Shown here in pieces: positions 1 through 64,000 of a stretch of 64,000 bases of DNA. The stretch's first letter is position 1, and every line of letters starts with the position of its first letter. The stretch is from Lophium mytilinum (taxonomy: Eukaryota; Ascomycota; Dothideomycetes; Mytilinidiales; Mytilinidiaceae). The stretch lies in contig MU004186.1 in NCBI GenBank assembly GCA_010093605.1, positions 79,765 through 143,764 on the forward strand, given 5' to 3'. The translations under genes and the position numbers were made by a program. Under the pieces are notes generated by a model, which was not told the origin of the DNA, made no database searches, and saw nothing but the letters and a program-made list of their open reading frames with translations.

Positions 1-48
1 ATTACACAGGCGCAATGGAAGAAATCGTGCTGATCGGGCCATCTCAAG

Positions 49-780
49 GCTGCCATCATCGCCCAAATCGCCATCACCATGCCCGGTCTCGCAGACTTCG
101 GCAACATCCACTGGACCGCGACAGCCTTCGCCTACACCAGCCTTGTCAGCGGCCTGCTATCCACCTTCTTCTCCTTCTACGTCCAGCAGATCCTATCCGA
201 CCTGCACCGTCCAGAAGACGTGCAAGAGTGGCTGACGTCTCCGCGCAAGACTCCCCTCGATCGCCTCCTCAGCAAGATCAGCGCGCGGCATCGTCGCTGG
301 CAGGAGGCGCAAGCTGCCAAGTCAGAGAATGCAGTCGACAGGATCCCCTCCATCACCGCCGCAGCGGCGCTGACTGCTCCAAGCAGGCTGCTAGCTTTCT
401 CGATTGTAACGCTTTTCGTGGCGCTGGGCGTCTATCTCGGCTCTGTGTACACCGCGAATCTCGGCACGCTGAAGGGCCCGAATGGCAATCTTGCAGTCTT
501 GTTGTTCTTCATCGTCTTTACGACGTGGGCGATTGTGGAGGTCTTCCTCCCGCTGAATACTAAGCAAGTGGAGCAAATTGCCGGATTGCCAAACTTGTCA
601 GGACGGCCAAGTACTGGTATTCGCAGCAACCAGGTTGATGCAGAGACGAGTGCGGCAACGGCGAACTCAGGCGGCACATCAGACACGGATGCGGTCATCC
701 GGCGGGCGCTAGAAGCATCGATCCATGCTCAGGAGGAAAGCCTGAAAGCACAGAAGGCGCTATTGCGATTGTTGCTTTGA
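49..780 (+). CDS. 3' exon of a multi-pass membrane protein, unknown family
   Basis: The gene is cut by the window edge. Frame is open from about base 34, and a likely acceptor (CTCAAG, with a GCTGAT branch-like site before it) ends at base 48, so the exon probably begins at 49 and reads through the ATG at 79 rather than starting there. From that ATG there are 233 residues. Three hydrophobic segments are visible: around residues 9-32 (ATAFAYTSLVSGLLSTFFSF), 105-128 (LLAFSIVTLFVALGVYLG) and 140-160 (LAVLLFFIVFTTWAIVEVF). The first is followed by a basic, Trp-containing loop. The tail after the third is polar and ends in an amphipathic helix rich in Ala, Gln and Lys. I do not recognise the family. 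An integral membrane role is inferred from hydropathy only. Confidence 0.6.
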   Translation, partial: AAIIAQIAITMPGLADFGNIHWTATAFAYTSLVSGLLSTFFSFYVQQILSDLHRPEDVQEWLTSPRKTPLDRLLSKISARHRRWQEAQAAKSENAVDRIPSITAAAALTAPSRLLAFSIVTLFVALGVYLGSVYTANLGTLKGPNGNLAVLLFFIVFTTWAIVEVFLPLNTKQVEQIAGLPNLSGRPSTGIRSNQVDAETSAATANSGGTSDTDAVIRRALEASIHAQEESLKAQKALLRLLL

Positions 781-1189
781 CAGATTCGTGCAATTTGAGT
801 CGTATTCACAAGCTCGTCTCTCTTGCCTTCCATGGGAATGCTATTTTCGCTCGCTTTGTGGCTGGATGATTCCTGCAATATCGTTTCGTACGGTGCATAA
901 TTCCGCTGCTCTGAGTAGAAATAAACGGGCTGATTACTGGACAGGTCATTTTTCTAACGTCGAGGTCGACATCAACGATGGAAGTGCGCGCCATGCTCTT
1001 TTTTGAAGCCTCTGAATAGAAACGTGTGGAGGTAATGCCGCTCGATCTCGATCCGCGATGCGATCCACAGAGGGAGCTAGCTACCGTCAGTACGGTGTGC
1101 CTAGCTATGAACGACGGAGCTGAATCATATGATAGAACACCGTCTGAACATATCCATTTGGCACATAACTTGCTCTTCAGATGCTAGTC

Positions 1190-1574
1190 TTAGACAGAAG
1201 CAGATAACAGACGCACTAGCATAACTGCTCGGGCTACTACGTCGACATCTATCTTGGTTGAGAGCGTGTCGATGATACCCCTTGCTGTTTCAGCAGCAGA
1301 GATATCGAATACATCTCCGTCGTCCGTATCGAATTCATCTGTATCGTCCGGACCGAAGTCATCTTCTTCATTCAGAGTGGTGGCGTCTTCCGGTGTGCTT
1401 TCTACGGTGGCGTCGAGGGGCGGTTTCCAGTTCAGACGCTTCGACTCGCCCTCCGCCAAAGTGACATCAGCCTTCCTTTTGCGAGTTCCCGTTTCATGGC
1501 CGTCAACTCTTTTCTTGAGAGCTTTTATTTCGCCATCGATGAAGGGCAGATGGAAGAAGCTGCTGGCTGATCAA
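1190..1574 (-). CDS. possible 3' exon of an acidic protein
   Basis: On the minus strand a frame is open from about 1574 to a TAA at 1190-1192. It has no ATG near its start, so it would have to be a downstream exon. It reads as a basic helix (KALKKRVDGHE), a Lys/Arg patch, then a strongly acidic stretch (DDFGPDDTDEFDTDDGDVFD) and a final aliphatic helix. That domain order is protein-like, while the opposite strand reads as a Ser-rich frame typical of the antisense of acidic codons. No upstream exon could be fixed and no family is recognised. It could also be a remnant. Confidence 0.3.
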
Positions 1575-1599
1575 TGAATTGCTCGAATGGTGCAACGGT

Positions 1600-2371
1600 T
1601 CTGCTTTGGGATGTTCAAACCTGTCATTGTCATCAACAAGATGACGCGGTGCTGGGGTAACGTCATAAAACGACGTGGCCGGAGTGCTTCATGGCTCTGG
1701 AAGGTGTTCGGAACTAAACGCCCAAGCCACTACGCCTTCAATTCATGGTGTTCAGTGTCCAGACTGGGGCGTGGTCACTAATTCGATGATGGCTCTCAAC
1801 AACCAGAAGAAGATCATGGAGATACTCGCTGGTGGAAATAGTACGAACCAATGGCAGCTAGGTGGGCAGAAAAGGGAGAAAGGGCTGATTTCATCACCAA
1901 CCTCCCCTACCAATGCCTCTAAACATTCGACAGCTGCCGGCCACATGGAAGGGTGCCCCGCTTCTACTTCTTCCTTCGTGATCGCCTTTCATCCACCACG
2001 AGCCCAACAGCTTCCAAATGATCCAGCATCATGTCGATGTTGATGCTTCCCCAAAAGCTCCTATATCGCATACTTTTCACATGTTTGCACTAAAACTGCA
2101 GGCCATGCGTGTCTGCTGTAGACAGTGTTCGTTCCCCCCTCGCCCATGCCAGGAATCTCCTCTATGAAGAAAGAGGGAGGACTCAGAGGCGCGGAGCAGA
2201 TCTTATATCTGACGGAGGACGCGCATGTGAAATGGGTCAACTCACAGGCAAGCCGCGACGGCACTGACTAATGAAGAAAGGAGGCGAATGGGAGACGGTA
2301 AGAGTCAAGACAGAAAGTAAAGAATCGACAAACTATTTTGGCTCGTATTGTACGCCACAGTTTTGTAATCA
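1600..2371. other. intergenic, no gene seen
   Basis: Only short overlapping open frames without recognisable protein features lie here. The last about 100 bases are the 3' flank of the HMG-CoA lyase gene. Confidence 0.5.
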
Positions 2372-3577
2372 CTACCTCCCCTTCGCCAACCTCGCCAACA
2401 CGGCCTTCCCTGCATTCGCATCATTCTTCCTCCCCAACTCCCCACTAATCCACTCGCCCACTTTACTCAGTTCCTCCAAATTCACCCCTGTGCTTGCACC
2501 CAAGCTATTCACTAAATGGACGAGATCCTCCGTCGCAACGTTCCCCGTCGCGCCAGGGCTATACGGACATCCTCCTAGTCCACTCACGCTCGCATCAAAC
2601 GTCCTGACACCATGCTCCAACGCCACAACCGTATTCACAAGGGCCATGCCGTAGGTGTCGTGGAAATGCAGCGCGAGATCCTTGGTTTCGACGCCCGCCT
2701 CCTTCAGCACTTTCAAAAGAGCAGCCGTTTTCGGCGCCGTGCCCATACCCGTGGTATCACCAACGCTTATTTCGTCGGCTCCCATTTCAAGCAAGCTAAC
2801 GGCGAGCTCTGCGACGCGGTGCGGGTCTGTGTCCGGTCCTTCATAGGGGCAGCCTAGTGCGACGGAGATGTAGGCACGGACGGGGAGGGCGAGGCTCTTT
2901 GCGCGGGACATTATGGGCTCGAATCGTTTTAGGGACTCGGCGATGGAGCAGTTTGTGTTCTTTTGCGTGAAGGACTCGGTGGCGGCGGTGAAGAGGGAGA
3001 GTTCGATCTTGGGGGTTTGTTGGGGGGAGATTTCGGAGGCATTCGGGTCTTGCGAGGATGTGTTCTCAGCAGGAGGGGTGCCTGGGGGCGTTGGGTACGC
3101 CTCTTCTGCTGATTTGGAGGTATTGAAGGAGTCGTAGGTGGTCATGAAGTTGTCGAGGCCTTTGATATTTGGGAGGAGGAATTGGTAGGTTATGGGTTCT
3201 TTGGAGGCGGGAGGGGTTTGAAGGATGTGTTGCAGGATTTCAGAGGAGTTCGCCATCTGTATATATCAGAATGCTGCTTGGAGGGGAGGGGTTCATTAGA
3301 GGTTGCTTACTTGAGGCACCCATTTTGGTGCTACGAAAGATCCAGCTTCGATTGTCTCCAGTCCTGTACGTGCTAGTCTCTCTATAAGCTCCATCTTTGT
3401 CGCCAGCGATATGCTCTGCTTCTCGTTCTGCAGTCCATCCCTCGGTCCGACCTCGACGATGCGGATGTGCTCTGAACTACGGGGCGCGGAGCCTGGCGTG
3501 ACTGTCGCGAAGCCCCTCCGGCATGGATGGCGGGCCGCGAGTCGCGCGAGGCGGAGACAGGTGTATCGAGACGACAT
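2372..3577 (-). CDS. hydroxymethylglutaryl-CoA lyase, mitochondrial
   Basis: Cleaves HMG-CoA to acetoacetate and acetyl-CoA in leucine breakdown. There are two exons, 3577-3311 and 3256-2372, with a 54-nt intron (donor GTAAGC, acceptor ATACAG); the join gives KWVPQ-MANSS, matching the conserved KWVPQM region of the family. The product is 383 aa. The first about 30 residues are rich in Arg/Ala/Ser without acids, fitting a mitochondrial presequence. The HMGL-like TIM barrel follows: the [11 protein letters not shown] metal and catalytic Arg motif, NCSI..S..RF, CPYEG, the HFHDTYG metal-binding histidines, and [12 protein letters not shown] with the catalytic Cys loop. It ends in AKGR with no peroxisomal SKL-type signal. 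Compared with animal enzymes there is an extra low-complexity, Pro/Ser/Thr-rich insert of about 35 residues (around residues 130-165). The gene is divergent from DPH1. Confidence 0.95.
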
Positions 3578-3749
3578 AGTGGCTGGTGGGAGAGACGAAA
3601 GAGTGAATGTAATGTGGCAGCTTGGTGTTTGTATAGTCTACGCAGCTTGGTGGTTCGAGTTCGCCGCGGGGAAGACGAGGAATTGCGGGGGCCGAAAATT
3701 GCCGCCGCAGACTTCATCCCACCTCGACAAAACACCAGATTATACGAAT
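3578..3749. promoter_or_regulatory. shared divergent promoter of HMG-CoA lyase and DPH1
   Basis: Only 172 bases separate the two start codons on opposite strands, so both 5' leaders and core promoters must lie here or overlap the neighbouring gene. No TATA box is evident. The DPH1 frame is open upstream and contains an in-frame ATG near 3613, which would add about 46 residues unlike the family. I therefore use the ATG at 3750. Confidence 0.5.
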
Positions 3750-5246
3750 ATGGAGGAGGACCGGGCAGCCACGAATCTAGGGCCGGACGTGGAGGGGGAC
3801 ATGAACGGAGAGGAGAAGATAGTGCAGAAACAGCCCAAGAGGAGGTTCGTGGGCAGAAGGACTGCGGAGAAGGCCGCTGAACAGGCAGCGCCAAATGCGA
3901 ACATCGAGGACAGCAGTGCTATACAAGGTAGAAGCTACCATACAACGCCTACAGTTTATATATACTTACGAGATGAATCAGTTGCCCAACCCCGAAGAAC
4001 AGCCCGCGCCCTGAACAACATCCCCCCGTCCATTCTAAACGACCCCGATATCAACGACGCCATTTCTCTCCTCCCTCCCAATTACAACTTCGAAATTCAC
4101 AAAACAATCCATAGGATACAGACCAGTAGCGCTAAAAACATCGCCCTCCAGTTTCCAGAAGGCCTCCTTCTCTTCGCGACCACAATCTCCGATATCCTCA
4201 CCCAGTTCTGCCCTGGAACTACTACTACCATTATGGGCGACGTGACCTACGGCGCCTGCTGCATCGACGACTTCACTGCTCGAGCCTTGGGGTGTGACCT
4301 TTTGATACACTACGCGCACAGCTGTCTGATCCCGGTAGCCGTCACTAAGATCGCGACGCTGTATATATTCGTCGCCATAAGTATAGACACAGCGCACCTC
4401 CTAAGCACCATCACGCGAAACTTCTCAGTGGGAAAGACAATAGCCCTGGTAGGAACCATACAGTTCAATGCGACCATCCACGGCATTGCCCCCGACCTAC
4501 GTAAAGAAGGCTACAACGTCATTGTTCCCCAAATCTCTCCATTATCAAAAGGCGAGATCCTAGGGTGCACATCCCCAGCCATGTCGCTGAACCCCACCCC
4601 ATCTACCAATCCAAAGAGGCCATCAAAGCCGGAAGATATGCTGGTACCAGATTTACTGTTATACCTAGGAGACGGCCGATTTCATCTGGAGTCTGCTATG
4701 ATCGCTAACCCGACTCTGCCTGCGTATCGCTACGATCCCTATAGCCGCCGCTTGACGCACGAGGTGTATGAGCACGCATCCTTGCACTCGCTCCGTAGTA
4801 CTGCCATTCGTACCGCGCGGAAGGCGAAAACTTGGGGTATCATCCTTGGCTCGCTCGGCCGACAGGGGAACCCCCACACCCTCACACTCATCGAGAACCA
4901 CCTCCGCGCGAAAGGACTTAAATGGGTGAACCTACTCCTCAGCGAGATCTTCCCGGGTAAACTGGCAATGATGGGCGATGTGGAAGCTTGGGTGCAGATC
5001 GCTTGTCCGAGGTTGAGTATAGACTGGGGCTATGCGTTCGAACGGCCGTTGTTGAGTCCATACGAGGCGCTTGTTGCGCTAGGGGCGAAAGAGGCGGGGT
5101 GGTTGATCGAGGAAGAAGAAGGCGCAGTAGGAGAAGTAGGAGGTGGTAGAACGAAGGGAGTGTATCCGATGGACTTTTACTCGAAAGAGGGACTGGGGAG
5201 GACGACAGAGGCCGGGGCAGTGTTAGAGGTAGGAATAGCAGCCTAG
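3750..5246 (+). CDS. DPH1: diphthamide biosynthesis protein 1 (2-(3-amino-3-carboxypropyl)histidine synthase subunit 1)
   Basis: With Dph2 it forms the Fe-S enzyme that moves the aminocarboxypropyl group of SAM onto the target histidine of translation factor eEF2, the first step of diphthamide synthesis. The core is clearly Dph1: the [11 protein letters not shown] start of the family, [40 protein letters not shown] and [13 protein letters not shown]. The three cluster cysteines (in GACC, HSCL and ACPRL) are all present. A 54-nt intron at 3928-3981 (GTAGAA...AATCAG, branch-like CTTAC) is inferred because removing it joins the acidic N-terminus directly to [13 protein letters not shown]. It is a multiple of three and stop-free, so the unspliced frame is also open. 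Spliced length is 480 aa. A Glu/Gly-rich insert near the C-terminus ([13 protein letters not shown]) is unusual. Confidence 0.93.
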
Positions 5247-6323
5247 TACAGACATGGTTGCTCTCTGAGAGGGCAATAGAAGGCGATCGGTGCAGGTGCA
5301 TTTGTGACGTTAGATCTTCTGGGTTTGAAGAGTGGGCAGATACGAAAAATGTAGGTTTGTACATTCTCATCCATTACTTTCATTTTTTCAGCCCATCACT
5401 TCCACAAAATTTTATCATGGGAACGGTCACCCTTCCATCTTTCAAACCCTACTGTCAGATCACATTCTAGAAGGAGTTGCTGGCGAGTATGCAGAGTTCA
5501 GCCCGTGCATATTTCTTCTCCAAAGTCCGTGTGGCGCAGTCTACAACTCGAGGCTGATTTGTTCTCTATCAGGTATGCATGCAACACATAGCTTGTGCTC
5601 AGCCTCGAATTCGTAAATACTAGACCGATGTGAAATCTTGATTCCGTCATGTCGCTCGAATGACCTCGGATTACCGCAGCCTACGCCCTTCACACCGGTC
5701 ACACCGGTCACATTGCTGCCGTTTCCCAGCCCGACGTCACCCGTCCGCGTCCGTAAACCTTTTGGCCACCTATCGCACCTCCGAAAACGCAGCTTGCGAG
5801 CCGTCACATCCCTAGGACAATGCTACATTTTCGGCGCTGAACCATTACAGCCCGCCGTGCAGTATCGTCGACTACATTGCAGCCTACTGCCCGGGCCGTT
5901 TAGACGTGGGCTCGTCCAATCGGCCTGTCGATGTGGTATGCCCAAGGCAGCATGAACGAAGCACATTTCGAGAGATTACGCCTTGTAACGTTGCCTTCAG
6001 AAACACTTACGACGCGATTACATGCAAACTCCTTAATTGAAATTTTATGTCTTACACTTCGAGGCTTTTGGAGACCGGTGACTGCTGTGCTCGGCCACAA
6101 GAGTTCTCTATGCGACGGATCTCTTAATTCCACATGTGCTTTTGCTCACCTTCTTTTTAGGTCAGCGCCGTCCATTCGTGCTTCAGTCTTGTCACTCAAT
6201 TTCGTGTCTCATACTTCCGCTACGGCGTATTACCCTCAAACAGACTTCGGGTTCAGTTCTAGATCGACAGCACATCAAAGATTCTAGATTTCCGAATGCT
6301 CACAGCTAAACTCAGACGTCGTT
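5247..6323. other. intergenic, no gene seen
   Basis: Follows the DPH1 stop. Open frames here are short, overlap on both strands and show no domain. A tiny tandem of CACACCGGT-like units lies near 5692-5710. Confidence 0.5.
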
Positions 6324-7066
6324 ATGGCTCCGCCAAGTGGCGTGATCCCCGGCGCTAATACCAGCAATGCTCAAGCGGGAGATCAATCAAACCCGTATCA
6401 AAATTGGTTTCGATCGATCGTGAATCAAGGCAACTGTCGTTCATTTGCAGGGTACGTCCTTCTTTTTCCGCGCGAGTCGCATGATTCGTGCTGAGAATAT
6501 GCAGAACTATGCACATGTACGTTGAGACTTTCAACCATAACTCAATACATCTCCCTCAAATGAACGGTGTAGACGACGAGATGCGTTCAAGACCGCGGAC
6601 TCGAGAACCGCCTTCGCGGAGCCAAAGAACGCCTACTTCAGCTCCTCCATCACGCGAAAACTCCCCAGCATCCCAAGCTGTTTCAACTGCACCTCTCCGC
6701 TCGTATTTCAGGCGTCGCGAAACCCGGATCAGGATTATGATAGTACTGATACTCATTGTGCTCATCGTCATGCTTGTCGTCGTTCTCGTTCCAGTAATGA
6801 TGACGTCGCGGGTCGCAACGCCCATGTCAGAGGCATCAAAAACGCCTATGAGTTCAGGCTCCGCATCTCTGCATACAACTTCCCCTAAGTCGTTTCAGAA
6901 CTCGGGTCATACAGATCTTGGATCGTCTACAGTCACACTTGAGAGCAGTGTTGGTTGGGTTTCATCTGTATCAGCAACAGCCACAACCGCGCCGGAACTC
7001 GGATCTTCAAGACAGACAACCTCGCTGCCCGGACTAGGATCCTCAAGACAGACAAACTCGCCCTAG
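6324..7066 (+). CDS. single-pass membrane protein with Ser/Thr-rich tail, unknown family
   Basis: Two exons, 6324-6451 and 6505-7066, with a 53-nt intron (GTACGT...TATGCAG, branch CTGAG/GCTGAG-like). The join keeps frame and gives 229 aa. Residues about 1-95 are hydrophilic, rich in Asn, Gln, Arg, Pro and Ser, with a basic stretch (SYFRRRETRIR) directly before one very hydrophobic segment (IMIVLILIVLIVMLVVVLV). The segment is followed by about 90 residues dominated by Ser and Thr, as in O-glycosylated cell-wall or plasma-membrane sensors. The positive-inside rule would place the N-terminus in the cytosol. The C-terminus has a short duplicated motif, LGSSRQT repeated twice. There are no cysteines in the tail, unlike WSC or Mid2-type sensors. 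The ATG at 6324 follows a clean 5' leader. Function unknown. Confidence 0.6.
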
Positions 7067-7157
7067 ATGACAGGTTTCGAAAACGTTTCGAGAGCGAGCA
7101 ATCGTCGAAAATGCCCACCGACATCGATCTTCTTCAACGCATTCGGTTTCCGCACAG

Positions 7158-7427
7158 ATGATTAGTCTTCTGATTGGAGCCACTGTGCCCGACAAGACCT
7201 TTGTATGGGAGGGGAGAACAGATACATGCACTCGATGGCCAGGATTGGGATGCCCAGCCGATCACTGCTGCAGCAATATCTGCGTCGATCCGCTCCCATG
7301 CTTGGATGGGATTTGTGGTATGACTGGCTGTCTTGAAGGTTGGATCTGTCTTAGTACATGCATCCCTCCGATGGCATGCAACACTGCATCTGGAGACACC
7401 ACCGGATTGTGCAGAAGTACTTCGTAG
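7158..7427 (+). CDS. candidate cysteine-rich small ORF
   Basis: An 89-residue ATG-initiated frame in which about 12 of the last 70 residues are Cys (CTRWPGLGCPADHCC, ICVDPLPC, ICGMTGC, ICLSTCIPP, CNT, LCRS). The spacing resembles disulfide-rich secreted fungal proteins, but the N-terminus (MISLLIGATVPDK) is too short for a clear signal peptide. It could be an exon of a longer gene, possibly an extracellular extension of the upstream membrane protein, or a decayed copy. The antisense frame is also open and has no better features. Confidence 0.3.
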   Translation: MISLLIGATVPDKTFVWEGRTDTCTRWPGLGCPADHCCSNICVDPLPCLDGICGMTGCLEGWICLSTCIPPMACNTASGDTTGLCRSTS

Positions 7428-7871
7428 GAAATACGACATAGGCCCTGAGACTCGGGCGATGATGAAGTTGTATGCAAGGGGTGGTGAGTTGCATTGGAGT
7501 AGCCCCATATCCTTCCAAAGCTAATGAAGGAGTACTTAGGCAATTGCATCATCTCGTATCCTCTGGCGATCTACAGCCTTAGTGTATTATGATCTGTATC
7601 ATTTATAACGTAATCCTTTCGTCCTCTACAGTCCTACCTTTAACTCGAACTTGATGAACGACTCGAAAAATCAGCACAAGTAGTGAAGACCTTGAAATTA
7701 GATGTTACCAACGTTTATGAAGTATCACCAAGGTGTGCACAATAATAAGCGACCGCCCGTCGCGATCGGAATTAGTAGAGCACCCACGCAAACTCAATTC
7801 CGGTGCCGAGAATCCAGTGAAATACGAGTTAACTACTTTCTGCTATATCTAGACTAACGAATTCGCCCTAG

Positions 7872-8336
7872 ATGACAGGTCTCGAAAACCACCATTCGCC
7901 AAAAATGCCACCCGACTTCGAAAACCACATTCTCATCTCCCAAGTGTTGAGCACCTACAGCGCGCCCTCCTCCGCCGCCGAAAAGATAGCTCTCTTCGCC
8001 CCCGACAGCACTCTCGTCGTCCATGGTGGAGTCGAATACAAGGGCAAATTTACAATCGAGGCTTTCTTTGCAGCGTCTGAGAATACGAAGAAGGCTGGGC
8101 ATCCTTTTCCTCATCACCTAAGCTCTATCAAGATTGATACGAATAGCTCAGATCATGCTAGCGCGGTATCTTATTTTCTAGTCATGGGGAACACGGCGCC
8201 GGATCATTGGGGCGTTTATAGGGATGAGCTTGTTCGGATTGGGGGCGAGTGGGTTTTCAAAGAGAGGCGGATTACGATTGAGGGAGCTGACCCCAAGGGG
8301 TGGATTGGGTCGGGAGCAGGACCTGTGAAATTTTAG
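7872..8336 (+). CDS. SnoaL-like / NTF2-fold protein
   Basis: A 154-residue single-exon protein from the first ATG, or 143 from the ATG at 7905 (MPPDFENHILISQ), which fits the family start better. The layout is that of the SnoaL/NTF2-like superfamily: an N-terminal helix, a strand with the 'V.HGGVEYKGK..IEAFFA' turn, and a long curved sheet ending DHWGVYRDELVRIGGEWVFKERR. Members include small isomerases, dehydratases and uncharacterised stress proteins, so no reaction can be assigned. No signal peptide. The sequence around both ATGs is partly duplicated about 810 bases upstream, directly behind the membrane-protein gene. Confidence 0.7.
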   Translation: MTGLENHHSPKMPPDFENHILISQVLSTYSAPSSAAEKIALFAPDSTLVVHGGVEYKGKFTIEAFFAASENTKKAGHPFPHHLSSIKIDTNSSDHASAVSYFLVMGNTAPDHWGVYRDELVRIGGEWVFKERRITIEGADPKGWIGSGAGPVKF

Positions 8337-8535
8337 ATTCAGCACCTCATCATTAAACTGATTCACTATTTTGCAACCATCATGATGATTTGATGCACGA
8401 AGTACGGAAGTAGAGATCATTTCAATGAGGGGGTCCGGAGAAGCTGACTAATCCGTGTTTACCGCCTTGGCAAATTCAAGCTCCGCGACCTCATCCGTGC
8501 ACTAGCCCTCATCGACATCACTTCATCAACACAAC

Positions 8536-9762
8536 ATGGCGACCCTCAAGTTCGGATTGAATATCCAAAAGAAGCAACAGAAGGTCCCCAATCGCCCAGC
8601 CCCTGCGAAACGAAAACCCATCTTCGACGAGGAAGACGAAGACGACGAGTCCAGTCACACAACCAAATCCTCGAACGGGGCCGAAGAAATTGGGGTCTTC
8701 GACCTTGACGAACCCAAACCCAAACCTAAACCGCCTATCGCTTCTCCGAAAACCGCCTCACAACCCAAACCTTCCAAGCTAGCAAGCGCTCCGACACTAA
8801 AGCAATTGGTGGACGATGACCCCACCGCTGGCTATGGAGATCTGTCAACCCTCCAGACTTCCATGAAACATGCCGAAGACGCCCTTGCCGTCGACCCCTC
8901 TATATACGACTACGACGCTGCGTATGACGCGATTCACACCAAGACCGCCGCTAAAGCCGCCGCCGAGCGCGAGGATGCGGTACAGCGCAGGCCAAGATAC
9001 ATGGAGAAGGTAATGGAGTCGGCCGAGGTTCGCAAACGGGATCAACTGCGAGCGAAGGATAAACTGCTACAACGAGAGCGGGAAGCTGAGGGTGACGAAT
9101 TTGCGGACAAGGAGAAATTCGTGACGGAGGCGTACAAGGCGCAGCAAGAGGAGGTTCGGAAGGCTGAGGAGGAAGAGAAGGCGAGGCAAGAACTGGAAGA
9201 GAAGAAAAGGAAAGGGAAGGGTATGACGGGGTTCTACCGTCAAATTATGGATGAAGATGAGGAGAGACATCGGGCGGCAATGGAGGCGGCAAGTCTGGCG
9301 GGGAAGGCGGGGGTCCAGAAGGTGGAAGAGGCCCCGAAAGAGAAGTCGGAGGCGGATATTGCGAAGGAGCTCAATCAGAAGGGTGGGAAGATCATCATCA
9401 ATGAAGAGGGGCAGGTTGCGGACAAGAGACAACTGCTCACGGCTGGACTTAACGTCGTTGCGAAACCTAAAGCTGCTACTGCGGCGTCTACGACGGCTGC
9501 TCGACCGGGTGGCTTGCAGCCAGGCTACAAGGGTCGTGAAGGTGTGCAGAGATCAGTGAGAGAGAGACAATCGAAGATGATGGAAGAACAGTTGGAGCAG
9601 GCGGCGAAGCGAGCTGCTGACGACGAGGCCGAAGAGAGGCGGAAGCTTGAACACACATCGAAGAGCCGCAAAACGGACTCCGACATCAGCGGTGCAAAGG
9701 AGCGGTATCTCCAGCGGAAACGGGAGGCTGCTGCCGCTGCCGCTGCTGGAAAAGGATCGTAG
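8536..9762 (+). CDS. nuclear speckle splicing regulatory protein 1-like (DUF2040)
   Basis: A 408-residue single-exon protein. The N-terminus (MATLKFGLNIQKKQQK) matches the short FGL..KK signature of the NSRP1/CCDC55 family. An acidic patch, a Pro/Lys linker, and then the conserved DUF2040 block follow: DPSIYDYDAAYD, RPRYMEKVMESAEVRKRD, ADKEKFVTEAYK and GMTGFYRQIMDEDEERH. The middle (roughly residues 140-245) is a highly charged Glu/Lys/Arg coiled coil, and the tail contains further charged helices and an Ala run. In metazoans the family regulates alternative splicing in nuclear speckles; a role in splicing in this fungus is inferred from the family. Convergent with the GFA-domain gene downstream. 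Confidence 0.85.
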   Translation: MATLKFGLNIQKKQQKVPNRPAPAKRKPIFDEEDEDDESSHTTKSSNGAEEIGVFDLDEPKPKPKPPIASPKTASQPKPSKLASAPTLKQLVDDDPTAGYGDLSTLQTSMKHAEDALAVDPSIYDYDAAYDAIHTKTAAKAAAEREDAVQRRPRYMEKVMESAEVRKRDQLRAKDKLLQREREAEGDEFADKEKFVTEAYKAQQEEVRKAEEEEKARQELEEKKRKGKGMTGFYRQIMDEDEERHRAAMEAASLAGKAGVQKVEEAPKEKSEADIAKELNQKGGKIIINEEGQVADKRQLLTAGLNVVAKPKAATAASTTAARPGGLQPGYKGREGVQRSVRERQSKMMEEQLEQAAKRAADDEAEERRKLEHTSKSRKTDSDISGAKERYLQRKREAAAAAAAGKGS

Positions 9763-10016
9763 AACACAAAAGCTATCCCCGTGGGAAGTCATCAAATTCA
9801 AATCAACTAAGTGCTCGTTTTCAGGGTTGAGGCTTTTAGGTGAGAACATTCTTTTAAACTTCGAAAAGACACTTCTCCCATCATGAACATGTCAGAACTC
9901 ATCCTAAACTCAATGCCTGTGTAAATGCAATTTCAATCAGACGCTTACACCATAAACAAACCCATAGCTAATAGCCAATCTCAAGTCTTCTATTAGATAC
10001 AGCCAATGACCTGTCA

Positions 10017-10489
10017 TCAGTTCGGCATCTCCTGATGCTGCGCCAGTCCCTCCCCTTCCTTCAACCACGCCACACGATGCTTGACCCAAATCTCCGCTTC
10101 CGGCTTCACATCCTCTGCTCCCGATCCCACATCCAGCGCACCCGCTTCCACAATCACGAGGCCCTTAAATCCTTCAGCCTGAGTCTCTTTACAAACCGTG
10201 GTGCCGCAATCTCCACAAAAGGAAGTTGTGAACTCATCGCCCGCTTCCTGCGTAAAGACATAGTGCTTAGGCGCCCCAGTGATGGAGAAAGAGGTCGCCG
10301 GGACGAGCATGTTGGTCGTGAAGAAGGAGGAAGTGAGCTTGCGGCATTCGAGGCAATGGCAGAGTACCTAAGTTGGATTTTGAGTAAACACATGTCCCAA
10401 ATGACAGATAAGGGGCCACTCACGGTCTTAATCGGCTCACCAGTATTATCGAACGTCAGCTTCTTGCAAGCGCAGCTTCCTCTGGCCAT
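10017..10489 (-). CDS. GFA/CENP-V domain zinc protein (glutathione-dependent formaldehyde-activating type)
   Basis: Two exons, 10489-10424 and 10367-10017, with a 56-nt intron (GTGAGT...ACTTAG). The join reads KTV-LCHCLECRK in frame and gives 138 aa. Zinc-binding cysteines sit in the standard order: GSCACKK near the start, CHCLECRK around residue 25, and FCGDCGTTV around residue 70, then the VEAGALD strand and an IWVKHRVAWL end. Proteins of this fold include the bacterial Gfa enzyme that conjugates formaldehyde to glutathione, but most fungal members are uncharacterised carbon-sulfur lyase-like enzymes, so the substrate is unknown. Length is normal for a single-domain member. Cytosolic by lack of any signal. 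Confidence 0.9.
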
Positions 10490-11509
10490 GTTGGACGTCG
10501 GTTCTATTGAAATTCCTGGAGTGGTTTGTGGTGCTGGGCTAGGTCTTCGAGGTATTGAAACGAAGTACAGATATTCGTAGCAATATGAACAGCATGAGTA
10601 CCTCTCTTTTATATCATAGCCAGGTCCTGTTTCAAGAATCTGACTTCGCTTACAATGGCTCCGCAATCTCCACGGCAGCCCGCTCAGCTTACCTCAGCTT
10701 GACTTCGTGTTACATAGCCACGACTGCCCGCCTAGGTCAGCAGCCTGCTCTGGGGGTGCCGACCCTATTGGCAAGGTATCACCACTTCTGCTATCACGAA
10801 TAGGAACTGGGATAGCTGAAGAAAGTATAAAGGGTACAAGACGCATGGCCGGGATCGTAACCTCATCTTCGATGCGGGCCGCGACTCATTGAGCATCAAA
10901 CAGTCAGTTATCGCTTCAGGCCTGGGGTATCTCTACAATACTCACGAATGGTCCTTACTGAAGTGGGATGGCAGGTAGATCTTGAGAAGTTATTGGAGCA
11001 TCGAACCGTTTAAAGTAAGGCGTCCTACTTCCTATTGTCGCATCACAAATCTGCCTAAAACTACACATGTCGCCCATCGTCAGAGGAATTGGCGCAGTGG
11101 CTGTACGGGCGGATTTACCCGCACAGTTGCCGTTGTCACAGCTTAACGCAAACCACGGATTCCACCGCTTCCCTAAGTCAGCGTACATTGACAGCCTTCG
11201 TGCTAGCCCTTTGCACGTCGCCTTCCTATCTGAATTCGGAGACCTCCAGCGCAAGCATTTGAATTACAGCGTTGGCTTGGTAACCTAGGACAGATTGAAG
11301 TGCTTGAAAGCGGTCGGGGGTATCCGCCACTGAACTTGGCCCATCGCGCTTGATCCTGTGTCCATTCCCGGCACAGACGGGTTTTCGAAGCTCCCCAAAG
11401 AGACGGCTTGCGGTCCAACGCCTTGCAGCGCAAAGCACTTCGTGGCTTTGTCCTAGGTTTTCTTCATTGAGGCCTTTCTCTCCGTCTCCTTGCCGTAGCT
11501 ACGGATAGG
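10490..11509. other. intergenic, no gene seen
   Basis: Upstream flank of the GFA gene. Frames are short and on both strands; nothing protein-like was found. Confidence 0.5.
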
Positions 11510-12374
11510 CTACTTTCCTTGTTCGAAGAGCTCCGACGTATTTGGGCTCTCCTCGTCTCCAATACCACCAACGACCACTTCGCGGTACCTCTCGCTGCTT
11601 GCCTCTCCACCCGTAGCACCACCTTGAGGGTCAACGGATGATGCCCTGAGTGCCCTCTCGACCCCGTGCGTTTGCGCGTTGGCCCATGTGTTACAGTGCG
11701 GAGCTGACATGCTTCGTACGCCAGGTCCTCTCGATGGCTTGTTCATCGCAGAGTCGAACACTAGCACGTTGTTCATCTGTCTAGCGTGGGCTGGTGACAT
11801 CTCATCGGCTTCTACCTGGGCAATGACGCGTTTGTTACCGGTATTCGGCGTGAGAGTCTGGGCGGCCGGTGCAACCTTCTTCATGGCTTTTATGCTTTGT
11901 GCGAGGATAGAGACGAAAGTCTTCAAACAAGCCCGCAATGGTGCCGGCCATGGACTCTGGGTCGCGTGGGTCAATCATCTCGGCGAAGTACTTATTCAAA
12001 CGGTCAAAGAGGTCATCGGTGTCGTTGAGGTAGAGGCCGTTGATTTCGGTCAGAACTTGGCCTGCGATGGTTCGCCTCATTGAATCGGTACATGCTGTCA
12101 CTTGCGCCCTCATGAGCGTCTCACTGTCGGGTTTGATGCCTCCACGGAAGTTGCGCATCTCCTTATTCAGTGCGGCTACGATCTGGTTGGTGCTGGCGAT
12201 GACGGTTTGTTTTCAAGCTTTTCATGGAGCTCTCCAGCTCTCTATTATCTGCTATGTCTTCCGCACTCGCTCTCATCCCAACTTCAACGTTATTATCTGT
12301 AAAAAGCGCAGTCTTCTTGGGCAATTGCTCTTCTCCTGTGGCGGCGGGAACGGCGTATACGGCTTCTTGCTCTA
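11510..12374 (-). pseudogene. decayed coiled-coil gene, block 1 (C-terminal end)
   Basis: Read on the minus strand, a helical, charged protein runs through three frames. It starts with a Glu/Ala-rich segment after an ATTAG acceptor-like site (12374), reaches RELESSMKSLKT, then needs a frame change to continue VIASTNQIVAALNKEMRNF and on through LTEINGLYLNDTDDLFDRLN. A second frame change near 11910 (AGLFEDF to VSILAQSIKAMKKVAP) leads to a stop at 11510. Each piece is typical coiled-coil composition and the pieces connect only if the shifts are ignored, so this is a broken gene. No family recognised. Confidence 0.55.
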
Positions 12375-12970
12375 ATTATTGCAAGTAGCGTTATTATTAC
12401 TGCTATTATTATTAACAGCAGCTAGAGCAGACAAAACCCAGCCCAGACGCGTCAAGACAGCTCCCAATTCAAGCTTATACCGCTGAAATGGTCGCAGTCG
12501 CCGGATTCCTCTGTCCACGTGTCAAGACGGCAAAGAAATGGACCACACGAGTCAAGTCCTCCCTTGCCCTGGCTGGGAAGGCGAGTACCACCCGCGAAGA
12601 GCAGGAGATCTACAGAAAAAGAGCACAAGAAGAAGAAAAGCTCGAAGGCAGCAGATTGGAGCACAACCTCCAATGAGGACTGTCCATGAGAGAAGCCTTC
12701 GACACGGGCTTCGGCGCCCCTTCCTAGGGATTCACAGCTACCAAAAGAACCGCCGCGCGATGATAAAAGGTACAAGCTTACAAGTCTAGCTTCTCATTGT
12801 TTTCCCTCAAAATCTTCGCCTCCAGAGTAAAGTTATCGGCTGTCAGCTCAATCCACCAGTACACTGATAACCAACCAGTCGAGTTACGATCTACTCAAGA
12901 GGTATTTCGTCTCCCCAGCATAAACTCGCTGAGAAGGCCAAGAAGAAGAAGAGTCCATTCACGATTTCTT

Positions 12971-13381
12971 TCATTTACGGCTGGTCCAATCGTACATTTC
13001 TACCAACTTTCTTCTCAACTCTGTGTTATCCTTCTCTTCCTGTCTACTGATCTCGTTTAGGACTTCGTTATGACCGACGGCCTCGCTGCATTCCTGGATG
13101 CGATCGACAAGGAATCTCTGGCTCTCGACGACGCCTTGAAGCCTCGCCACCTCAAACGTTGCCGTCTCCAACTCGGTTCGCAAACCCGTCTCGATTTGCT
13201 CCATGCGCTGTTTGGCTGCGCGTGTCTCTTCGATGACTGTCTTCAGCTCTGTAGCCCTCTCGATCATTCGCGGGGCCAGGATGGCGCCAGGATTCGGGCT
13301 GCTCGTGTCTTTGGCGAGCGACGCCGCGAACGCCTGCAGACTAGCGATAAGCTGCACGGTTGTTTCGTAATATTACGTATC
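12971..13381 (-). pseudogene. decayed coiled-coil gene, block 2
   Basis: A 130-residue minus-strand frame without a proper start (its first possible codon after an in-frame stop is not ATG) reads as a strong heptad-type helix: RMIERATELKTVIEETRAAK, RMEQIETGLRTELETATFEV, ending VEMYDWTSRK. It could be a 3' exon of a live gene, but it lies in line with neighbouring frame-broken blocks of the same character and strand, so I treat it as part of the same decayed locus. Confidence 0.45.
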
Positions 13382-14073
13382 CATTGTTCGGTCGTGGTAG
13401 ATCAGAGATGAAGGCCGACGCTGTGCGATGCCGTATGTGCTGCGTTCGTGGATAGATCGATCAGAAAGGTAGGGCTCGCTTCATTGGCGGCATCCTTGAC
13501 GTGGCGGCTGCCAACCCTTTGAGTGCCACATGCCCACGCAGCATCAACCAATTTTGCCGCCGCTTGGAGAAGAAGAAGCCTAAGTAAGCGATTGACCCAG
13601 ATGTACTACGAGCACGACGACGAGGATGAACATCTGAGTCAGTAGTGGTAGCATGTTTTCCCGTCCTAAGCCGTAAGCCTAGGCACCAGATCTGTCACTA
13701 GTAGGCGGTCGCCTGGCTGCTCAGCAGCTGCGTAGTCAAGAGGTAGTCTTATCTGCACTATTGAAAACTTGACATCGCTACGAATCTTCGACACGCTCGC
13801 GGGGCACCTAAACGGTGGCGAACCAGTATCACCCAGGTAATAGTGCGATCACTGCTTCAGAACCCTAAAGCTTTGACAGGTGAGGTACAGTAACTTCGTT
13901 CCCCTAGGCCTCTTTTTGATCCTCTAGTACCGACTAATTTGCGTCCCAATACGCTTGGACTAGGGTCTCTGAATTCAAAACGTAACCCTTTGCATACGAC
14001 CTCAAATCTTGCAGTTGTCGTAGTATCTCACGTCCGCCTTGTGACTGTTGTTGTGTTCGTGTTTTTTTCTCGC

Positions 14074-14640
14074 CTATTCCTTTACTCTTGCGGCTTCCTC
14101 GCCTTTCAGCTCGCTATCTCTTTCTGCAAACATCAATTTCATCTGTGCATCAGCCAGTGTGCCTTCCTCATTCTTTATCTGTTCTCGTTGGCGTTCTTTA
14201 TCTCGATCTTGCGGATAGAGCGCTCATTATCTTTGGATACGGCCTCTTGAACGCAAACCCTCGTGATGATCTCCTCTTCTAGCTGGTGTGGAGCCAAACT
14301 TCGAATATTGAAGAACTTCCCACACTCCGCCCGCGCAGCTGCCATTGAAACCCCCACGCGATATGTAGGAACCAGCGAGGTGTGATAGGATATGTTTAGA
14401 AGGACAGTGCGTGCAATCGCATCGACCAAGTTCATGAGAGGGCTCGATGATGAGTGCTCTATGTACTGCTGTTTGCGCTGATCAGGGACGTAGGTGTACC
14501 ACCCAACATAGCATGGACTTGACGGCATGTGCTGGCCGTCGGGCATATGCGCGATCCGCGACCGAGTTTCTTGGAGCCACTGCTCTGCGTTTCGTAGGTC
14601 GTTCTCCTTTTCGAAATATCTTAGGCTGCAACCGCTGCGC
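14074..14640 (-). pseudogene. decayed coiled-coil gene, block 3
   Basis: A minus-strand reading begins RYFEKENDLRNAEQWLQETR and passes through a globular-looking stretch (PCYVGWYTYVPDQRKQQYIE; LVDAIARTVLLNISYH). It returns to a charged helix (HQLEEEIITRVCVQEAVSKD) and then needs a frame change near 14200 to continue into IKNEEGTLADAQMKLMFAER and stop at 14074. There is no start codon in the right place. The mix of helix and aromatic-rich segment argues for former coding sequence. Confidence 0.5.
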
Positions 14641-14810
14641 GAGCAAGCATGCGGCTGGCAACGTCAACCTGCCACGCGTCAATCCTCGACGCGCCCGAGC
14701 TACGGAGCAGGCAGTGATTATTATTGCAGAGGAGGCTCCTTTGCCCACGGCTAATCTTAATTCTGCACTAGTCACTCGTTCCGGTTCCCCAAACTCATCC
14801 TCAGGTATGC
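14634..14810 (+). repeat. copy 1 of a duplicated Pro/Ser-rich coding module
   Basis: From GCTGCGCGA onward the plus strand resembles the sequence at 16084. Translated, AAGNVNLPRVNPRRARATEQ pairs with EAGNIKLPRVNSRRARIAEK, followed in both by an AEE-P acidic/proline segment and an APV/ALV...GSP motif. Conservative replacements in this frame suggest former coding sequence. The minus strand also stays open here, so the strand is not certain. Confidence 0.5.
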
Positions 14811-15510
14811 GTAGTGGACTAACAATTCATTTTTGTCGGAGCCGTCGCCTACTTTTCGAGCTTGTTTCAGACGTTCGAGCTCTGCTTCTGCGATTTAGGC
14901 TCGTTGGAGGCCGTCGTCCGCACCTTTCTGCTGCTCTGTCGCTGTTTTTCTACGTCTTGTTTCGCGCCGGCCCCTAATGCTTTGCTGTGACTCCTCCTTC
15001 TTTCAGGCGAAGGGTGACGCGATCTGATTTCGCTGTGCTAAGATCTCCTCGTAACTCTCCAATGTCCTCCTTTTGCGACAGCAATGTACGGAGCATGGTC
15101 TTCACAGTCCAATTACGCTGGGTTTCTACGGCCCCGAGGATATCTAGAGTTCTTCTTGCATATCGTCGCTGACCTCAACATCCGGCACATCTTCAGCGGA
15201 GGGCAGATTGAGCAACCTATCAGCTATTTGTACCTCAGCGTCATCCGCGATCCAGCGTAGGAAGTCAAAGGCTTTGGCAAACGTTTCTTTCATGCTAGGT
15301 TGTAGATATTCGACGTATTGTACGTACGAGGGAGCTGCTTGCGCCCTCGCGAGCGTCTTTTGTAGCTCCATCTTTCGGCTCTTTCAAGTATGAAGCGCGT
15401 CCTGCTTCATCTCTTCCTTATATCGCACTACCTCATCTTAGGCTTCTTTACAGCGCTCTAGAAGTCGTTCTCTTCACGTACAATCTTCTGTGCTTCTATA
15501 AGTCTTCGCC
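14790..15510 (-). pseudogene. decayed coiled-coil gene, block 4 (N-terminal end)
   Basis: The clearest piece is a 75-residue frame at 15371-15144 (SYVQYVEYLQPSMKETFAKA, FDFLRWIADDAEVQIADRLL). Upstream the helix EAQKIVREENDF is cut by a TAG. Downstream another frame carries DILGAVETQRNWTVKTML and SQKEDIGELRGDLSTAKSDR, and a third IAEAELERLKQARKVGDGSD. Several stops and shifts separate them. Together with blocks 1-3 this makes about 4 kb of ordered minus-strand coiled-coil remnants. Confidence 0.5.
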
Positions 15511-16083
15511 CACATCATCGCCATTTTCGATCGAAAGCGCATTCATGGATGTTTCGGCGATTTGTGCTATTGCGGCCAACCAAGAAGATTCCAGAAGTAT
15601 TGACTGAATAGACACGCGTCGGATAGTCATTAGTTAACACAAATAGGTGAAGACGGAAGTCGCAAAGAAGCCCGCGTCGGCAATTTATAATAGAAGGCAA
15701 CCTTAGCGGAACGTCACACGTGACACCAGTACGCGCGAGGAAAGGGATCGATGCATAGCAGAGCGGCACAGTGATGAAGAAGAAGTACGGGCACAAGAAA
15801 ACAGAGGCGCATGGATCAGAGTTTACATGTTTGGAGTGCAGTAGAACTTAACGTCGGAACAACGTTTCGCGCGCTAATAGTGAGTTTGCAAGCTAGCCAT
15901 TAACACATCCCTTTACAACCATTAGACACACTCTCATACGCCCCAACACTTTAGCGATGGCTGAAGTAAGCCGCGTGCAGTCGATCCTCGGCGCCATTGA
16001 ACATCATCTCGTTCCAGGTCCAGATCGACGCCGAACACCGCACCGGCCTCATCTTCCTCGGCGACCTTCCCGACGTCGTTGAT

Positions 16084-16543
16084 GCTGCGCGAACTGCGGA
16101 GCATGAGGCTGGCAACATCAAACTCCCACGCGTCAATTCTCGACGCGCCCGAATTGCGGAAAAGGCTGTCACTACCGCTGCAGAAGAAGTACCCTCCCCC
16201 GTTGCTGCTCCACTCACCCCTGCCGGTACCCCCGCTGAGGAAGAGCATCTCGTGTCCACTGCAGAAGAGGTGCCGTCTCTCCCTCTCCTTCTCGTTACTC
16301 TGCACAAGTCGCTCGTTCCAGTACGCCCGCTCAAGACGAGATGGCCTCCACTGCAGAGGAGCACCCTTCAGCCACATCTTCTGTTCGCGCTGCTACACCC
16401 GTCTCTCGTCCCGGTACCCCGCTCAAGATGAGACGTCCTTCACTGTAGAGAAGCCTCGTTCGCCCACTCCTACTCTCCACTCTGCACCAGTCCCTTATTA
16501 CGGTTCCCCAACGGCAGAAGAATTTGAAGTCACCACCAGCTAG
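16084..16543 (+). pseudogene. copy 2 of the duplicated module, a frame-broken Pro/Ser/Thr-rich ORF
   Basis: After the shared module, the plus strand shows tandem units built on AEEVPS...P..PGTPA(Q)DE, about 25-30 residues each. They lie partly in different frames, so at least two frame shifts must be crossed to reach the natural-looking end YYGSPTAEEFEVTTS and the TAG at 16541-16543. An upstream frame (from 15997, VQIDAEHRTGLIFLGDLPDV) leads into the module. The minus strand is also open over part of this region (SRIDAWEFDVASLMLRSS), so the assignment is tentative. Confidence 0.4.
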
Positions 16544-16699
16544 GTTTACGATAAATTGAAACACGACTGAGGCAGCTCAAGGTTGTCAAAAGAAAATCGT
16601 TGTCAAAGAATCGGGACGGAGACTAGATGATTATGACGTACTTAGAGCAGAGCAAACTCAATTCGCGCCCCAGTACCCGTGCTGTAAGACCAGAGATCA

Positions 16700-17692
16700 G
16701 CGTGGTTACTAAACCGGCGGCCGGTTCAACTAGGTAGCAATCTGATTGGGTTGTTATATGTTGAATGAAGCTTGATTAATTGGACTAACTGGATTTCTGG
16801 ATTGAGCCAGACACACGCGGGTGACATAAAAACGCGTACACTAAACCACTAAAGTCGCTTTGATCAGCAAAATACACCTGAAAGTAAAGCATCCTCTAAC
16901 TAGCAAAACTGTTTAGTATCATATAAAAACTAGAGCGTTGGATAGAGCTCCTTCTGATGATTACGTTTGTCTATTTTGAGAATATTGTTCTGTTAGGAAG
17001 TGGCAGCTATATTGCCTACCGAAAGCGACAAACGGTTTTGGTTTACACTAGATTGCTAGTAAGCATGTAAGTATGATCGCGCTTAGCCTAAACAGGTAAG
17101 GGCTGGTGGAACACATATTGCCAGCCTTATTAACTACAGCTACAGCCCACCTTCTAGCCCAGATGAGCCTAGGCGGACAACGAGAGCTAACTTCTACAGG
17201 TGGACTTAGGTTTAACGCGAATTGTTGGGTCTTCTAGGCCTTAGAAATGCGCCTCTAGATTCCTACTACTATAGTACTCCTACGCTGCCCTCTTCTCTAG
17301 AGCCACTAATTCGTGTACCGTGTTCATTCTGAAAATTCAGAAGCCACGCTTGGCACACTATCTTAAGCATAACATCTCAGCGTATTAGGTCGACGCTAGC
17401 GACTTGAATTGTGGCCTACCTGCCCCTGAGCCAGTCTAACATCTCTAAAGAGTCCGCTAGGATCCACCCTCCAACGCTCTTAAGTTTAGGGGATCGACTA
17501 GCGCTGCCAAGCGTGGCTTTTCAGTTGACAGAAAGAACACGGCACAATGATTGATCCAATTAGATCGATCTACGCATGAAATTTCATTGGCTCGAGGATT
17601 GATCCGATTGGACCAACCATAAGACATATTAACAAACCGGCCGCTAATCAGATTGAGGTTTGGCCGGTTTACTAACCACGCGGCCAGAGATG
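16700..17692. repeat. inverted-repeat pair, possible decayed DNA transposon
   Basis: GCGTGGTTACTAAACCGGC at about 16700-16718, followed by CAATCTGATT at 16738, recurs in reverse complement at about 17650-17683 as GCGTGGTTAGTAAACCGGCC followed by CAATCTGATT. A GCGGCCGGTT motif occurs inside both arms but at different positions. No transposase frame lies between. The arms could be ends of a non-autonomous element of about 1 kb. Confidence 0.35.
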
Positions 17693-17890
17693 AAGCGCAT
17701 CTTTTCACTACAGGAGACTGGGTAGCCAGTGAAAAGACAGCAACGCTTACGGCAGCTTGACTAGTCGTACAACTTCTAGCTTAACTTACGTCAGCTAAGC
17801 CAGACGAGAACTTGGGAGCCTGCTAGTGTGAAGGCTAAGTGTTCACTAAGCCTAACGCAGAACCGATGGGATTCTTGTCTAAGAGTTTTC

Positions 17891-18033
17891 TACTAGTCTA
17901 AGTGTGTGCACGGCCAACCCAACCAGGCTTAGCGGGCTTGGCGAGCCAAATCATTCCTCCTCACGAAGTCGCCAAGCTTGCTTACTAACGAGAGTAACGA
18001 AGGGTCGTGCACACACTAGACTAGTTTTTCTAC
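17891..18033. mobile_element. short palindromic MITE-like element
   Basis: TAGTCTAAGTGTGTGCACG near 17894-17912 is matched in reverse complement by CGTGCACACACTAGACTA at 18006-18023, with nearly the same outer CTAG. The flanks repeat GTTTTCTAC (17885-17893) and GTTTTTCTAC (18024-18033), which could be a target-site duplication. About 110-130 bases internal, no coding capacity: the form of a miniature inverted-repeat transposable element. Confidence 0.55.
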
Positions 18034-18274
18034 ACGGTTCGTATGGCGATATCAGTTTGAGAGTTCAATTTTGATGCATTCAAACAGCACCATGATCAGA
18101 TATTCAACCTTTCTATTTATCTCATCAAATTAAGACATTAACAGCTCCTACTATATTTTGCTTCTAGAAAGTATAAAAAGGTAAAATTCTAGGCACTAAG
18201 TTTTATAGAAGCTCGGGAAAATTGGATCGGGGTAGATTAGCATTCTGCTTTTCTATTCCTTTTTTCTACTTCAT

Positions 18275-19793
18275 GTACACCCCCCTCCCGTCTGATCTTC
18301 TAATTGGTCCGGAGGGCTCGGATCACTGCTCTGGCGCTCACGTATCCGTGTTTTATGGTGAGGCCACAGTGGGTGACAGGAGAATCCTCCGCGGTCCGAT
18401 CAACCAATCAGACCCGTAAAATTCGCTTCGCGACGAGACCTCTGGTTTCAACAACTCGACAATAAGAAGGAATTGCTGAAATATGAGTACGCAGAGCTGT
18501 CTAAATCGGCGTTGTTTAGGTACCAAGCAACTTGGGCCCAAATAATTCGACCATGGTGGCCTCTTCCCCTGGTAATCTGGGGGGTGACAGCTCTCCTGTG
18601 AGGCTGCATAGCCTTCGCATTTCATCGTGCATTCTTACCATTTCTAGCAGCCTATATACAGCTGCGCATGTGGGTGTACTCTGCCGTGCCGAAAAACGAG
18701 GCCAGAATGCAGCACCGTGCGCACCACTGTTACGAACACTAGGACCAGCAGAGAACCAGGACGCGAACCATCCCAGGACAGATGTTCTAAGAGAAGGACG
18801 GTCCTAGGATAAGGTCCTAGCACACCAGGACGGATGCAGCTCCAGCCGCACCCATATACAGAAGGGTATTTGGAGGATGGTGGAAAGGCAACCGGAAAGG
18901 GTAGGAGTCACGTGATATGGGGACACGTGATTGATCTCACTGATCTGGCTTGGCGACAGCAGAGCAGCGAAAGCAGGACTAGATTGTATGAAGGTCGAAA
19001 TGACTATAAAAGTTTGGAGGATTTCATATTGTCTTCGGCTCATCGTACTCAACTTTCATGTTTGTATCTAGCATACAGAACTCAACGGCAATCAATCATG
19101 ACTTAAGTATCTTGACTGTCTTTACTCACTTCTAATACTATTGAAGCCATCTCCCTTCCAACATTCTACTTATTTACACTCGAACCTCGTGTCACGTGTT
19201 AGCTCGTGATGCAGTCAACTAGCAGGTGAGTAGAAAGCAACCTCCTCCGAATCTTTGCTGAACTTCTTTGAATAAATCGAATTTGAAGTTCCTGAAGGCA
19301 TCTCTAAAGTGTGCCTTTTTCGAGATTTGATTAGTATAAAGTTGGTGTTGTGTTTGTTTTGGTGCGGTGCCCACGGTGCTGCATGTCGGCCTCGTTTTCC
19401 GGCGCCACAGAGGCCGTACTTGTAGCAAGGCGGTGCAGCATACCCGTTTTACCATGCATACTTCCCGTTTCCTGCGTATATACGCCATTGTATTGCTACG
19501 TACATGCCTACGCGCCTAGGAGCATGCTAAAACAGTCAAAACCTCACCTGATTACAGCCCTTCCGCATCAAATCTGGCCCCCCTCATCGCCGCTGCACCT
19601 CCATCTCCACCTCATACAATGCAATCTAACGTAGGAACTCCTTATAGGCAAGCCGCGCTGCCGCTGCCTGAGGCTGAAGCTAAGGATAGGCTTTATCTCG
19701 ACGCCGTATAGCCCCCCTCCGTGGTTCGCCTTGAACTGAGCGCCGGAGCGGTAGTCTGAGCCCTCCGAGCCAATCAGAAGATCAGACATAGAG
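18275..19793. repeat. inverted-repeat pair about 1.5 kb apart, possible decayed transposon
   Basis: The stretch 18292-18340 (GTCTGATCTTCTAATTGG ... GGAGGGCTC ... TGGCGCTCA) matches the reverse complement of 19737-19787 over about 49 bases with only a few differences, most of them C/T or G/A. No recognisable transposase lies between. The arms may be terminal repeats of a RIP-damaged element or two copies of a small repeat in opposite orientation. Confidence 0.5.
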
Positions 19794-20722
19794 GTACACG
19801 GAGCCAAAAGAGGTTGTATATTTAGCAGCGCCCTTACAGAACAATCTACCGTGTCTCGAGTGACATCAGAGGCTTTAGAGAATCAACGAGATGGCAAGTA
19901 AGTTCGGGTCATCAGAAGGCGAAGCACGCGAGTGTGGCCCAGGCATATGACTTTGACCTCGATAACACAGCAACCAGCGTGGAATTGACCCTGGAAAGTG
20001 GCTAGATATGAAGTTGGAGGCCTCCTTTAATGGATGCACGACTCTTTTCTAATGAATTCGGCCCATTTTTGATGGAAATGCGTCGATGTTATTTCGCTGG
20101 ACCACACTCGCGTGCTTCGCGTACCGTGGGGTCATCAGAAGAGGAGTTGTTCTACGTGAATACCGCGCAACGCCGAATCCACCCGATGCTTCACAAAATG
20201 CACAACTCCCTACAGATTCCGAGAGCCCGGTAGAATAAGACGATCACCATTTCCCCGCATCGTGAGCCGCACCCCTGGTTTTTCTCCGCATCTTCGCTCC
20301 TTAGCAGCAGTCTTTGACTAGGGAGGAAAAATCTCACTGCTGTAACAACGTATCATGTTCCCGCAAACTGCCCCCATGGGTGATCCGCGCACGATCCAAC
20401 AAGTGGGTACCTTGCACTATCGCTTTTCGGGGCCTAGATGATGAAATGGCGTGCCGAAAAGTATTTCTTGCTCCTGTGAGGAGGAACGGTAGACTGCCTT
20501 TCTTCATTCCGATCCGGCTCAGCACGGCAAGTATTCGGCGCGGAAACGAGAATTGATGCCAATGAAGCTGGCGGAGAAGAGCATGTCATAGCCAAGTGTT
20601 TCCACTCCATGGCGTTCTTCGGTTAAGTAGTGAAAATATAAATATATTCGAGACGGTAGAGGACCAATGGTCGATTTCATCTCGGTGAGCATACTCTCCT
20701 TGACACAACTACTGTTTCAGTC

Positions 20723-21855
20723 ATGTATCTCAGTACTTTCATATCACTCTGGGCCTTCCTTGCAGGTCCTTGCGCTTGCGCTGCTTGGCTTCGGACCGCC
20801 CCAGATGTCAGCCCTTTCGATATAAGCTACATAGTAAGCAACCCTTCAAAACGAACGCTACGACGGGGAATACCTCCTTACTAACATCCCACCCAAAGAA
20901 CGAAATCGGCCTCCCCACCGTCGCCGACCTCATCGCCTACAATGGCACCAATGATGGCGCCGGCATCAAAAGCTACTGGTTCATCAGCTTCCTCAGTCTC
21001 GAGAACGGCCACGACTATTACCTGCTGCACAGCACCTCCAATGGCGGCCCCGGCAAACTAGCAACCTCCATCTCCCTCATGGACATCACAGCGAAGACCT
21101 ACTCCGGCCGCACCTGGTCGCGCCCCGGCCAGCTCTCCACCACCAAAGCCGACTCCCTCTCCCCAGACTTCCTCCACCTCTACGCCACCACCGAGGACAA
21201 CTACTCCGAGTACAAAGCGGTCAGCGTAGTGCCCGCGTTCCCATTCAACCTCACGCACACGCCCAAGGGCGCCGGCTCGTACCAAGCCGGCGCGGGGACG
21301 TACATCTGGGGCGGTCTGCGCTGCTGGGCGTGGGACGCACCGGAAGCCCTAACCACCGGGACGCTGACCATCGATGGCAAAGACGTCGCAGTGATCCCCG
21401 AGAAGTCGATCACGTGGATGGACTGGCAGTACGGGCCCGGGTACGCCGTCGAGGGGTGGTACTCGTTTGTGATCGCCCTCACCAACGGCGTCAAGATCAC
21501 CACCATGACGACGTACCCGACGCCCAAGTACCCGTCCGGCAGCGTCGCGACGCTCGGCTTCCCGGACGGCCACCACGAGGTGTACGCCCTGGACCGCGAT
21601 TTCCACCCCAGCGACCCGTGGGTCTCGCCGGATACGAATGTGACGTACTATAAGTCGTATCAGGTGAATGTTCCGGCGAAGGGGATCTCGTTGAATGTGA
21701 GCTTGGCGATGGAGGGAGGGGAGTTGTATAATCCAGATACTGAGGGCATCATCATAGCAGATACGTTTTCGTATTTTGCGGGGACGTATGAGGGGTTGCC
21801 GATCACGGGTTGGGGTAATGCGGAGCGTATGTCTGGGGATAGCCCAAATGTGTAG
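20723..21855 (+). CDS. secreted AttH/CrtC-like lipocalin-fold protein
   Basis: Two exons, 20723-20833 and 20899-21855, with a 65-nt intron (GTAAGC, branch TACTAAC, acceptor CAAAG), give 355 aa. The true start is the ATG at 20723: it yields a signal peptide (MYLSTFISLWAFLAGPCACA) that any internal start would lose. The body resembles fungal proteins of the AttH / hydroxyneurosporene-synthase group, which includes secreted kievitone hydratase and the lipocalin-type Diels-Alderases of polyketide clusters. Seen are the WFISFL strand near the start, WGGLRCWAWDAP in the middle, WMDWQYGPG followed by GWYSFVIALTNGVKITTM, and a C-terminal strand pair with EGLPITGWGNAER. Several N-x-S/T sites fit secretion. 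No polyketide or peptide synthetase lies in this window, so an extracellular hydratase-like role is more likely than a cluster cyclase, but the substrate is unknown. Confidence 0.75.
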
Positions 21856-21976
21856 AGGGAGACGATAAACCTATCTATTTACGAGTACATGGTATCATGA
21901 AAGGCCTTGAAATGGCTGTGTCTGCAATTAGAACACTTATGAATCGTATTTACAGTATTTTTATACAAGCGTGCGA

Positions 21977-24900
21977 CTACACGCTTCCAGACGAGTGTTG
22001 CAACGACGTTATTGGTTGCTCCCAAACAGGCCTCGAGCGCAAAGGCTCGGTAAACCGGGTCTTTTGACGTTGTCTTTGAGGTAGTTTCGGACGACGCTTG
22101 AACGAGTTTAGACGCTTGAACCAGTATGGACGCTGGAACGAGTATAGACGCTTGTAAAAGTATAGCTCCCTCGTCTGAAACCTTGTTGGAGATCGTCCTG
22201 AGCGCTTACGGCTCACGACCACGTCCGTCTGACGTTCGTTGCGCCTGCGATATATCCTCTTCAACTTGGGTACGTGATGACTAGCATGAATTCGCCGGAC
22301 GACTCCGCGTGGATATGGCGCCCTCAATGTGGTTATTACGTTCACCAACTGATTGCCCAGTATATTTGTTCGCCACAGCTGCAGATTGACTCGAGTCTCG
22401 CAGTTAGCAATCCAAGGTTCAAAAAATGAGTCCAGACTGGCCAAGCGGTCTTGGTACATTTCGTCCGGTAGAGACTGCAAAGCAAGTGTTTTCCTGGATT
22501 TCCTCCTGGCTTGCTTGAGATTGTCAATGAAATGCCGGTCTATGCGCATTTCGCCATCCAGTACATTCTGCACTACCCATTGGATGCCTCGGAGGTTGTT
22601 GATGCAACCATAAGCGTAGAGAAACATTGTCATAAACCTTATATCCACTGGCATCTCCCTCGCCCACGAGGACAGGTACACATCTATGAGTAATGTCACT
22701 GCTGCGCGAGGTTGCATCCGATGTACGAGATTGTGAGCTGCTACGACAGCGATGTAATGCGGTGGGGGCAGATTGCCTTCACTCCGATTCCGGAAACAGG
22801 CGAAGACTACATCATGAATCTCTCGAGAAGACATGTTCGAAGAGATTATGCGGTGGTGGAGGATTGGTGCTTGCGCTCTTCGAACATCCATTCCTAGTTC
22901 TTGAGCTCTATCGATGATAGGCGCAGCCTTCGAAGCATCGCCGTTGAAGCTTCGAAGAGCGGCTTCAACTGCCACTTCCATGGCGACCTGACTACCCAGA
23001 AGTCCCTTATCCAGGAGCCGACTATAGTGGTTCACCACTTCCTCGTGCTTTCCTTGGTTCAAGGCAAGAGTCATGGTCGCTTCAAGGCCATCCCCGTATA
23101 GCGTAGACGACGCGTTCTTAGCAGCCTGATCAACATTTGCTATCTGTCTCTCGAGCTTGTTCGCATACACCAGAGATGGTGAAACTTTAGCCAATCTCTC
23201 AAGCTGTGTGAGACCTTCTCGTATGGCGCTTTCTTCGATGGCATCTATCTCGAGGCCGTTTTTCTCGAAATCATCTTCTTCGAGGACAGCTTCTCTGGTA
23301 GGACTCTCCTCAGTAATATGGTATTTCGTGTGATGCTTCGTGACATGGTCCTGTAAATCGTGTACTTCAGCTACGTCTCGTCCAGAGACATCATTAAGCT
23401 CTTTGCGTCCGCCTTCAGCCTTGGCTGCGCGTTTGGTCTTAATATGGAAAGACATGGAAGCCTGCAGCAAGGGAACAATCCTGTCCGAAAGCAAGCCTTC
23501 ACGGCGCCGAGTGCCTTTCTGTTTCCATGCTGAAGACTGGCGAACTCGGTCTATCGAACCCAGTTTGTGTGCAAGTTGAAGAAGTAGTCCATGGGGCGGT
23601 CGGTGTGTGAAAAAGAAGCGTCGAAGAATTCCGACAGCAGTCCGCGTGGTAACCGAGACTTGAAACCCTTTGGCCCATAAATATCGAACCCATTCATCAA
23701 TCGCGTCAACCCGTGAATCTTTGGTGAGTGCGTCTACTACGAGGTCCAACGTTCTTTGATTTGGGATTAGTAAATGCTTTTCAATGGCGTGGGTAACAAA
23801 AGCTTGTGTTGCTTCAGAGTCATGGTCCTTCATGTAATCCTTGAGGACGGAGTTGAAAACCGTCTCAGTGAACATGGGAATAGAAGCAAGAAGGTCCGCT
23901 TGATGAGCGTCCTCTAGAACCTTTTCTAAAATGTTCCATCGAGCTTGGCCGGCAAGATATACCAGCATATCCGCTACAGTATCTGGGGATCGTTCAGCCC
24001 ATTCTGACGGTGATATGTTTTGCTGGTTCTTCAGAGCCAACCGCCGTATGGAGATCATTTCGCGCGAGATAGTCCTCAAGGGAAGGCTCCCAAACCCAGC
24101 ACGTGCTTTTATGTCCTGTGCTAATGATTCCACCGACTCAACATTTCGAGTCTCTCTCCAACAGCGTCGGAGCAGCTCTGGCAAAGATAGAAGACATTTC
24201 TCGTTCACCCTAGCCTCAAGAAGAGGTTCGGGAAGAAACCCTTCGATAGAGTCCACTGCGACTGAATAGGGAGTATGCAAGGCAAGTGCCCAGCAAACTG
24301 CTGGACGAATGCTTCCGCGCGTTGAGGATTCGTAAAATTTGGGATCGTCGCGGTGCTTCTGAAATAAATCGACAATCGGGCCATAGTCGTGGTTGTTTCC
24401 GTAAGCTTGTACCAGCAGTTTGCCCAAGGAGCCTATGCTTTCCTTGTGGAATCGTTCAAACCAATCGTACATCTGGCGAACAACTTCGACTGATCTGTCT
24501 GTGAGACCGTACGTTGCAATTTTCCAAGCTAAATGCATTGCAGGCATTGTTGGCATAACTACTGTCTCCTCTTTACTCGGTGTTACATTGGAAGTGAAGA
24601 GACTAGCAGCCTCAGTAACAAGGCGCTTCGCCAACAAGTAATTACACCGCTTTGGGATCTGCTGCAACCAGAGGGTCTTGTAATTTGATAATGACAAAAT
24701 GTCTTGCAACAGCTTATCAGCCATCTGGTCTTCCACCGTCATATCGAAGGCCTTCTTGTAGAAGTGGTTTATAGACTCGACGTTGCTAATGCTAGAGGAC
24801 TTGTCGCAAGCTTCCGGAATCAGTAAGACGGCCTGTTTTTCTTGGGATCCGATTAGATATTGTAAAACAGCGTGGTGCGCTTGCTTTCTCCAACGATCTT

Positions 24901-26542
24901 CAAAAGACTTGAAAGAAATGATCTCTTTTAGTAGCTTGTTGTCTTCTCGTTCTTTTGGCGACGTCTTCAACACAGTGTCGAAAAAGGTGTCCAGTGAGAT
25001 TTTTCCTGGCGAGGTTGCCGCTGTGCGATCCTTTCCGAAGGTCACCAAGAGTACTTGATAGGCATCGTCCTCTCGAGATGTCCACAGGAGGTTTGTTACA
25101 GCTTGGCGTATAAGCTCAAGTACTGGAGGGGTTAGGCAGTCCCACTTTCGTAATCGACGGGATAACGCAACTACAGAATTGCACAGGGGCTTCTCTACAA
25201 CCAGTTCAAGAAGAACGATAGCTACGTCTGGCACAAGAGATGCTTTAGAGGATATTCCAAAGTCTGCATTGGCCGGGAAACGCTCCAGAAAAAAGTCGAC
25301 AACTTGCCCCAGCGCCTGGGCCTTTAGATCCTTAATTGCGATTCTTTTCAGATCAAGGCCTTCTTTATCGAGCGAAAAGGGAGCAAGGCGTTTCAATAAC
25401 GAAGCCATCGTCGCGTCTGATCCTAGGCGATCAGCCTTATACCAAATACAAAATTGTGTTAACGCTGAGCCGAGATGCTTAGCATTCGCGATTCTCTTCG
25501 CCCTTCGAAGGAGTGGTCTCTGGAGTGCCTGGTCTTGAAGAGAGTCTGGGTGGAGCTGGTTTCGTGAAGGCGATCTCGGCACAGAATCCTGCAGCTGAGA
25601 CATGATATTCAGCGCGGGCGAAGCTTGGGTAGACATGGAGCGTCTGTAAGCCGGAACTTGCCTGGGGAAGCCTCTCGGTGATGAATGCGAGTTGATCTGT
25701 AGCGTCTCGAGAAAAGGGAGTCGGTTCATCACTTGATTTCTAGGCGGACTATCGACCAAGCAGGACTTGGGGGAGTTATCCCGGATTGTAGAGACACCTC
25801 GTCCTGATCCACGACCGTTGGGGCTCTGATCGCTCCCCTTGTCTCTTCTCGAGTGTGATGCTAATGCTGGTTGCCCAGACGTCTTGAAGTCATGATTCCT
25901 CTTCCGGCGTCGCTTATTCCCTATCTCCTTCGCTAGCTGGCTTTCATAAATCAGCTCTAGCTGGACTTCTCGGTTTATTCGATTTATAGCCTGTGCCTTC
26001 CGGGAATCGTTCGCATGACCTTTCTCGGCAATCGAGTATCCATATCCATACCTAGGATGCAGCCATTGGTTCGTGTTATTACTCGATTTCACTGCGCTCT
26101 GTGCTTCCAACGAAGATGTTCCGGTGGCGGGAGAGGCTTCCGACGCTGGCTCAACCCCAGCCAACGCTGCCACGAGCTCCCCATTGTACTCGTCCTCGAT
26201 CTCGGGTATCAATCGGGCTCGTCGACGTTGCCCGGTTGCTCGCGCGTAGGCCTTGTCGATTTCGGAGACTGAAAGGGGGTGAGGTCGCGGCGATTCGAAA
26301 GGAAGCTCGGGAGGGTCTTCGTTGCGGAGGCTGGCGATAGCCACGTTATGAAGGTGTCTGCGATATGCTGACACAATCTGGCCTCTCTCGATGATCTGCT
26401 TGCAAATACAGATCCGCCTGCGTCTTTCTTCGAACAGGAGAAGTGATGCGCCGGTGGTGACACCTAGAGAGCCGTATAGCGCAGCTTGTCTGAGGGCCGA
26501 GAGAGCGCCATTCGAAGGAGCTCGCGGGGCGGAAGCGGGCAT
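21977..26542 (-). CDS. large PPR-like helical-repeat protein, probably mitochondrial
   Basis: A single uninterrupted frame of 1,521 residues from the ATG at 26542. The N-terminus (MPASAPRAPSNGALSALRQA) is basic, Ala/Ser-rich and free of acids, fitting a mitochondrial presequence, and is followed by a short hydrophobic stretch. Residues about 60-350 are polar and probably disordered. From about 350 onward the protein is almost all alpha-helix, with helix pairs of pentatricopeptide type: around residue 880 (WNILEKVLEDAHQADLLAS) and again near residues 1190-1340 (LNQGKHEEVVNHYSRLLDKG). Fungal PPR proteins bind mitochondrial transcripts for processing or translation; that role is inferred. The C-terminus is strongly basic and contains four 6-residue repeats (FYKRLYS-like). 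The gene is flanked by 0.1 kb on one side and about 0.5 kb on the other. Confidence 0.75.
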   Translation of the reverse strand: MPASAPRAPSNGALSALRQAALYGSLGVTTGASLLLFEERRRRICICKQIIERGQIVSAYRRHLHNVAIASLRNEDPPELPFESPRPHPLSVSEIDKAYARATGQRRRARLIPEIEDEYNGELVAALAGVEPASEASPATGTSSLEAQSAVKSSNNTNQWLHPRYGYGYSIAEKGHANDSRKAQAINRINREVQLELIYESQLAKEIGNKRRRKRNHDFKTSGQPALASHSRRDKGSDQSPNGRGSGRGVSTIRDNSPKSCLVDSPPRNQVMNRLPFLETLQINSHSSPRGFPRQVPAYRRSMSTQASPALNIMSQLQDSVPRSPSRNQLHPDSLQDQALQRPLLRRAKRIANAKHLGSALTQFCIWYKADRLGSDATMASLLKRLAPFSLDKEGLDLKRIAIKDLKAQALGQVVDFFLERFPANADFGISSKASLVPDVAIVLLELVVEKPLCNSVVALSRRLRKWDCLTPPVLELIRQAVTNLLWTSREDDAYQVLLVTFGKDRTAATSPGKISLDTFFDTVLKTSPKEREDNKLLKEIISFKSFEDRWRKQAHHAVLQYLIGSQEKQAVLLIPEACDKSSSISNVESINHFYKKAFDMTVEDQMADKLLQDILSLSNYKTLWLQQIPKRCNYLLAKRLVTEAASLFTSNVTPSKEETVVMPTMPAMHLAWKIATYGLTDRSVEVVRQMYDWFERFHKESIGSLGKLLVQAYGNNHDYGPIVDLFQKHRDDPKFYESSTRGSIRPAVCWALALHTPYSVAVDSIEGFLPEPLLEARVNEKCLLSLPELLRRCWRETRNVESVESLAQDIKARAGFGSLPLRTISREMISIRRLALKNQQNISPSEWAERSPDTVADMLVYLAGQARWNILEKVLEDAHQADLLASIPMFTETVFNSVLKDYMKDHDSEATQAFVTHAIEKHLLIPNQRTLDLVVDALTKDSRVDAIDEWVRYLWAKGFQVSVTTRTAVGILRRFFFTHRPPHGLLLQLAHKLGSIDRVRQSSAWKQKGTRRREGLLSDRIVPLLQASMSFHIKTKRAAKAEGGRKELNDVSGRDVAEVHDLQDHVTKHHTKYHITEESPTREAVLEEDDFEKNGLEIDAIEESAIREGLTQLERLAKVSPSLVYANKLERQIANVDQAAKNASSTLYGDGLEATMTLALNQGKHEEVVNHYSRLLDKGLLGSQVAMEVAVEAALRSFNGDASKAAPIIDRAQELGMDVRRAQAPILHHRIISSNMSSREIHDVVFACFRNRSEGNLPPPHYIAVVAAHNLVHRMQPRAAVTLLIDVYLSSWAREMPVDIRFMTMFLYAYGCINNLRGIQWVVQNVLDGEMRIDRHFIDNLKQARRKSRKTLALQSLPDEMYQDRLASLDSFFEPWIANCETRVNLQLWRTNILGNQLVNVITTLRAPYPRGVVRRIHASHHVPKLKRIYRRRNERQTDVVVSRKRSGRSPTRFQTRELYFYKRLYSFQRPYWFKRLNSFKRRPKLPQRQRQKTRFTEPLRSRPVWEQPITSLQHSSGSV
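22093..22164 (-). repeat. coding minisatellite, four 18-bp units
   Basis: On the plus strand four adjacent units begin GACGCTTG or GACGCTGG and end AGTTTA, AGTATG or AGTATA, each 18 bases. They encode the basic aromatic repeats (KRLYSF, QRPYWF, KRLNSF, KRR) at the end of the PPR-like protein. Because the unit is a multiple of three, changes in copy number would keep the frame. Confidence 0.8.
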
Positions 26543-27029
26543 GGGCGGCGAGTGTAAGGTAGCACTGACGGTTCCTGCTCATGGTGGAGGCCATGGGAGC
26601 ATTGTAGTAGGCGTCAATGGGGATCGTCAGCGTGGAGGTGGAACGCGGAGGTTTGGTTTGCAGATGTCGAACCACCGAGCGAGTCATGTTATCAACGTCA
26701 CGTGACGAGTGATTACGGCATTACCTAGTGTTGTATAAGAAATCCACTGGCATGGAGTCAAACATGAGTTGCAAGCTTTGAGGATTGTTGGAATACCAAC
26801 GTCATCTCTTCAGCACCGTTGTCTTTTTCCATGTTCTATGTGGCTTGATTCCGCTAACGAGGTGGGTAGACGGTCAGAAAACAGATCACGGCTATCAGCT
26901 TGTAAGATAACGCAACGGCTTTGTGAGCTATAGAGTCTTAATCAAGAAATCAACAAGATCGGTCTCATACTATTCGCTAATATGTTCGCAGATATACCTA
27001 GTAATAGCATAGCCTCTATATCGGTGACC

Positions 27030-28324
27030 TCACTGCAAGTAGAAATCGGCCACCTCATTCCCATACCACTTGCGGCCCACATCTTCATGACTGCGGATCC
27101 ACTTCCGAAGTTGAGACTCCCCAAGACTATCCCACCGAGGATCGAGAAAGCTGGCGACTGTGTTACTGCTACTCGCTTCGTTTGACTCTTTTCGCAATTT
27201 TCGAACTGACTCCGGAATATACGTTCGTACTTCTGAAACGGTCAGATCGAGGGGAAGCCCCTGGAAGAATGGGATAGAATATCTTGGCTTTGACATCGAA
27301 CTGGGTGCCTGAACTCCGTCATATTGATTATAGTCAGTAGTTGGTCGTTTAGTGCGGCTCGTCGCTTGCCAAAACAGGGCTACGAACCGATACTCGATGC
27401 ACAGTTGCCTTGACAGCGCCCTCTGTTGCGGCTTCAAAAGCATTCCCGAAATTGACGACAAATGTGCCCCCAATAGGCGGAGCTTGAACCCAGTCTCCCT
27501 TGGCATTAACAACCTCTAGTCCTTCTTCTTGGCCGACTTGATACAAGAAAGTCAACCAGCCACTAGAGTCTTTGTGAGCACCTACTCCTTGACCTCGATA
27601 TTGTCCTGTACTAGGTGGATATTTGATGAGTTTGATGCGATGCTGCGGAGGCATGTATTTCCCATTCTTGGCAGAATGCTGAGCAGTCTTGGGTAAGAAG
27701 AAGTCGTCGAAAGTTCCCAGTGGTATACCAAACGCCTCTTCTACGAGATGGACGAAGCGATACGAGAGTGCTTGGAGTGCATCGTGGTAACTTCTAGTCG
27801 TCAGTCTCTGGAGTGGCGCTTTGTATAGGCAGATGCTCTGACTTGGTAAAGGCTTCTCGAAAGTTCGGTATTAAGTCTTCACGTGGCCACTGATTGGGCC
27901 CACGCAGACGCCAATACATCTTCGTGAGATCTCTACTAGTCTTCTCGTTTGAGATTCCAGATTCCCCAGTCTCTCGCCATATCACGGGCAGGTCAGTAGC
28001 GAGATCAAACTGCTCTCGGAGATCCTTCTTCCCTAAAGTAGATTCTTCTGCAAAGCCGCTGTAGCCTAGAAAGTGCGGAGAGTTTAGTTTCGACAGCGCA
28101 GCTTTTGCTTCGTCGGGTTGATCAAAAAGCTGTGGAAGTCTTGACACCAGACTGCTTATTGTGCCTTCTGGGACGCCATGATTCTGAATATAAAGAAAGC
28201 CAACGTTAAAAAGTGCATCGTGGAGTTGCTTTAAGAGAAGGGGTTTCTTCGACGGGTCGTCTGCATAGGAGAGATCTAGGATAGGGATAGAAGAAACTTG
28301 CGGAGATGTGACCTCGCACGTCAT
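27030..28324 (-). CDS. 2-oxoglutarate/Fe(II)-dependent oxygenase, isopenicillin-N-synthase-like
   Basis: Three exons: 28324-27843, 27793-27388 and 27308-27030. The introns are 49 nt (GTCAGA...GACTAG, branch ACTGAC) and 79 nt (GTTCGT...TTCAG); frame holds through both and gives 388 aa. The DIOX_N part starts IPILDLSYADD and contains the GFLYIQNHGV motif. The double-stranded beta-helix domain has the iron ligands H and D in GVGAHKDSSGW, the distal H in ATVHRV, and the 2OG-binding R-x-S in RYSIPFF. Members hydroxylate or desaturate small molecules; the substrate cannot be read from the sequence and there is no biosynthetic cluster around it. Cytosolic. It is divergent from ATG3 with 341 bases between the start codons. 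Confidence 0.92.
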
Positions 28325-28665
28325 GTTCTGATCGATTGTAACAGGACGTTTGGAGATGACTTAAAGCACCACATGCAGGTGCGAAAGGGGGAAAGCAAGA
28401 GAGAAAAGAGGGTACAAAGGGTCAGTTGATGGTATGAGTACACGTGCCTGAGTAGGACGATTCAAGACGTCGAGTTGTGAAGATGGTGATGGTGAGCAGA
28501 TGACTCGAGGTACCAAGTACATGTGGCATGTGGCTGTGAATGCGCTAATCCCTGTCCAGTGGCAGGCAACCCCTCCATCCCCTCCTCCACCTAGGTAGGT
28601 ACCTACAACCTCCAATATCATCCTCAACAATCACAAACGCCCCCAGCACCACAGCTTTAACCACC
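28325..28665. promoter_or_regulatory. divergent intergenic region, oxygenase / ATG3
   Basis: Contains both 5' leaders. A CCTAGGTAGGTACCTAC stretch near 28590-28606 is locally palindromic (TAGGTACCTA) and could be a binding site or simple chance; no known operator is recognised. Confidence 0.35.
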
Positions 28666-29842
28666 ATGGCCTACAACTTTGTTCGCTCCTACATAGACAC
28701 CTTCCGCGAGCGCACCGCTCAGATTTCCCACCAGTCGACCTTCCGCAACACCGGCCAGATCACACCAGAGGAGTTCGTGCTTGCGGGCGACTTCCTCGTC
28801 TTCAAGTTCCCCTCCTGGTCTTGGGCCGACGCTTCGCATCCCTCAAAGCGTGTCTCATATCTCCCCGACGGCAAGCAGTTCCTAGTAACACGAGGCGTGC
28901 CTTGCCATCGCCGGCTCGACGACAACTTCGCTGGAGAAGCAGGCCAGGATGAGACACTAGTGCGGGATGGCTTCGCTGCGGGAGAGGGCGAGCCAGACGA
29001 CGATGGTTGGTTGAGAACTGGGGGCATGGCAGCTAGCCAAGAGGCAAGAGTACGGGATGTACGGACAGTCGACGAGAGCGGGAATCTGGGAGAGGCGGGG
29101 GAGGATGAAGACGAGATTCCCGACATGGAGGATGACGACGATGAGGCCATCATCCGAGAACCGCAGTCTGGCGCTGGAACTGCAGCGTAAGTGACACTCG
29201 CAAAGAGTCTGGCGTTTGAGCTCTAATTCTAACAACACCTAGGCCGCTCCGCACTTACACGCTTTACATTTGCTACTCTGCGCACTACCGTACCCCGCGC
29301 CTCTACCTCTCTGGCTATGGGCCCTCCTCCGAACCACTCCGACCACAACAGATGATGGAGGACATTGTCGGGGACTACAAGGACAAGACAGTGACCATCG
29401 AGGACTTCCCATTCTTCGAAGCCGCCATCAAGACAGCCTCTGTACACCCTTGCAAACACGCGTCGGTCATGAAGGTCCTCCTCGATCGTGCAGATGCTGC
29501 CCTGAAGCTCCGACTGGCGAAGCTCAAGGCCGGAAAGGATGTCTCGAAGCTGGACAGCGGCATGGAGGGCCTTGTCGATGACACAAAGCTTTTGAAGCTA
29601 ACAGAACGGGCTAAGCATGCGGAAGGCGAGGATGGCGGTAAAGACAAGATGGGAGACGAGTGGGAAGTCCTAGAGGAGGGAGCAGATGACGAGGAGGTGG
29701 CCATCCGCGTGGACCAGTACCTCGTCGTATTTCTTAAGTTCATGGCTAGGTACGTTTCGCCCCCAAATACTATCTTACGACATGTACTAACCTCCGTAGT
29801 GTCACACCAGGCATCGAGCACGACTTCACGATGGGTGTATAG
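28666..29842 (+). CDS. ATG3: autophagy E2-like conjugating enzyme Atg3
   Basis: Transfers Atg8 from the E1 Atg7 to phosphatidylethanolamine. Three exons: 28666-29186, 29243-29749 and 29800-29842, with introns GTAAGT...ACCTAG (56 nt) and GTACGT...CCGTAG (50 nt, branch TACTAAC). The product is 356 aa. N-terminus: an amphipathic helix ([18 protein letters not shown]) and then [20 protein letters not shown], the Atg3 hallmark. An acidic flexible region follows ([16 protein letters not shown]). The E2 core carries [20 protein letters not shown] and the catalytic Cys244 in [10 protein letters not shown]. The handle region is long and holds a WEVL sequence at W314 that fits an Atg8-interacting motif, as in the yeast protein. 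The end, EHDFTMGV, is typical. The tiny third exon supplies the last about 14 residues. Confidence 0.96.
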
Positions 29843-30756
29843 ATTGAGCCCTATTGTGATCTTTTGGAAGCAGGAGTTTCAAGGCGCCCATGGGGGTGAC
29901 TGGTATGTCATGCTTTGTATCTGGCGGCGTTTGGGGACCCAGGCTGAGCGCAGTCATAGAATGGACACTACCTAGGTAGTCTTGGTGGACAACTGAAACT
30001 GCTTTTAGTAGGCCGATATTTCACATGCTATCTATCGCGACACTACTTTGCCCTGTGACCCCTCTCATCACATGACGTTTAGAGCTGCACTAGGGTAGTC
30101 ACCGTCTGAAGTCCCTCAATACAAATTCAGCAATGTGAAAGAGATGTAGCGAACTTCTTTGAGGGTCTGAAAAGTCGCTGCCCCATCTGACAGTGGACTT
30201 TCTTCTTGTACACTAACTTACCACCACCTGTGTTTAGATTTTGAATATATCATACTTTAGGGCTCAATTAGACTGTGTATTCGGATTCTTTGTTAGTTAG
30301 TAGAAGTTTATTCATTTTGGACTTTCATTTGGTAGGGCAAGGGAGATGTCATGGTCTACTCATGTCCTTTGACATCGAACAAATGAATGCGTTCTTATAC
30401 TGTCTTGATTGATCATTGATCTCTTGTTAGATACTACGTAATTGCAGCGCCGAGCTGCCGGTGCTGCTAAATTGTTGGTCATCCTAATGAATGATCCCTT
30501 TCAGGAATTCATGTATGGCAAAGCGTCCATCCAGACAGCACGCACCCGTTACCCGCTACCAGCTGAACAAATTCGAAAATTCCCACCAATGCAAATGCTC
30601 CGTTCGAGTCCTAAATCGCCCATTTCCCAATTCCTTTTCCAATGCCTGCCTCGGCTCCCTTCCATGCCAATGAAAACGCCTCGTAAATCACCCCAAGCTC
30701 CAGTAGATGTCGTGACCAGGTCGTAGTTCGAGTCTCGCAGGGCGCTGGATGCTGGA
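29843..30756. other. intergenic, no gene seen
   Basis: 3' flank of ATG3 and of the convergent coiled-coil gene. No protein-like frame. A GTTCGAGTC stretch at 30727 resembles a tRNA B box but no tRNA fold could be built. Confidence 0.5.
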
Positions 30757-31497
30757 TCACATCTGCCCTATGGGGGCGCCCATGTTCATCGGCTGCTTCT
30801 TTTTCAGTAGTATCCCATCCGCCTCGATTTCCCTCCGATTCAACACTATCTCCACCGTCTCCGACTTCACGCGGACCTCAGCTTCAAGCGTGTCCTCGAC
30901 CCGTTCTTTCGCGATATCTGCCAGCCGCTCTCCGAGAGCGCGCAGACTTATGCCATCATCACTGCCGTCGCCAGGCGCAAGCGGCAGGGTGAGCGGCCCG
31001 TCGAGGTATTGCTCTGGCGTGGTCTCAGCTGTGGGCGAACGGTGCTCTGGTGGCGACCGGTGCTCTGGGGACGGCGAGCCAGGGATCATCGGCGTGTGGC
31101 CGGCATACATGAGGTTTGCCTTTGGGAGGGGCGAGTGCATCGGGGCGGGCTCGATGAAGACGGAGAGGGTGGATGTGTTCGGTTGAGCGGGGACGCTGCC
31201 GGACTGTACGGGCTTGGAGGGGTCGTCGTGATATTCGACTTTTGATTTGAACTTGAGGGGAGGGTGGGCACGCTTGTGGTCAGTTTTGCTGTGGTCATTG
31301 TTGGTGCCCGCGAGGAGTTCGTGGAGGCGGGCGACTTCTTTCTCGATTTCGGCGGCAGCGCGCAGGTGCTCTTGACGCAGGGCCTCCAGGGATGCAATGC
31401 GATCGTAGATCGGAGCGGCGGAGGGAGAGGAGACGTCGACGGCGGGCTGGGGCTCCATCTTAGGAAGTTCGATGGTGAACGCAGGCTTTGGGCGCAT
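30757..31497 (-). CDS. hypothetical coiled-coil protein
   Basis: From the ATG at 31497 (MRPKPAFTIELPKMEPQPAV) the frame gives 246 residues. The frame stays open upstream to about 31704 but has no ATG there, and a better upstream exon was not found. A strong coiled coil covers about residues 35-65 (YDRIASLEALRQEHLRAAAE and on to LHELLAG). A Pro/Ser-rich middle follows with a short repeat (EHRSPPEHRSP), and then a second helical segment (LRALGERLADIAKERVEDTL) and the ending VLNRREIEADGILLKKKQPM. No known domain recognised. The organisation suggests an adaptor or scaffold, which is inference only. Confidence 0.6.
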   Translation of the reverse strand: MRPKPAFTIELPKMEPQPAVDVSSPSAAPIYDRIASLEALRQEHLRAAAEIEKEVARLHELLAGTNNDHSKTDHKRAHPPLKFKSKVEYHDDPSKPVQSGSVPAQPNTSTLSVFIEPAPMHSPLPKANLMYAGHTPMIPGSPSPEHRSPPEHRSPTAETTPEQYLDGPLTLPLAPGDGSDDGISLRALGERLADIAKERVEDTLEAEVRVKSETVEIVLNRREIEADGILLKKKQPMNMGAPIGQM

Positions 31498-32550
31498 TCT
31501 GAGGAAGCTAAGGTCTGGATTATTAGGAAAAAGACTCTGTAAAGCAGTGATATTGGATAAGGATCGCGCAGTCACGAAGTTCGGGGGATGGTATGTGATG
31601 GCGAGCAGCGGAGTCCGCGAGGTGGTGGGTGGAGATGGGATGCGTTGGCGGCGTTGTATTCGCAGATGCGGGCAGGTGAAAGGCTCGTCAATGAATGGTT
31701 GCAAAGTCGGGGAGGACGTGCCCCAGCGTCAAAGAAGAGGCCTCGCGGAAACTGTCGTGTCAACTGTCAACCGGCAATTGTTCGCTGGTACCGATGCGCA
31801 ATCGTGGAGAAAGAGTGGGCGAAGCGTGGGCCGACGTCGAAGTGTCCCGGTGTCGGTGACGTAAGGCGGGTTCCTGCATCTTTTTGTGGGATTTCTCTTG
31901 GCAGAGGTCGGAATTCCGCTCTTTATCCCACCCCTCCATCACTGTACCGTCTCATCTCAACTCATCTCTTCCTATGCAAAAAGCGACTGTACCTTCTGTA
32001 TATGTGACTCTTTGGACAAAAATGTACCTTTATTGCCTATCCATCACTTTATACAGCTTCATGTCTTCCCATTCTCTCTTCCGGAACCCCCCGCATACCA
32101 TACGGTGACCGGAGCTTCTAGACTGTGCCTTGATAGATATGTGTACGCCTGTTTATCGTTGTCGACAGTGCTTTGATACACCTCCAGAAACCTGGATGGT
32201 ATATACTCCAAGCGCTTTGAACAATCCGTGAAGTGGCCTCACTGCTCACTCGGACAGTGTCACGTGTGAAGGAAACCACGCGTACGACGAGCATCACCAG
32301 AAATAGACTAACAACCTCAGCTTTACCCTGTAGTGCTGCTAACAGACCTCCGCTCAGCCACGCGTTTTCCATCATCATGTTGCTTATTTCTCTGCAGAGA
32401 TATGCGCAACTCCGCGCGTCCGCGACGTGATTTGGTCCGCCAGCAACATAGGCTCTCATTCAAAAGCCAGTCGTTCCTCTGGAAGCCTGACGATAGATAA
32501 CTTCCACTAAAAGCCATCAAAGGACCGTCACTCCCAAAGCATAATTCGAT

Positions 32551-33587
32551 ATGGCCGGTATGTCTACCCACTCAGAGCCCTGTCATGCATGACCAATTTC
32601 GCTCACATGGGTCTAGCAGGTGCTGCTCAAAAGGCTATCAGTAACTTCTTGTCGAACGAGTCGTGCTTCGCGCTGCTCATCAAGGCCTCTTCTGATGGCC
32701 TCACACCGCTTCCTGCCATCACCATCGAGAAACACTCAGAATCAGACTTGATCAGCGCCCTCCCCCTCCTCACCAGCTACATCACTCCAAAACGCCCCCT
32801 GTATGTTATCGTTAGAGAGCGGGATCGTCTGATGTTCATCACCTATGTTCCTTTTCTGGCCCCTCAGGATCAGCAAAAGCTCATCATGGACAAAAGGTCG
32901 GCTGTAGCTGCCGACTTAGGCGCCGATAATCTGTTCTATGCATGCATCTGCAAAGAGTCTGCGGACATCCTGGATTGGAGGGCTTGGGAGTCAAGAGAAG
33001 CGTCGTTAACCAAATTCGGGAGTCCAGAACACATGGACGAGCATGGGAACAGGGTAGTTGTGGAGACTACGCCGGGTCTGCCACGATTCGTGGATCTCGG
33101 TTACACGAAACACCAATGCAGGCTCTGCGATCGCCGCATGAAAATGCCCATAACAGACGAGGCCAAAGCGGCACTAACGACTTTAACGTCGAGAGGATCT
33201 ATCGTACAACTCGTAAGTTCAGGCCCACACGGCGTATCGACATAGTACTATCTTCTACTGCATGAATCTCACCATATGGCCTCTTAGTTCGTCGATGTTC
33301 CAACCGAGACTATCACGCTTGGACTGTCCGAGACTCGTGTGTCCCCGTCTGAGCTTCCATCCAGAATCTCGCCACAACCAAGCTTCACCTTTTACCATCA
33401 TTCCGATTCCGGCTCGCTCCTGTTCATCTATTGCTGTCCACCAGACGCCACAGTCAAGGCTCGCATGACGCATACTATGGCGGTTCCAGGGCTAGTAAAT
33501 GTAATTGCAAGGGAAGCAGGCGTTGAAGTGACCAGGAAGATAGAAATTGATGGTCCCGAAGACTTGACCCCGGATCGACTGGGCTAG
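32551..33587 (+). CDS. TWF1: twinfilin, actin-monomer-binding protein
   Basis: Binds ADP-actin monomers and filament barbed ends through two ADF-homology domains. Exons: 32551-32557 (only ATGGCCG), 32620-33212 and 33288-33587. The introns are GTATGT...CTAGCAG (62 nt) and GTAAGT...CTCTTAG (75 nt), and frame is kept throughout, giving 299 aa. The first ADF-H domain covers about residues 3-130, a linker with the diagnostic RRMKMPITDEAKAAL lies near residue 180, and the second ADF-H domain ends in LLFIYCCPP, VKARMTHTMA and VTRKIEIDGPEDLT, close to the actin-binding helix of animal twinfilins. The linker is longer than usual and contains a CRLC pair. The short C-terminus stops right after the second domain, without the capping-protein-binding tail of animals. 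Confidence 0.85.
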
Positions 33588-34157
33588 GAAGCTGCGCCAT
33601 ACCAAGCAATCGCCCCGTAACGCCCACGAGGTTGGCGACGCACTTCGGAGGCCTGTGTCCATTCCGGAGGATGGTGGAGACAAACGCACGTTATACTGCA
33701 TGAATAGTACGCTATAGAGACTCTCACTTCCCAACTCAACGGTTCCAATGTCTCCAACCTCCGGCGCTTTTCCTTGTTTTGACTTTTCCTGGGGTTGAAA
33801 GTTCTAACCTAGACGAATAAAATCCGATCCACCCCAGCATTTCTTCTTTGATCCGGGTGGCCAATGCCTTCTGTTCCCCGGTTCCCCTTCCCCACCCCTG
33901 TTGTGCATGAATGATGCTGGCCCTTGCTTGGACCGTATGGTTACCTGTGATGATCTTCTGATATCTCGGAAACAGCCGCCTGCGCAATCCCGAGAACGGT
34001 TGTTCTATGCTTGCTTAGCGAACTTGTGCACCGTCTCGGTTGTTTTCTGCATTGTTATATATCTCTTGGAGGTTCCCTTCACATAGAATTCGAAGAGCTG
34101 ACTCTGTTTCCTCAACTTGAGTGTCCCCCGAAAAATTTCCTTGTACTGTTCAACATC

Positions 34158-36279
34158 ATGGCGTCTTCACAGGCATCTAACGATGGGAACCCCACACCTA
34201 CAGAGTCTTCCAATCATGATGTTGAGAAAGGAGGGTTTGACCAGACTGTTGAACGCTACGACACACGGGCGACGACAGAGGAACCATTCCACTTCTCCAT
34301 TGGGAAATGGCTAGCACTTTCTGTGAGTTGACGTCCTTTCTGACCCTTCTCCATCTCTTCCTATTTGTCCCCACCAATAGCACATAGCCAACATCTTCCT
34401 GAAACTGACCTATGACTAGGGTCTTCTCCTGGGCTTCATTGCAGATGTCTACGCCCAGGTGTTGGTTCAGAACTCAATGACATATTTGAACGCGAAGCTT
34501 GGTACGACTCTGCTCTGTACACCTTAGAAAATCTATTAATCTCTTCTCCTAGGCCCTACGAATGAGTACCCATGGGTTGGCCAGATGGCCATCTTCACAG
34601 CAACTGTACCTGCTCCTGTCGTAGGATACTTCTCCGATATCTATGGTCGACGTAACTTCATCCTCGCGGGTAGTGTTCTCGCCTTCATCGGTCTCATTGT
34701 ATCGGCGAATGTGTCCACGATCCCAAGGTTATATGGAGCATGTGCTATCACCGGAATGGGGGCTGCCATGCACCAGCTTGCTATTCCAGCCCTATGTGAG
34801 ATGGTGCCTCGACGCTCGCGACCGTTTGCGATCGGGTCATTTGCGGCCGCACTTGCACCTGCTGCTGCTTTCGGGCCTGTCACTGGTTAGTTTTCTCAAA
34901 GGCTCTCAACATGCCCATATCAATTACGAGAAATTGACGTCCACTGCAGCTGCGAGTATTCTGATCCATTACGATTGGACTGTCATATTCTGGATCCCTT
35001 TCGCGATCAACATTCTGGCGTTCATCCTCACATTCCTATTCTACCACCCGATGAATCAATACGTCAGATATGAGGGAAAGACCGCGTTGCAGCAACTTGT
35101 CAACCTAGACTGGGCTGCCGCAGTTCTCGTGGTCATGGGAGCTTGTCTCGCTCTTCTCGGAGTCACTTTCGGGCTCTTCCAATATCCTTGGTAAGGTGTC
35201 CATTTGATAATGCTGTTGTGACAGATGGCTCATACTACAAATAGGGACTCCCCCAAGACTCTCGGAACGCTCGTTGCTGGCCTGTGCATGGTCATTGGCA
35301 CAATTCCGTACGGCTTTATTATGCGGAAGAAGCTTACGTTCGCCATGTTCCCCAACACCATCTTTGCACAATACCGCCAGTTTACTACCTTCCTATTCCC
35401 GATTCTCTTCTGCGCCCTAGTTTTCAACACTACCGCGGTTGTCTGGCCCCAGCAAGTACACCTGCTCTATACTCAAGATTCAATCATAGCGGGGTGGTAT
35501 GTCTCGGCAGCACCACTCGCGGGTATCTTTTTCTCGCCAATGTACGGCTTGATCTTCCAGAAATTTGCGAGATTCTCACGCTGGATCCTCACATTCCTGG
35601 TCTTTACCTTGACTCTTCTCTCTGCTTGTCAAGCTACATTATGTAAGTGCTCATCTGTTCTCGTAGAAAATGTCGGCAAGTCCCCCGGTCTGACCATCCC
35701 ACAGCGCCCACCAAGGCCTCCGGCTCCCTTGCCATCGTGTGCCTCATGGGAACCGTCTACAGCGGCATCGTCGTGGGCATGACATCCTACATGCAACTCG
35801 TCCCTCATCGCTGGCTTGGTACCGCCTTCCAATTCGACGTCTTCCTGCGCGTCATCGGCTCCTCCGCCGCCGGCTTCGTCTACTCCGTCATCCTCACCAA
35901 CAAACTCACCGAGCTCCTCCCGACAGACGTTGCCGTGCCGCTCGCGGAAGCCGGCGTCGACCCCACCGTCATTCCCCAGGTCATTCAGGCCCTTATGGCC
36001 GGCATCAGAACCAGCCCGGCGCTTGCGGCGCTGAAGCCGGAGCAGATTGGTCTTGCAGCGATGGGGCTGCAGAAGGCTTTCATTAGCAGCTTCCGCATCA
36101 TCTATTATGCTACTATTGCATTGGGCGTGCCGTGTATTGCGTTTGTGGCATTCAGCAAGAGCTTCGATAATCTGTTGACGGGCGAGGTGGAGGTCAGGCT
36201 TGTGGAGGGTCTGCATATCTACCCGGAGACGGACACCGGAGATGGGCCTGTTGTTGCTGAGGGCGGTCCTTGGTTGTAG
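34158..36279 (+). CDS. MFS transporter, TRI12/siderophore-type family
   Basis: Six exons: 34158-34322, 34420-34501, 34553-34885, 34950-35190, 35245-35642 and 35705-36279. All introns are 50-97 nt with GTGAGT/GTACGA/GTTAGT/GTAAGG/GTAAGT donors and AG acceptors, and the joined frame gives 597 aa. A hydrophilic N-terminus of about 45 residues leads into 12-14 membrane helices. The MFS loop 2-3 signature is GYFSDIYGRRNFILAGSVLA, followed by a helix with GACAITGMGAAMHQLAIPAL and the loop PRRSRPFAIG, all typical of the TRI12 group that includes trichothecene efflux pumps and siderophore permeases. The substrate is not readable from sequence, and no toxin or siderophore cluster surrounds it. Plasma membrane is the likely site. 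Confidence 0.88.
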
Positions 36280-36370
36280 ATGGTAGGATGTTGAAAAGTT
36301 GTTTTGGTGGCGCCGACGCTCGCTACAGTACATAGATACATCTGTGGCTCCATCCATAGACTTAACCTAT

Positions 36371-36390
36371 ACATACATACATACATACAT
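36371..36390. repeat. (ACAT)5 microsatellite
   Basis: Five perfect tetranucleotide units about 90 bases after the transporter stop codon, probably in its 3' UTR. Confidence 0.9.
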
Positions 36391-37562
36391 AGGCAGCTAT
36401 CTGATAATCTCTAATACTGTGCCGTTACATCAAGCTCCTTAAAACGCCAGACAAGTCGTAGTCCTTCATGCGGAAGATCGTGCTCCCTTTCCGCTCTCAT
36501 GAAAAAGCTTACCACCAGAACCCAAGGTTTATGAAAGAACCACACCACGCTGGCTCGGCGTAACACAAAAATCTCCCACATCTCAAACCCCCTCCCTCGA
36601 ATCCCTCCCCCCCTAACCATGCCAACACATGGCCCTCGACCCACTGCGCCGTCGGCTACCACACCTAGAACCACGAACGGACCACTCACAAGGGAGCGGG
36701 CCACCATCCACACCCCGCAAACCGGGGAGCGAGACTGGGGAGCAAGCTGGGGGTCGGCGCCGGGGGTCCTGCATTCCTTGACTCAGCAACCACGAGGGCG
36801 TTGACAGTGCGGTTCGCATTTGGTGGCGCGGCCGGGGACGTTGGCTGGGGTTCGGGCCGGGGGGCGTGTGCGTTCCGGGGGTGGGGAGTGCATTCTAGTG
36901 GACGTCGAGTCGGACGCATAGCGGCGATTTGAAGAGTCAGGTTTTGGGTACTTAGGGGTGGTTGGACATCACTGGAAACCGGAATGGGGCTGGGGTTTAA
37001 ACTAGGGGTTTGGAATTTCTATTGCAAGATGGCGCAGCTGGTTTTGACTATTTTATGAGACGCAATCTAGTTGCGATGGAGTGCTGCTTTATCGAGGTTC
37101 TTGACGAATATCTAAACTCTAATAGTTATAGGGAATCTGCACTATTCTAAGGGAACCAACGGCTTCCTAGGATCCTCCGAACAGCATCTCCTATGGCTCA
37201 TATTACCTTCACATTAGGGTACTACTCGATGAAATCTGGTTTGTCAGGCTACCCTTATTCACACTATTAGGAGCCCAGCTTATGGTACATTCAGTTACCA
37301 CCATTAAACGTCCTTTGATCGATGCGAACGGTGACTTCCTCTTTGTATCTCATGCATGATGCATGAAACACTTCTCCATCCGCTTCTTCACGTACCACGT
37401 ACACGTACACATTGCGTTGTCGACGTGCTCTTCTTTCTGCGGCACTTTTTCGATTCTAAGGGTCAGGATCTCTTATGTGGTGGGTAGTAGGTATGAGAAT
37501 AGGACAGTTTGCATGGGGAGCCTCTACAGTTCTTCAACAAGTCATTCCCCGCTTCCATCCGG
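36391..37562. other. intergenic, no gene seen
   Basis: Contains a GC-rich stretch (about 36600-36920) in which most frames happen to be open, then an AT-richer part. No protein-like reading was found. Confidence 0.5.
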
Positions 37563-40500
37563 TCATATTTCTGATGTCACCTGCATCGCCTCCTCAATTT
37601 GCTCCGTCCACAGCCCATGCAACCCTCTCTGCCGCCCAGCATCACCCCAAGCCTTCAACAACTCCAAAAGAGTGTCTATCTCCGCCAAGATTGTAGCCCT
37701 CTTCGCATCACCTGCTTCCAGAGCCTGGCAAGACCGTTGCGCCCCACTCAGAATCACCTTCGCCCCATACGCAACTCGCAACCCTAGCGTGAACATCTCT
37801 GGTTTGCTCGCCCATCCGAGTGCTCCGTCTTCCTCCTCCACCGTCGTGGCGGTCAGCCAACTGATGCCCCCAATGACCCAATGCTTGAACTCCTTCTGAA
37901 GGCTGTCGCTCGGATCTGACTTGAAGGGGAGGCGGCTTAAGACATCAGCCCAGATTGCAATCTCTCTAGTCTCGTCGACGAATAGGTTTTGCTTCTCTTG
38001 CGCAAAGAGTGCGGAGTTCTCCTTGCGCGCATCTGCCACTGCGGTTTGGAAAGGAGTTTCGAAAGGGCTTTGGCCCACGGCTGTGCCCATGAAGCGTCGT
38101 AGAGCCTCGTGGTGGAGAAAACTGAAGTCGGCATAGAAGTTTGCGAAATGCTCAGCGAGCTGTTGGCTTGCAAGTAGGGGTACCACATCCCGATTAGCAG
38201 ATGCGTATTCGGGCCCGGCAAGCACTCTCGTAGCGACAGAGGCAGCGACCTCGCGAATGTCGTCGTCATCGTCGTTTAAGGCGTCGTAGACTAGGAATCC
38301 GAGGCGAAGCAATTGCGGACTCTTGGATGTAGCCCAAATATGCTCAGAACCAGCGAGGGAACGCGCGGCGGCAAATCTGATGTCAAAGGGCTGTGGACAA
38401 TTGATTAGCAGGAGACTAGCAATGATGAGGGCAACGGGATGCGTACATTAGACTCGTATAACGCTCTGGAAATGATTCGGGCGTATCTTTCCATCTCTTC
38501 GAGGTCATTTGGCTTCCGTTCTGCGCTGAGTCGTGTCTTGTGGTCGAGGAAATATCCGTGTAGTGGCAACGAAGCCTCACATTCCATAGGTGGGCCATAT
38601 AGACTGCTCTTCTCGAGGTCTCCAATAGTCTGGCTGATAGTAAGAAAACTAGCGTTTTCGAAGAAGGAAGATCTAGCTGCTCGATCTGACAATAAGGAAG
38701 CTATGGCAGTGCGTGATGCGGCTTTGACTTCTGGGTCCTTGGCGTCTAGTGAGATATTGTTAAGGCAAGCGATGATCTGTGGTTTAGGAAGCGCCAATGA
38801 ACGGGATTGTGCGCGATCTATCAGGTCGACTAGTTCTTCTAGGAGAGCGCAGTAATTGTTTGGATCGAATCTTGAAATGTCTCGTAAAAGGGGTTCGAAA
38901 GTCTTATGGATATCTTCGGCGTCCGATGTAGGTGTCCCGGACGTCTCTCGCTTGATCAAGTGCTGAAGGATCAAGTAAAGACTGGCAGACCTGCGCAGTA
39001 ATGCTGAACCAGCAACTATGCTCGATTGAAAACTTGTTGCGAGGTCTCTCATACTACTTTGATGGTTCTGCTGAAGAAGATTTGCGATCTGGTTGAGAGC
39101 GGCCGAATGTTTGGATGCATACTGCGCAAAGTAAAAGGCTTTTCTAAACTCATTGATGACATCGAGATACGCTGAACGTATAAGAGGGTTTGGACTGGTT
39201 TTGTACAAGTCATTGAAATGATTCAGCACCTCTTCTAGGATGCTGTCAATCCGCTCTAATTAGTTGTTAGCCTAGTTTATACGTCATCCAAGAGGCAGCA
39301 TACCAAAAGAAGAATTGATCAACGCGGGTATTAGACGAGATTTCAATCCATATCGTAGACAAAGTAATTTTCCATGGATCGCATGCTGTCCGACGCTCGG
39401 TTGAACTAGCAAGGCTTGAATTCGGTCCAGAATGTCGTGAGAGCAGAGACCAGAAACCCATGTTCGAGCCGCCATGTCTCGAATGTACCAATGCGGTGTT
39501 TCGGTCAGTTTAAAAACAAGCAGTCGGATTTGGCCATCTTTGGCGGACGGAGCCGGAGCTTGTTGGAGTATTTGTAGAGCCGGAAACACGACCTCCATTC
39601 CTTGATCCGTTCTTCCAGATGACACTATAGAGCTTGCCTCGGCGGCATCGTTGCTTGATTTTTCTAATGTAATCAATCTGACCAGAATATCAAGCAAATT
39701 AGGAAATCGGTCGTATGATAAGCGCGACGTCCTTGTGAGTTGCTTCTCGTTCCAGCGTTGCGTATCTCCTGTACCTAGTAGTCGCTCAATCAGTGCCTTG
39801 AAAAGCATAAGCCCACAGTTCCGGATTGGCCAACTACATAGCGTCAGTCACATCAAAGTTTTCACTACTCCGAACGCTTTACTCACAATTCCGATCCTAG
39901 TTTTGTCGCAGCAAGATCTAGTCCCTTGCTTAGATAGGCCTCAGATGCCGAGGCGAGTGTTGTGGTTATGAAGATGTCCTTGATGCAGTTGAGTGCATGG
40001 ACCTGAGGTATGCGGCTCTCATCGAACTTCGAGAACCCTGGGTCCAAAGACGCCTCAGCAAAAAGGTCTTCTATGACATACTTGAAAAGGGGACTCTCTG
40101 AGTCTGCGGAAATGATGCCAGTTATCAGAGAAGGTATCCCGGCGGAGCGGCGGGTGACGATTGGAGATTCGTTCCGGATGTAGAGCATAGTATCCTAGTT
40201 CGCCTCAGCAATGAAATGCAGAAAGGGAAGAGTAACGTACCTGATACCAGGAGAGCAGTAGTTCTTGAGTATCTTCGTTTCCTATCTTAGAACAGCGTTG
40301 GCAGCAAACTGCGAATGTCTGCGCCACTGTAGAGAACGCTCCTCGGTGTCTAAGGTTGATTAGCTGAGTGAAGCACAATGTCCCTAGTCGCTTGACTTGG
40401 AAGCTATCCAGGATAGAGAGTGACGAGATTGTCCCGAATGGAGCTTTTGAGACGATAGCACGAAGTAGCATGCTGATTCGCTTAGCTGAAGTCCTATAAA

Positions 40501-43050
40501 AGGATAAATTGACTGACCTAGCCTCCTTGAGTGCTCTCCAAGAGTAACTCAAAATATCCTTCGTCGTGATATGTGAGTCAGCTTCTACATCATCTGGTAC
40601 ATGGCCTTCTGGCGCATCGTTGCACAAGATGTCTTGGACGCAATTCCACACGTCATGTAATGACATATATAGTCGGGAATGCAAATTTCTCCATGAGTCT
40701 AGGCACTCTCGCGATCCCGCTTCTAGCATCGAGTAGAAATCAACACGCTCCACAATGAATCTTCGGTACATCAGCTTTGTGATACATTTACTATCATGTA
40801 GACTTACCTGATGCTAGCGAGAACGCCGTGTGCAGGGTATTTGTTCACCGCGACGGAAAGATTTTGTCGTGCAATTTCAACAGTCTTCTCTAGTTGCTCC
40901 GCCAGATGGTCGATGATTGTCCACTTGGACAGCCACCACTCGTCATGTTCCCCAACGATGCTTCGAAGAGTAATTTCATCATTAGCTTGAGAATACAAAA
41001 GCTCGTAGGCTCGTGCAACCCCATCGGCATGATCAGCCCGGCCAGTCCGTAGCATGATTTTCTCAGCTCGTTCGATAAATCGTAGAATCTCTACAGAACT
41101 CGACCGCGGCATCTCTTCTGGTTGAGACGAGGGTGGCGTATGATTGCCTCCAGTTGGTGCCTGACCGTCTAGATGCTTTGCGATTCTTCGGTTACCTTCG
41201 TACCTAAGTCTGAGAATAGAAGCTGCCACACTATGTACCTCATCGAAGGGGTCTAGCAGGAGGTCTAATAACGATCGTATTAGTTTTGGAGTGTAAATAT
41301 CCCTCCGATGATACCACTTCTTATCTCCTTGAGCTTGCTTTGCAAGGCTCGTGTGAGACACGGTAGGGTCTAGACCTGATCTGACTACGATGTTTAGCGA
41401 CTTCAGCGCAGTTATATGCCGCTGGTATGACGCAGTCGGCCGAAGTTCAGAGCCGAGGAAGCTGATGTACCACGAAATGAAATCGACATGGTAATTCAAG
41501 ATACCACACAGCTCGTCTTTGTTAGTTTCCGTCTTTCGAATCCCATCAGAACTTTTACTAGAGAGCGACTTTAGAGCTGCTGCGTTTCCTTCAATCGCTT
41601 TGCTCAAAGTCGCTGTAGCCGACCTCAGGCGGTCAAAAAGCCGTTGGACCCGACTCAATAGTTCGCCGCGAAAGTTTGCATCCGTGTCAGCATGGAGATG
41701 AAATATGTTATCCTGAAGACATCGGAGGCTGCCTCTGGTGATTGGCTTCGTGATACTTGCAGAGGAAACCAGAAGCGAAATTCCTGCGAGCCTGGCTTCC
41801 GGATTGGAATGAGATAATAGTTTTCCAAATACAATATCTGGAACGAGCAAAACACCTGCACGTACTTCGATAGTCTTAAGTTTGGCTTGATCTAATTTCG
41901 TCAGCAGTGGAGCTTTCTTCGGCTTGGGTTGCATGTAACGGACCGATGTCTTGAACCATTCCGAGGTCTTGGCCAACTTGAAGTGCAGCAAAGATTATGC
42001 TGATTGTTACCGGATCATCCAGTCGGCCGCTAGTATCGTCGTTGTCTTCCGCTACAGCAGACGATGTCTGCCCTAAGTAACGGTAGAATTGGAGATGATG
42101 TAAGAAGAGCATGTAGTCATCAAAACCCAACCTAAAGACTTCGGGAAAGACATGGTGTCGAAATTCCTGAATACTCTCCGGAGAGGCCCGTATGCTGTTT
42201 TCGAAAGGCTCTACCCATAGTGGAAGATCCGTGCTAATTCTAACATCGAAAGCGTTGCACTCTTGAGCTTTTGCAAGGAAATGAGCGACTAAGTGTCCAG
42301 CGGCAAGCGCGGTGTCGTTGTGTTGTACCCAGTCGAGGAATTTGGCGAGAAGGATCTGGCCGAGCTCTACTCGAGGTGGACGACATTCCGAATATACAGC
42401 AATCCTACTGGACAAATCAATGAGCTGATCGATGGAGACCAAATCTTTGGATATGAAGTGTGCTAGTGCTTGTAATGCAGGCTTGACTTTCCGGTGATTT
42501 TGGTACCTAGAAATGAGATTGACGGCTCTCAAGACTGCTTGATCACGGATTTGGAAGGAACATGGAGCGTTTTCTCTTTTCAACACACTAGTAAAAACAA
42601 CGAGCAGCTGTCTCATAGGCTTTGGTTTAGCTTTGTCGAAAAGGTTCAAGTAAATGCCAAAGAGCCTCGACCAAATCTGTTCTACCCAAATGACATTGCG
42701 GACAATCTCAATTTTGGCACCCTGACATCGCTCGATAATTCCGCAGAAGGCAACGCATGCGGTCGCGCGATGCGATGGTGATATTTCTGCATTTTCAGCA
42801 GTCTCTAACAGTGCATAGAGGGCATCTTTCACTATCCTAGTCATATTCATTAGTAGAGGACAGTATACATATAAGCAGTGTAGTAGATGGAAGCCCATAC
42901 GCCATGGATAATTCAAACTTACCTCAGTTGGCTTTCATCGACGACTGTAGACGAGTCGAGGCGAGCTATCAGATGAGAAGATTCTGTACCTAAGTGACGG
43001 ATGGCGTTCTCATCGACGAGAACGGTTGTAGAGGATGGCGGTTCAGCCAT
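37563..43050 (-). CDS. TRM732: tRNA 2'-O-methylation partner, TRM732/THADA family (DUF2428)
   Basis: In yeast, Trm732 binds the methyltransferase Trm7 to direct 2'-O-methylation of tRNA position 32; THADA is the animal counterpart. Eight exons fit in frame: 43050-42923, 42836-41944, 41891-40808, 40760-40241, 40195-39897, 39833-39304, 39255-38447 and 38390-37563, giving 1,696 aa. Introns are 45-86 nt. The whole protein is HEAT/armadillo-like helices. Diagnostic stretches are HLHADTDANFRGELLSRVQR, SELRPTASYQRHITALKSLN, the family signature TRRSAGIPSLITGI in exon 5, and WPIRNCGLMLFKALIERLLG in exon 6. The least certain join is exon 2 to 3 (donor GTCCGT, acceptor ATTAG), chosen because it restores frame. 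The start MAEPPSSTTVL follows a short leader. Confidence 0.92.
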
Positions 43051-44670
43051 GGTCGTCTTGTGCTGAGCGCGGGCCCTTATGTTCGAAGGCTCCCAGGCTT
43101 CATTGCATGCTAGAGACCGTGGCCTTCTGTATATTGTACCTAGGTGACTTGAAAGAAACGTTGACAGAATAGAGGGGTTTAGGATAGAGTATAATCTTCG
43201 TCTAGCGTGCCAAGCGACTAGGATCTTGAAGTTTCTCCGCTTACCTGACGACACCTCAACCATGGAACCGCCTTACATTCATCGTAGTCTCGATTTATCG
43301 ATTGATATCCTCCGCACATTTGAATAATGACATGCATGAAGTTCTCTCGATCAGACTTCTTCAAGGCCTTGAAGGCCTATAGAATATTCACGTTGCCTTC
43401 ATGAGTGTCGAAACTCAAAGTTTTCGTATAATCCATTTGACGTTACAGAACACGTGGATTGAGAGCGTTGTGGTTAGGAGGCAGCAGTTGTAGGCGTATG
43501 GCACAACTAGTATAGTAGGATATATATGCTGGTCCGTCCAAAAAATGTTCTCCTTTCTGCTCGCCCATGGAGATGCGACTCGTTCATCTCCGCTCAAGAC
43601 CTCAACTACTGCTTGTCGCCGTTGCATTCTTGTTAGCACTCTTTAAGTTCTGAAAGTAGCCTTGAGAAAGAATCCGGTGAAAAGAATCCAATGAAAAATA
43701 CCACGAAAAAGGGTATGAAGAGAAAGATTAGAGAGAACAGAAAGTAAGGAAGGTCGTGTCGCACGATCATATGAAACGATACATCCCATCGCCCGTGGTA
43801 GACGTCATGCCAGATCTATGGGCCTGCGTTAAGTACAATTTCTGTCGAAGCTATGGCTTGATGGACCAAGTCAACACTTGTTTTACACCTGGGAACCCGG
43901 TAAATGGTTCCATGGAATCCGGAACAACAATTTTCTTCTGAACCGCGCAGAACCCTCCGATGCTGCATGAGCTAGCCCACTTTTTGCCTCTTGCTCAAAT
44001 TTTCAGACTTTTGTCCCGTTTGAAATCATGAAAGTGTATCAGTTCAGGTAGCAGGAAACAGGCGGACACATTTACATGCTGCCGTTAGAGCTTTTCGGCG
44101 AACTTTCCTCATCTCAAACGAGATGACAGAATATGGCCCTGAGATGCTCTTGATTCACCGGGGCATATGAAATTTCATCAAGGAGGGGCGAACCGATTGG
44201 AGCCTAAGCCCTGCAATACCTACCTAGGTCCAAATCGCACTCGACCAAGACCATTGTGAGGTTCTACATTGAGAAAGAGACATAGAAGATGACTCTTATT
44301 GACATTACATACTTTTCTGTAGACTTTCCATGGGTTTCTCACGTCTGGTCCTATCCATCACATCCTTACCGTCGTTCCACGGCTAAAACCAACCAAGGTT
44401 ACAGACCGTGGCAGCACACTGCAACTCCCCCCTAGTCGAAGGGCTGGCCCTTCCGCTCTCCGATGACGTCGGGCAGAGGTCTATATAATCACGTCCTCCG
44501 CTGCATCTTCTACTACGTTGGCCGGCCAGAGAAGTGAAGTGGTCGGCGCAAGTGAACAGTTGTTCCAACGCTCAACCAATAAAGTCGTCCTCAACCAACA
44601 CCACGCCGGTGCAGCTGCCCCTCGCACACACGCCCACCTTTTTGGACACTAGCCAAGAGCCTTTTTACCT
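43051..44670. other. intergenic with possible core promoter
   Basis: About 1.6 kb between divergent genes. A TCTATATAAT box near 44479-44488, about 180 bases before the next ATG, could be the TATA element of the downstream gene. Nothing coding was seen. Confidence 0.4.
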
Positions 44671-46479
44671 ATGCCAACCTCTATTCCTATGATGGTGCAG
44701 GCCATCCCTCCCTCAGCTACCCTACCTATGCCAGAGACCTTCGAGGAGCGCATAGCGCGGGCGCGCCGTCTCGTCGCACAAAACCCTCACCATCCTGCCG
44801 CTGAGAGACTACGACGTTACGACCATGAGCTCGCTCTTGCGATGGCCGTTGTCAGACAATCCGCAAACAGCTTATCGACGCCGCAAAACCCTCCTGCTCT
44901 CGCTGAGCAAACGCGACTCCCCCGCCAGCTCCCTGCCGTTACCACGCCACAACATACTCAGTTCCATGCTGGCCCGTCTACATCACAAAACCCTCATCAC
45001 ACTCCTCACCAGTTCCATCAGCCCCATCAGCAAGTTCAACAGGTTCAGCAGCAGGTTTTGCAGCAGCAGGTTGTTCAGCAGAACCCGCGTCAAATCCCTC
45101 AGCAGATAGCAGCCTCGCAGCTGAATATCAGGCCCGCAATTCCTTGGTCATGCCCGAACGGCGCGGCACTTGAGATGCATTTTAATCACGATTCCAGCCC
45201 AGCTGGAGCGGGTGTCTTCTTGCGCACAAAGGCTGGATTCGTCTATTATTTGGTCCGTAGGATGGCCTTGGAGCAGAAAGGCATATTTCACGTCCCTGAA
45301 CACCTCAAGGTCGGACTTCCGGTAGCCCCCAACAAGGTTCTTGAAACCTACGTGTATTTATACAGGAGCTGGTATGAAACAAGCTTCAGACACGATAAGC
45401 CGGCGTTCGAAGAGTACTATTTGAAGAATGAAGAGGGTTATAGCCGATTGACCAGCTTATACAGCCGCATAGGGGCCGCTCAGGACGTATTAGCCAAAAC
45501 TTTGAATGCTCTAGAGGCAAAGAAGGCGTTCGAGGCTGAGCCATGTCAATTGCCGCTAAATATGCCCATGCTATACCAAATAAGCCGGCCGCAGCTTCCC
45601 GATCGCATCGACGAAGCTTACAGGCCCTGTGCTGGACCGCCTCCTGGTTGGGGCGTTTGCCTGGGCGATATTGAGCGTCCGCTGGCTGCCGGCGAAGTAC
45701 ACTCTCTTCCTCCCTGGGAATATTTGAGTAAGCCCTAGGAAGTCATCCAACCGAGGCCCTACCTAATGCTAACTCGTCTCAAGCACCCGAAGATTTGGAG
45801 ACGCGCCGGAGGCCTTCCCCCCCTAGGCGCGCCTTGAACTCGGAGGAGGCGGAGTCCATTGAGCGTGCTTCTAGTCAACCAAACCGCACCAGGCGCTTGA
45901 GCTCCGTACCGGTGCGACTTACATATAATCCGCTCCCCCCCAACGACGACCTCACCGGTGAGCAGTACAATGAGCTTTTCGATATGTTCATCAACGACCC
46001 TGAAGATCTTCCAGACAACCACGGAAGACACCGACGATGACTCTGAAACTGAAAGTGCTCAGCTGGAGCTGGCTACATTTGCTGAACCAGCTCTTAAGAG
46101 GCCCAGGCTTGTCAACAATGGTTACGATTATATGGAGAGCGACAATGAGCAAGTCGACGATAATGGAGCATGGTTACTTCACGACAAAAACGAAACCGCG
46201 GAAAATTTTGAGAACAACATGGGGATTGTTAGGGAGCACGTTGACGGCTCGGAAGCCTCTCCACCTCACGACGAAGGCCAGCACGCGGAAGCAACTGAGG
46301 ACCATGTGGATATCATCAACGGATACGCCGACGACTTTTTGTCGGTTCCCGTCACGAAACCTTCAAGTTCCCTGATTTTTACAGCGAGCCCGGGGCCCTC
46401 GCTAACGGGCATGCTGGAACCCTCTCGGAAACGTCACTACAATCTGAGACGCATTCGCCGCCGCGACACGACTCGATGA
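44671..46479 (+). CDS. Gln-rich protein with acidic C-terminus, unknown family
   Basis: Three exons inferred: 44671-45727, 45784-45957 and 46028-46479. The first intron is GTAAGC...CTCAAG (56 nt). The second is GTGAGC...GGAAG (70 nt); it was chosen because it restores frame between PLPPNDDLT and DTDDDSETESAQ. Total 560 aa. Residues about 20-60 form a charged helix (ERIARARRLVAQNPHHPAAE). A Gln/His/Pro-rich low-complexity stretch follows (about 85-150, many VQQ repeats). Then comes a compact domain of about 190 residues with aromatic and charged motifs (GFVYYLVRRMALEQKG; TYVYLYRSWYETSFRHDKPA). The C-terminus is acidic, contains a basic KRPRLVNN patch that could be a nuclear signal, and ends in Arg-rich RRIRRRDTTR. 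I do not recognise the compact domain. If the second intron is wrong, the gene carries a frameshift. Confidence 0.6.
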
Positions 46480-47749
46480 AAGAGAGAGCTACAAAATAAG
46501 GATACCAATGGAAAAGTGGCCTTGGGATTTGACGATGGCGTTCAGGATTGGGTATACCAATTTCTAGGTCTTAGGAAGCGCTCGACTGGAGTCATTTGGG
46601 ACAATAAAGAACGGATTGGATCTTTCTCTCGGCGTAAGGAGGAAAGCTGAAAACTTTCCGGACGACTTAATTACGGTTCAGAACGGAGTTATTAGGGTGT
46701 TGCAGAGGCTTTACGGTAATGGTAATGGTAATGAGGCTTTGTGAAGTCTGGAATACCGCCTAGGGGTAACTAGGATTAGGATACATTCGTTTCATTGCTA
46801 TCAACTAGATATCTAGGGGACGACTTGGCTACGGGTTGCGAAGGAGTGATTGGGTGATTGAGGTCGGTTTCCGATAATGGTACTTGGGTTTTACGGAGTA
46901 GGTAATACCGCCTAGGGGTAACTAGGGCTACGCTACATTCATTCCATCGCTATTGATTCAATATTTATGATTTGCTTTGGTGATGAATATTATCAGTATC
47001 TAGATCATTTGAGCTCCGATCTTCGCGAATGCATTGCATCTATTGTTTCGTACTGTCTGAGGTCCCTCTAGCAGGGGACGGCGATCGTTTAGGGCGACTA
47101 CCTTCAGTCTTCGAGTGTGTTGAATACAAGCCGTAGCGTCTGATATTAGGTGGAAGACTAGCTAATATACAGGAACGGACCTAAGTTTGCTACCGTGATT
47201 GCTTGCTGTGGTGATTGTCATAATCCAACAGAGTGCACGCTACTAGAAACCGCGATGATCTATCTTATGTGTGGATGGAGAGATCCACAGGTCGACGATT
47301 CCCAGACTCCAAATTACTTCCACCGTAGAATATTCACTTGCAAGAAGCCTCATATTGAACGGAAACGCTATAACTGCTGTTTGTTTGTACCACTCGTAAA
47401 GTCTATGATGCCCTTAGTACTAATCAGGCATCTACTATGCACATTTGTAGTCATACACTACTCCAAAGCTTCTTGTGCCCTAGCCTGGATTACGTAGGTG
47501 CCGAACCTCAGGTGCGGTGGGAGGCCTCGCAGCCTCCGCCGTTGCAACACCTCCATGCCCTACCTCATTAAGAGAGGAACAATCGACTCCACCACTTACA
47601 ATTGTTTCAGCGCCTCCCCTGATAATGTTCCTCCCAACAGAGGCTACCCCCAAATGAGTACACTGCTGTCCAGCCCTCTCCCCAGTGCGACACACGCGCT
47701 CGCGCTCACCGTCACGCAACTCAGCCCGAATCCCAGCCCCCAGGTTCTA
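46480..47749. other. intergenic, no gene seen
   Basis: Short frames only. It holds a pair of direct repeats (listed separately) and a GGTAAT/GTAATG triplet repeat near 46716-46734. Confidence 0.5.
46751..46960. repeat. direct repeat pair of about 50-60 bp
   Basis: AATACCGCCTAGGGGTAACT at 46752 recurs at 46904, and similarity continues through TACATTC..TT.CAT.GCTAT. The copies start 152 bases apart. Both lie in AT-moderate intergenic DNA, without obvious terminal inverted repeats. Confidence 0.7.
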
Positions 47750-48377
47750 TTATGAAGTCGGCCGCGTCTTTAATTGCACACCATGCCAGCTCTTGATCTC
47801 GTCCGCCAGCACCTGGTTCACAAGCTTATGCTGCTTGATGACGGTCAAGCCCTTGAACCGCGCCGACTCTATGTCCAGCGCATACATAGATCCACAGCCG
47901 CCGCTAATGTCCTGCACCTGTTGCGTGCAGCGTGCGTCAGCGATCTGCTCGAATAGACACAGGAAGTGTGGGGAAGCCGGGGAGTGACGCAGCATCCATC
48001 GTCGATGTCCAGTTCCCCTCATTCTTGGCGAGCCGAGCTCAAGGCGTATGGGGTGGGACGGGTAGGTGTATATGTACCTCCAAATTGACAGGGTCGAACT
48101 CCGCCTTGATCTTATTGAAAACGGCCAGCTCCCCCTCGGATAGGTAATCCGGCGGCTCGACCGCGCTGCTCGTGCTGCTGCTGGCGGCTTCTTGGGAGTA
48201 CGGTCTCCTGGAGGCTGCAGACTGGGCTGACACTAAAGGCGGCAGGCGTGCTGCGAGAGGAGGGGATGCTTGGGAAGGCTGGGTTGTGGGTGTCCAACAT
48301 GCTGCACGGAGGCGAGGTCCTCGGTTCGTGCGGAGAAGGGATGCAGCGCAGCGCTGCAATGCTCGGGAGGGGGCCAT
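47750..48377 (-). CDS. BolA-like protein, mitochondrial type
   Basis: Two exons, 48377-48078 and 47917-47750, with a 160-nt intron (GTACAT...CAACAG) that is long for this window. The join gives NLE-VQDISGGCGSMY in frame and a 155-residue protein. The start is the ATG at 48377 (MAPSRALQRCAASLLRTNRG). The first about 65 residues are rich in Arg, Ala, Ser and Pro with no acids, a good mitochondrial presequence. The BolA domain follows: LSEGELAVFNKIKAEFDP, then the VQDISGGCGSMYALDIES strand with the conserved Cys loop, and FKGLTVIKQHKLVNQVL with the invariant His. Mitochondrial BolA proteins help pass iron-sulfur clusters from Grx5 or Nfu1 to late client enzymes; assignment to the Bol3 or Bol1 branch is not certain. 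Confidence 0.85.
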
Positions 48378-50990
48378 GCTGGGCACGGAGGTCGAGACTG
48401 TGTTGTGCGGCAGTCAGAGATGGAGCTGCGGAGGGTAGGCCGCGAGCGCAATTGGTGATGACTTATTAGCAACGACTGGAATTCACTTCGACGTTGACGT
48501 CGGTGACAGAGCTACGGCGGAAGGTCCCCACCAGCCTCGCTTGTGCGACCAATGGCCTGATTCTGCTTATTCATCTGATCTCGGAATGTTTTTCGTGAGG
48601 TTGAGGAAATTCGGCGACGGCGAGAATTTCCATCCCAATTTCGATCCCCACGGTCCAGATCAACGAAAACTCAGTCCCCAGCAGCGGGGTTAGCTGGAGG
48701 CTAACAATATTGTGCTTCACGCACGTCGCAGTCCGGGGAACAGTGGAGCCCGTGAGGGCAGGACGTTCCGCATGTCTCTCAAAGTACCCTCACGTAGCTT
48801 TTGTACCGCGAGGTCCTCCGTCGGCGCACTCCGTCCCTATTATCGAAGCTTCCAGCCGACGTCGCCGCCGCCAGCCCTGTATAGCCTCCCACCTCTATCT
48901 CCCCGCAGCCCAACGCTTGATTGCCAGCCCTCCATGACAGCTCAACACCACAGCTAGGACCCCTCACTGCCCATCTGCCCCTCAGTGCCGATCCCTCAGA
49001 CCCTGAGGAGACAACGGCGTGTGGCGGAACGGGAAGCACGGTTCGAGACCGACCCTGCACGACGTTTCGTTATCCTTCGCTGCCCTCCTTCGAGCGTGTC
49101 CGTCTGCCGATCCAGCCTTCACATGCACCTCCTGCAGTCCCAACACAACATACTTCAGCCAAGTCGAGCCAGCCATGCGCCGCCCAAACCATGGCGCAAC
49201 GCCGCCGGGGTCGCACCCCTCCTCCTAAAACGGGTAGGAGCTTGGGCATATACACCTTAGTGATGGAGGTGGAGGAGCAGCGATAAAAGCCCTGCGCCGG
49301 AAATGCTACTCCACGGGGCTCCGATTAGGTTTGCATGCAGACGTGGCTGCAGATGCCGAGGACACCGTTCCCTTTGCCTCTGCATCGCCTCGCTTGAGCG
49401 GCGACGGCGCGATGCGGAGAGCATTCGAGGTGGTAATATTTGCTGCAGTTCTGTGACTGACCAGCGCGACAGACCCTCCCATGGTCTGATCCACTCCACT
49501 GTTCTCCACCCCCATATCAGCAGCAGCACCACTGACGTTCACGTTCACCAAAAGCAGCAAAACACCGCCCGCTCTCCTCACACTTACGATTGTGAATTAA
49601 GATTCAGCGGGGCCTGCATCAACGCCCACCTTGCAATCAGCCGCTCTCGACGCATCCAAACCCAAACATCCAGACAGCCTCCTGCACCCCGGCCGCGCGC
49701 CTATCTCGAACCCCTCCAGCGTGCCAACCTACCATGCCCTCTAGCCAGGGCCTACATGAGAAAGCCGGACGGCGCTCCGCTATGCGGCGGCAAGCATCAT
49801 GCCGGTCATTACCAATTGAAACGGCCCCATATCCGACACCCCGAGATGGAGACTGGGGCAGGGCAGGACAGGACTAGAATTGACCAGGCCACGGACGCGA
49901 GAACGCGCACCGGAAAACGCCACAACACCATAGAGAAAATCTTACCTCTCCATCCCCAACCCCCCATCGCCCAACGATAAGCGGCGCACAAACCGCGCGA
50001 GGGGCAAAAAAATGGCGACACCCCATCAGCACACCACGGTAGGATCGGCCCAGCGCACACGTATGCGCGACGGGGGAAAAAAATTTGCATCCACACCTCT
50101 CTCTTTCCGTGGTGTTGAGGGGAAGGGGTCTAGGCAAATTAAACCTAGAACGAGCCTCCGATTCCGCCATCTCACAACCCCGGCGGTCGGCTTACCGTTT
50201 CCAGCACGCGCGCGTTGTAAGCGGCGCATGGCTGGGCACCTGGGGTTCGTCGTTCTGCGCTCCAGGGCTGGGTCCTCTCGCACGACATCCGCCTGCCACA
50301 CTTTTGCAAGAGCAGGACGACGCCGCTGCAGGGTGAGGGCTCGGCTCGGGATCTATCGTCTTAGTCCTTTCGGCGTGCACGTCGCCCAGGCCGCTATCGA
50401 CGGGTACGGCTTGCGGGCACGAGGAGGGAGGGACCCCCTTTGCGCGCCGATCAGGGCTGTCCCGATGGAAAGGTAAATCAGGGTTCTCAGGGTCTTTGAA
50501 TCCGCTTTGACACTCATGAGTGTGAATTTTCCACCATCGCGGTCAGGAAAACAGTCGTCTCAGCCTATCGAGTTATCGTAGTAGTATCAGCAGAGGTAAG
50601 CCCACTATCTCTCCCCCAGCCTCAGGCCGTGAAACCAAGAATGCCGACATCGGCATCCGTCGTGCTGCCTCCCGCAACGCGCTCGTTTGAGGTTTTGCTT
50701 GCAAAGTCACACAGCAGAAAGCCATGCAGGTCGCAAGCGACGCGACGAATTGAACTCGCTGGGGGCCCAACCAGTAGCCTCAGAACAATCTACAATTCAC
50801 TCGTCTACGGATTGCCCCAGGAAGGGAGTACACGTATCAAACACATGCCTCGCACCACAAATGAACCGTGAGACCATTTCCTCCATATGGACTTCATTCA
50901 CTACGGACCACGGATTCGCAGCACATCCGCCGCTACTTGAAGAAGCGTTTGAGCAAATTGCAGGAGACCTCGGAGCGACTCCGAGTCCTG
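48378..50990. other. GC-rich region without a convincing gene
   Basis: Long open frames occur on both strands and in several overlapping frames because stop codons are rare in this GC-rich DNA. None shows a domain, signal peptide or consistent exon structure. The longest, 49303-49980 plus, is rich in Arg, His, Cys and Ser and reads like chance translation. Confidence 0.5.
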
Positions 50991-50998
50991 CTTCTTAA
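50991..50998. repeat. left target-site duplication of the hAT element
   Basis: CTTCTTAA, directly before CAGTG. The same 8 bases stand at 63580-63587 directly after the right end. T at position 2 and A at position 7 fit the hAT target preference. Confidence 0.85.
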
Positions 50999-51105
50999 CA
51001 GTGAAGGAACTGGACTGGAGCCATTTTAGACTAGACTAGATAGAGGCACTTAAAAAAAGCATTAGACTGGACTAAGATTCTATTTCGATAGAGTGGATTT
51101 AAGGC
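50999..51105. repeat. left terminal and subterminal repeats of the hAT element
   Basis: The 21-bp terminal repeat is followed by further copies of the short motif GACTGGA/GACTAGA (at about 51012, 51028-51040 and 51064-51074) and by GAGTGGATTTAAGGC at 51091-51105. The right end carries the same last motif at 63530-63544 and CTAGTCCAGTCCAG. Short repeated subterminal motifs are where hAT transposases bind. Confidence 0.6.
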
Positions 51106-51470
51106 TATAGATAATCCTAGAGCTCTAGTTATATATATAGATATACTTATATAGTATTAAGGTTAATTTTTATAAGGCTTAGAGGTCCGCAACACCTTAG
51201 TAGTTTATAATTCTTAGCCCCTTATTAGCTAACCTATATTCTAAGCTAACTAACTAGCCTATAATACTAGCCTTACTATTTTTATACTTACTATTTTTAT
51301 TTATACTTACTATTTTCTATATACTTACTATACTCTATATACTTTTTATTTTCTATATACTTTCTATTTTACTTAGTATATAGCTAAGGCGTTAATTAAG
51401 GTTATCTACTATAGATTTTAATATTATCTATTAATTCTATTAATACTAATAACTTTATTACTATAGCGTA

Positions 51471-51530
51471 TACTTATTACTATACTTATTACTATACTTA
51501 TTACTATACTTATTACTATACTTATTACTA
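51471..51530. repeat. 12-bp tandem repeat, five units
   Basis: TACTTATTACTA repeated five times without interruption inside the AT-rich island. Confidence 0.95.
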
Positions 51531-52930
51531 CGCTACTATTATAGCTAAGAGTTACCTACTTTTTTAATACTTAATTACCTCTATACTTAGTACTTAACCC
51601 TCTAGTTATATTTCTTCTACTATTATTCTAGCCCCTATATTAATTAATCTAGCTTATAATATTACTATAAACCTAGACTATATTTATATTAATAGAAGAA
51701 TATATACTTAGTATATATAACTAGCTAAGCCTATATAGGCTATAAAGTAATATATCTTATATATATAGAACTAGAGTAAAAATATCTATTTAAAAAATAG
51801 GCTCTTAAAGTAATCTAATCTTTATTATTACTACCTCTATAAGAGAGAGAAGTAAAAGTAGAAGCTTTCTATTATTTCTATAGGTAGGTTAACTATAATA
51901 GATTACCTTATTAAGGTATATAAGCTAGATAAGGAAATAAATATATTCTAAATATTAGAATAAGAACCTTTACTAAAGTATACTACTATAAAGTTACTTT
52001 ATATTATATTAAATTTTAAAACCCTTAAGAGCCTACTAATTTAATAGGTTATCTACTACTATATTACCTTCTTCTAATTTAAAAATATATACTTCTAATA
52101 AGTACTAGATTTTCTAGCCTTAGGCATTCTTAAATATATACCTAAGGCTAGTAAGATAATTTAAAAGTAGATAATAAATATATAGAAGAAAAGAAAAAAT
52201 ATACTAAAATATATCTATTTATTAATATATTACTATTTACTATTATATTACCTTTTTATTATCTCTAACCTTCTATAGATATAAACTTAAGACCGCGCAT
52301 AGTACTATATCTATCTTCTTTAATCTTTAAATATTACTAAATAGATACTTTATTATAGGTGTTTATTTCTACTTTATTAATAAGGCCGGGTAATAGTATA
52401 TAGCGGTTGCAGCACTTTAAAAGGTACTTAGTAAGTATAGTAGAGAAAATATTATATATAGCTTATTAGTAGTAATATAGAACTATAGTATATAAAAGAA
52501 TATTAGCTTCTTTATAGAAGATAATGCAATAAATAATAATAATAGTATAGATACTATACTATAGATACTATACCTATAAATAACTATTAAATAATAGAAG
52601 GTATATTAATAATATCTTATAGGCGCTTTATCTATTAATAATAACTAACTAATAGTAGGCACGCTAGCTATAGTACTTTAGCTATATTATTAACCTATAC
52701 GCATAGAATTTTATTATTAAAAAGAATACTAATAGAATCTATTAATAAATTAAGGCTGCATATATAAATTAAAATTATAGTAAGGTTTAATAGCTTTAGA
52801 AGAAGTATAGAGCTATTAAATTAATATAGAATATTATCTAATATATCTATAATAGTTTTTAGTAATATAGTATCTTCTATTATATATAAAAGAGTAGTTC
52901 TCTTATAGAATAGAATAGGCTTAAGGTATA

Positions 52931-53310
52931 TATTTATTCTTTCTATTTATTAATTAGTCTTTCTATTACTATTTAGCCTTACTATAACTATTTTACTATA
53001 TACTTCTTATTTTACTATAGACTTTCTATTTTACTATATACTTCCCGTTTTACTATATACCTCTAGTATTTATTTTTTCTATTTATTAATTAGTTTTTCT
53101 ATTACTATTTAGCCTTACTATAATTATATAGACTTTCTATTTAGCTATATATACTTTCTATTTTACTATATACTTCTTATTTTACTATATACCTCTAGTA
53201 TTTATTCTTTTTATTTATTAATTAGTTCTTCTATTACTATTAGCCTTACTATAATTATATAGACTTTCTATTTAGCTATATATACTTTCTATTTAGCTAT
53301 ATATACCTTA
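52931..53310. repeat. three tandem units of about 132-136 bp
   Basis: Units begin TATTTATTCTTTCTATTTAT at 52931, 53067 and 53199. The first two are 136 and 132 bases and end TATACCTCTAG; the third is partial. They differ by scattered transitions and small internal shuffles. Confidence 0.8.
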
Positions 53311-54173
53311 AAAGAATAAAGATATAAAGTATATAGTAAAATAGAAGGCTATATAGTTATAGTTATTATATTATTTCTTAGTATTCTCTTAGTAGTTATT
53401 AAGGTTAGGGGTTTTTATATGCACGGACATTATATAATCTCCGGGCCGAGAGTTCTTCTAGCGCCTAAGGTTCTACCGGCGCCTAGAGTTTTACCGGCGT
53501 GTACTTAACTATATAGTAGGCTTATAGCTAGAGCCTTTTTTCTCTCTATATAACCTTATTAATAGTAATATAACTCTTTTCTTAGCTATAAACCTAATAT
53601 AGTAAGGCTAAATTAATACTACTAAAGCTTTACTAACTAATTATACCTCTATACTATACCTTTATAGAGTAGCTACTAACGCGTTAATAGCTTATCTAGA
53701 ATAACTAAACCTATTAAAACTTATTATTTATAGCTATTAGTTATTTTCTTAACTATTATAAGTATATATAAGAGTTTTATAATATATATATTCTACTAAA
53801 TAGCGCTAAAAAGCTTAAAAATAATAATATTCTTATAGAAACTTAATAGTAATAGCTTAAGTACCTATATATAAATCTAGAGCTATTCTATAAGACTATC
53901 TTAATAGTAGAGGGCTAGAAGATATTACTTACTAATTACTTTATAACTCTTAACTAGTTAGTTAATATACTTAACGCGTTAAGAAATAACTTTATAGACC
54001 TTTTATAAAAAGTATAATAATATATTAAGACTAATATATATTAGTATATATCTCTTTCTTTCTACTACTAATAGAATAAGCTAATAGGTAGTAGGTATCT
54101 ATCTAATTACGCCTTAATAGTATAGAATAAGGCTAATAAGTACTATTTTTTAACTAATAAGGAATTACCTATA

Positions 54174-54393
54174 TATTATAGCTGTAATGTAACCTCTATT
54201 ATAATATATTTCTAATATATATAATAGTATTATATACTCTCTAGTATATAATTACTATTATATAACTAGGCTTAGCGCTAGCCTTACCTACCTCTTAGCT
54301 AGCGCTCTGCGCCCTTCTCTCTCTTTTATAGCTATTTTATCTATATATACTAATATTAGGTCTTTTCTTATAATCTACTATTATACTATAATA
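54174..54393 (+). repeat. left LTR, 220 bp
   Basis: Begins TATTATAGCTGTAATGTAAC and ends TTATACTATAATA. Aligns over its full length with the right LTR with no length change; most differences are C/T or G/A, such as GCTGTAATG against GCTATAATA. Confidence 0.9.
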
Positions 54394-57300
54394 TAAAGTA
54401 GCTACTCTTCTAGCTTCTAGAAGTTTCTAGAAGTATTTTTTTCTATCTATCTACCTACCTATATATATACCTAGCTAATTTAATAGGCTAAAATTTTAAT
54501 ATATAAACCTAATACCCTCTATATTAATATAAGGGAGGCTTAAAAAAAGGCTCTATAATCTTATAGTAAGAACTCTATATACCCCGCTAATTAGAGGCGC
54601 GCAGGCCCTATATACCTACTTACTATTACGCGTAACTAACTAATATAAGCGTAGTTACTTTCTACTAATAGAGTAAGAACTATATATACCCTATTAGTAA
54701 TAGGCTAGTATATAGGCTCTATATACCTACTTACTACTATTATATATAACTAACTAGTCTATATATAGTTATTCTATTTTTATTTACTAATTAAAGGCAG
54801 CCGCTAAGTATAGTACTAGCTACTCTAGAAAGTATACCTACTTCTAAGCTTTTATAGAGAACCTATACTCTCTACCTTATACTAATCTTTCTTATTAGAT
54901 AGTTAATAAATACTTACTAGTAAAGATATAAATAATACCCCTAAGACTAGCTATACTAAGCTATAGTAGAAAAACTCTAACCCTATATAGTATAGCTATA
55001 CTAAGCGCGCAGCCTATAGATTTACCTTCCGGCGGTAAAGCTAATAAGTATCTAGTTATTCTTACTTATACTTCTACTCTCCCCTTTAATCTATAAGCTA
55101 TTTAATCTACTTTTATATTTAACTCTTAAGAGGCGCATAAGCTTAATTACTAAGAAAAGAAAGCCGCCTATAAAATAGGCGGCGGAGGAGTATTATAATA
55201 CTAACTAACTATAACTCTAGAAGCTCTTACTACGCGCGCTAAGAAATTTAATAATCTAGAACTAGATATTTACCTTCTACTAAATTAATTTAGTACTAAT
55301 CTACTATAGAGCTAAGCCTATTATAACCTTACTAACTCTACTAAGTAGAATACTAATAATAAGGCCTATATAGATTAAAGCAAAGATAAAGAGAACTTTA
55401 AGTTATTTACTAAAATATCTATACCTTAAGCTATCTAATTTACTAAACCTCTAGTTAACCTAACTACTTTATTCTTCTTTTAAATTCTAATTACCTTAAA
55501 GGACTAGGTTATTACCTCTACTACTAATACTATTATAATTCTAAATATCTACCCTAGCTAAGAATAGCCTAATATAGCTAACGCAGGCGCAAGTTCTACT
55601 AGAACTAGCGGCTAACTACCTAATTATTAATAGTCCCTTCTTATAGATAATAATAATAGCATAGTCTTTACTATTAACTAAGCTAGAAATAGCTAATCTA
55701 TTAATATTACTATTAATAATGTAGAAGAGCTCTATAATATAGCTTAAGATAAATATATTAGTATTTATGCTACACTACTTAACTATTACTAAGAACTAGG
55801 TAAGTTATATAAAGATATTAGAAATATAGTAGTAGCTATTTAATAGAAAGATAATAAGATTATATAACTTTAAAAATAGAATGCAGGTATATTAAATAAG
55901 GTTAAACTTAAAAACCTCTATAACTAATATATAAAGCTCTATTACTAGGTAGCTAAAATATATACTAACGCTACTAACTTTACTAATAAGCGTAATTACC
56001 TTACTAAGTAGCTAGTAGATAAGTATAAGAAGAATAATATTTAGGCTATTTTTATTACTAAGCTTAGTATTAAGATTAAAGGCCTTACTACTAAGGTAGC
56101 TAAGGTTACCTTTTACCGCGATTAATACTAATAGTAGCGTAATACCTTCTATGCCTAAGGTATAGAATATAAGAAGAAGTATAAGTAAGCTATATAGTAG
56201 TAACTCTAAATGCACTTCTAATAAGATAACGCTACTATCTATAGTAACTATAGCTACCTCTCTAATAAAGGTAATAATAATAAGCTATCTAACTATAACT
56301 ACTTTACCTAGCCTAACTTCTTATATAATCTAAACGCCTAACTTACTATAAACTTATATTAGCTATATACTAAGTTCTATAATCTATAGAAGTTTAAAGA
56401 ATATAATAACTAGTCTAAGTATAAATTATAGAAAGCTTACGCCTATACTATCTTCTATAATAAGCCTTAAGACTTCTATAATAAATAAGCTAAGCTTAAG
56501 TATATTAAATTATACTATATAGAATTTACTAATAGTGTAGTATATAATTGCACCTAATAGAACCGCCCTATAAATAATAACTTTAAAATAGTTAAAGAGA
56601 TATTTAAGATAATAGACCCTTACTTTATAATTAAAGATAAGGCTATAGCTATAAATAATAAGCTCTATAGCTAGTAGGCGTATATAAAGTATAATAAAAA
56701 ATAGTCTATTTTTCTTCTTTAATTCTAGAAAATAATTTCTATAGATAATAATAGAGAGATAGACTTTATTAATTAAAAGGGATAGCTTAAGCACCTTATT
56801 ACCTCTAAACTCTAGACTTAGGTCTTTAGCGCCGCTAATAACTATATATTCTAGCTAGAACTAGTTACTACTATTAACCGCGCAGTATTATATCTTGCTA
56901 GTAAGTGTAAATACGCCCGCAAATAGTAATATTCTAATAGCCCTTTCTAGAATAATAGTAATAGCTTAAAATACACTAATAAGCTATTTACTAATAAGTC
57001 TAATTATAGCTTCTAATAGGACTTTAACTATAACTCTAAGATATACTTATTATATTCTATTATAGATAATAGCTTACGCCGCTAAGACTATAATAGTAAT
57101 ACCCGCTGTATTTATCTCCCTTCTATAGTAACTAAAGTCCTTAGTAAATAGAATAAGAATATCTACTATAACTATCTTAAAATAGAATATTATGTATTAA
57201 ATCGCGACTATTTCTATATAAAGAACGTCCCTCCCTCTAAGAAGATAGTATAATAATACCTTATCTATTTCTAAAAAGGGCTAGATTTAAAGCTCTCTAT

Positions 57301-58589
57301 AATTTACTATATAGATAATTCTATATTTAATATTAAGCCTAGTAACGCCCTTACTACTATTAACTATAATAGTAGTAATAATAACGCTATATAAGAAAAC
57401 TTTTTAGATAGTAAGAATTTTCTCTAGGCTCTAACTATAGTTATAGTTAGAGTCTAGTAGATATTTATCTAAGTATATTAGTCGCCTATATTTATAAACT
57501 AGAGTAACTACCCTCTAAGCTAGATAAACTCTAGCTCTTAGCCTATACTATTAATTCTTCTAAGAAAGTTATATAAGAAAAATAGCTTAACTTTAAATAT
57601 AGAATCTATACTTCTACTACTAGCATTATTAATAGTAGATACTTAATAGATATAGGCTACTTATATCTAGCTTTTATATTATATATATTTATAAAAATCT
57701 ATAAGCTTATAATAGTTCTAATTATAAAGCTAATACTACTGCGCCTTACTAATAGCTAGTTAATACTTATAGTTACGCATAAAGCTTAAATTACGCTATT
57801 ACTTAGAGCCTATATTAAATATCTATAGTGCTATATTACTAACCTTTAGGGCTATAATATTATTCTTAGTATACCTTAGTTTAAGTAATATAAGCCGCGT
57901 TCTATATAGAGAGAATATATACTAGATTTTAACTCTAACTACTATATAAGTAACTATCTATATATAGATAGCTACTAATATATCTAGAGTAATAGCTATA
58001 ACTAAGATATTACCTATAAAGAAAAAAAGCTATATAATAGTACTCTATATAAAATTATTAACTATTACTATAAGCTTAGCCTTAACCTTAATAAAGCTAA
58101 TAACTTTCTTACTAAATACTAGAAGCTTACCCGTAAAGGTAAGAAAGACGCTATTATCTAACTATAGAATAATAACTTTAATAAGCTTAATACCTATAAG
58201 AATAAAGCTACTTATACTATAGCTAATAATTCTACTCTCTATAGGCTTACTAAGCTTAATAATGCTTTAGCTAAGAAATAAGCTATATTTATATCTAACC
58301 TATTTATAATTAACCTAGCTAACTATAGAAAGTTCTTTAATAAAATAAATAGGCCTTCTATTACTAATAAAGAGATTAAGTAGCTTCTTCTAGATTAGCT
58401 TTATTATCTCTATAACGCCTAGAACCCCTAAGCAGCTAATATATTACCCCCTTACTATAATATAGATTATATAATTAACCTCTAGCCTAATAGTAAGCCG
58501 CCTATATAGAAGGTCTATAGCCTCTCTAGAGACTAAGCTACTATTATAAAAGTATTTATTAATAAAATACGCTCTAAAAGCTTTATTTA

Positions 58590-59170
58590 ACTAAGCTTAT
58601 TCTTCTTTACTACCCCTATACTTATTATTAAGAAACCTAGAGGCGGCCTTTATATCTATATAGACTATAGAGGACTAAATAATATTATAATTAAGAGCTA
58701 TAATATACTACCTTTTATTAAAGATACGCTTATACTACTAGCTAAAGCTAAATACTATACTAAGCTAGATATTATTAGCGCTTTTAATACCCTATATATT
58801 AAAGAGGGCGATAAGTATAAAATAGTATTTCTAATATAATAGGGCCTATTTAAATTTATAGTCCTTCTATTTAGCTTATATAATGCCCCTAGTTTATTCT
58901 AAGCCTATATTAATAATATACTCTATAAAGATCTTAACTACTACTATATAGCCTATATAAATAATATACTTATATTTAGTAATAGCCTTAAAGAATATAA
59001 GAAGTATATTATTTCTATAGTTATATAACTAAAAGACGCCGGCCTCTTTCTAGATATTTATAAATCTAAATTTACTATTTAAGAAGTTAAATACTTAGGC
59101 GTTATTATTAGTATTAATAGTATTTATATAGACCCTTATAAGGTCTAAATAGTACTTAACTAGCCTACCT
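58590..59170 (+). pseudogene. reverse transcriptase domain of the Gypsy element
   Basis: Readable through the mutations: a KKPRGGLYIYIDYRGLNN block, AKYYTKLDIISAFN, a KEGDKYK block, and the catalytic box at 58951-58977, where the usual two aspartates now read Asn-Asn (AYINNILIF). Asp to Asn is exactly a G-to-A change, so RIP has removed the active site as well as the frame. Confidence 0.85.
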
Positions 59171-61529
59171 CTAGAAACCTTAAAGATATTTAAGCCTTCT
59201 TAGGTTTCTATAACTTCTATTATTATTTTATTACTAGGTATTCTAAATTTACTATACCCCTTTCTATACTTATATTCTTAGCTAAGAAATTATTTAAGTT
59301 CCCTTAGAAGAATAATAGAGATAAAGTACGCGCGTTTATATATATTAAAGAATACTTTAGAAATACTTCTTAGCTAGCCCTATAGAATCTAGATTATAAA
59401 ATATAGATAGAGTATAACTTCTTAGACTATACTATTACTGCCATGCTATTATAAATATAACTAGACGGCACCTTATAACCTATTACTTTTATATTATAAA
59501 GAATAACGCTATAGTAAATTAATTATACTATCTATAATAAAGAACTTCTTACTATTATCTTAGTATTTAAAGACTAGCGCCTAGAACTAGCTAGCTAAGG
59601 CTAGAAGTATAGCAGCCCTATTAATATTATATCTAACTATAAGAATCTTTAAACGTTTATAATAACTAAGCGCCTTAATTACTATTAGGCCCGCTAGGCT
59701 AAATTCTTAGCTAAATTTAACTTTAAGATTATATATAAACCTAGTAAACTTAATAATAAACTAGATCTTCTTACTAGGTAACCTAGTAATAAACTATCTA
59801 AAGGTAACGCTTACTATAACTATTAGAAGTAAGTTATACTTAAACCTACTAACTATAAGCCTAATATATATTACGCCGTTAACTTAGCCTATATATTTAC
59901 TAAGAACGCTCTAGAGTATATAGTTATAGATCTTACCTTAATACTCTATAACCTTAGTAAATTTAATTAATCTAACAGCGCTAATAAACTTTAGCTTATA
60001 GTTACTTGCACTAGATAAATATAATTATAACTAGAGCCCCTAGATAAGATAAAGGATTCTAGAATAACCTCTATAGTAAGAGATAAGATAAAGAATTCTT
60101 CTACTAATAATAGATAAGCTTCTAATGCTAAGCTATATAATATATTAAAGCTAGTTCTAACTAGTAATTAAATACTATAATAAGTAAAGAAAGCCTTTTA
60201 AACTAATTCTATTATATAAGCAATTAAATACGCTAAATAATATAATAAATAATAACTACTAATATAATTCTACTAAGACTACTACTTATAAATTAAGCTT
60301 AGGGATTATAATATAATTAATAACTTTCTCTATATTTAGAAGAAGCTATATATACTAGTTATACTAAAGCTATATACTATAATTATCTAATCTATATATA
60401 AATCTAAACTAGCTAGTTATACTAAAATAACTTCTATATACGCTAGGCTAAGTAATTACTATTACTAGCCTCTTATAATATCTAATATTAATTAGTACGT
60501 AGGTGCTTATATAACTTATTAGCGCTTAAAGTACTTTAGAGAAGGTAAGTAAGGCCTTCTTTACCTACTACTAATTCCGCATTACTACTAGTATAATATC
60601 TTAGTTAATTTTATTAGACCGCTACCTATCTATAAATAATAGGGTAGGTAATATAAGTATATTATAGTTATAGTTAATTAACTATCTAAGAAGAGAAAGT
60701 TTATTCTACTTAATTCTATAGAAGTTAAGCTAGTTATTTAAGTATTTATTAAATAGGTTTAGTATAAGAAAGATTATCTATATACTATTATATTTAATTA
60801 AGGCGCGCAGTTTATATTATATTTCTAGAAACGCCTCTACGCCTATATTAGTATCTTACCTAAGTTATTCTTATTATTTTACCCTAAAATAGATAGCTAG
60901 ACTAAGATTACTAATATAGTACTTAAGTAATATCTACGCGCCTATATTAACTATAAGTAAGATAACTAAATAGATCTTCTATCTATTACTAAATTTAAGG
61001 CTAACTACGCTAAAATAATAATAGGCGTATTACTATTTATAGCTACTAAAGGCTATAACCCGCGCTTAGAACTAGAACTAGTAGATAACTCTATTAAACT
61101 AAAAGGACCCTAGAAATTACTTTAAGAGAAAGCTAACGCCCTAGCTAAGTAGATTAACTAACTCTAGCTCTCTCTATAAGATAAGCTTACCTAGGTCTAA
61201 GTATAATAAGCTTACTATATAAACCTTAAGTATAAGCCTATACCTAAGTTTAAAGTTAGTAATAAGGTTATACTTAATGCTTATAATATTAAGATATAAT
61301 ACCTAAATAAGTTACTTAATTATAAGTAGCTAGGCCCTTATAAGATTATACGCGTTATTAATAATAGCGCCTATAAGCTTATACTACTATAAACTATAAA
61401 AGGACTATTTAATATTTTCTATCTATAGCTACTCTATAGAATTACTTATAAGCCGCTTAAAGAATAGATATATAATAAACCTAGCCCTATTAAAGTTAAC
61501 TAGAAAGGTTTTAAATAATAGAATATAGA

Positions 61530-61710
61530 TAATATTATTAACTTATAGATTAATAAAGTAATAATTAATTCTACTATAAGTAAAAAAGGCCTCTTATAAT
61601 ATAAAATCTAATACACCGGTTACCCTAACTAGAACGCTAAACCTAAGTAGAAATTATATAAAAGTACGTTTAATTACTATAATATTATAATAGACTACTA
61701 TTATTAATAC
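61530..61710 (+). pseudogene. chromodomain of the Gypsy element
   Basis: Near the end of the pol region the reading INKVIINSTISKKGLL, then YTGYP and NAKPK, follows the chromodomain pattern (strand, basic turn, the K.TGYP box with its aromatic residues, and a final helix). In-frame TAG/TAA replace the expected Gln and Trp codons. Such domains guide integration toward particular chromatin marks. Confidence 0.75.
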
Positions 61711-62190
61711 TTTAACGCTGCTAGACCTTATAAGTCTTTTAAGAAACTTAAGTACTAGAAACCCCTACTAGCTATAATTATATTAAGACTATAGAAGTAG
61801 ACCTTAAACTAGATATTACTAAAGCTAACTAGCGCTAGCTAGCTAAGTAATTACTAACTTCTCTAGTTAGAAGACGCTAACCTAGTAGACTACTAGGTAA
61901 TAGATAATATAAAGGTTTATAAGTTTTAACCTCTATACTAATTTATATTACGCCTATATAGTACCTATAGATTATAATATCTATAGTTTATAATACTAAT
62001 AGTTTATAATACTATATAAAAGACTAAAAGAGTTATAAAGAATTATAGTAAGACTATATAATTAATAGAAAGACTAATTAAGGAAGAACTAATTAAGAAA
62101 AGACTAATTAGAAAGAAGTACTTGCGCATAGTAAGTATAAAATAGAAAGGCTAAAGTATAATACTAGAAGAAGCTCTATATATAGTTTCT

Positions 62191-62205
62191 TTTAGAGGAG
62201 GGTAG
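62191..62205 (+). other. polypurine tract of the Gypsy element
   Basis: AGAGGAGGGTAG lies directly against the right LTR, the position of the plus-strand primer in LTR retrotransposons. It is one of the few G-rich stretches left in the island. Confidence 0.8.
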
Positions 62206-62425
62206 TATTATAGCTATAATATAACCTTTATTATAATATATTTCTAATATATATAATAGCGTTATATACCCTCTAGTATATAATTACTATTATATAACTA
62301 GGCTTAGTGCTAGCCTTATCTACCTTTTAGCCGGCGCTCCGCGCCCTTCTTTCTTTCTTATAGCTACTTTATCTATATATACTAATATTAAGTCTTCTCT
62401 TATAATCCGCTATTACACTATAATA
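62206..62425 (+). repeat. right LTR, 220 bp
   Basis: Begins TATTATAGCTATAATATAAC and ends TTACACTATAATA, followed by the duplication CTATA. Same length as the left LTR. Confidence 0.9.
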
Positions 62426-62430
62426 CTATA

Positions 62431-63110
62431 TACTACGCCGCTATTATCTTAAACTCTTTAATTAAGATAAAATAGTTTAAGGGATAGTAGAATAGGCACT
62501 CTATTAAGAAGAAATATATTAAGATTATAAAGAAGTTTATTAAGAAGTACTAGTAGAGTAGCTACTATAGTAATATATCTTATCTAGAACTAGAATCTAT
62601 ACCTAAGTCTACTCTAACGCCTACGCCTATATCTACGCCTACGCCTATATCTATACTAGCACCTTATATTTAATAGCCTTAAATATATATATCTATATAA
62701 AATTATAAGTATATTAAAACTATATATAGTAATAATAATAGTAATAAGCTAGTCTCTAATTTCTATAAAGAATACCTTAATACCTCTACTATACTAATTA
62801 TATAGGTATATAGCTAGAAGTTACTTAGTAAGAATAGTATATTAGAGCCTCTTTTTATAGTAGATAAGATAATTCTATAGTAGAATAGTAGATACTATTC
62901 TATACTAGACCTAGCCTAGTTTATACTTAATATTTTTATAGTGCCGCCGATATCTAATAACTATAAAAGGTTATTTAGTAGAGTATCTATTATACTAGAG
63001 AGATAATATTAATAGCTTAGAATAGATATACTTAAGGTAAATAAGTACCTAAGGTTAGCCTATAGGCCGGTACTAAAAAATATATTTAATAATAATATAG
63101 GCTATATATA
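62431..63110 (+). pseudogene. C-terminal part of the hAT transposase, with dimerisation domain
   Basis: Through the RIP stops, the plus strand reads a FYKEYLN start near 62760, a region that would have held the WW pair (now TAG TAG), RYYSILDLA, FIVPPISNNYKRLFSR near 62935-62985, and IDILKVNKYLRLAY ending at about 63063. This follows the order of the hAT family dimerisation region (RYP.L...A.D.L..P.....ER.FS......R..L..... E...CL). It confirms the superfamily and shows that the transposase ran left to right. Confidence 0.75.
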
Positions 63111-63558
63111 GTTAGGTAGTATATTATATATATTACTAGCTATACTTAAAGTAATAGTAGTAGAATAACTATAGATATTAAAACGCGTAGAGGTATAGTA
63201 TAAGATAGAGAGTAATATTAATAAAAAAGAAGTAGAGAAAAAAGAGGCTATATTAAAAGCTATATTAAAAGAGGTAGTATATAGAGTAGCTAAGAATACT
63301 AAGTTTAATAATAATAACTTATTTATAATAGCTAATAATAACTAGAGAGAGCTATATAAAATAGAAAGGCTAATTAATAGCTATATAAATTAGAGAGTTA
63401 TTAAACCTTAAACTCTAGAATATCTTAGCGCTAAACTATTTTAGAAGGCTACTAACTATTTTAGGTAACCCTTAGCCCTATTATAGAGCTTCTAGAGCTC
63501 CTAGAGCTCTATAGAAATTGCTATAGATGGAGTGGATTTAAGGCAAAATCCACTCTAG

Positions 63559-63587
63559 TCCAGTCCAGTTCCTTTACTGCTTCTTAA
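63559..63587. repeat. right terminal repeat and target-site duplication of the hAT element
   Basis: 63559-63579 is the reverse complement of the left terminal repeat except for one T in place of C. CTTCTTAA follows at 63580-63587. Confidence 0.85.
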
Positions 63588-63886
63588 TTCTCTGCCTGCA
63601 GCGCGTACCGATAACGTACTCGCGACCGTCCTTTCCCGAGGGAAGGGAAGCATCTCGGATGTATGTACATGCAACGCGATGCGGCCAGGCGTTGCTAAAA
63701 TGTAGGTGCGCACGAATGCGAAGATGCGCTCATGTATGGAAAGTCATCGGATGATATAAATATGGAGTTTTGAATGGGGCAATTGGCGAACTAGGGCCGG
63801 CGGGGGGGGGCTGGCTGGAAGGGGTTTCCCTGCGTTAGCCTACCTAGACGTGGATCAATCACCTCAACAGAGGCGCGAGGATGATA

Positions 63887-64000
63887 CAGTAAACCCCCGT
63901 TATAGTGATACGGGTTTTTTCAAGGGGGTGTATCACTGTATAGAGAGTATCACTGTATCTAATGTCACGTGCTGGAGATTTGTAAGCCAGACGCCTCCTA
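63887..64000. mobile_element. left end of a pogo/Fot1-type (Tc1-mariner) transposon, cut by the window edge
   Basis: CAGTAAACCCCCGTTATAGT follows a TA dinucleotide (63885-63886). Terminal repeats of fungal pogo/Fot1 elements typically start with a CAGT.AA.CCCCG.TATA-like sequence after a duplicated TA. The next 60 bases contain GTATCACTGTAT twice. Composition is normal, so this element is not RIP-mutated over the part seen. The other end and any transposase lie outside. Confidence 0.5.

What the first reader, a model, noticed from the sequence alone, without database searches (positions are those of the whole stretch)
50991..63587. A hAT transposon carrying a complete Gypsy chromovirus, with both sets of boundaries intact
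The 12.6-kb AT-rich island is not just an isochore: both ends carry 21-bp inverted repeats (20 of 21 identical) and an exact 8-bp target duplication, and inside it a full LTR retrotransposon has its own exact 5-bp duplication. The order of insertions is therefore readable: hAT first, Gypsy into its transposase second, RIP on both. Seen: ends, duplications, LTRs, domain remnants. Known: CAGTG ends with 8-bp duplication mark hAT. Inferred: single-insertion history.
Basis: partly seen in the sequence, partly recalled or inferred. Interest (0 to 1): 0.75.

Follow-up and report, generated by a model that had tools for sequence, protein, structure and literature searches.

The report
Dead fungal transposon holding two retrotransposons
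In a fungal chromosome an old cut-and-paste transposon was later hit by two retrotransposons and then mutated to death, most likely by the fungus's own genome defence; the layering is unusually easy to read but is an ordinary kind of event.

Summary
The island has 21-bp inverted ends (20 of 21), an exact 8-bp target duplication CTTCTTAA, and inside it an LTR retrotransposon with an exact 5-bp duplication CTATA. Four other long elements with related ends lie in the same genome. Three (C3, C16, C18) run straight through the point where the window has the Gypsy, and the left reading frame continues in phase on the right. So the Gypsy interrupted one hAT-type element.

The history has a third insertion: 53364-53599 is a solo LTR of another family, with at least 39 other copies, and the C16 copy shows its site empty.

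Domain searches support Ty3/Gypsy with a Tf2-1-type integrase end; the chromodomain is by eye only. No database search recognised the heavily mutated hAT protein; that call rests on ends, 8-bp duplications and motif resemblance. The host is a dothideomycete close to Lophium mytilinum. Nested, RIP-mutated transposons are known from fungi: a clean case, not a new kind.

The parts
50991..50998 (.). left copy of the 8-bp target duplication CTTCTTAA
   Evidence: sequence
50999..51019 (+). left terminal inverted repeat of the hAT element, keeps CA/TG
   Evidence: 20 of 21 with the right end; outer 75 bp keep CA/TG
50999..54173 (+). left part of the hAT element (3,175 bp, including the solo LTR)
   Evidence: main matching pieces on C3, C16 and C18 at 71-82%
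52931..53303 (.). tandem repeat array inside the hAT (132-bp period, about 2.8 copies)
53364..53599 (+). solo LTR of a second LTR retrotransposon (family B here), nested in the hAT; 4-bp duplication TAGT at 53360-53363 and 53600-53603
   Evidence: 39 other matches, 8 same-strand pairs 6.96-6.98 kb apart (40 of 44 candidates scored); boundaries; site empty in the C16 copy
53601..54173 (+). decayed transposase frame, middle part, up to the Gypsy insertion point
54169..54173 (.). left copy of the Gypsy target duplication CTATA
54174..54393 (+). 5' LTR of the Gypsy (family A here)
   Evidence: 41 rows of at least 189 bp in the genome counting both window LTRs, plus 15 short reverse-strand rows (40 of 62 candidates scored)
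58591..58836 (+). reverse transcriptase remnant
   Evidence: PF00078 E 3.5e-4, 20.8 bits, below the 29.6 cut-off; the next piece 59002-59337 gave no hit
59350..59760 (+). RNase H remnant
   Evidence: PF17917 E 1e-6, 29.3 bits, over cut-off 24.8; PF17919 E 7.4e-7, 29.6 bits, just under 29.8
60421..60999 (+). integrase core remnant, by eye only
   Evidence: frame 60301; two pieces without Pfam hit
61246..61530 (+). integrase C-terminal SH3-like domain of Tf2-1 type
   Evidence: PF24626 E 2e-7, 31.4 bits, over cut-off 30
61549..61740 (+). chromodomain-like stretch, by eye only
   Evidence: alignment A3 with four pieces of other inserts; no Pfam or PDB hit
62206..62425 (+). 3' LTR of the Gypsy; 21 of 220 sites differ from the 5' LTR, all transitions
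62426..62430 (.). right copy of the Gypsy target duplication CTATA
62431..63579 (+). right part of the hAT element: C-terminal part of the decayed transposase frame, then 3' region
62908..63075 (+). stretch resembling the hAT dimerisation domain, by eye
   Evidence: no Pfam hit
63559..63579 (-). right terminal inverted repeat
63580..63587 (.). right copy of CTTCTTAA

Best explanation
A hAT-type DNA transposon of about 4.08 kb (4,324 bp between the ends less the 236-bp solo LTR and its duplicated 4 bp) inserted here and duplicated 8 bp. A family-B LTR retrotransposon inserted into it and was reduced to a solo LTR. A full-length family-A Ty3/Gypsy element inserted in the transposase frame, between two codons, duplicating 5 bp; which of the two retrotransposons came first is not shown. 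RIP, the fungal defence that turns C into T in repeats, then mutated all three to about 25% GC and broke the frames, but spared roughly the outermost 75 bp of the hAT. Shown: boundaries, nesting, uninterrupted sister copies, frame continuity across the insertion point, loss of CA/TG. Inferred: hAT superfamily, chromodomain, RIP as the mutator, solo-LTR formation by LTR-LTR recombination.
For: Both sets of ends and duplications. Four more long copies: exact 8-bp duplications in C16 and C7 and C18, 7 of 8 in C3. C3, C16 and C18 are contiguous at the Gypsy point. The same protein frame runs up to and past that point in the four copies compared. LTR-A has 10 same-strand pairs 7.99-8.07 kb apart, the window's included. 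Solo LTR: 40 matches including the window's own, empty site in C16, no match to that stretch inside the C3, C16 or C18 copies. Gypsy domains.
Against: No Pfam match for any read-through of the transposase or of the upstream left region; no relative among the 7,995 and 7,993 scored candidates of a 5.8-billion-protein set; no relevant PDB match; fold model useless, mean pLDDT 34.4; the own-genome search with PF05699 found two places on C21 and not the window. Of the ten ends of the five copies, seven begin CAGTG, two CAGTA (the window's right end among them) and one TAGTA. The solo LTR has a 4-bp duplication, while two other pairs of that family, read by eye, show 5 bp. The chromodomain is not confirmed.
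Confidence: 0.9

Rival explanations
1. The island moved as a unit: the hAT carried the Gypsy as cargo to this site, so the Gypsy inserted elsewhere first.
For: The ends keep CA/TG and an exact target duplication. A second hAT-bounded unit on C7 with an exact 8-bp duplication also holds a piece of the same Gypsy family, and its right hAT end is close to the window's (304 sites, 8 transitions, 1 transversion, besides gaps).
Against: The C7 Gypsy piece has a different downstream junction and differs from the window's at 91 transitions and 22 transversions over 959 sites, so it looks like a separate insertion. None of the copies examined has the same Gypsy junction.
Confidence: 0.04
2. The outer element is not a hAT but another inverted-repeat transposon that makes 8-bp duplications.
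For: No protein-level search recognised a hAT domain, and the fold model was useless.
Against: CAGTG-type ends with 8-bp duplications (recalled as hAT hallmarks). By eye the right part has a stretch like the hAT dimerisation core; a local alignment with the genome's own PF05699-positive frame falls inside that domain, but at E 0.86, among other chance-level rows.
Confidence: 0.05
3. Compatible with the main reading: the hAT copies attract retrotransposons, because RIP-made heterochromatin is a preferred landing place for integrases with a chromodomain.
For: 4 of 5 long hAT copies hold LTR-retrotransposon inserts at different points. Uniform landing would give about 0.02 LTR-A and 0.02 LTR-B rows in the five copies (arithmetic on 41 and 40 rows); observed are one LTR-A insertion each in the window and C7, and one LTR-B in the window.
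Against: Uniform landing is a poor null, since insertions in genes are removed by selection; the chromodomain is unconfirmed; no chromatin data; C18 has no insert.
Confidence: 0.3

Closest known systems
fungal hAT DNA transposons (superfamily; Restless and others, recalled)
   Same: CAGTG-type ends, short inverted repeats, 8-bp target duplication, a long decayed protein frame, short relatives with similar ends
   Different: protein too decayed to be placed; no known family matched in the searches made
Ty3/Gypsy LTR retrotransposons of the Tf1/sushi/chromovirus side
   Same: LTRs, 5-bp duplication, RT, RNase H and Tf2-1-type SH3 domain in that order
   Different: chromodomain only by eye; frames broken
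nested LTR-retrotransposon clusters in RIP-active fungi, e.g. Mycosphaerella graminicola (PMC4522978, passages seen)
   Same: nested LTR retrotransposons in RIP-mutated, gene-poor DNA; families of short MITEs without RIP bias
   Different: here outer element, inserts and uninterrupted sister copies can be read to the base

Membership tests
hAT superfamily | 8-bp target duplication | tested here: met
   exact in 4 of 5 long copies, 7 of 8 in the fifth
hAT superfamily | short inverted ends of CAGTG type (recalled) | tested here: met
   7 of 10 ends of the five copies begin CAGTG, two CAGTA, one TAGTA
hAT superfamily | transposase with the hAT dimerisation domain (PF05699) | tested here: inconclusive
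   no Pfam hit on the decayed frames; by-eye resemblance only
Ty3/Gypsy | LTRs with 4-6 bp target duplication | tested here: met
Ty3/Gypsy | RT and RNase H before the integrase | tested here: met
   PF17917 and PF24626 over cut-off, in that order; PF00078 below cut-off; integrase core by eye only
chromovirus | chromodomain at the integrase C terminus | tested here: inconclusive
   seen by eye at 61549-61740 and in C3, C16 and C7 inserts; no Pfam or PDB hit; of 15 PF00385 places at E up to 0.1 in the genome none lies on the same strand between an 8-kb LTR-A pair; one (C2:1576679, minus) lies between two plus-strand LTR-A rows 18.9 kb apart
RIP | loss of CpA/TpG with excess of TpA in repeats, flanks unaffected | tested here: met
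solo LTR | LTR without internal sequence on either side, flanked by a target duplication | tested here: met
   duplication 4 bp instead of 5

The most novel reading that the evidence does not exclude
RIP kills the body of these hAT elements but spares roughly the outer 75 bp (CA/TG higher than in the next 75 bp at all ten ends of the five long copies), so dead and even retrotransposon-laden copies may stay substrates for a transposase supplied in trans, and thus be vehicles for the retrotransposons inside them.
Probability: 0.07. Interest if true: 0.5.

Novelty: new member of a known kind. Interest (0 to 1): 0.2.

Why it matters
It gives a clean, base-resolved nesting of insertions with natural uninterrupted controls in the same genome, useful for annotating transposons in a dothideomycete near Lophium. 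Four of the five long hAT copies examined carry LTR retrotransposons, which makes insertion into RIP-made heterochromatin testable here with a chromatin map.

Tried and rejected
Protein-level proof of hAT: read-throughs with X at stops and with Q at stops gave no Pfam family; alignments A1 and A4 gave no relatives; PDB profiles gave one unrelated weak row each (5cqq E 0.4; 6wix E 0.53) or none; the fold had mean pLDDT 34.4, so no fold search was run. Comparison with the genome's two PF05699 places gave only chance-level alignments, the one inside the domain at E 0.86.

Composite transposition as seen in C7: not supported, since junction and sequence differ.

Dating by LTR divergence: all 21 differences are transitions, so RIP swamps the clock. 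Transversions only rank: LTR-A median 0 per site over 55 pairs of 11 copies, LTR-B 0.004 over 66 pairs of 12, hAT copies (window, C3, C16, C18; two segments) 0.02-0.14. The LTR copies used were the best-scoring ones fetched (9 of 39 other LTR-A rows and 11 of 39 other LTR-B rows, plus the window's), so these medians lean low.

Empty site CTTCTTAA in related strains: not testable, the genome has no relatives here. Paper search for 'Lophium mytilinum' with 'transposable element': 0 papers.
Full report
Where it is. The window is G000:C6:79765-143764 of a 43.18-Mb, 24-contig genome. The 611-aa frame at 3411-5243, whose relatives are diphthamide biosynthesis protein 1, is 96% identical over 82% of its length to Lophium mytilinum; the next 30 rows of the list are at 69-76% and the named ones are largely dothideomycetes (best 120 of 4,172 listed). 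So the host is a dothideomycete close to Lophium.

The observation. Inverted ends at 50999-51019 and 63559-63579 agree at 20 of 21 and are flanked by exact CTTCTTAA; the Gypsy LTRs at 54174-54393 and 62206-62425 are flanked by exact CTATA. At 500-bp resolution GC is 0.530 in the bin before the left end, 0.198-0.296 inside and 0.500 in the last bin. CA/TG is depleted about tenfold against AC/GT in the three long segments.

Other copies. The end pattern occurs 29 times with up to 3 mismatches, reversed control 1; not all of these places were examined. DNA searches with the two parts and local BLAST define five long copies: the window; C3:18085-30508 (12,424 bp); C16:1309810-1330448 (20,639 bp); C7:930445-941089 (10,645 bp); C18:17338-21149 (3,812 bp). 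Target duplications are exact in the window, C16 (GGTGGCGG), C7 (TTAAAGGT) and C18 (GAGTCGTT); C3 has CTTCAGCG/CTTTAGCG. Five short pairs of such ends, 142-507 bp, look like MITEs; of these one has an exact 8-bp duplication, two 7 of 8, one 6 of 8 and one none.

The left and right parts are one gene. In C3 and C16 the left part ends and the right part begins at adjacent bases (29391/29392; 1329360/1329361), and in C18 the junction is also unbroken. Read with X at stops, the frame runs through the point as LTNKELPVYYAAI in C3, LTNKKLPVYYAAI in C16 and LTNXKLSIYYAAI in C18; in the window it stops at LTNKELPI before the Gypsy and resumes at YYAAI after it. The Gypsy therefore sits inside the frame, between two codons.

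The missed third element. Positions 53364-53599 match 39 other places at 76-92%, of which 8 same-strand pairs lie 6.96-6.98 kb apart (40 of 44 candidates scored). With the uncut left part as query most of these matches run from about 2366 to 2601 of it. Of 11 fetched loci, 4 have a G-rich tract just before the match, as before a 3' LTR, and 6 have a common start CTAG(A/G)TT just after it, as after a 5' LTR. The window copy has neither, so it is a solo LTR. The stretch has no match inside the C3, C16 and C18 hAT copies; read to the base, the C16 copy has the site empty, and the duplicated target in the window is TAGT, 4 bp.

The Gypsy. Pieces give RVT_1 (below cut-off), RT_RNaseH (over cut-off), RT_RNaseH_2 (just below) and SH3_Tf2-1 (over cut-off) in order; other pieces, among them the second RT piece and two integrase pieces, gave nothing. 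Downstream, a stretch resembles a chromodomain and aligns with the same region of the C16, C3 and C7 inserts, but Pfam recognises none of the five pieces and their profile finds nothing in PDB. The element is structurally full length; its longest stop-free stretch on the plus strand is 84 aa.

Inserts in the other copies. C3 has an LTR pair 18473-18668/26909-27104. C16 has four similar LTRs in tandem with three unequal internals. C7 has an LTR pair 931519-931704/939198-939383 and the 3' part of a family-A Gypsy. C18 has none. So 4 of 5 hold LTR retrotransposons, at different points.

RIP and the ends. At each of the ten ends of the five copies the outer 75 bp have more CA/TG (0.054-0.216 per dinucleotide) than the next 75 bp (0.000-0.054); the two C7 ends are the weakest at 0.054, and beyond about 30 bp the C7 left end is Gypsy sequence (the C18 right end was read one base off). 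A taper of RIP at repeat edges is the simplest reading (recalled). PMC4522978 states that RIP typically acts on sequences longer than 400 bp that are at least 80% identical, and that several MITE families showed no bias (passage seen); RIP was not measured on the MITEs here.

Order. hAT before each retrotransposon is shown by nesting and by uninterrupted copies. Mutation of all three shows RIP acting after each arrived; whether the hAT was already RIP-mutated when they came is open. The order of solo LTR and Gypsy is not shown; transversion divergence among the fetched copies is larger for LTR-B than for LTR-A, which would fit LTR-B first.

Novelty. Nested LTR retrotransposons clustered in gene-poor, heterochromatic DNA of a RIP-active fungus are described in PMC4522978 (passages). 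Other literature searches were seen as listings only. The chromodomain as the hallmark of chromoviruses is from PMC3605345 (passages). Nothing here departs from known kinds.

Noticed in passing
   Followed up: yes
L069, L070, L071, L072, L073 (C10, C15, C5, C2, C16): Short elements of 142-507 bp with nearly the same ends as the hAT, 4 of 5 with at least 6 of 8 bases of target duplication: likely non-autonomous MITE relatives; their state of RIP was not measured.
   Followed up: partly
L062-L064 (C16:1311284-1328044): Tandem array with four similar LTRs and three internals of unequal length inside a hAT copy, as from unequal recombination.
   Followed up: partly
L066/L067 (C7:930445-941089): hAT-bounded unit with an exact 8-bp duplication that has only about 30 bp of hAT at its left end and about 335 bp at its right, the rest being retrotransposon and about 1.2 kb of unassigned DNA.
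   Followed up: partly
window 63888-63911: AGTAAACCCCCGTTATAGTGATAC, looks by eye like the end of a pogo/Fot-type element (recalled); one match in the window.
   Followed up: no
window 8536-9759, 40807-41991, 3411-5243: Ordinary flank genes: NSRP1-like, Trm732-like, Dph1-like.
   Followed up: no
C21:559030-559263 and C21:388234-388434 (L001, L002): Two hAT dimerisation domains (PF05699) elsewhere in the genome, the second in an open frame of 192 aa; no significant match to the window's element.
   Followed up: partly
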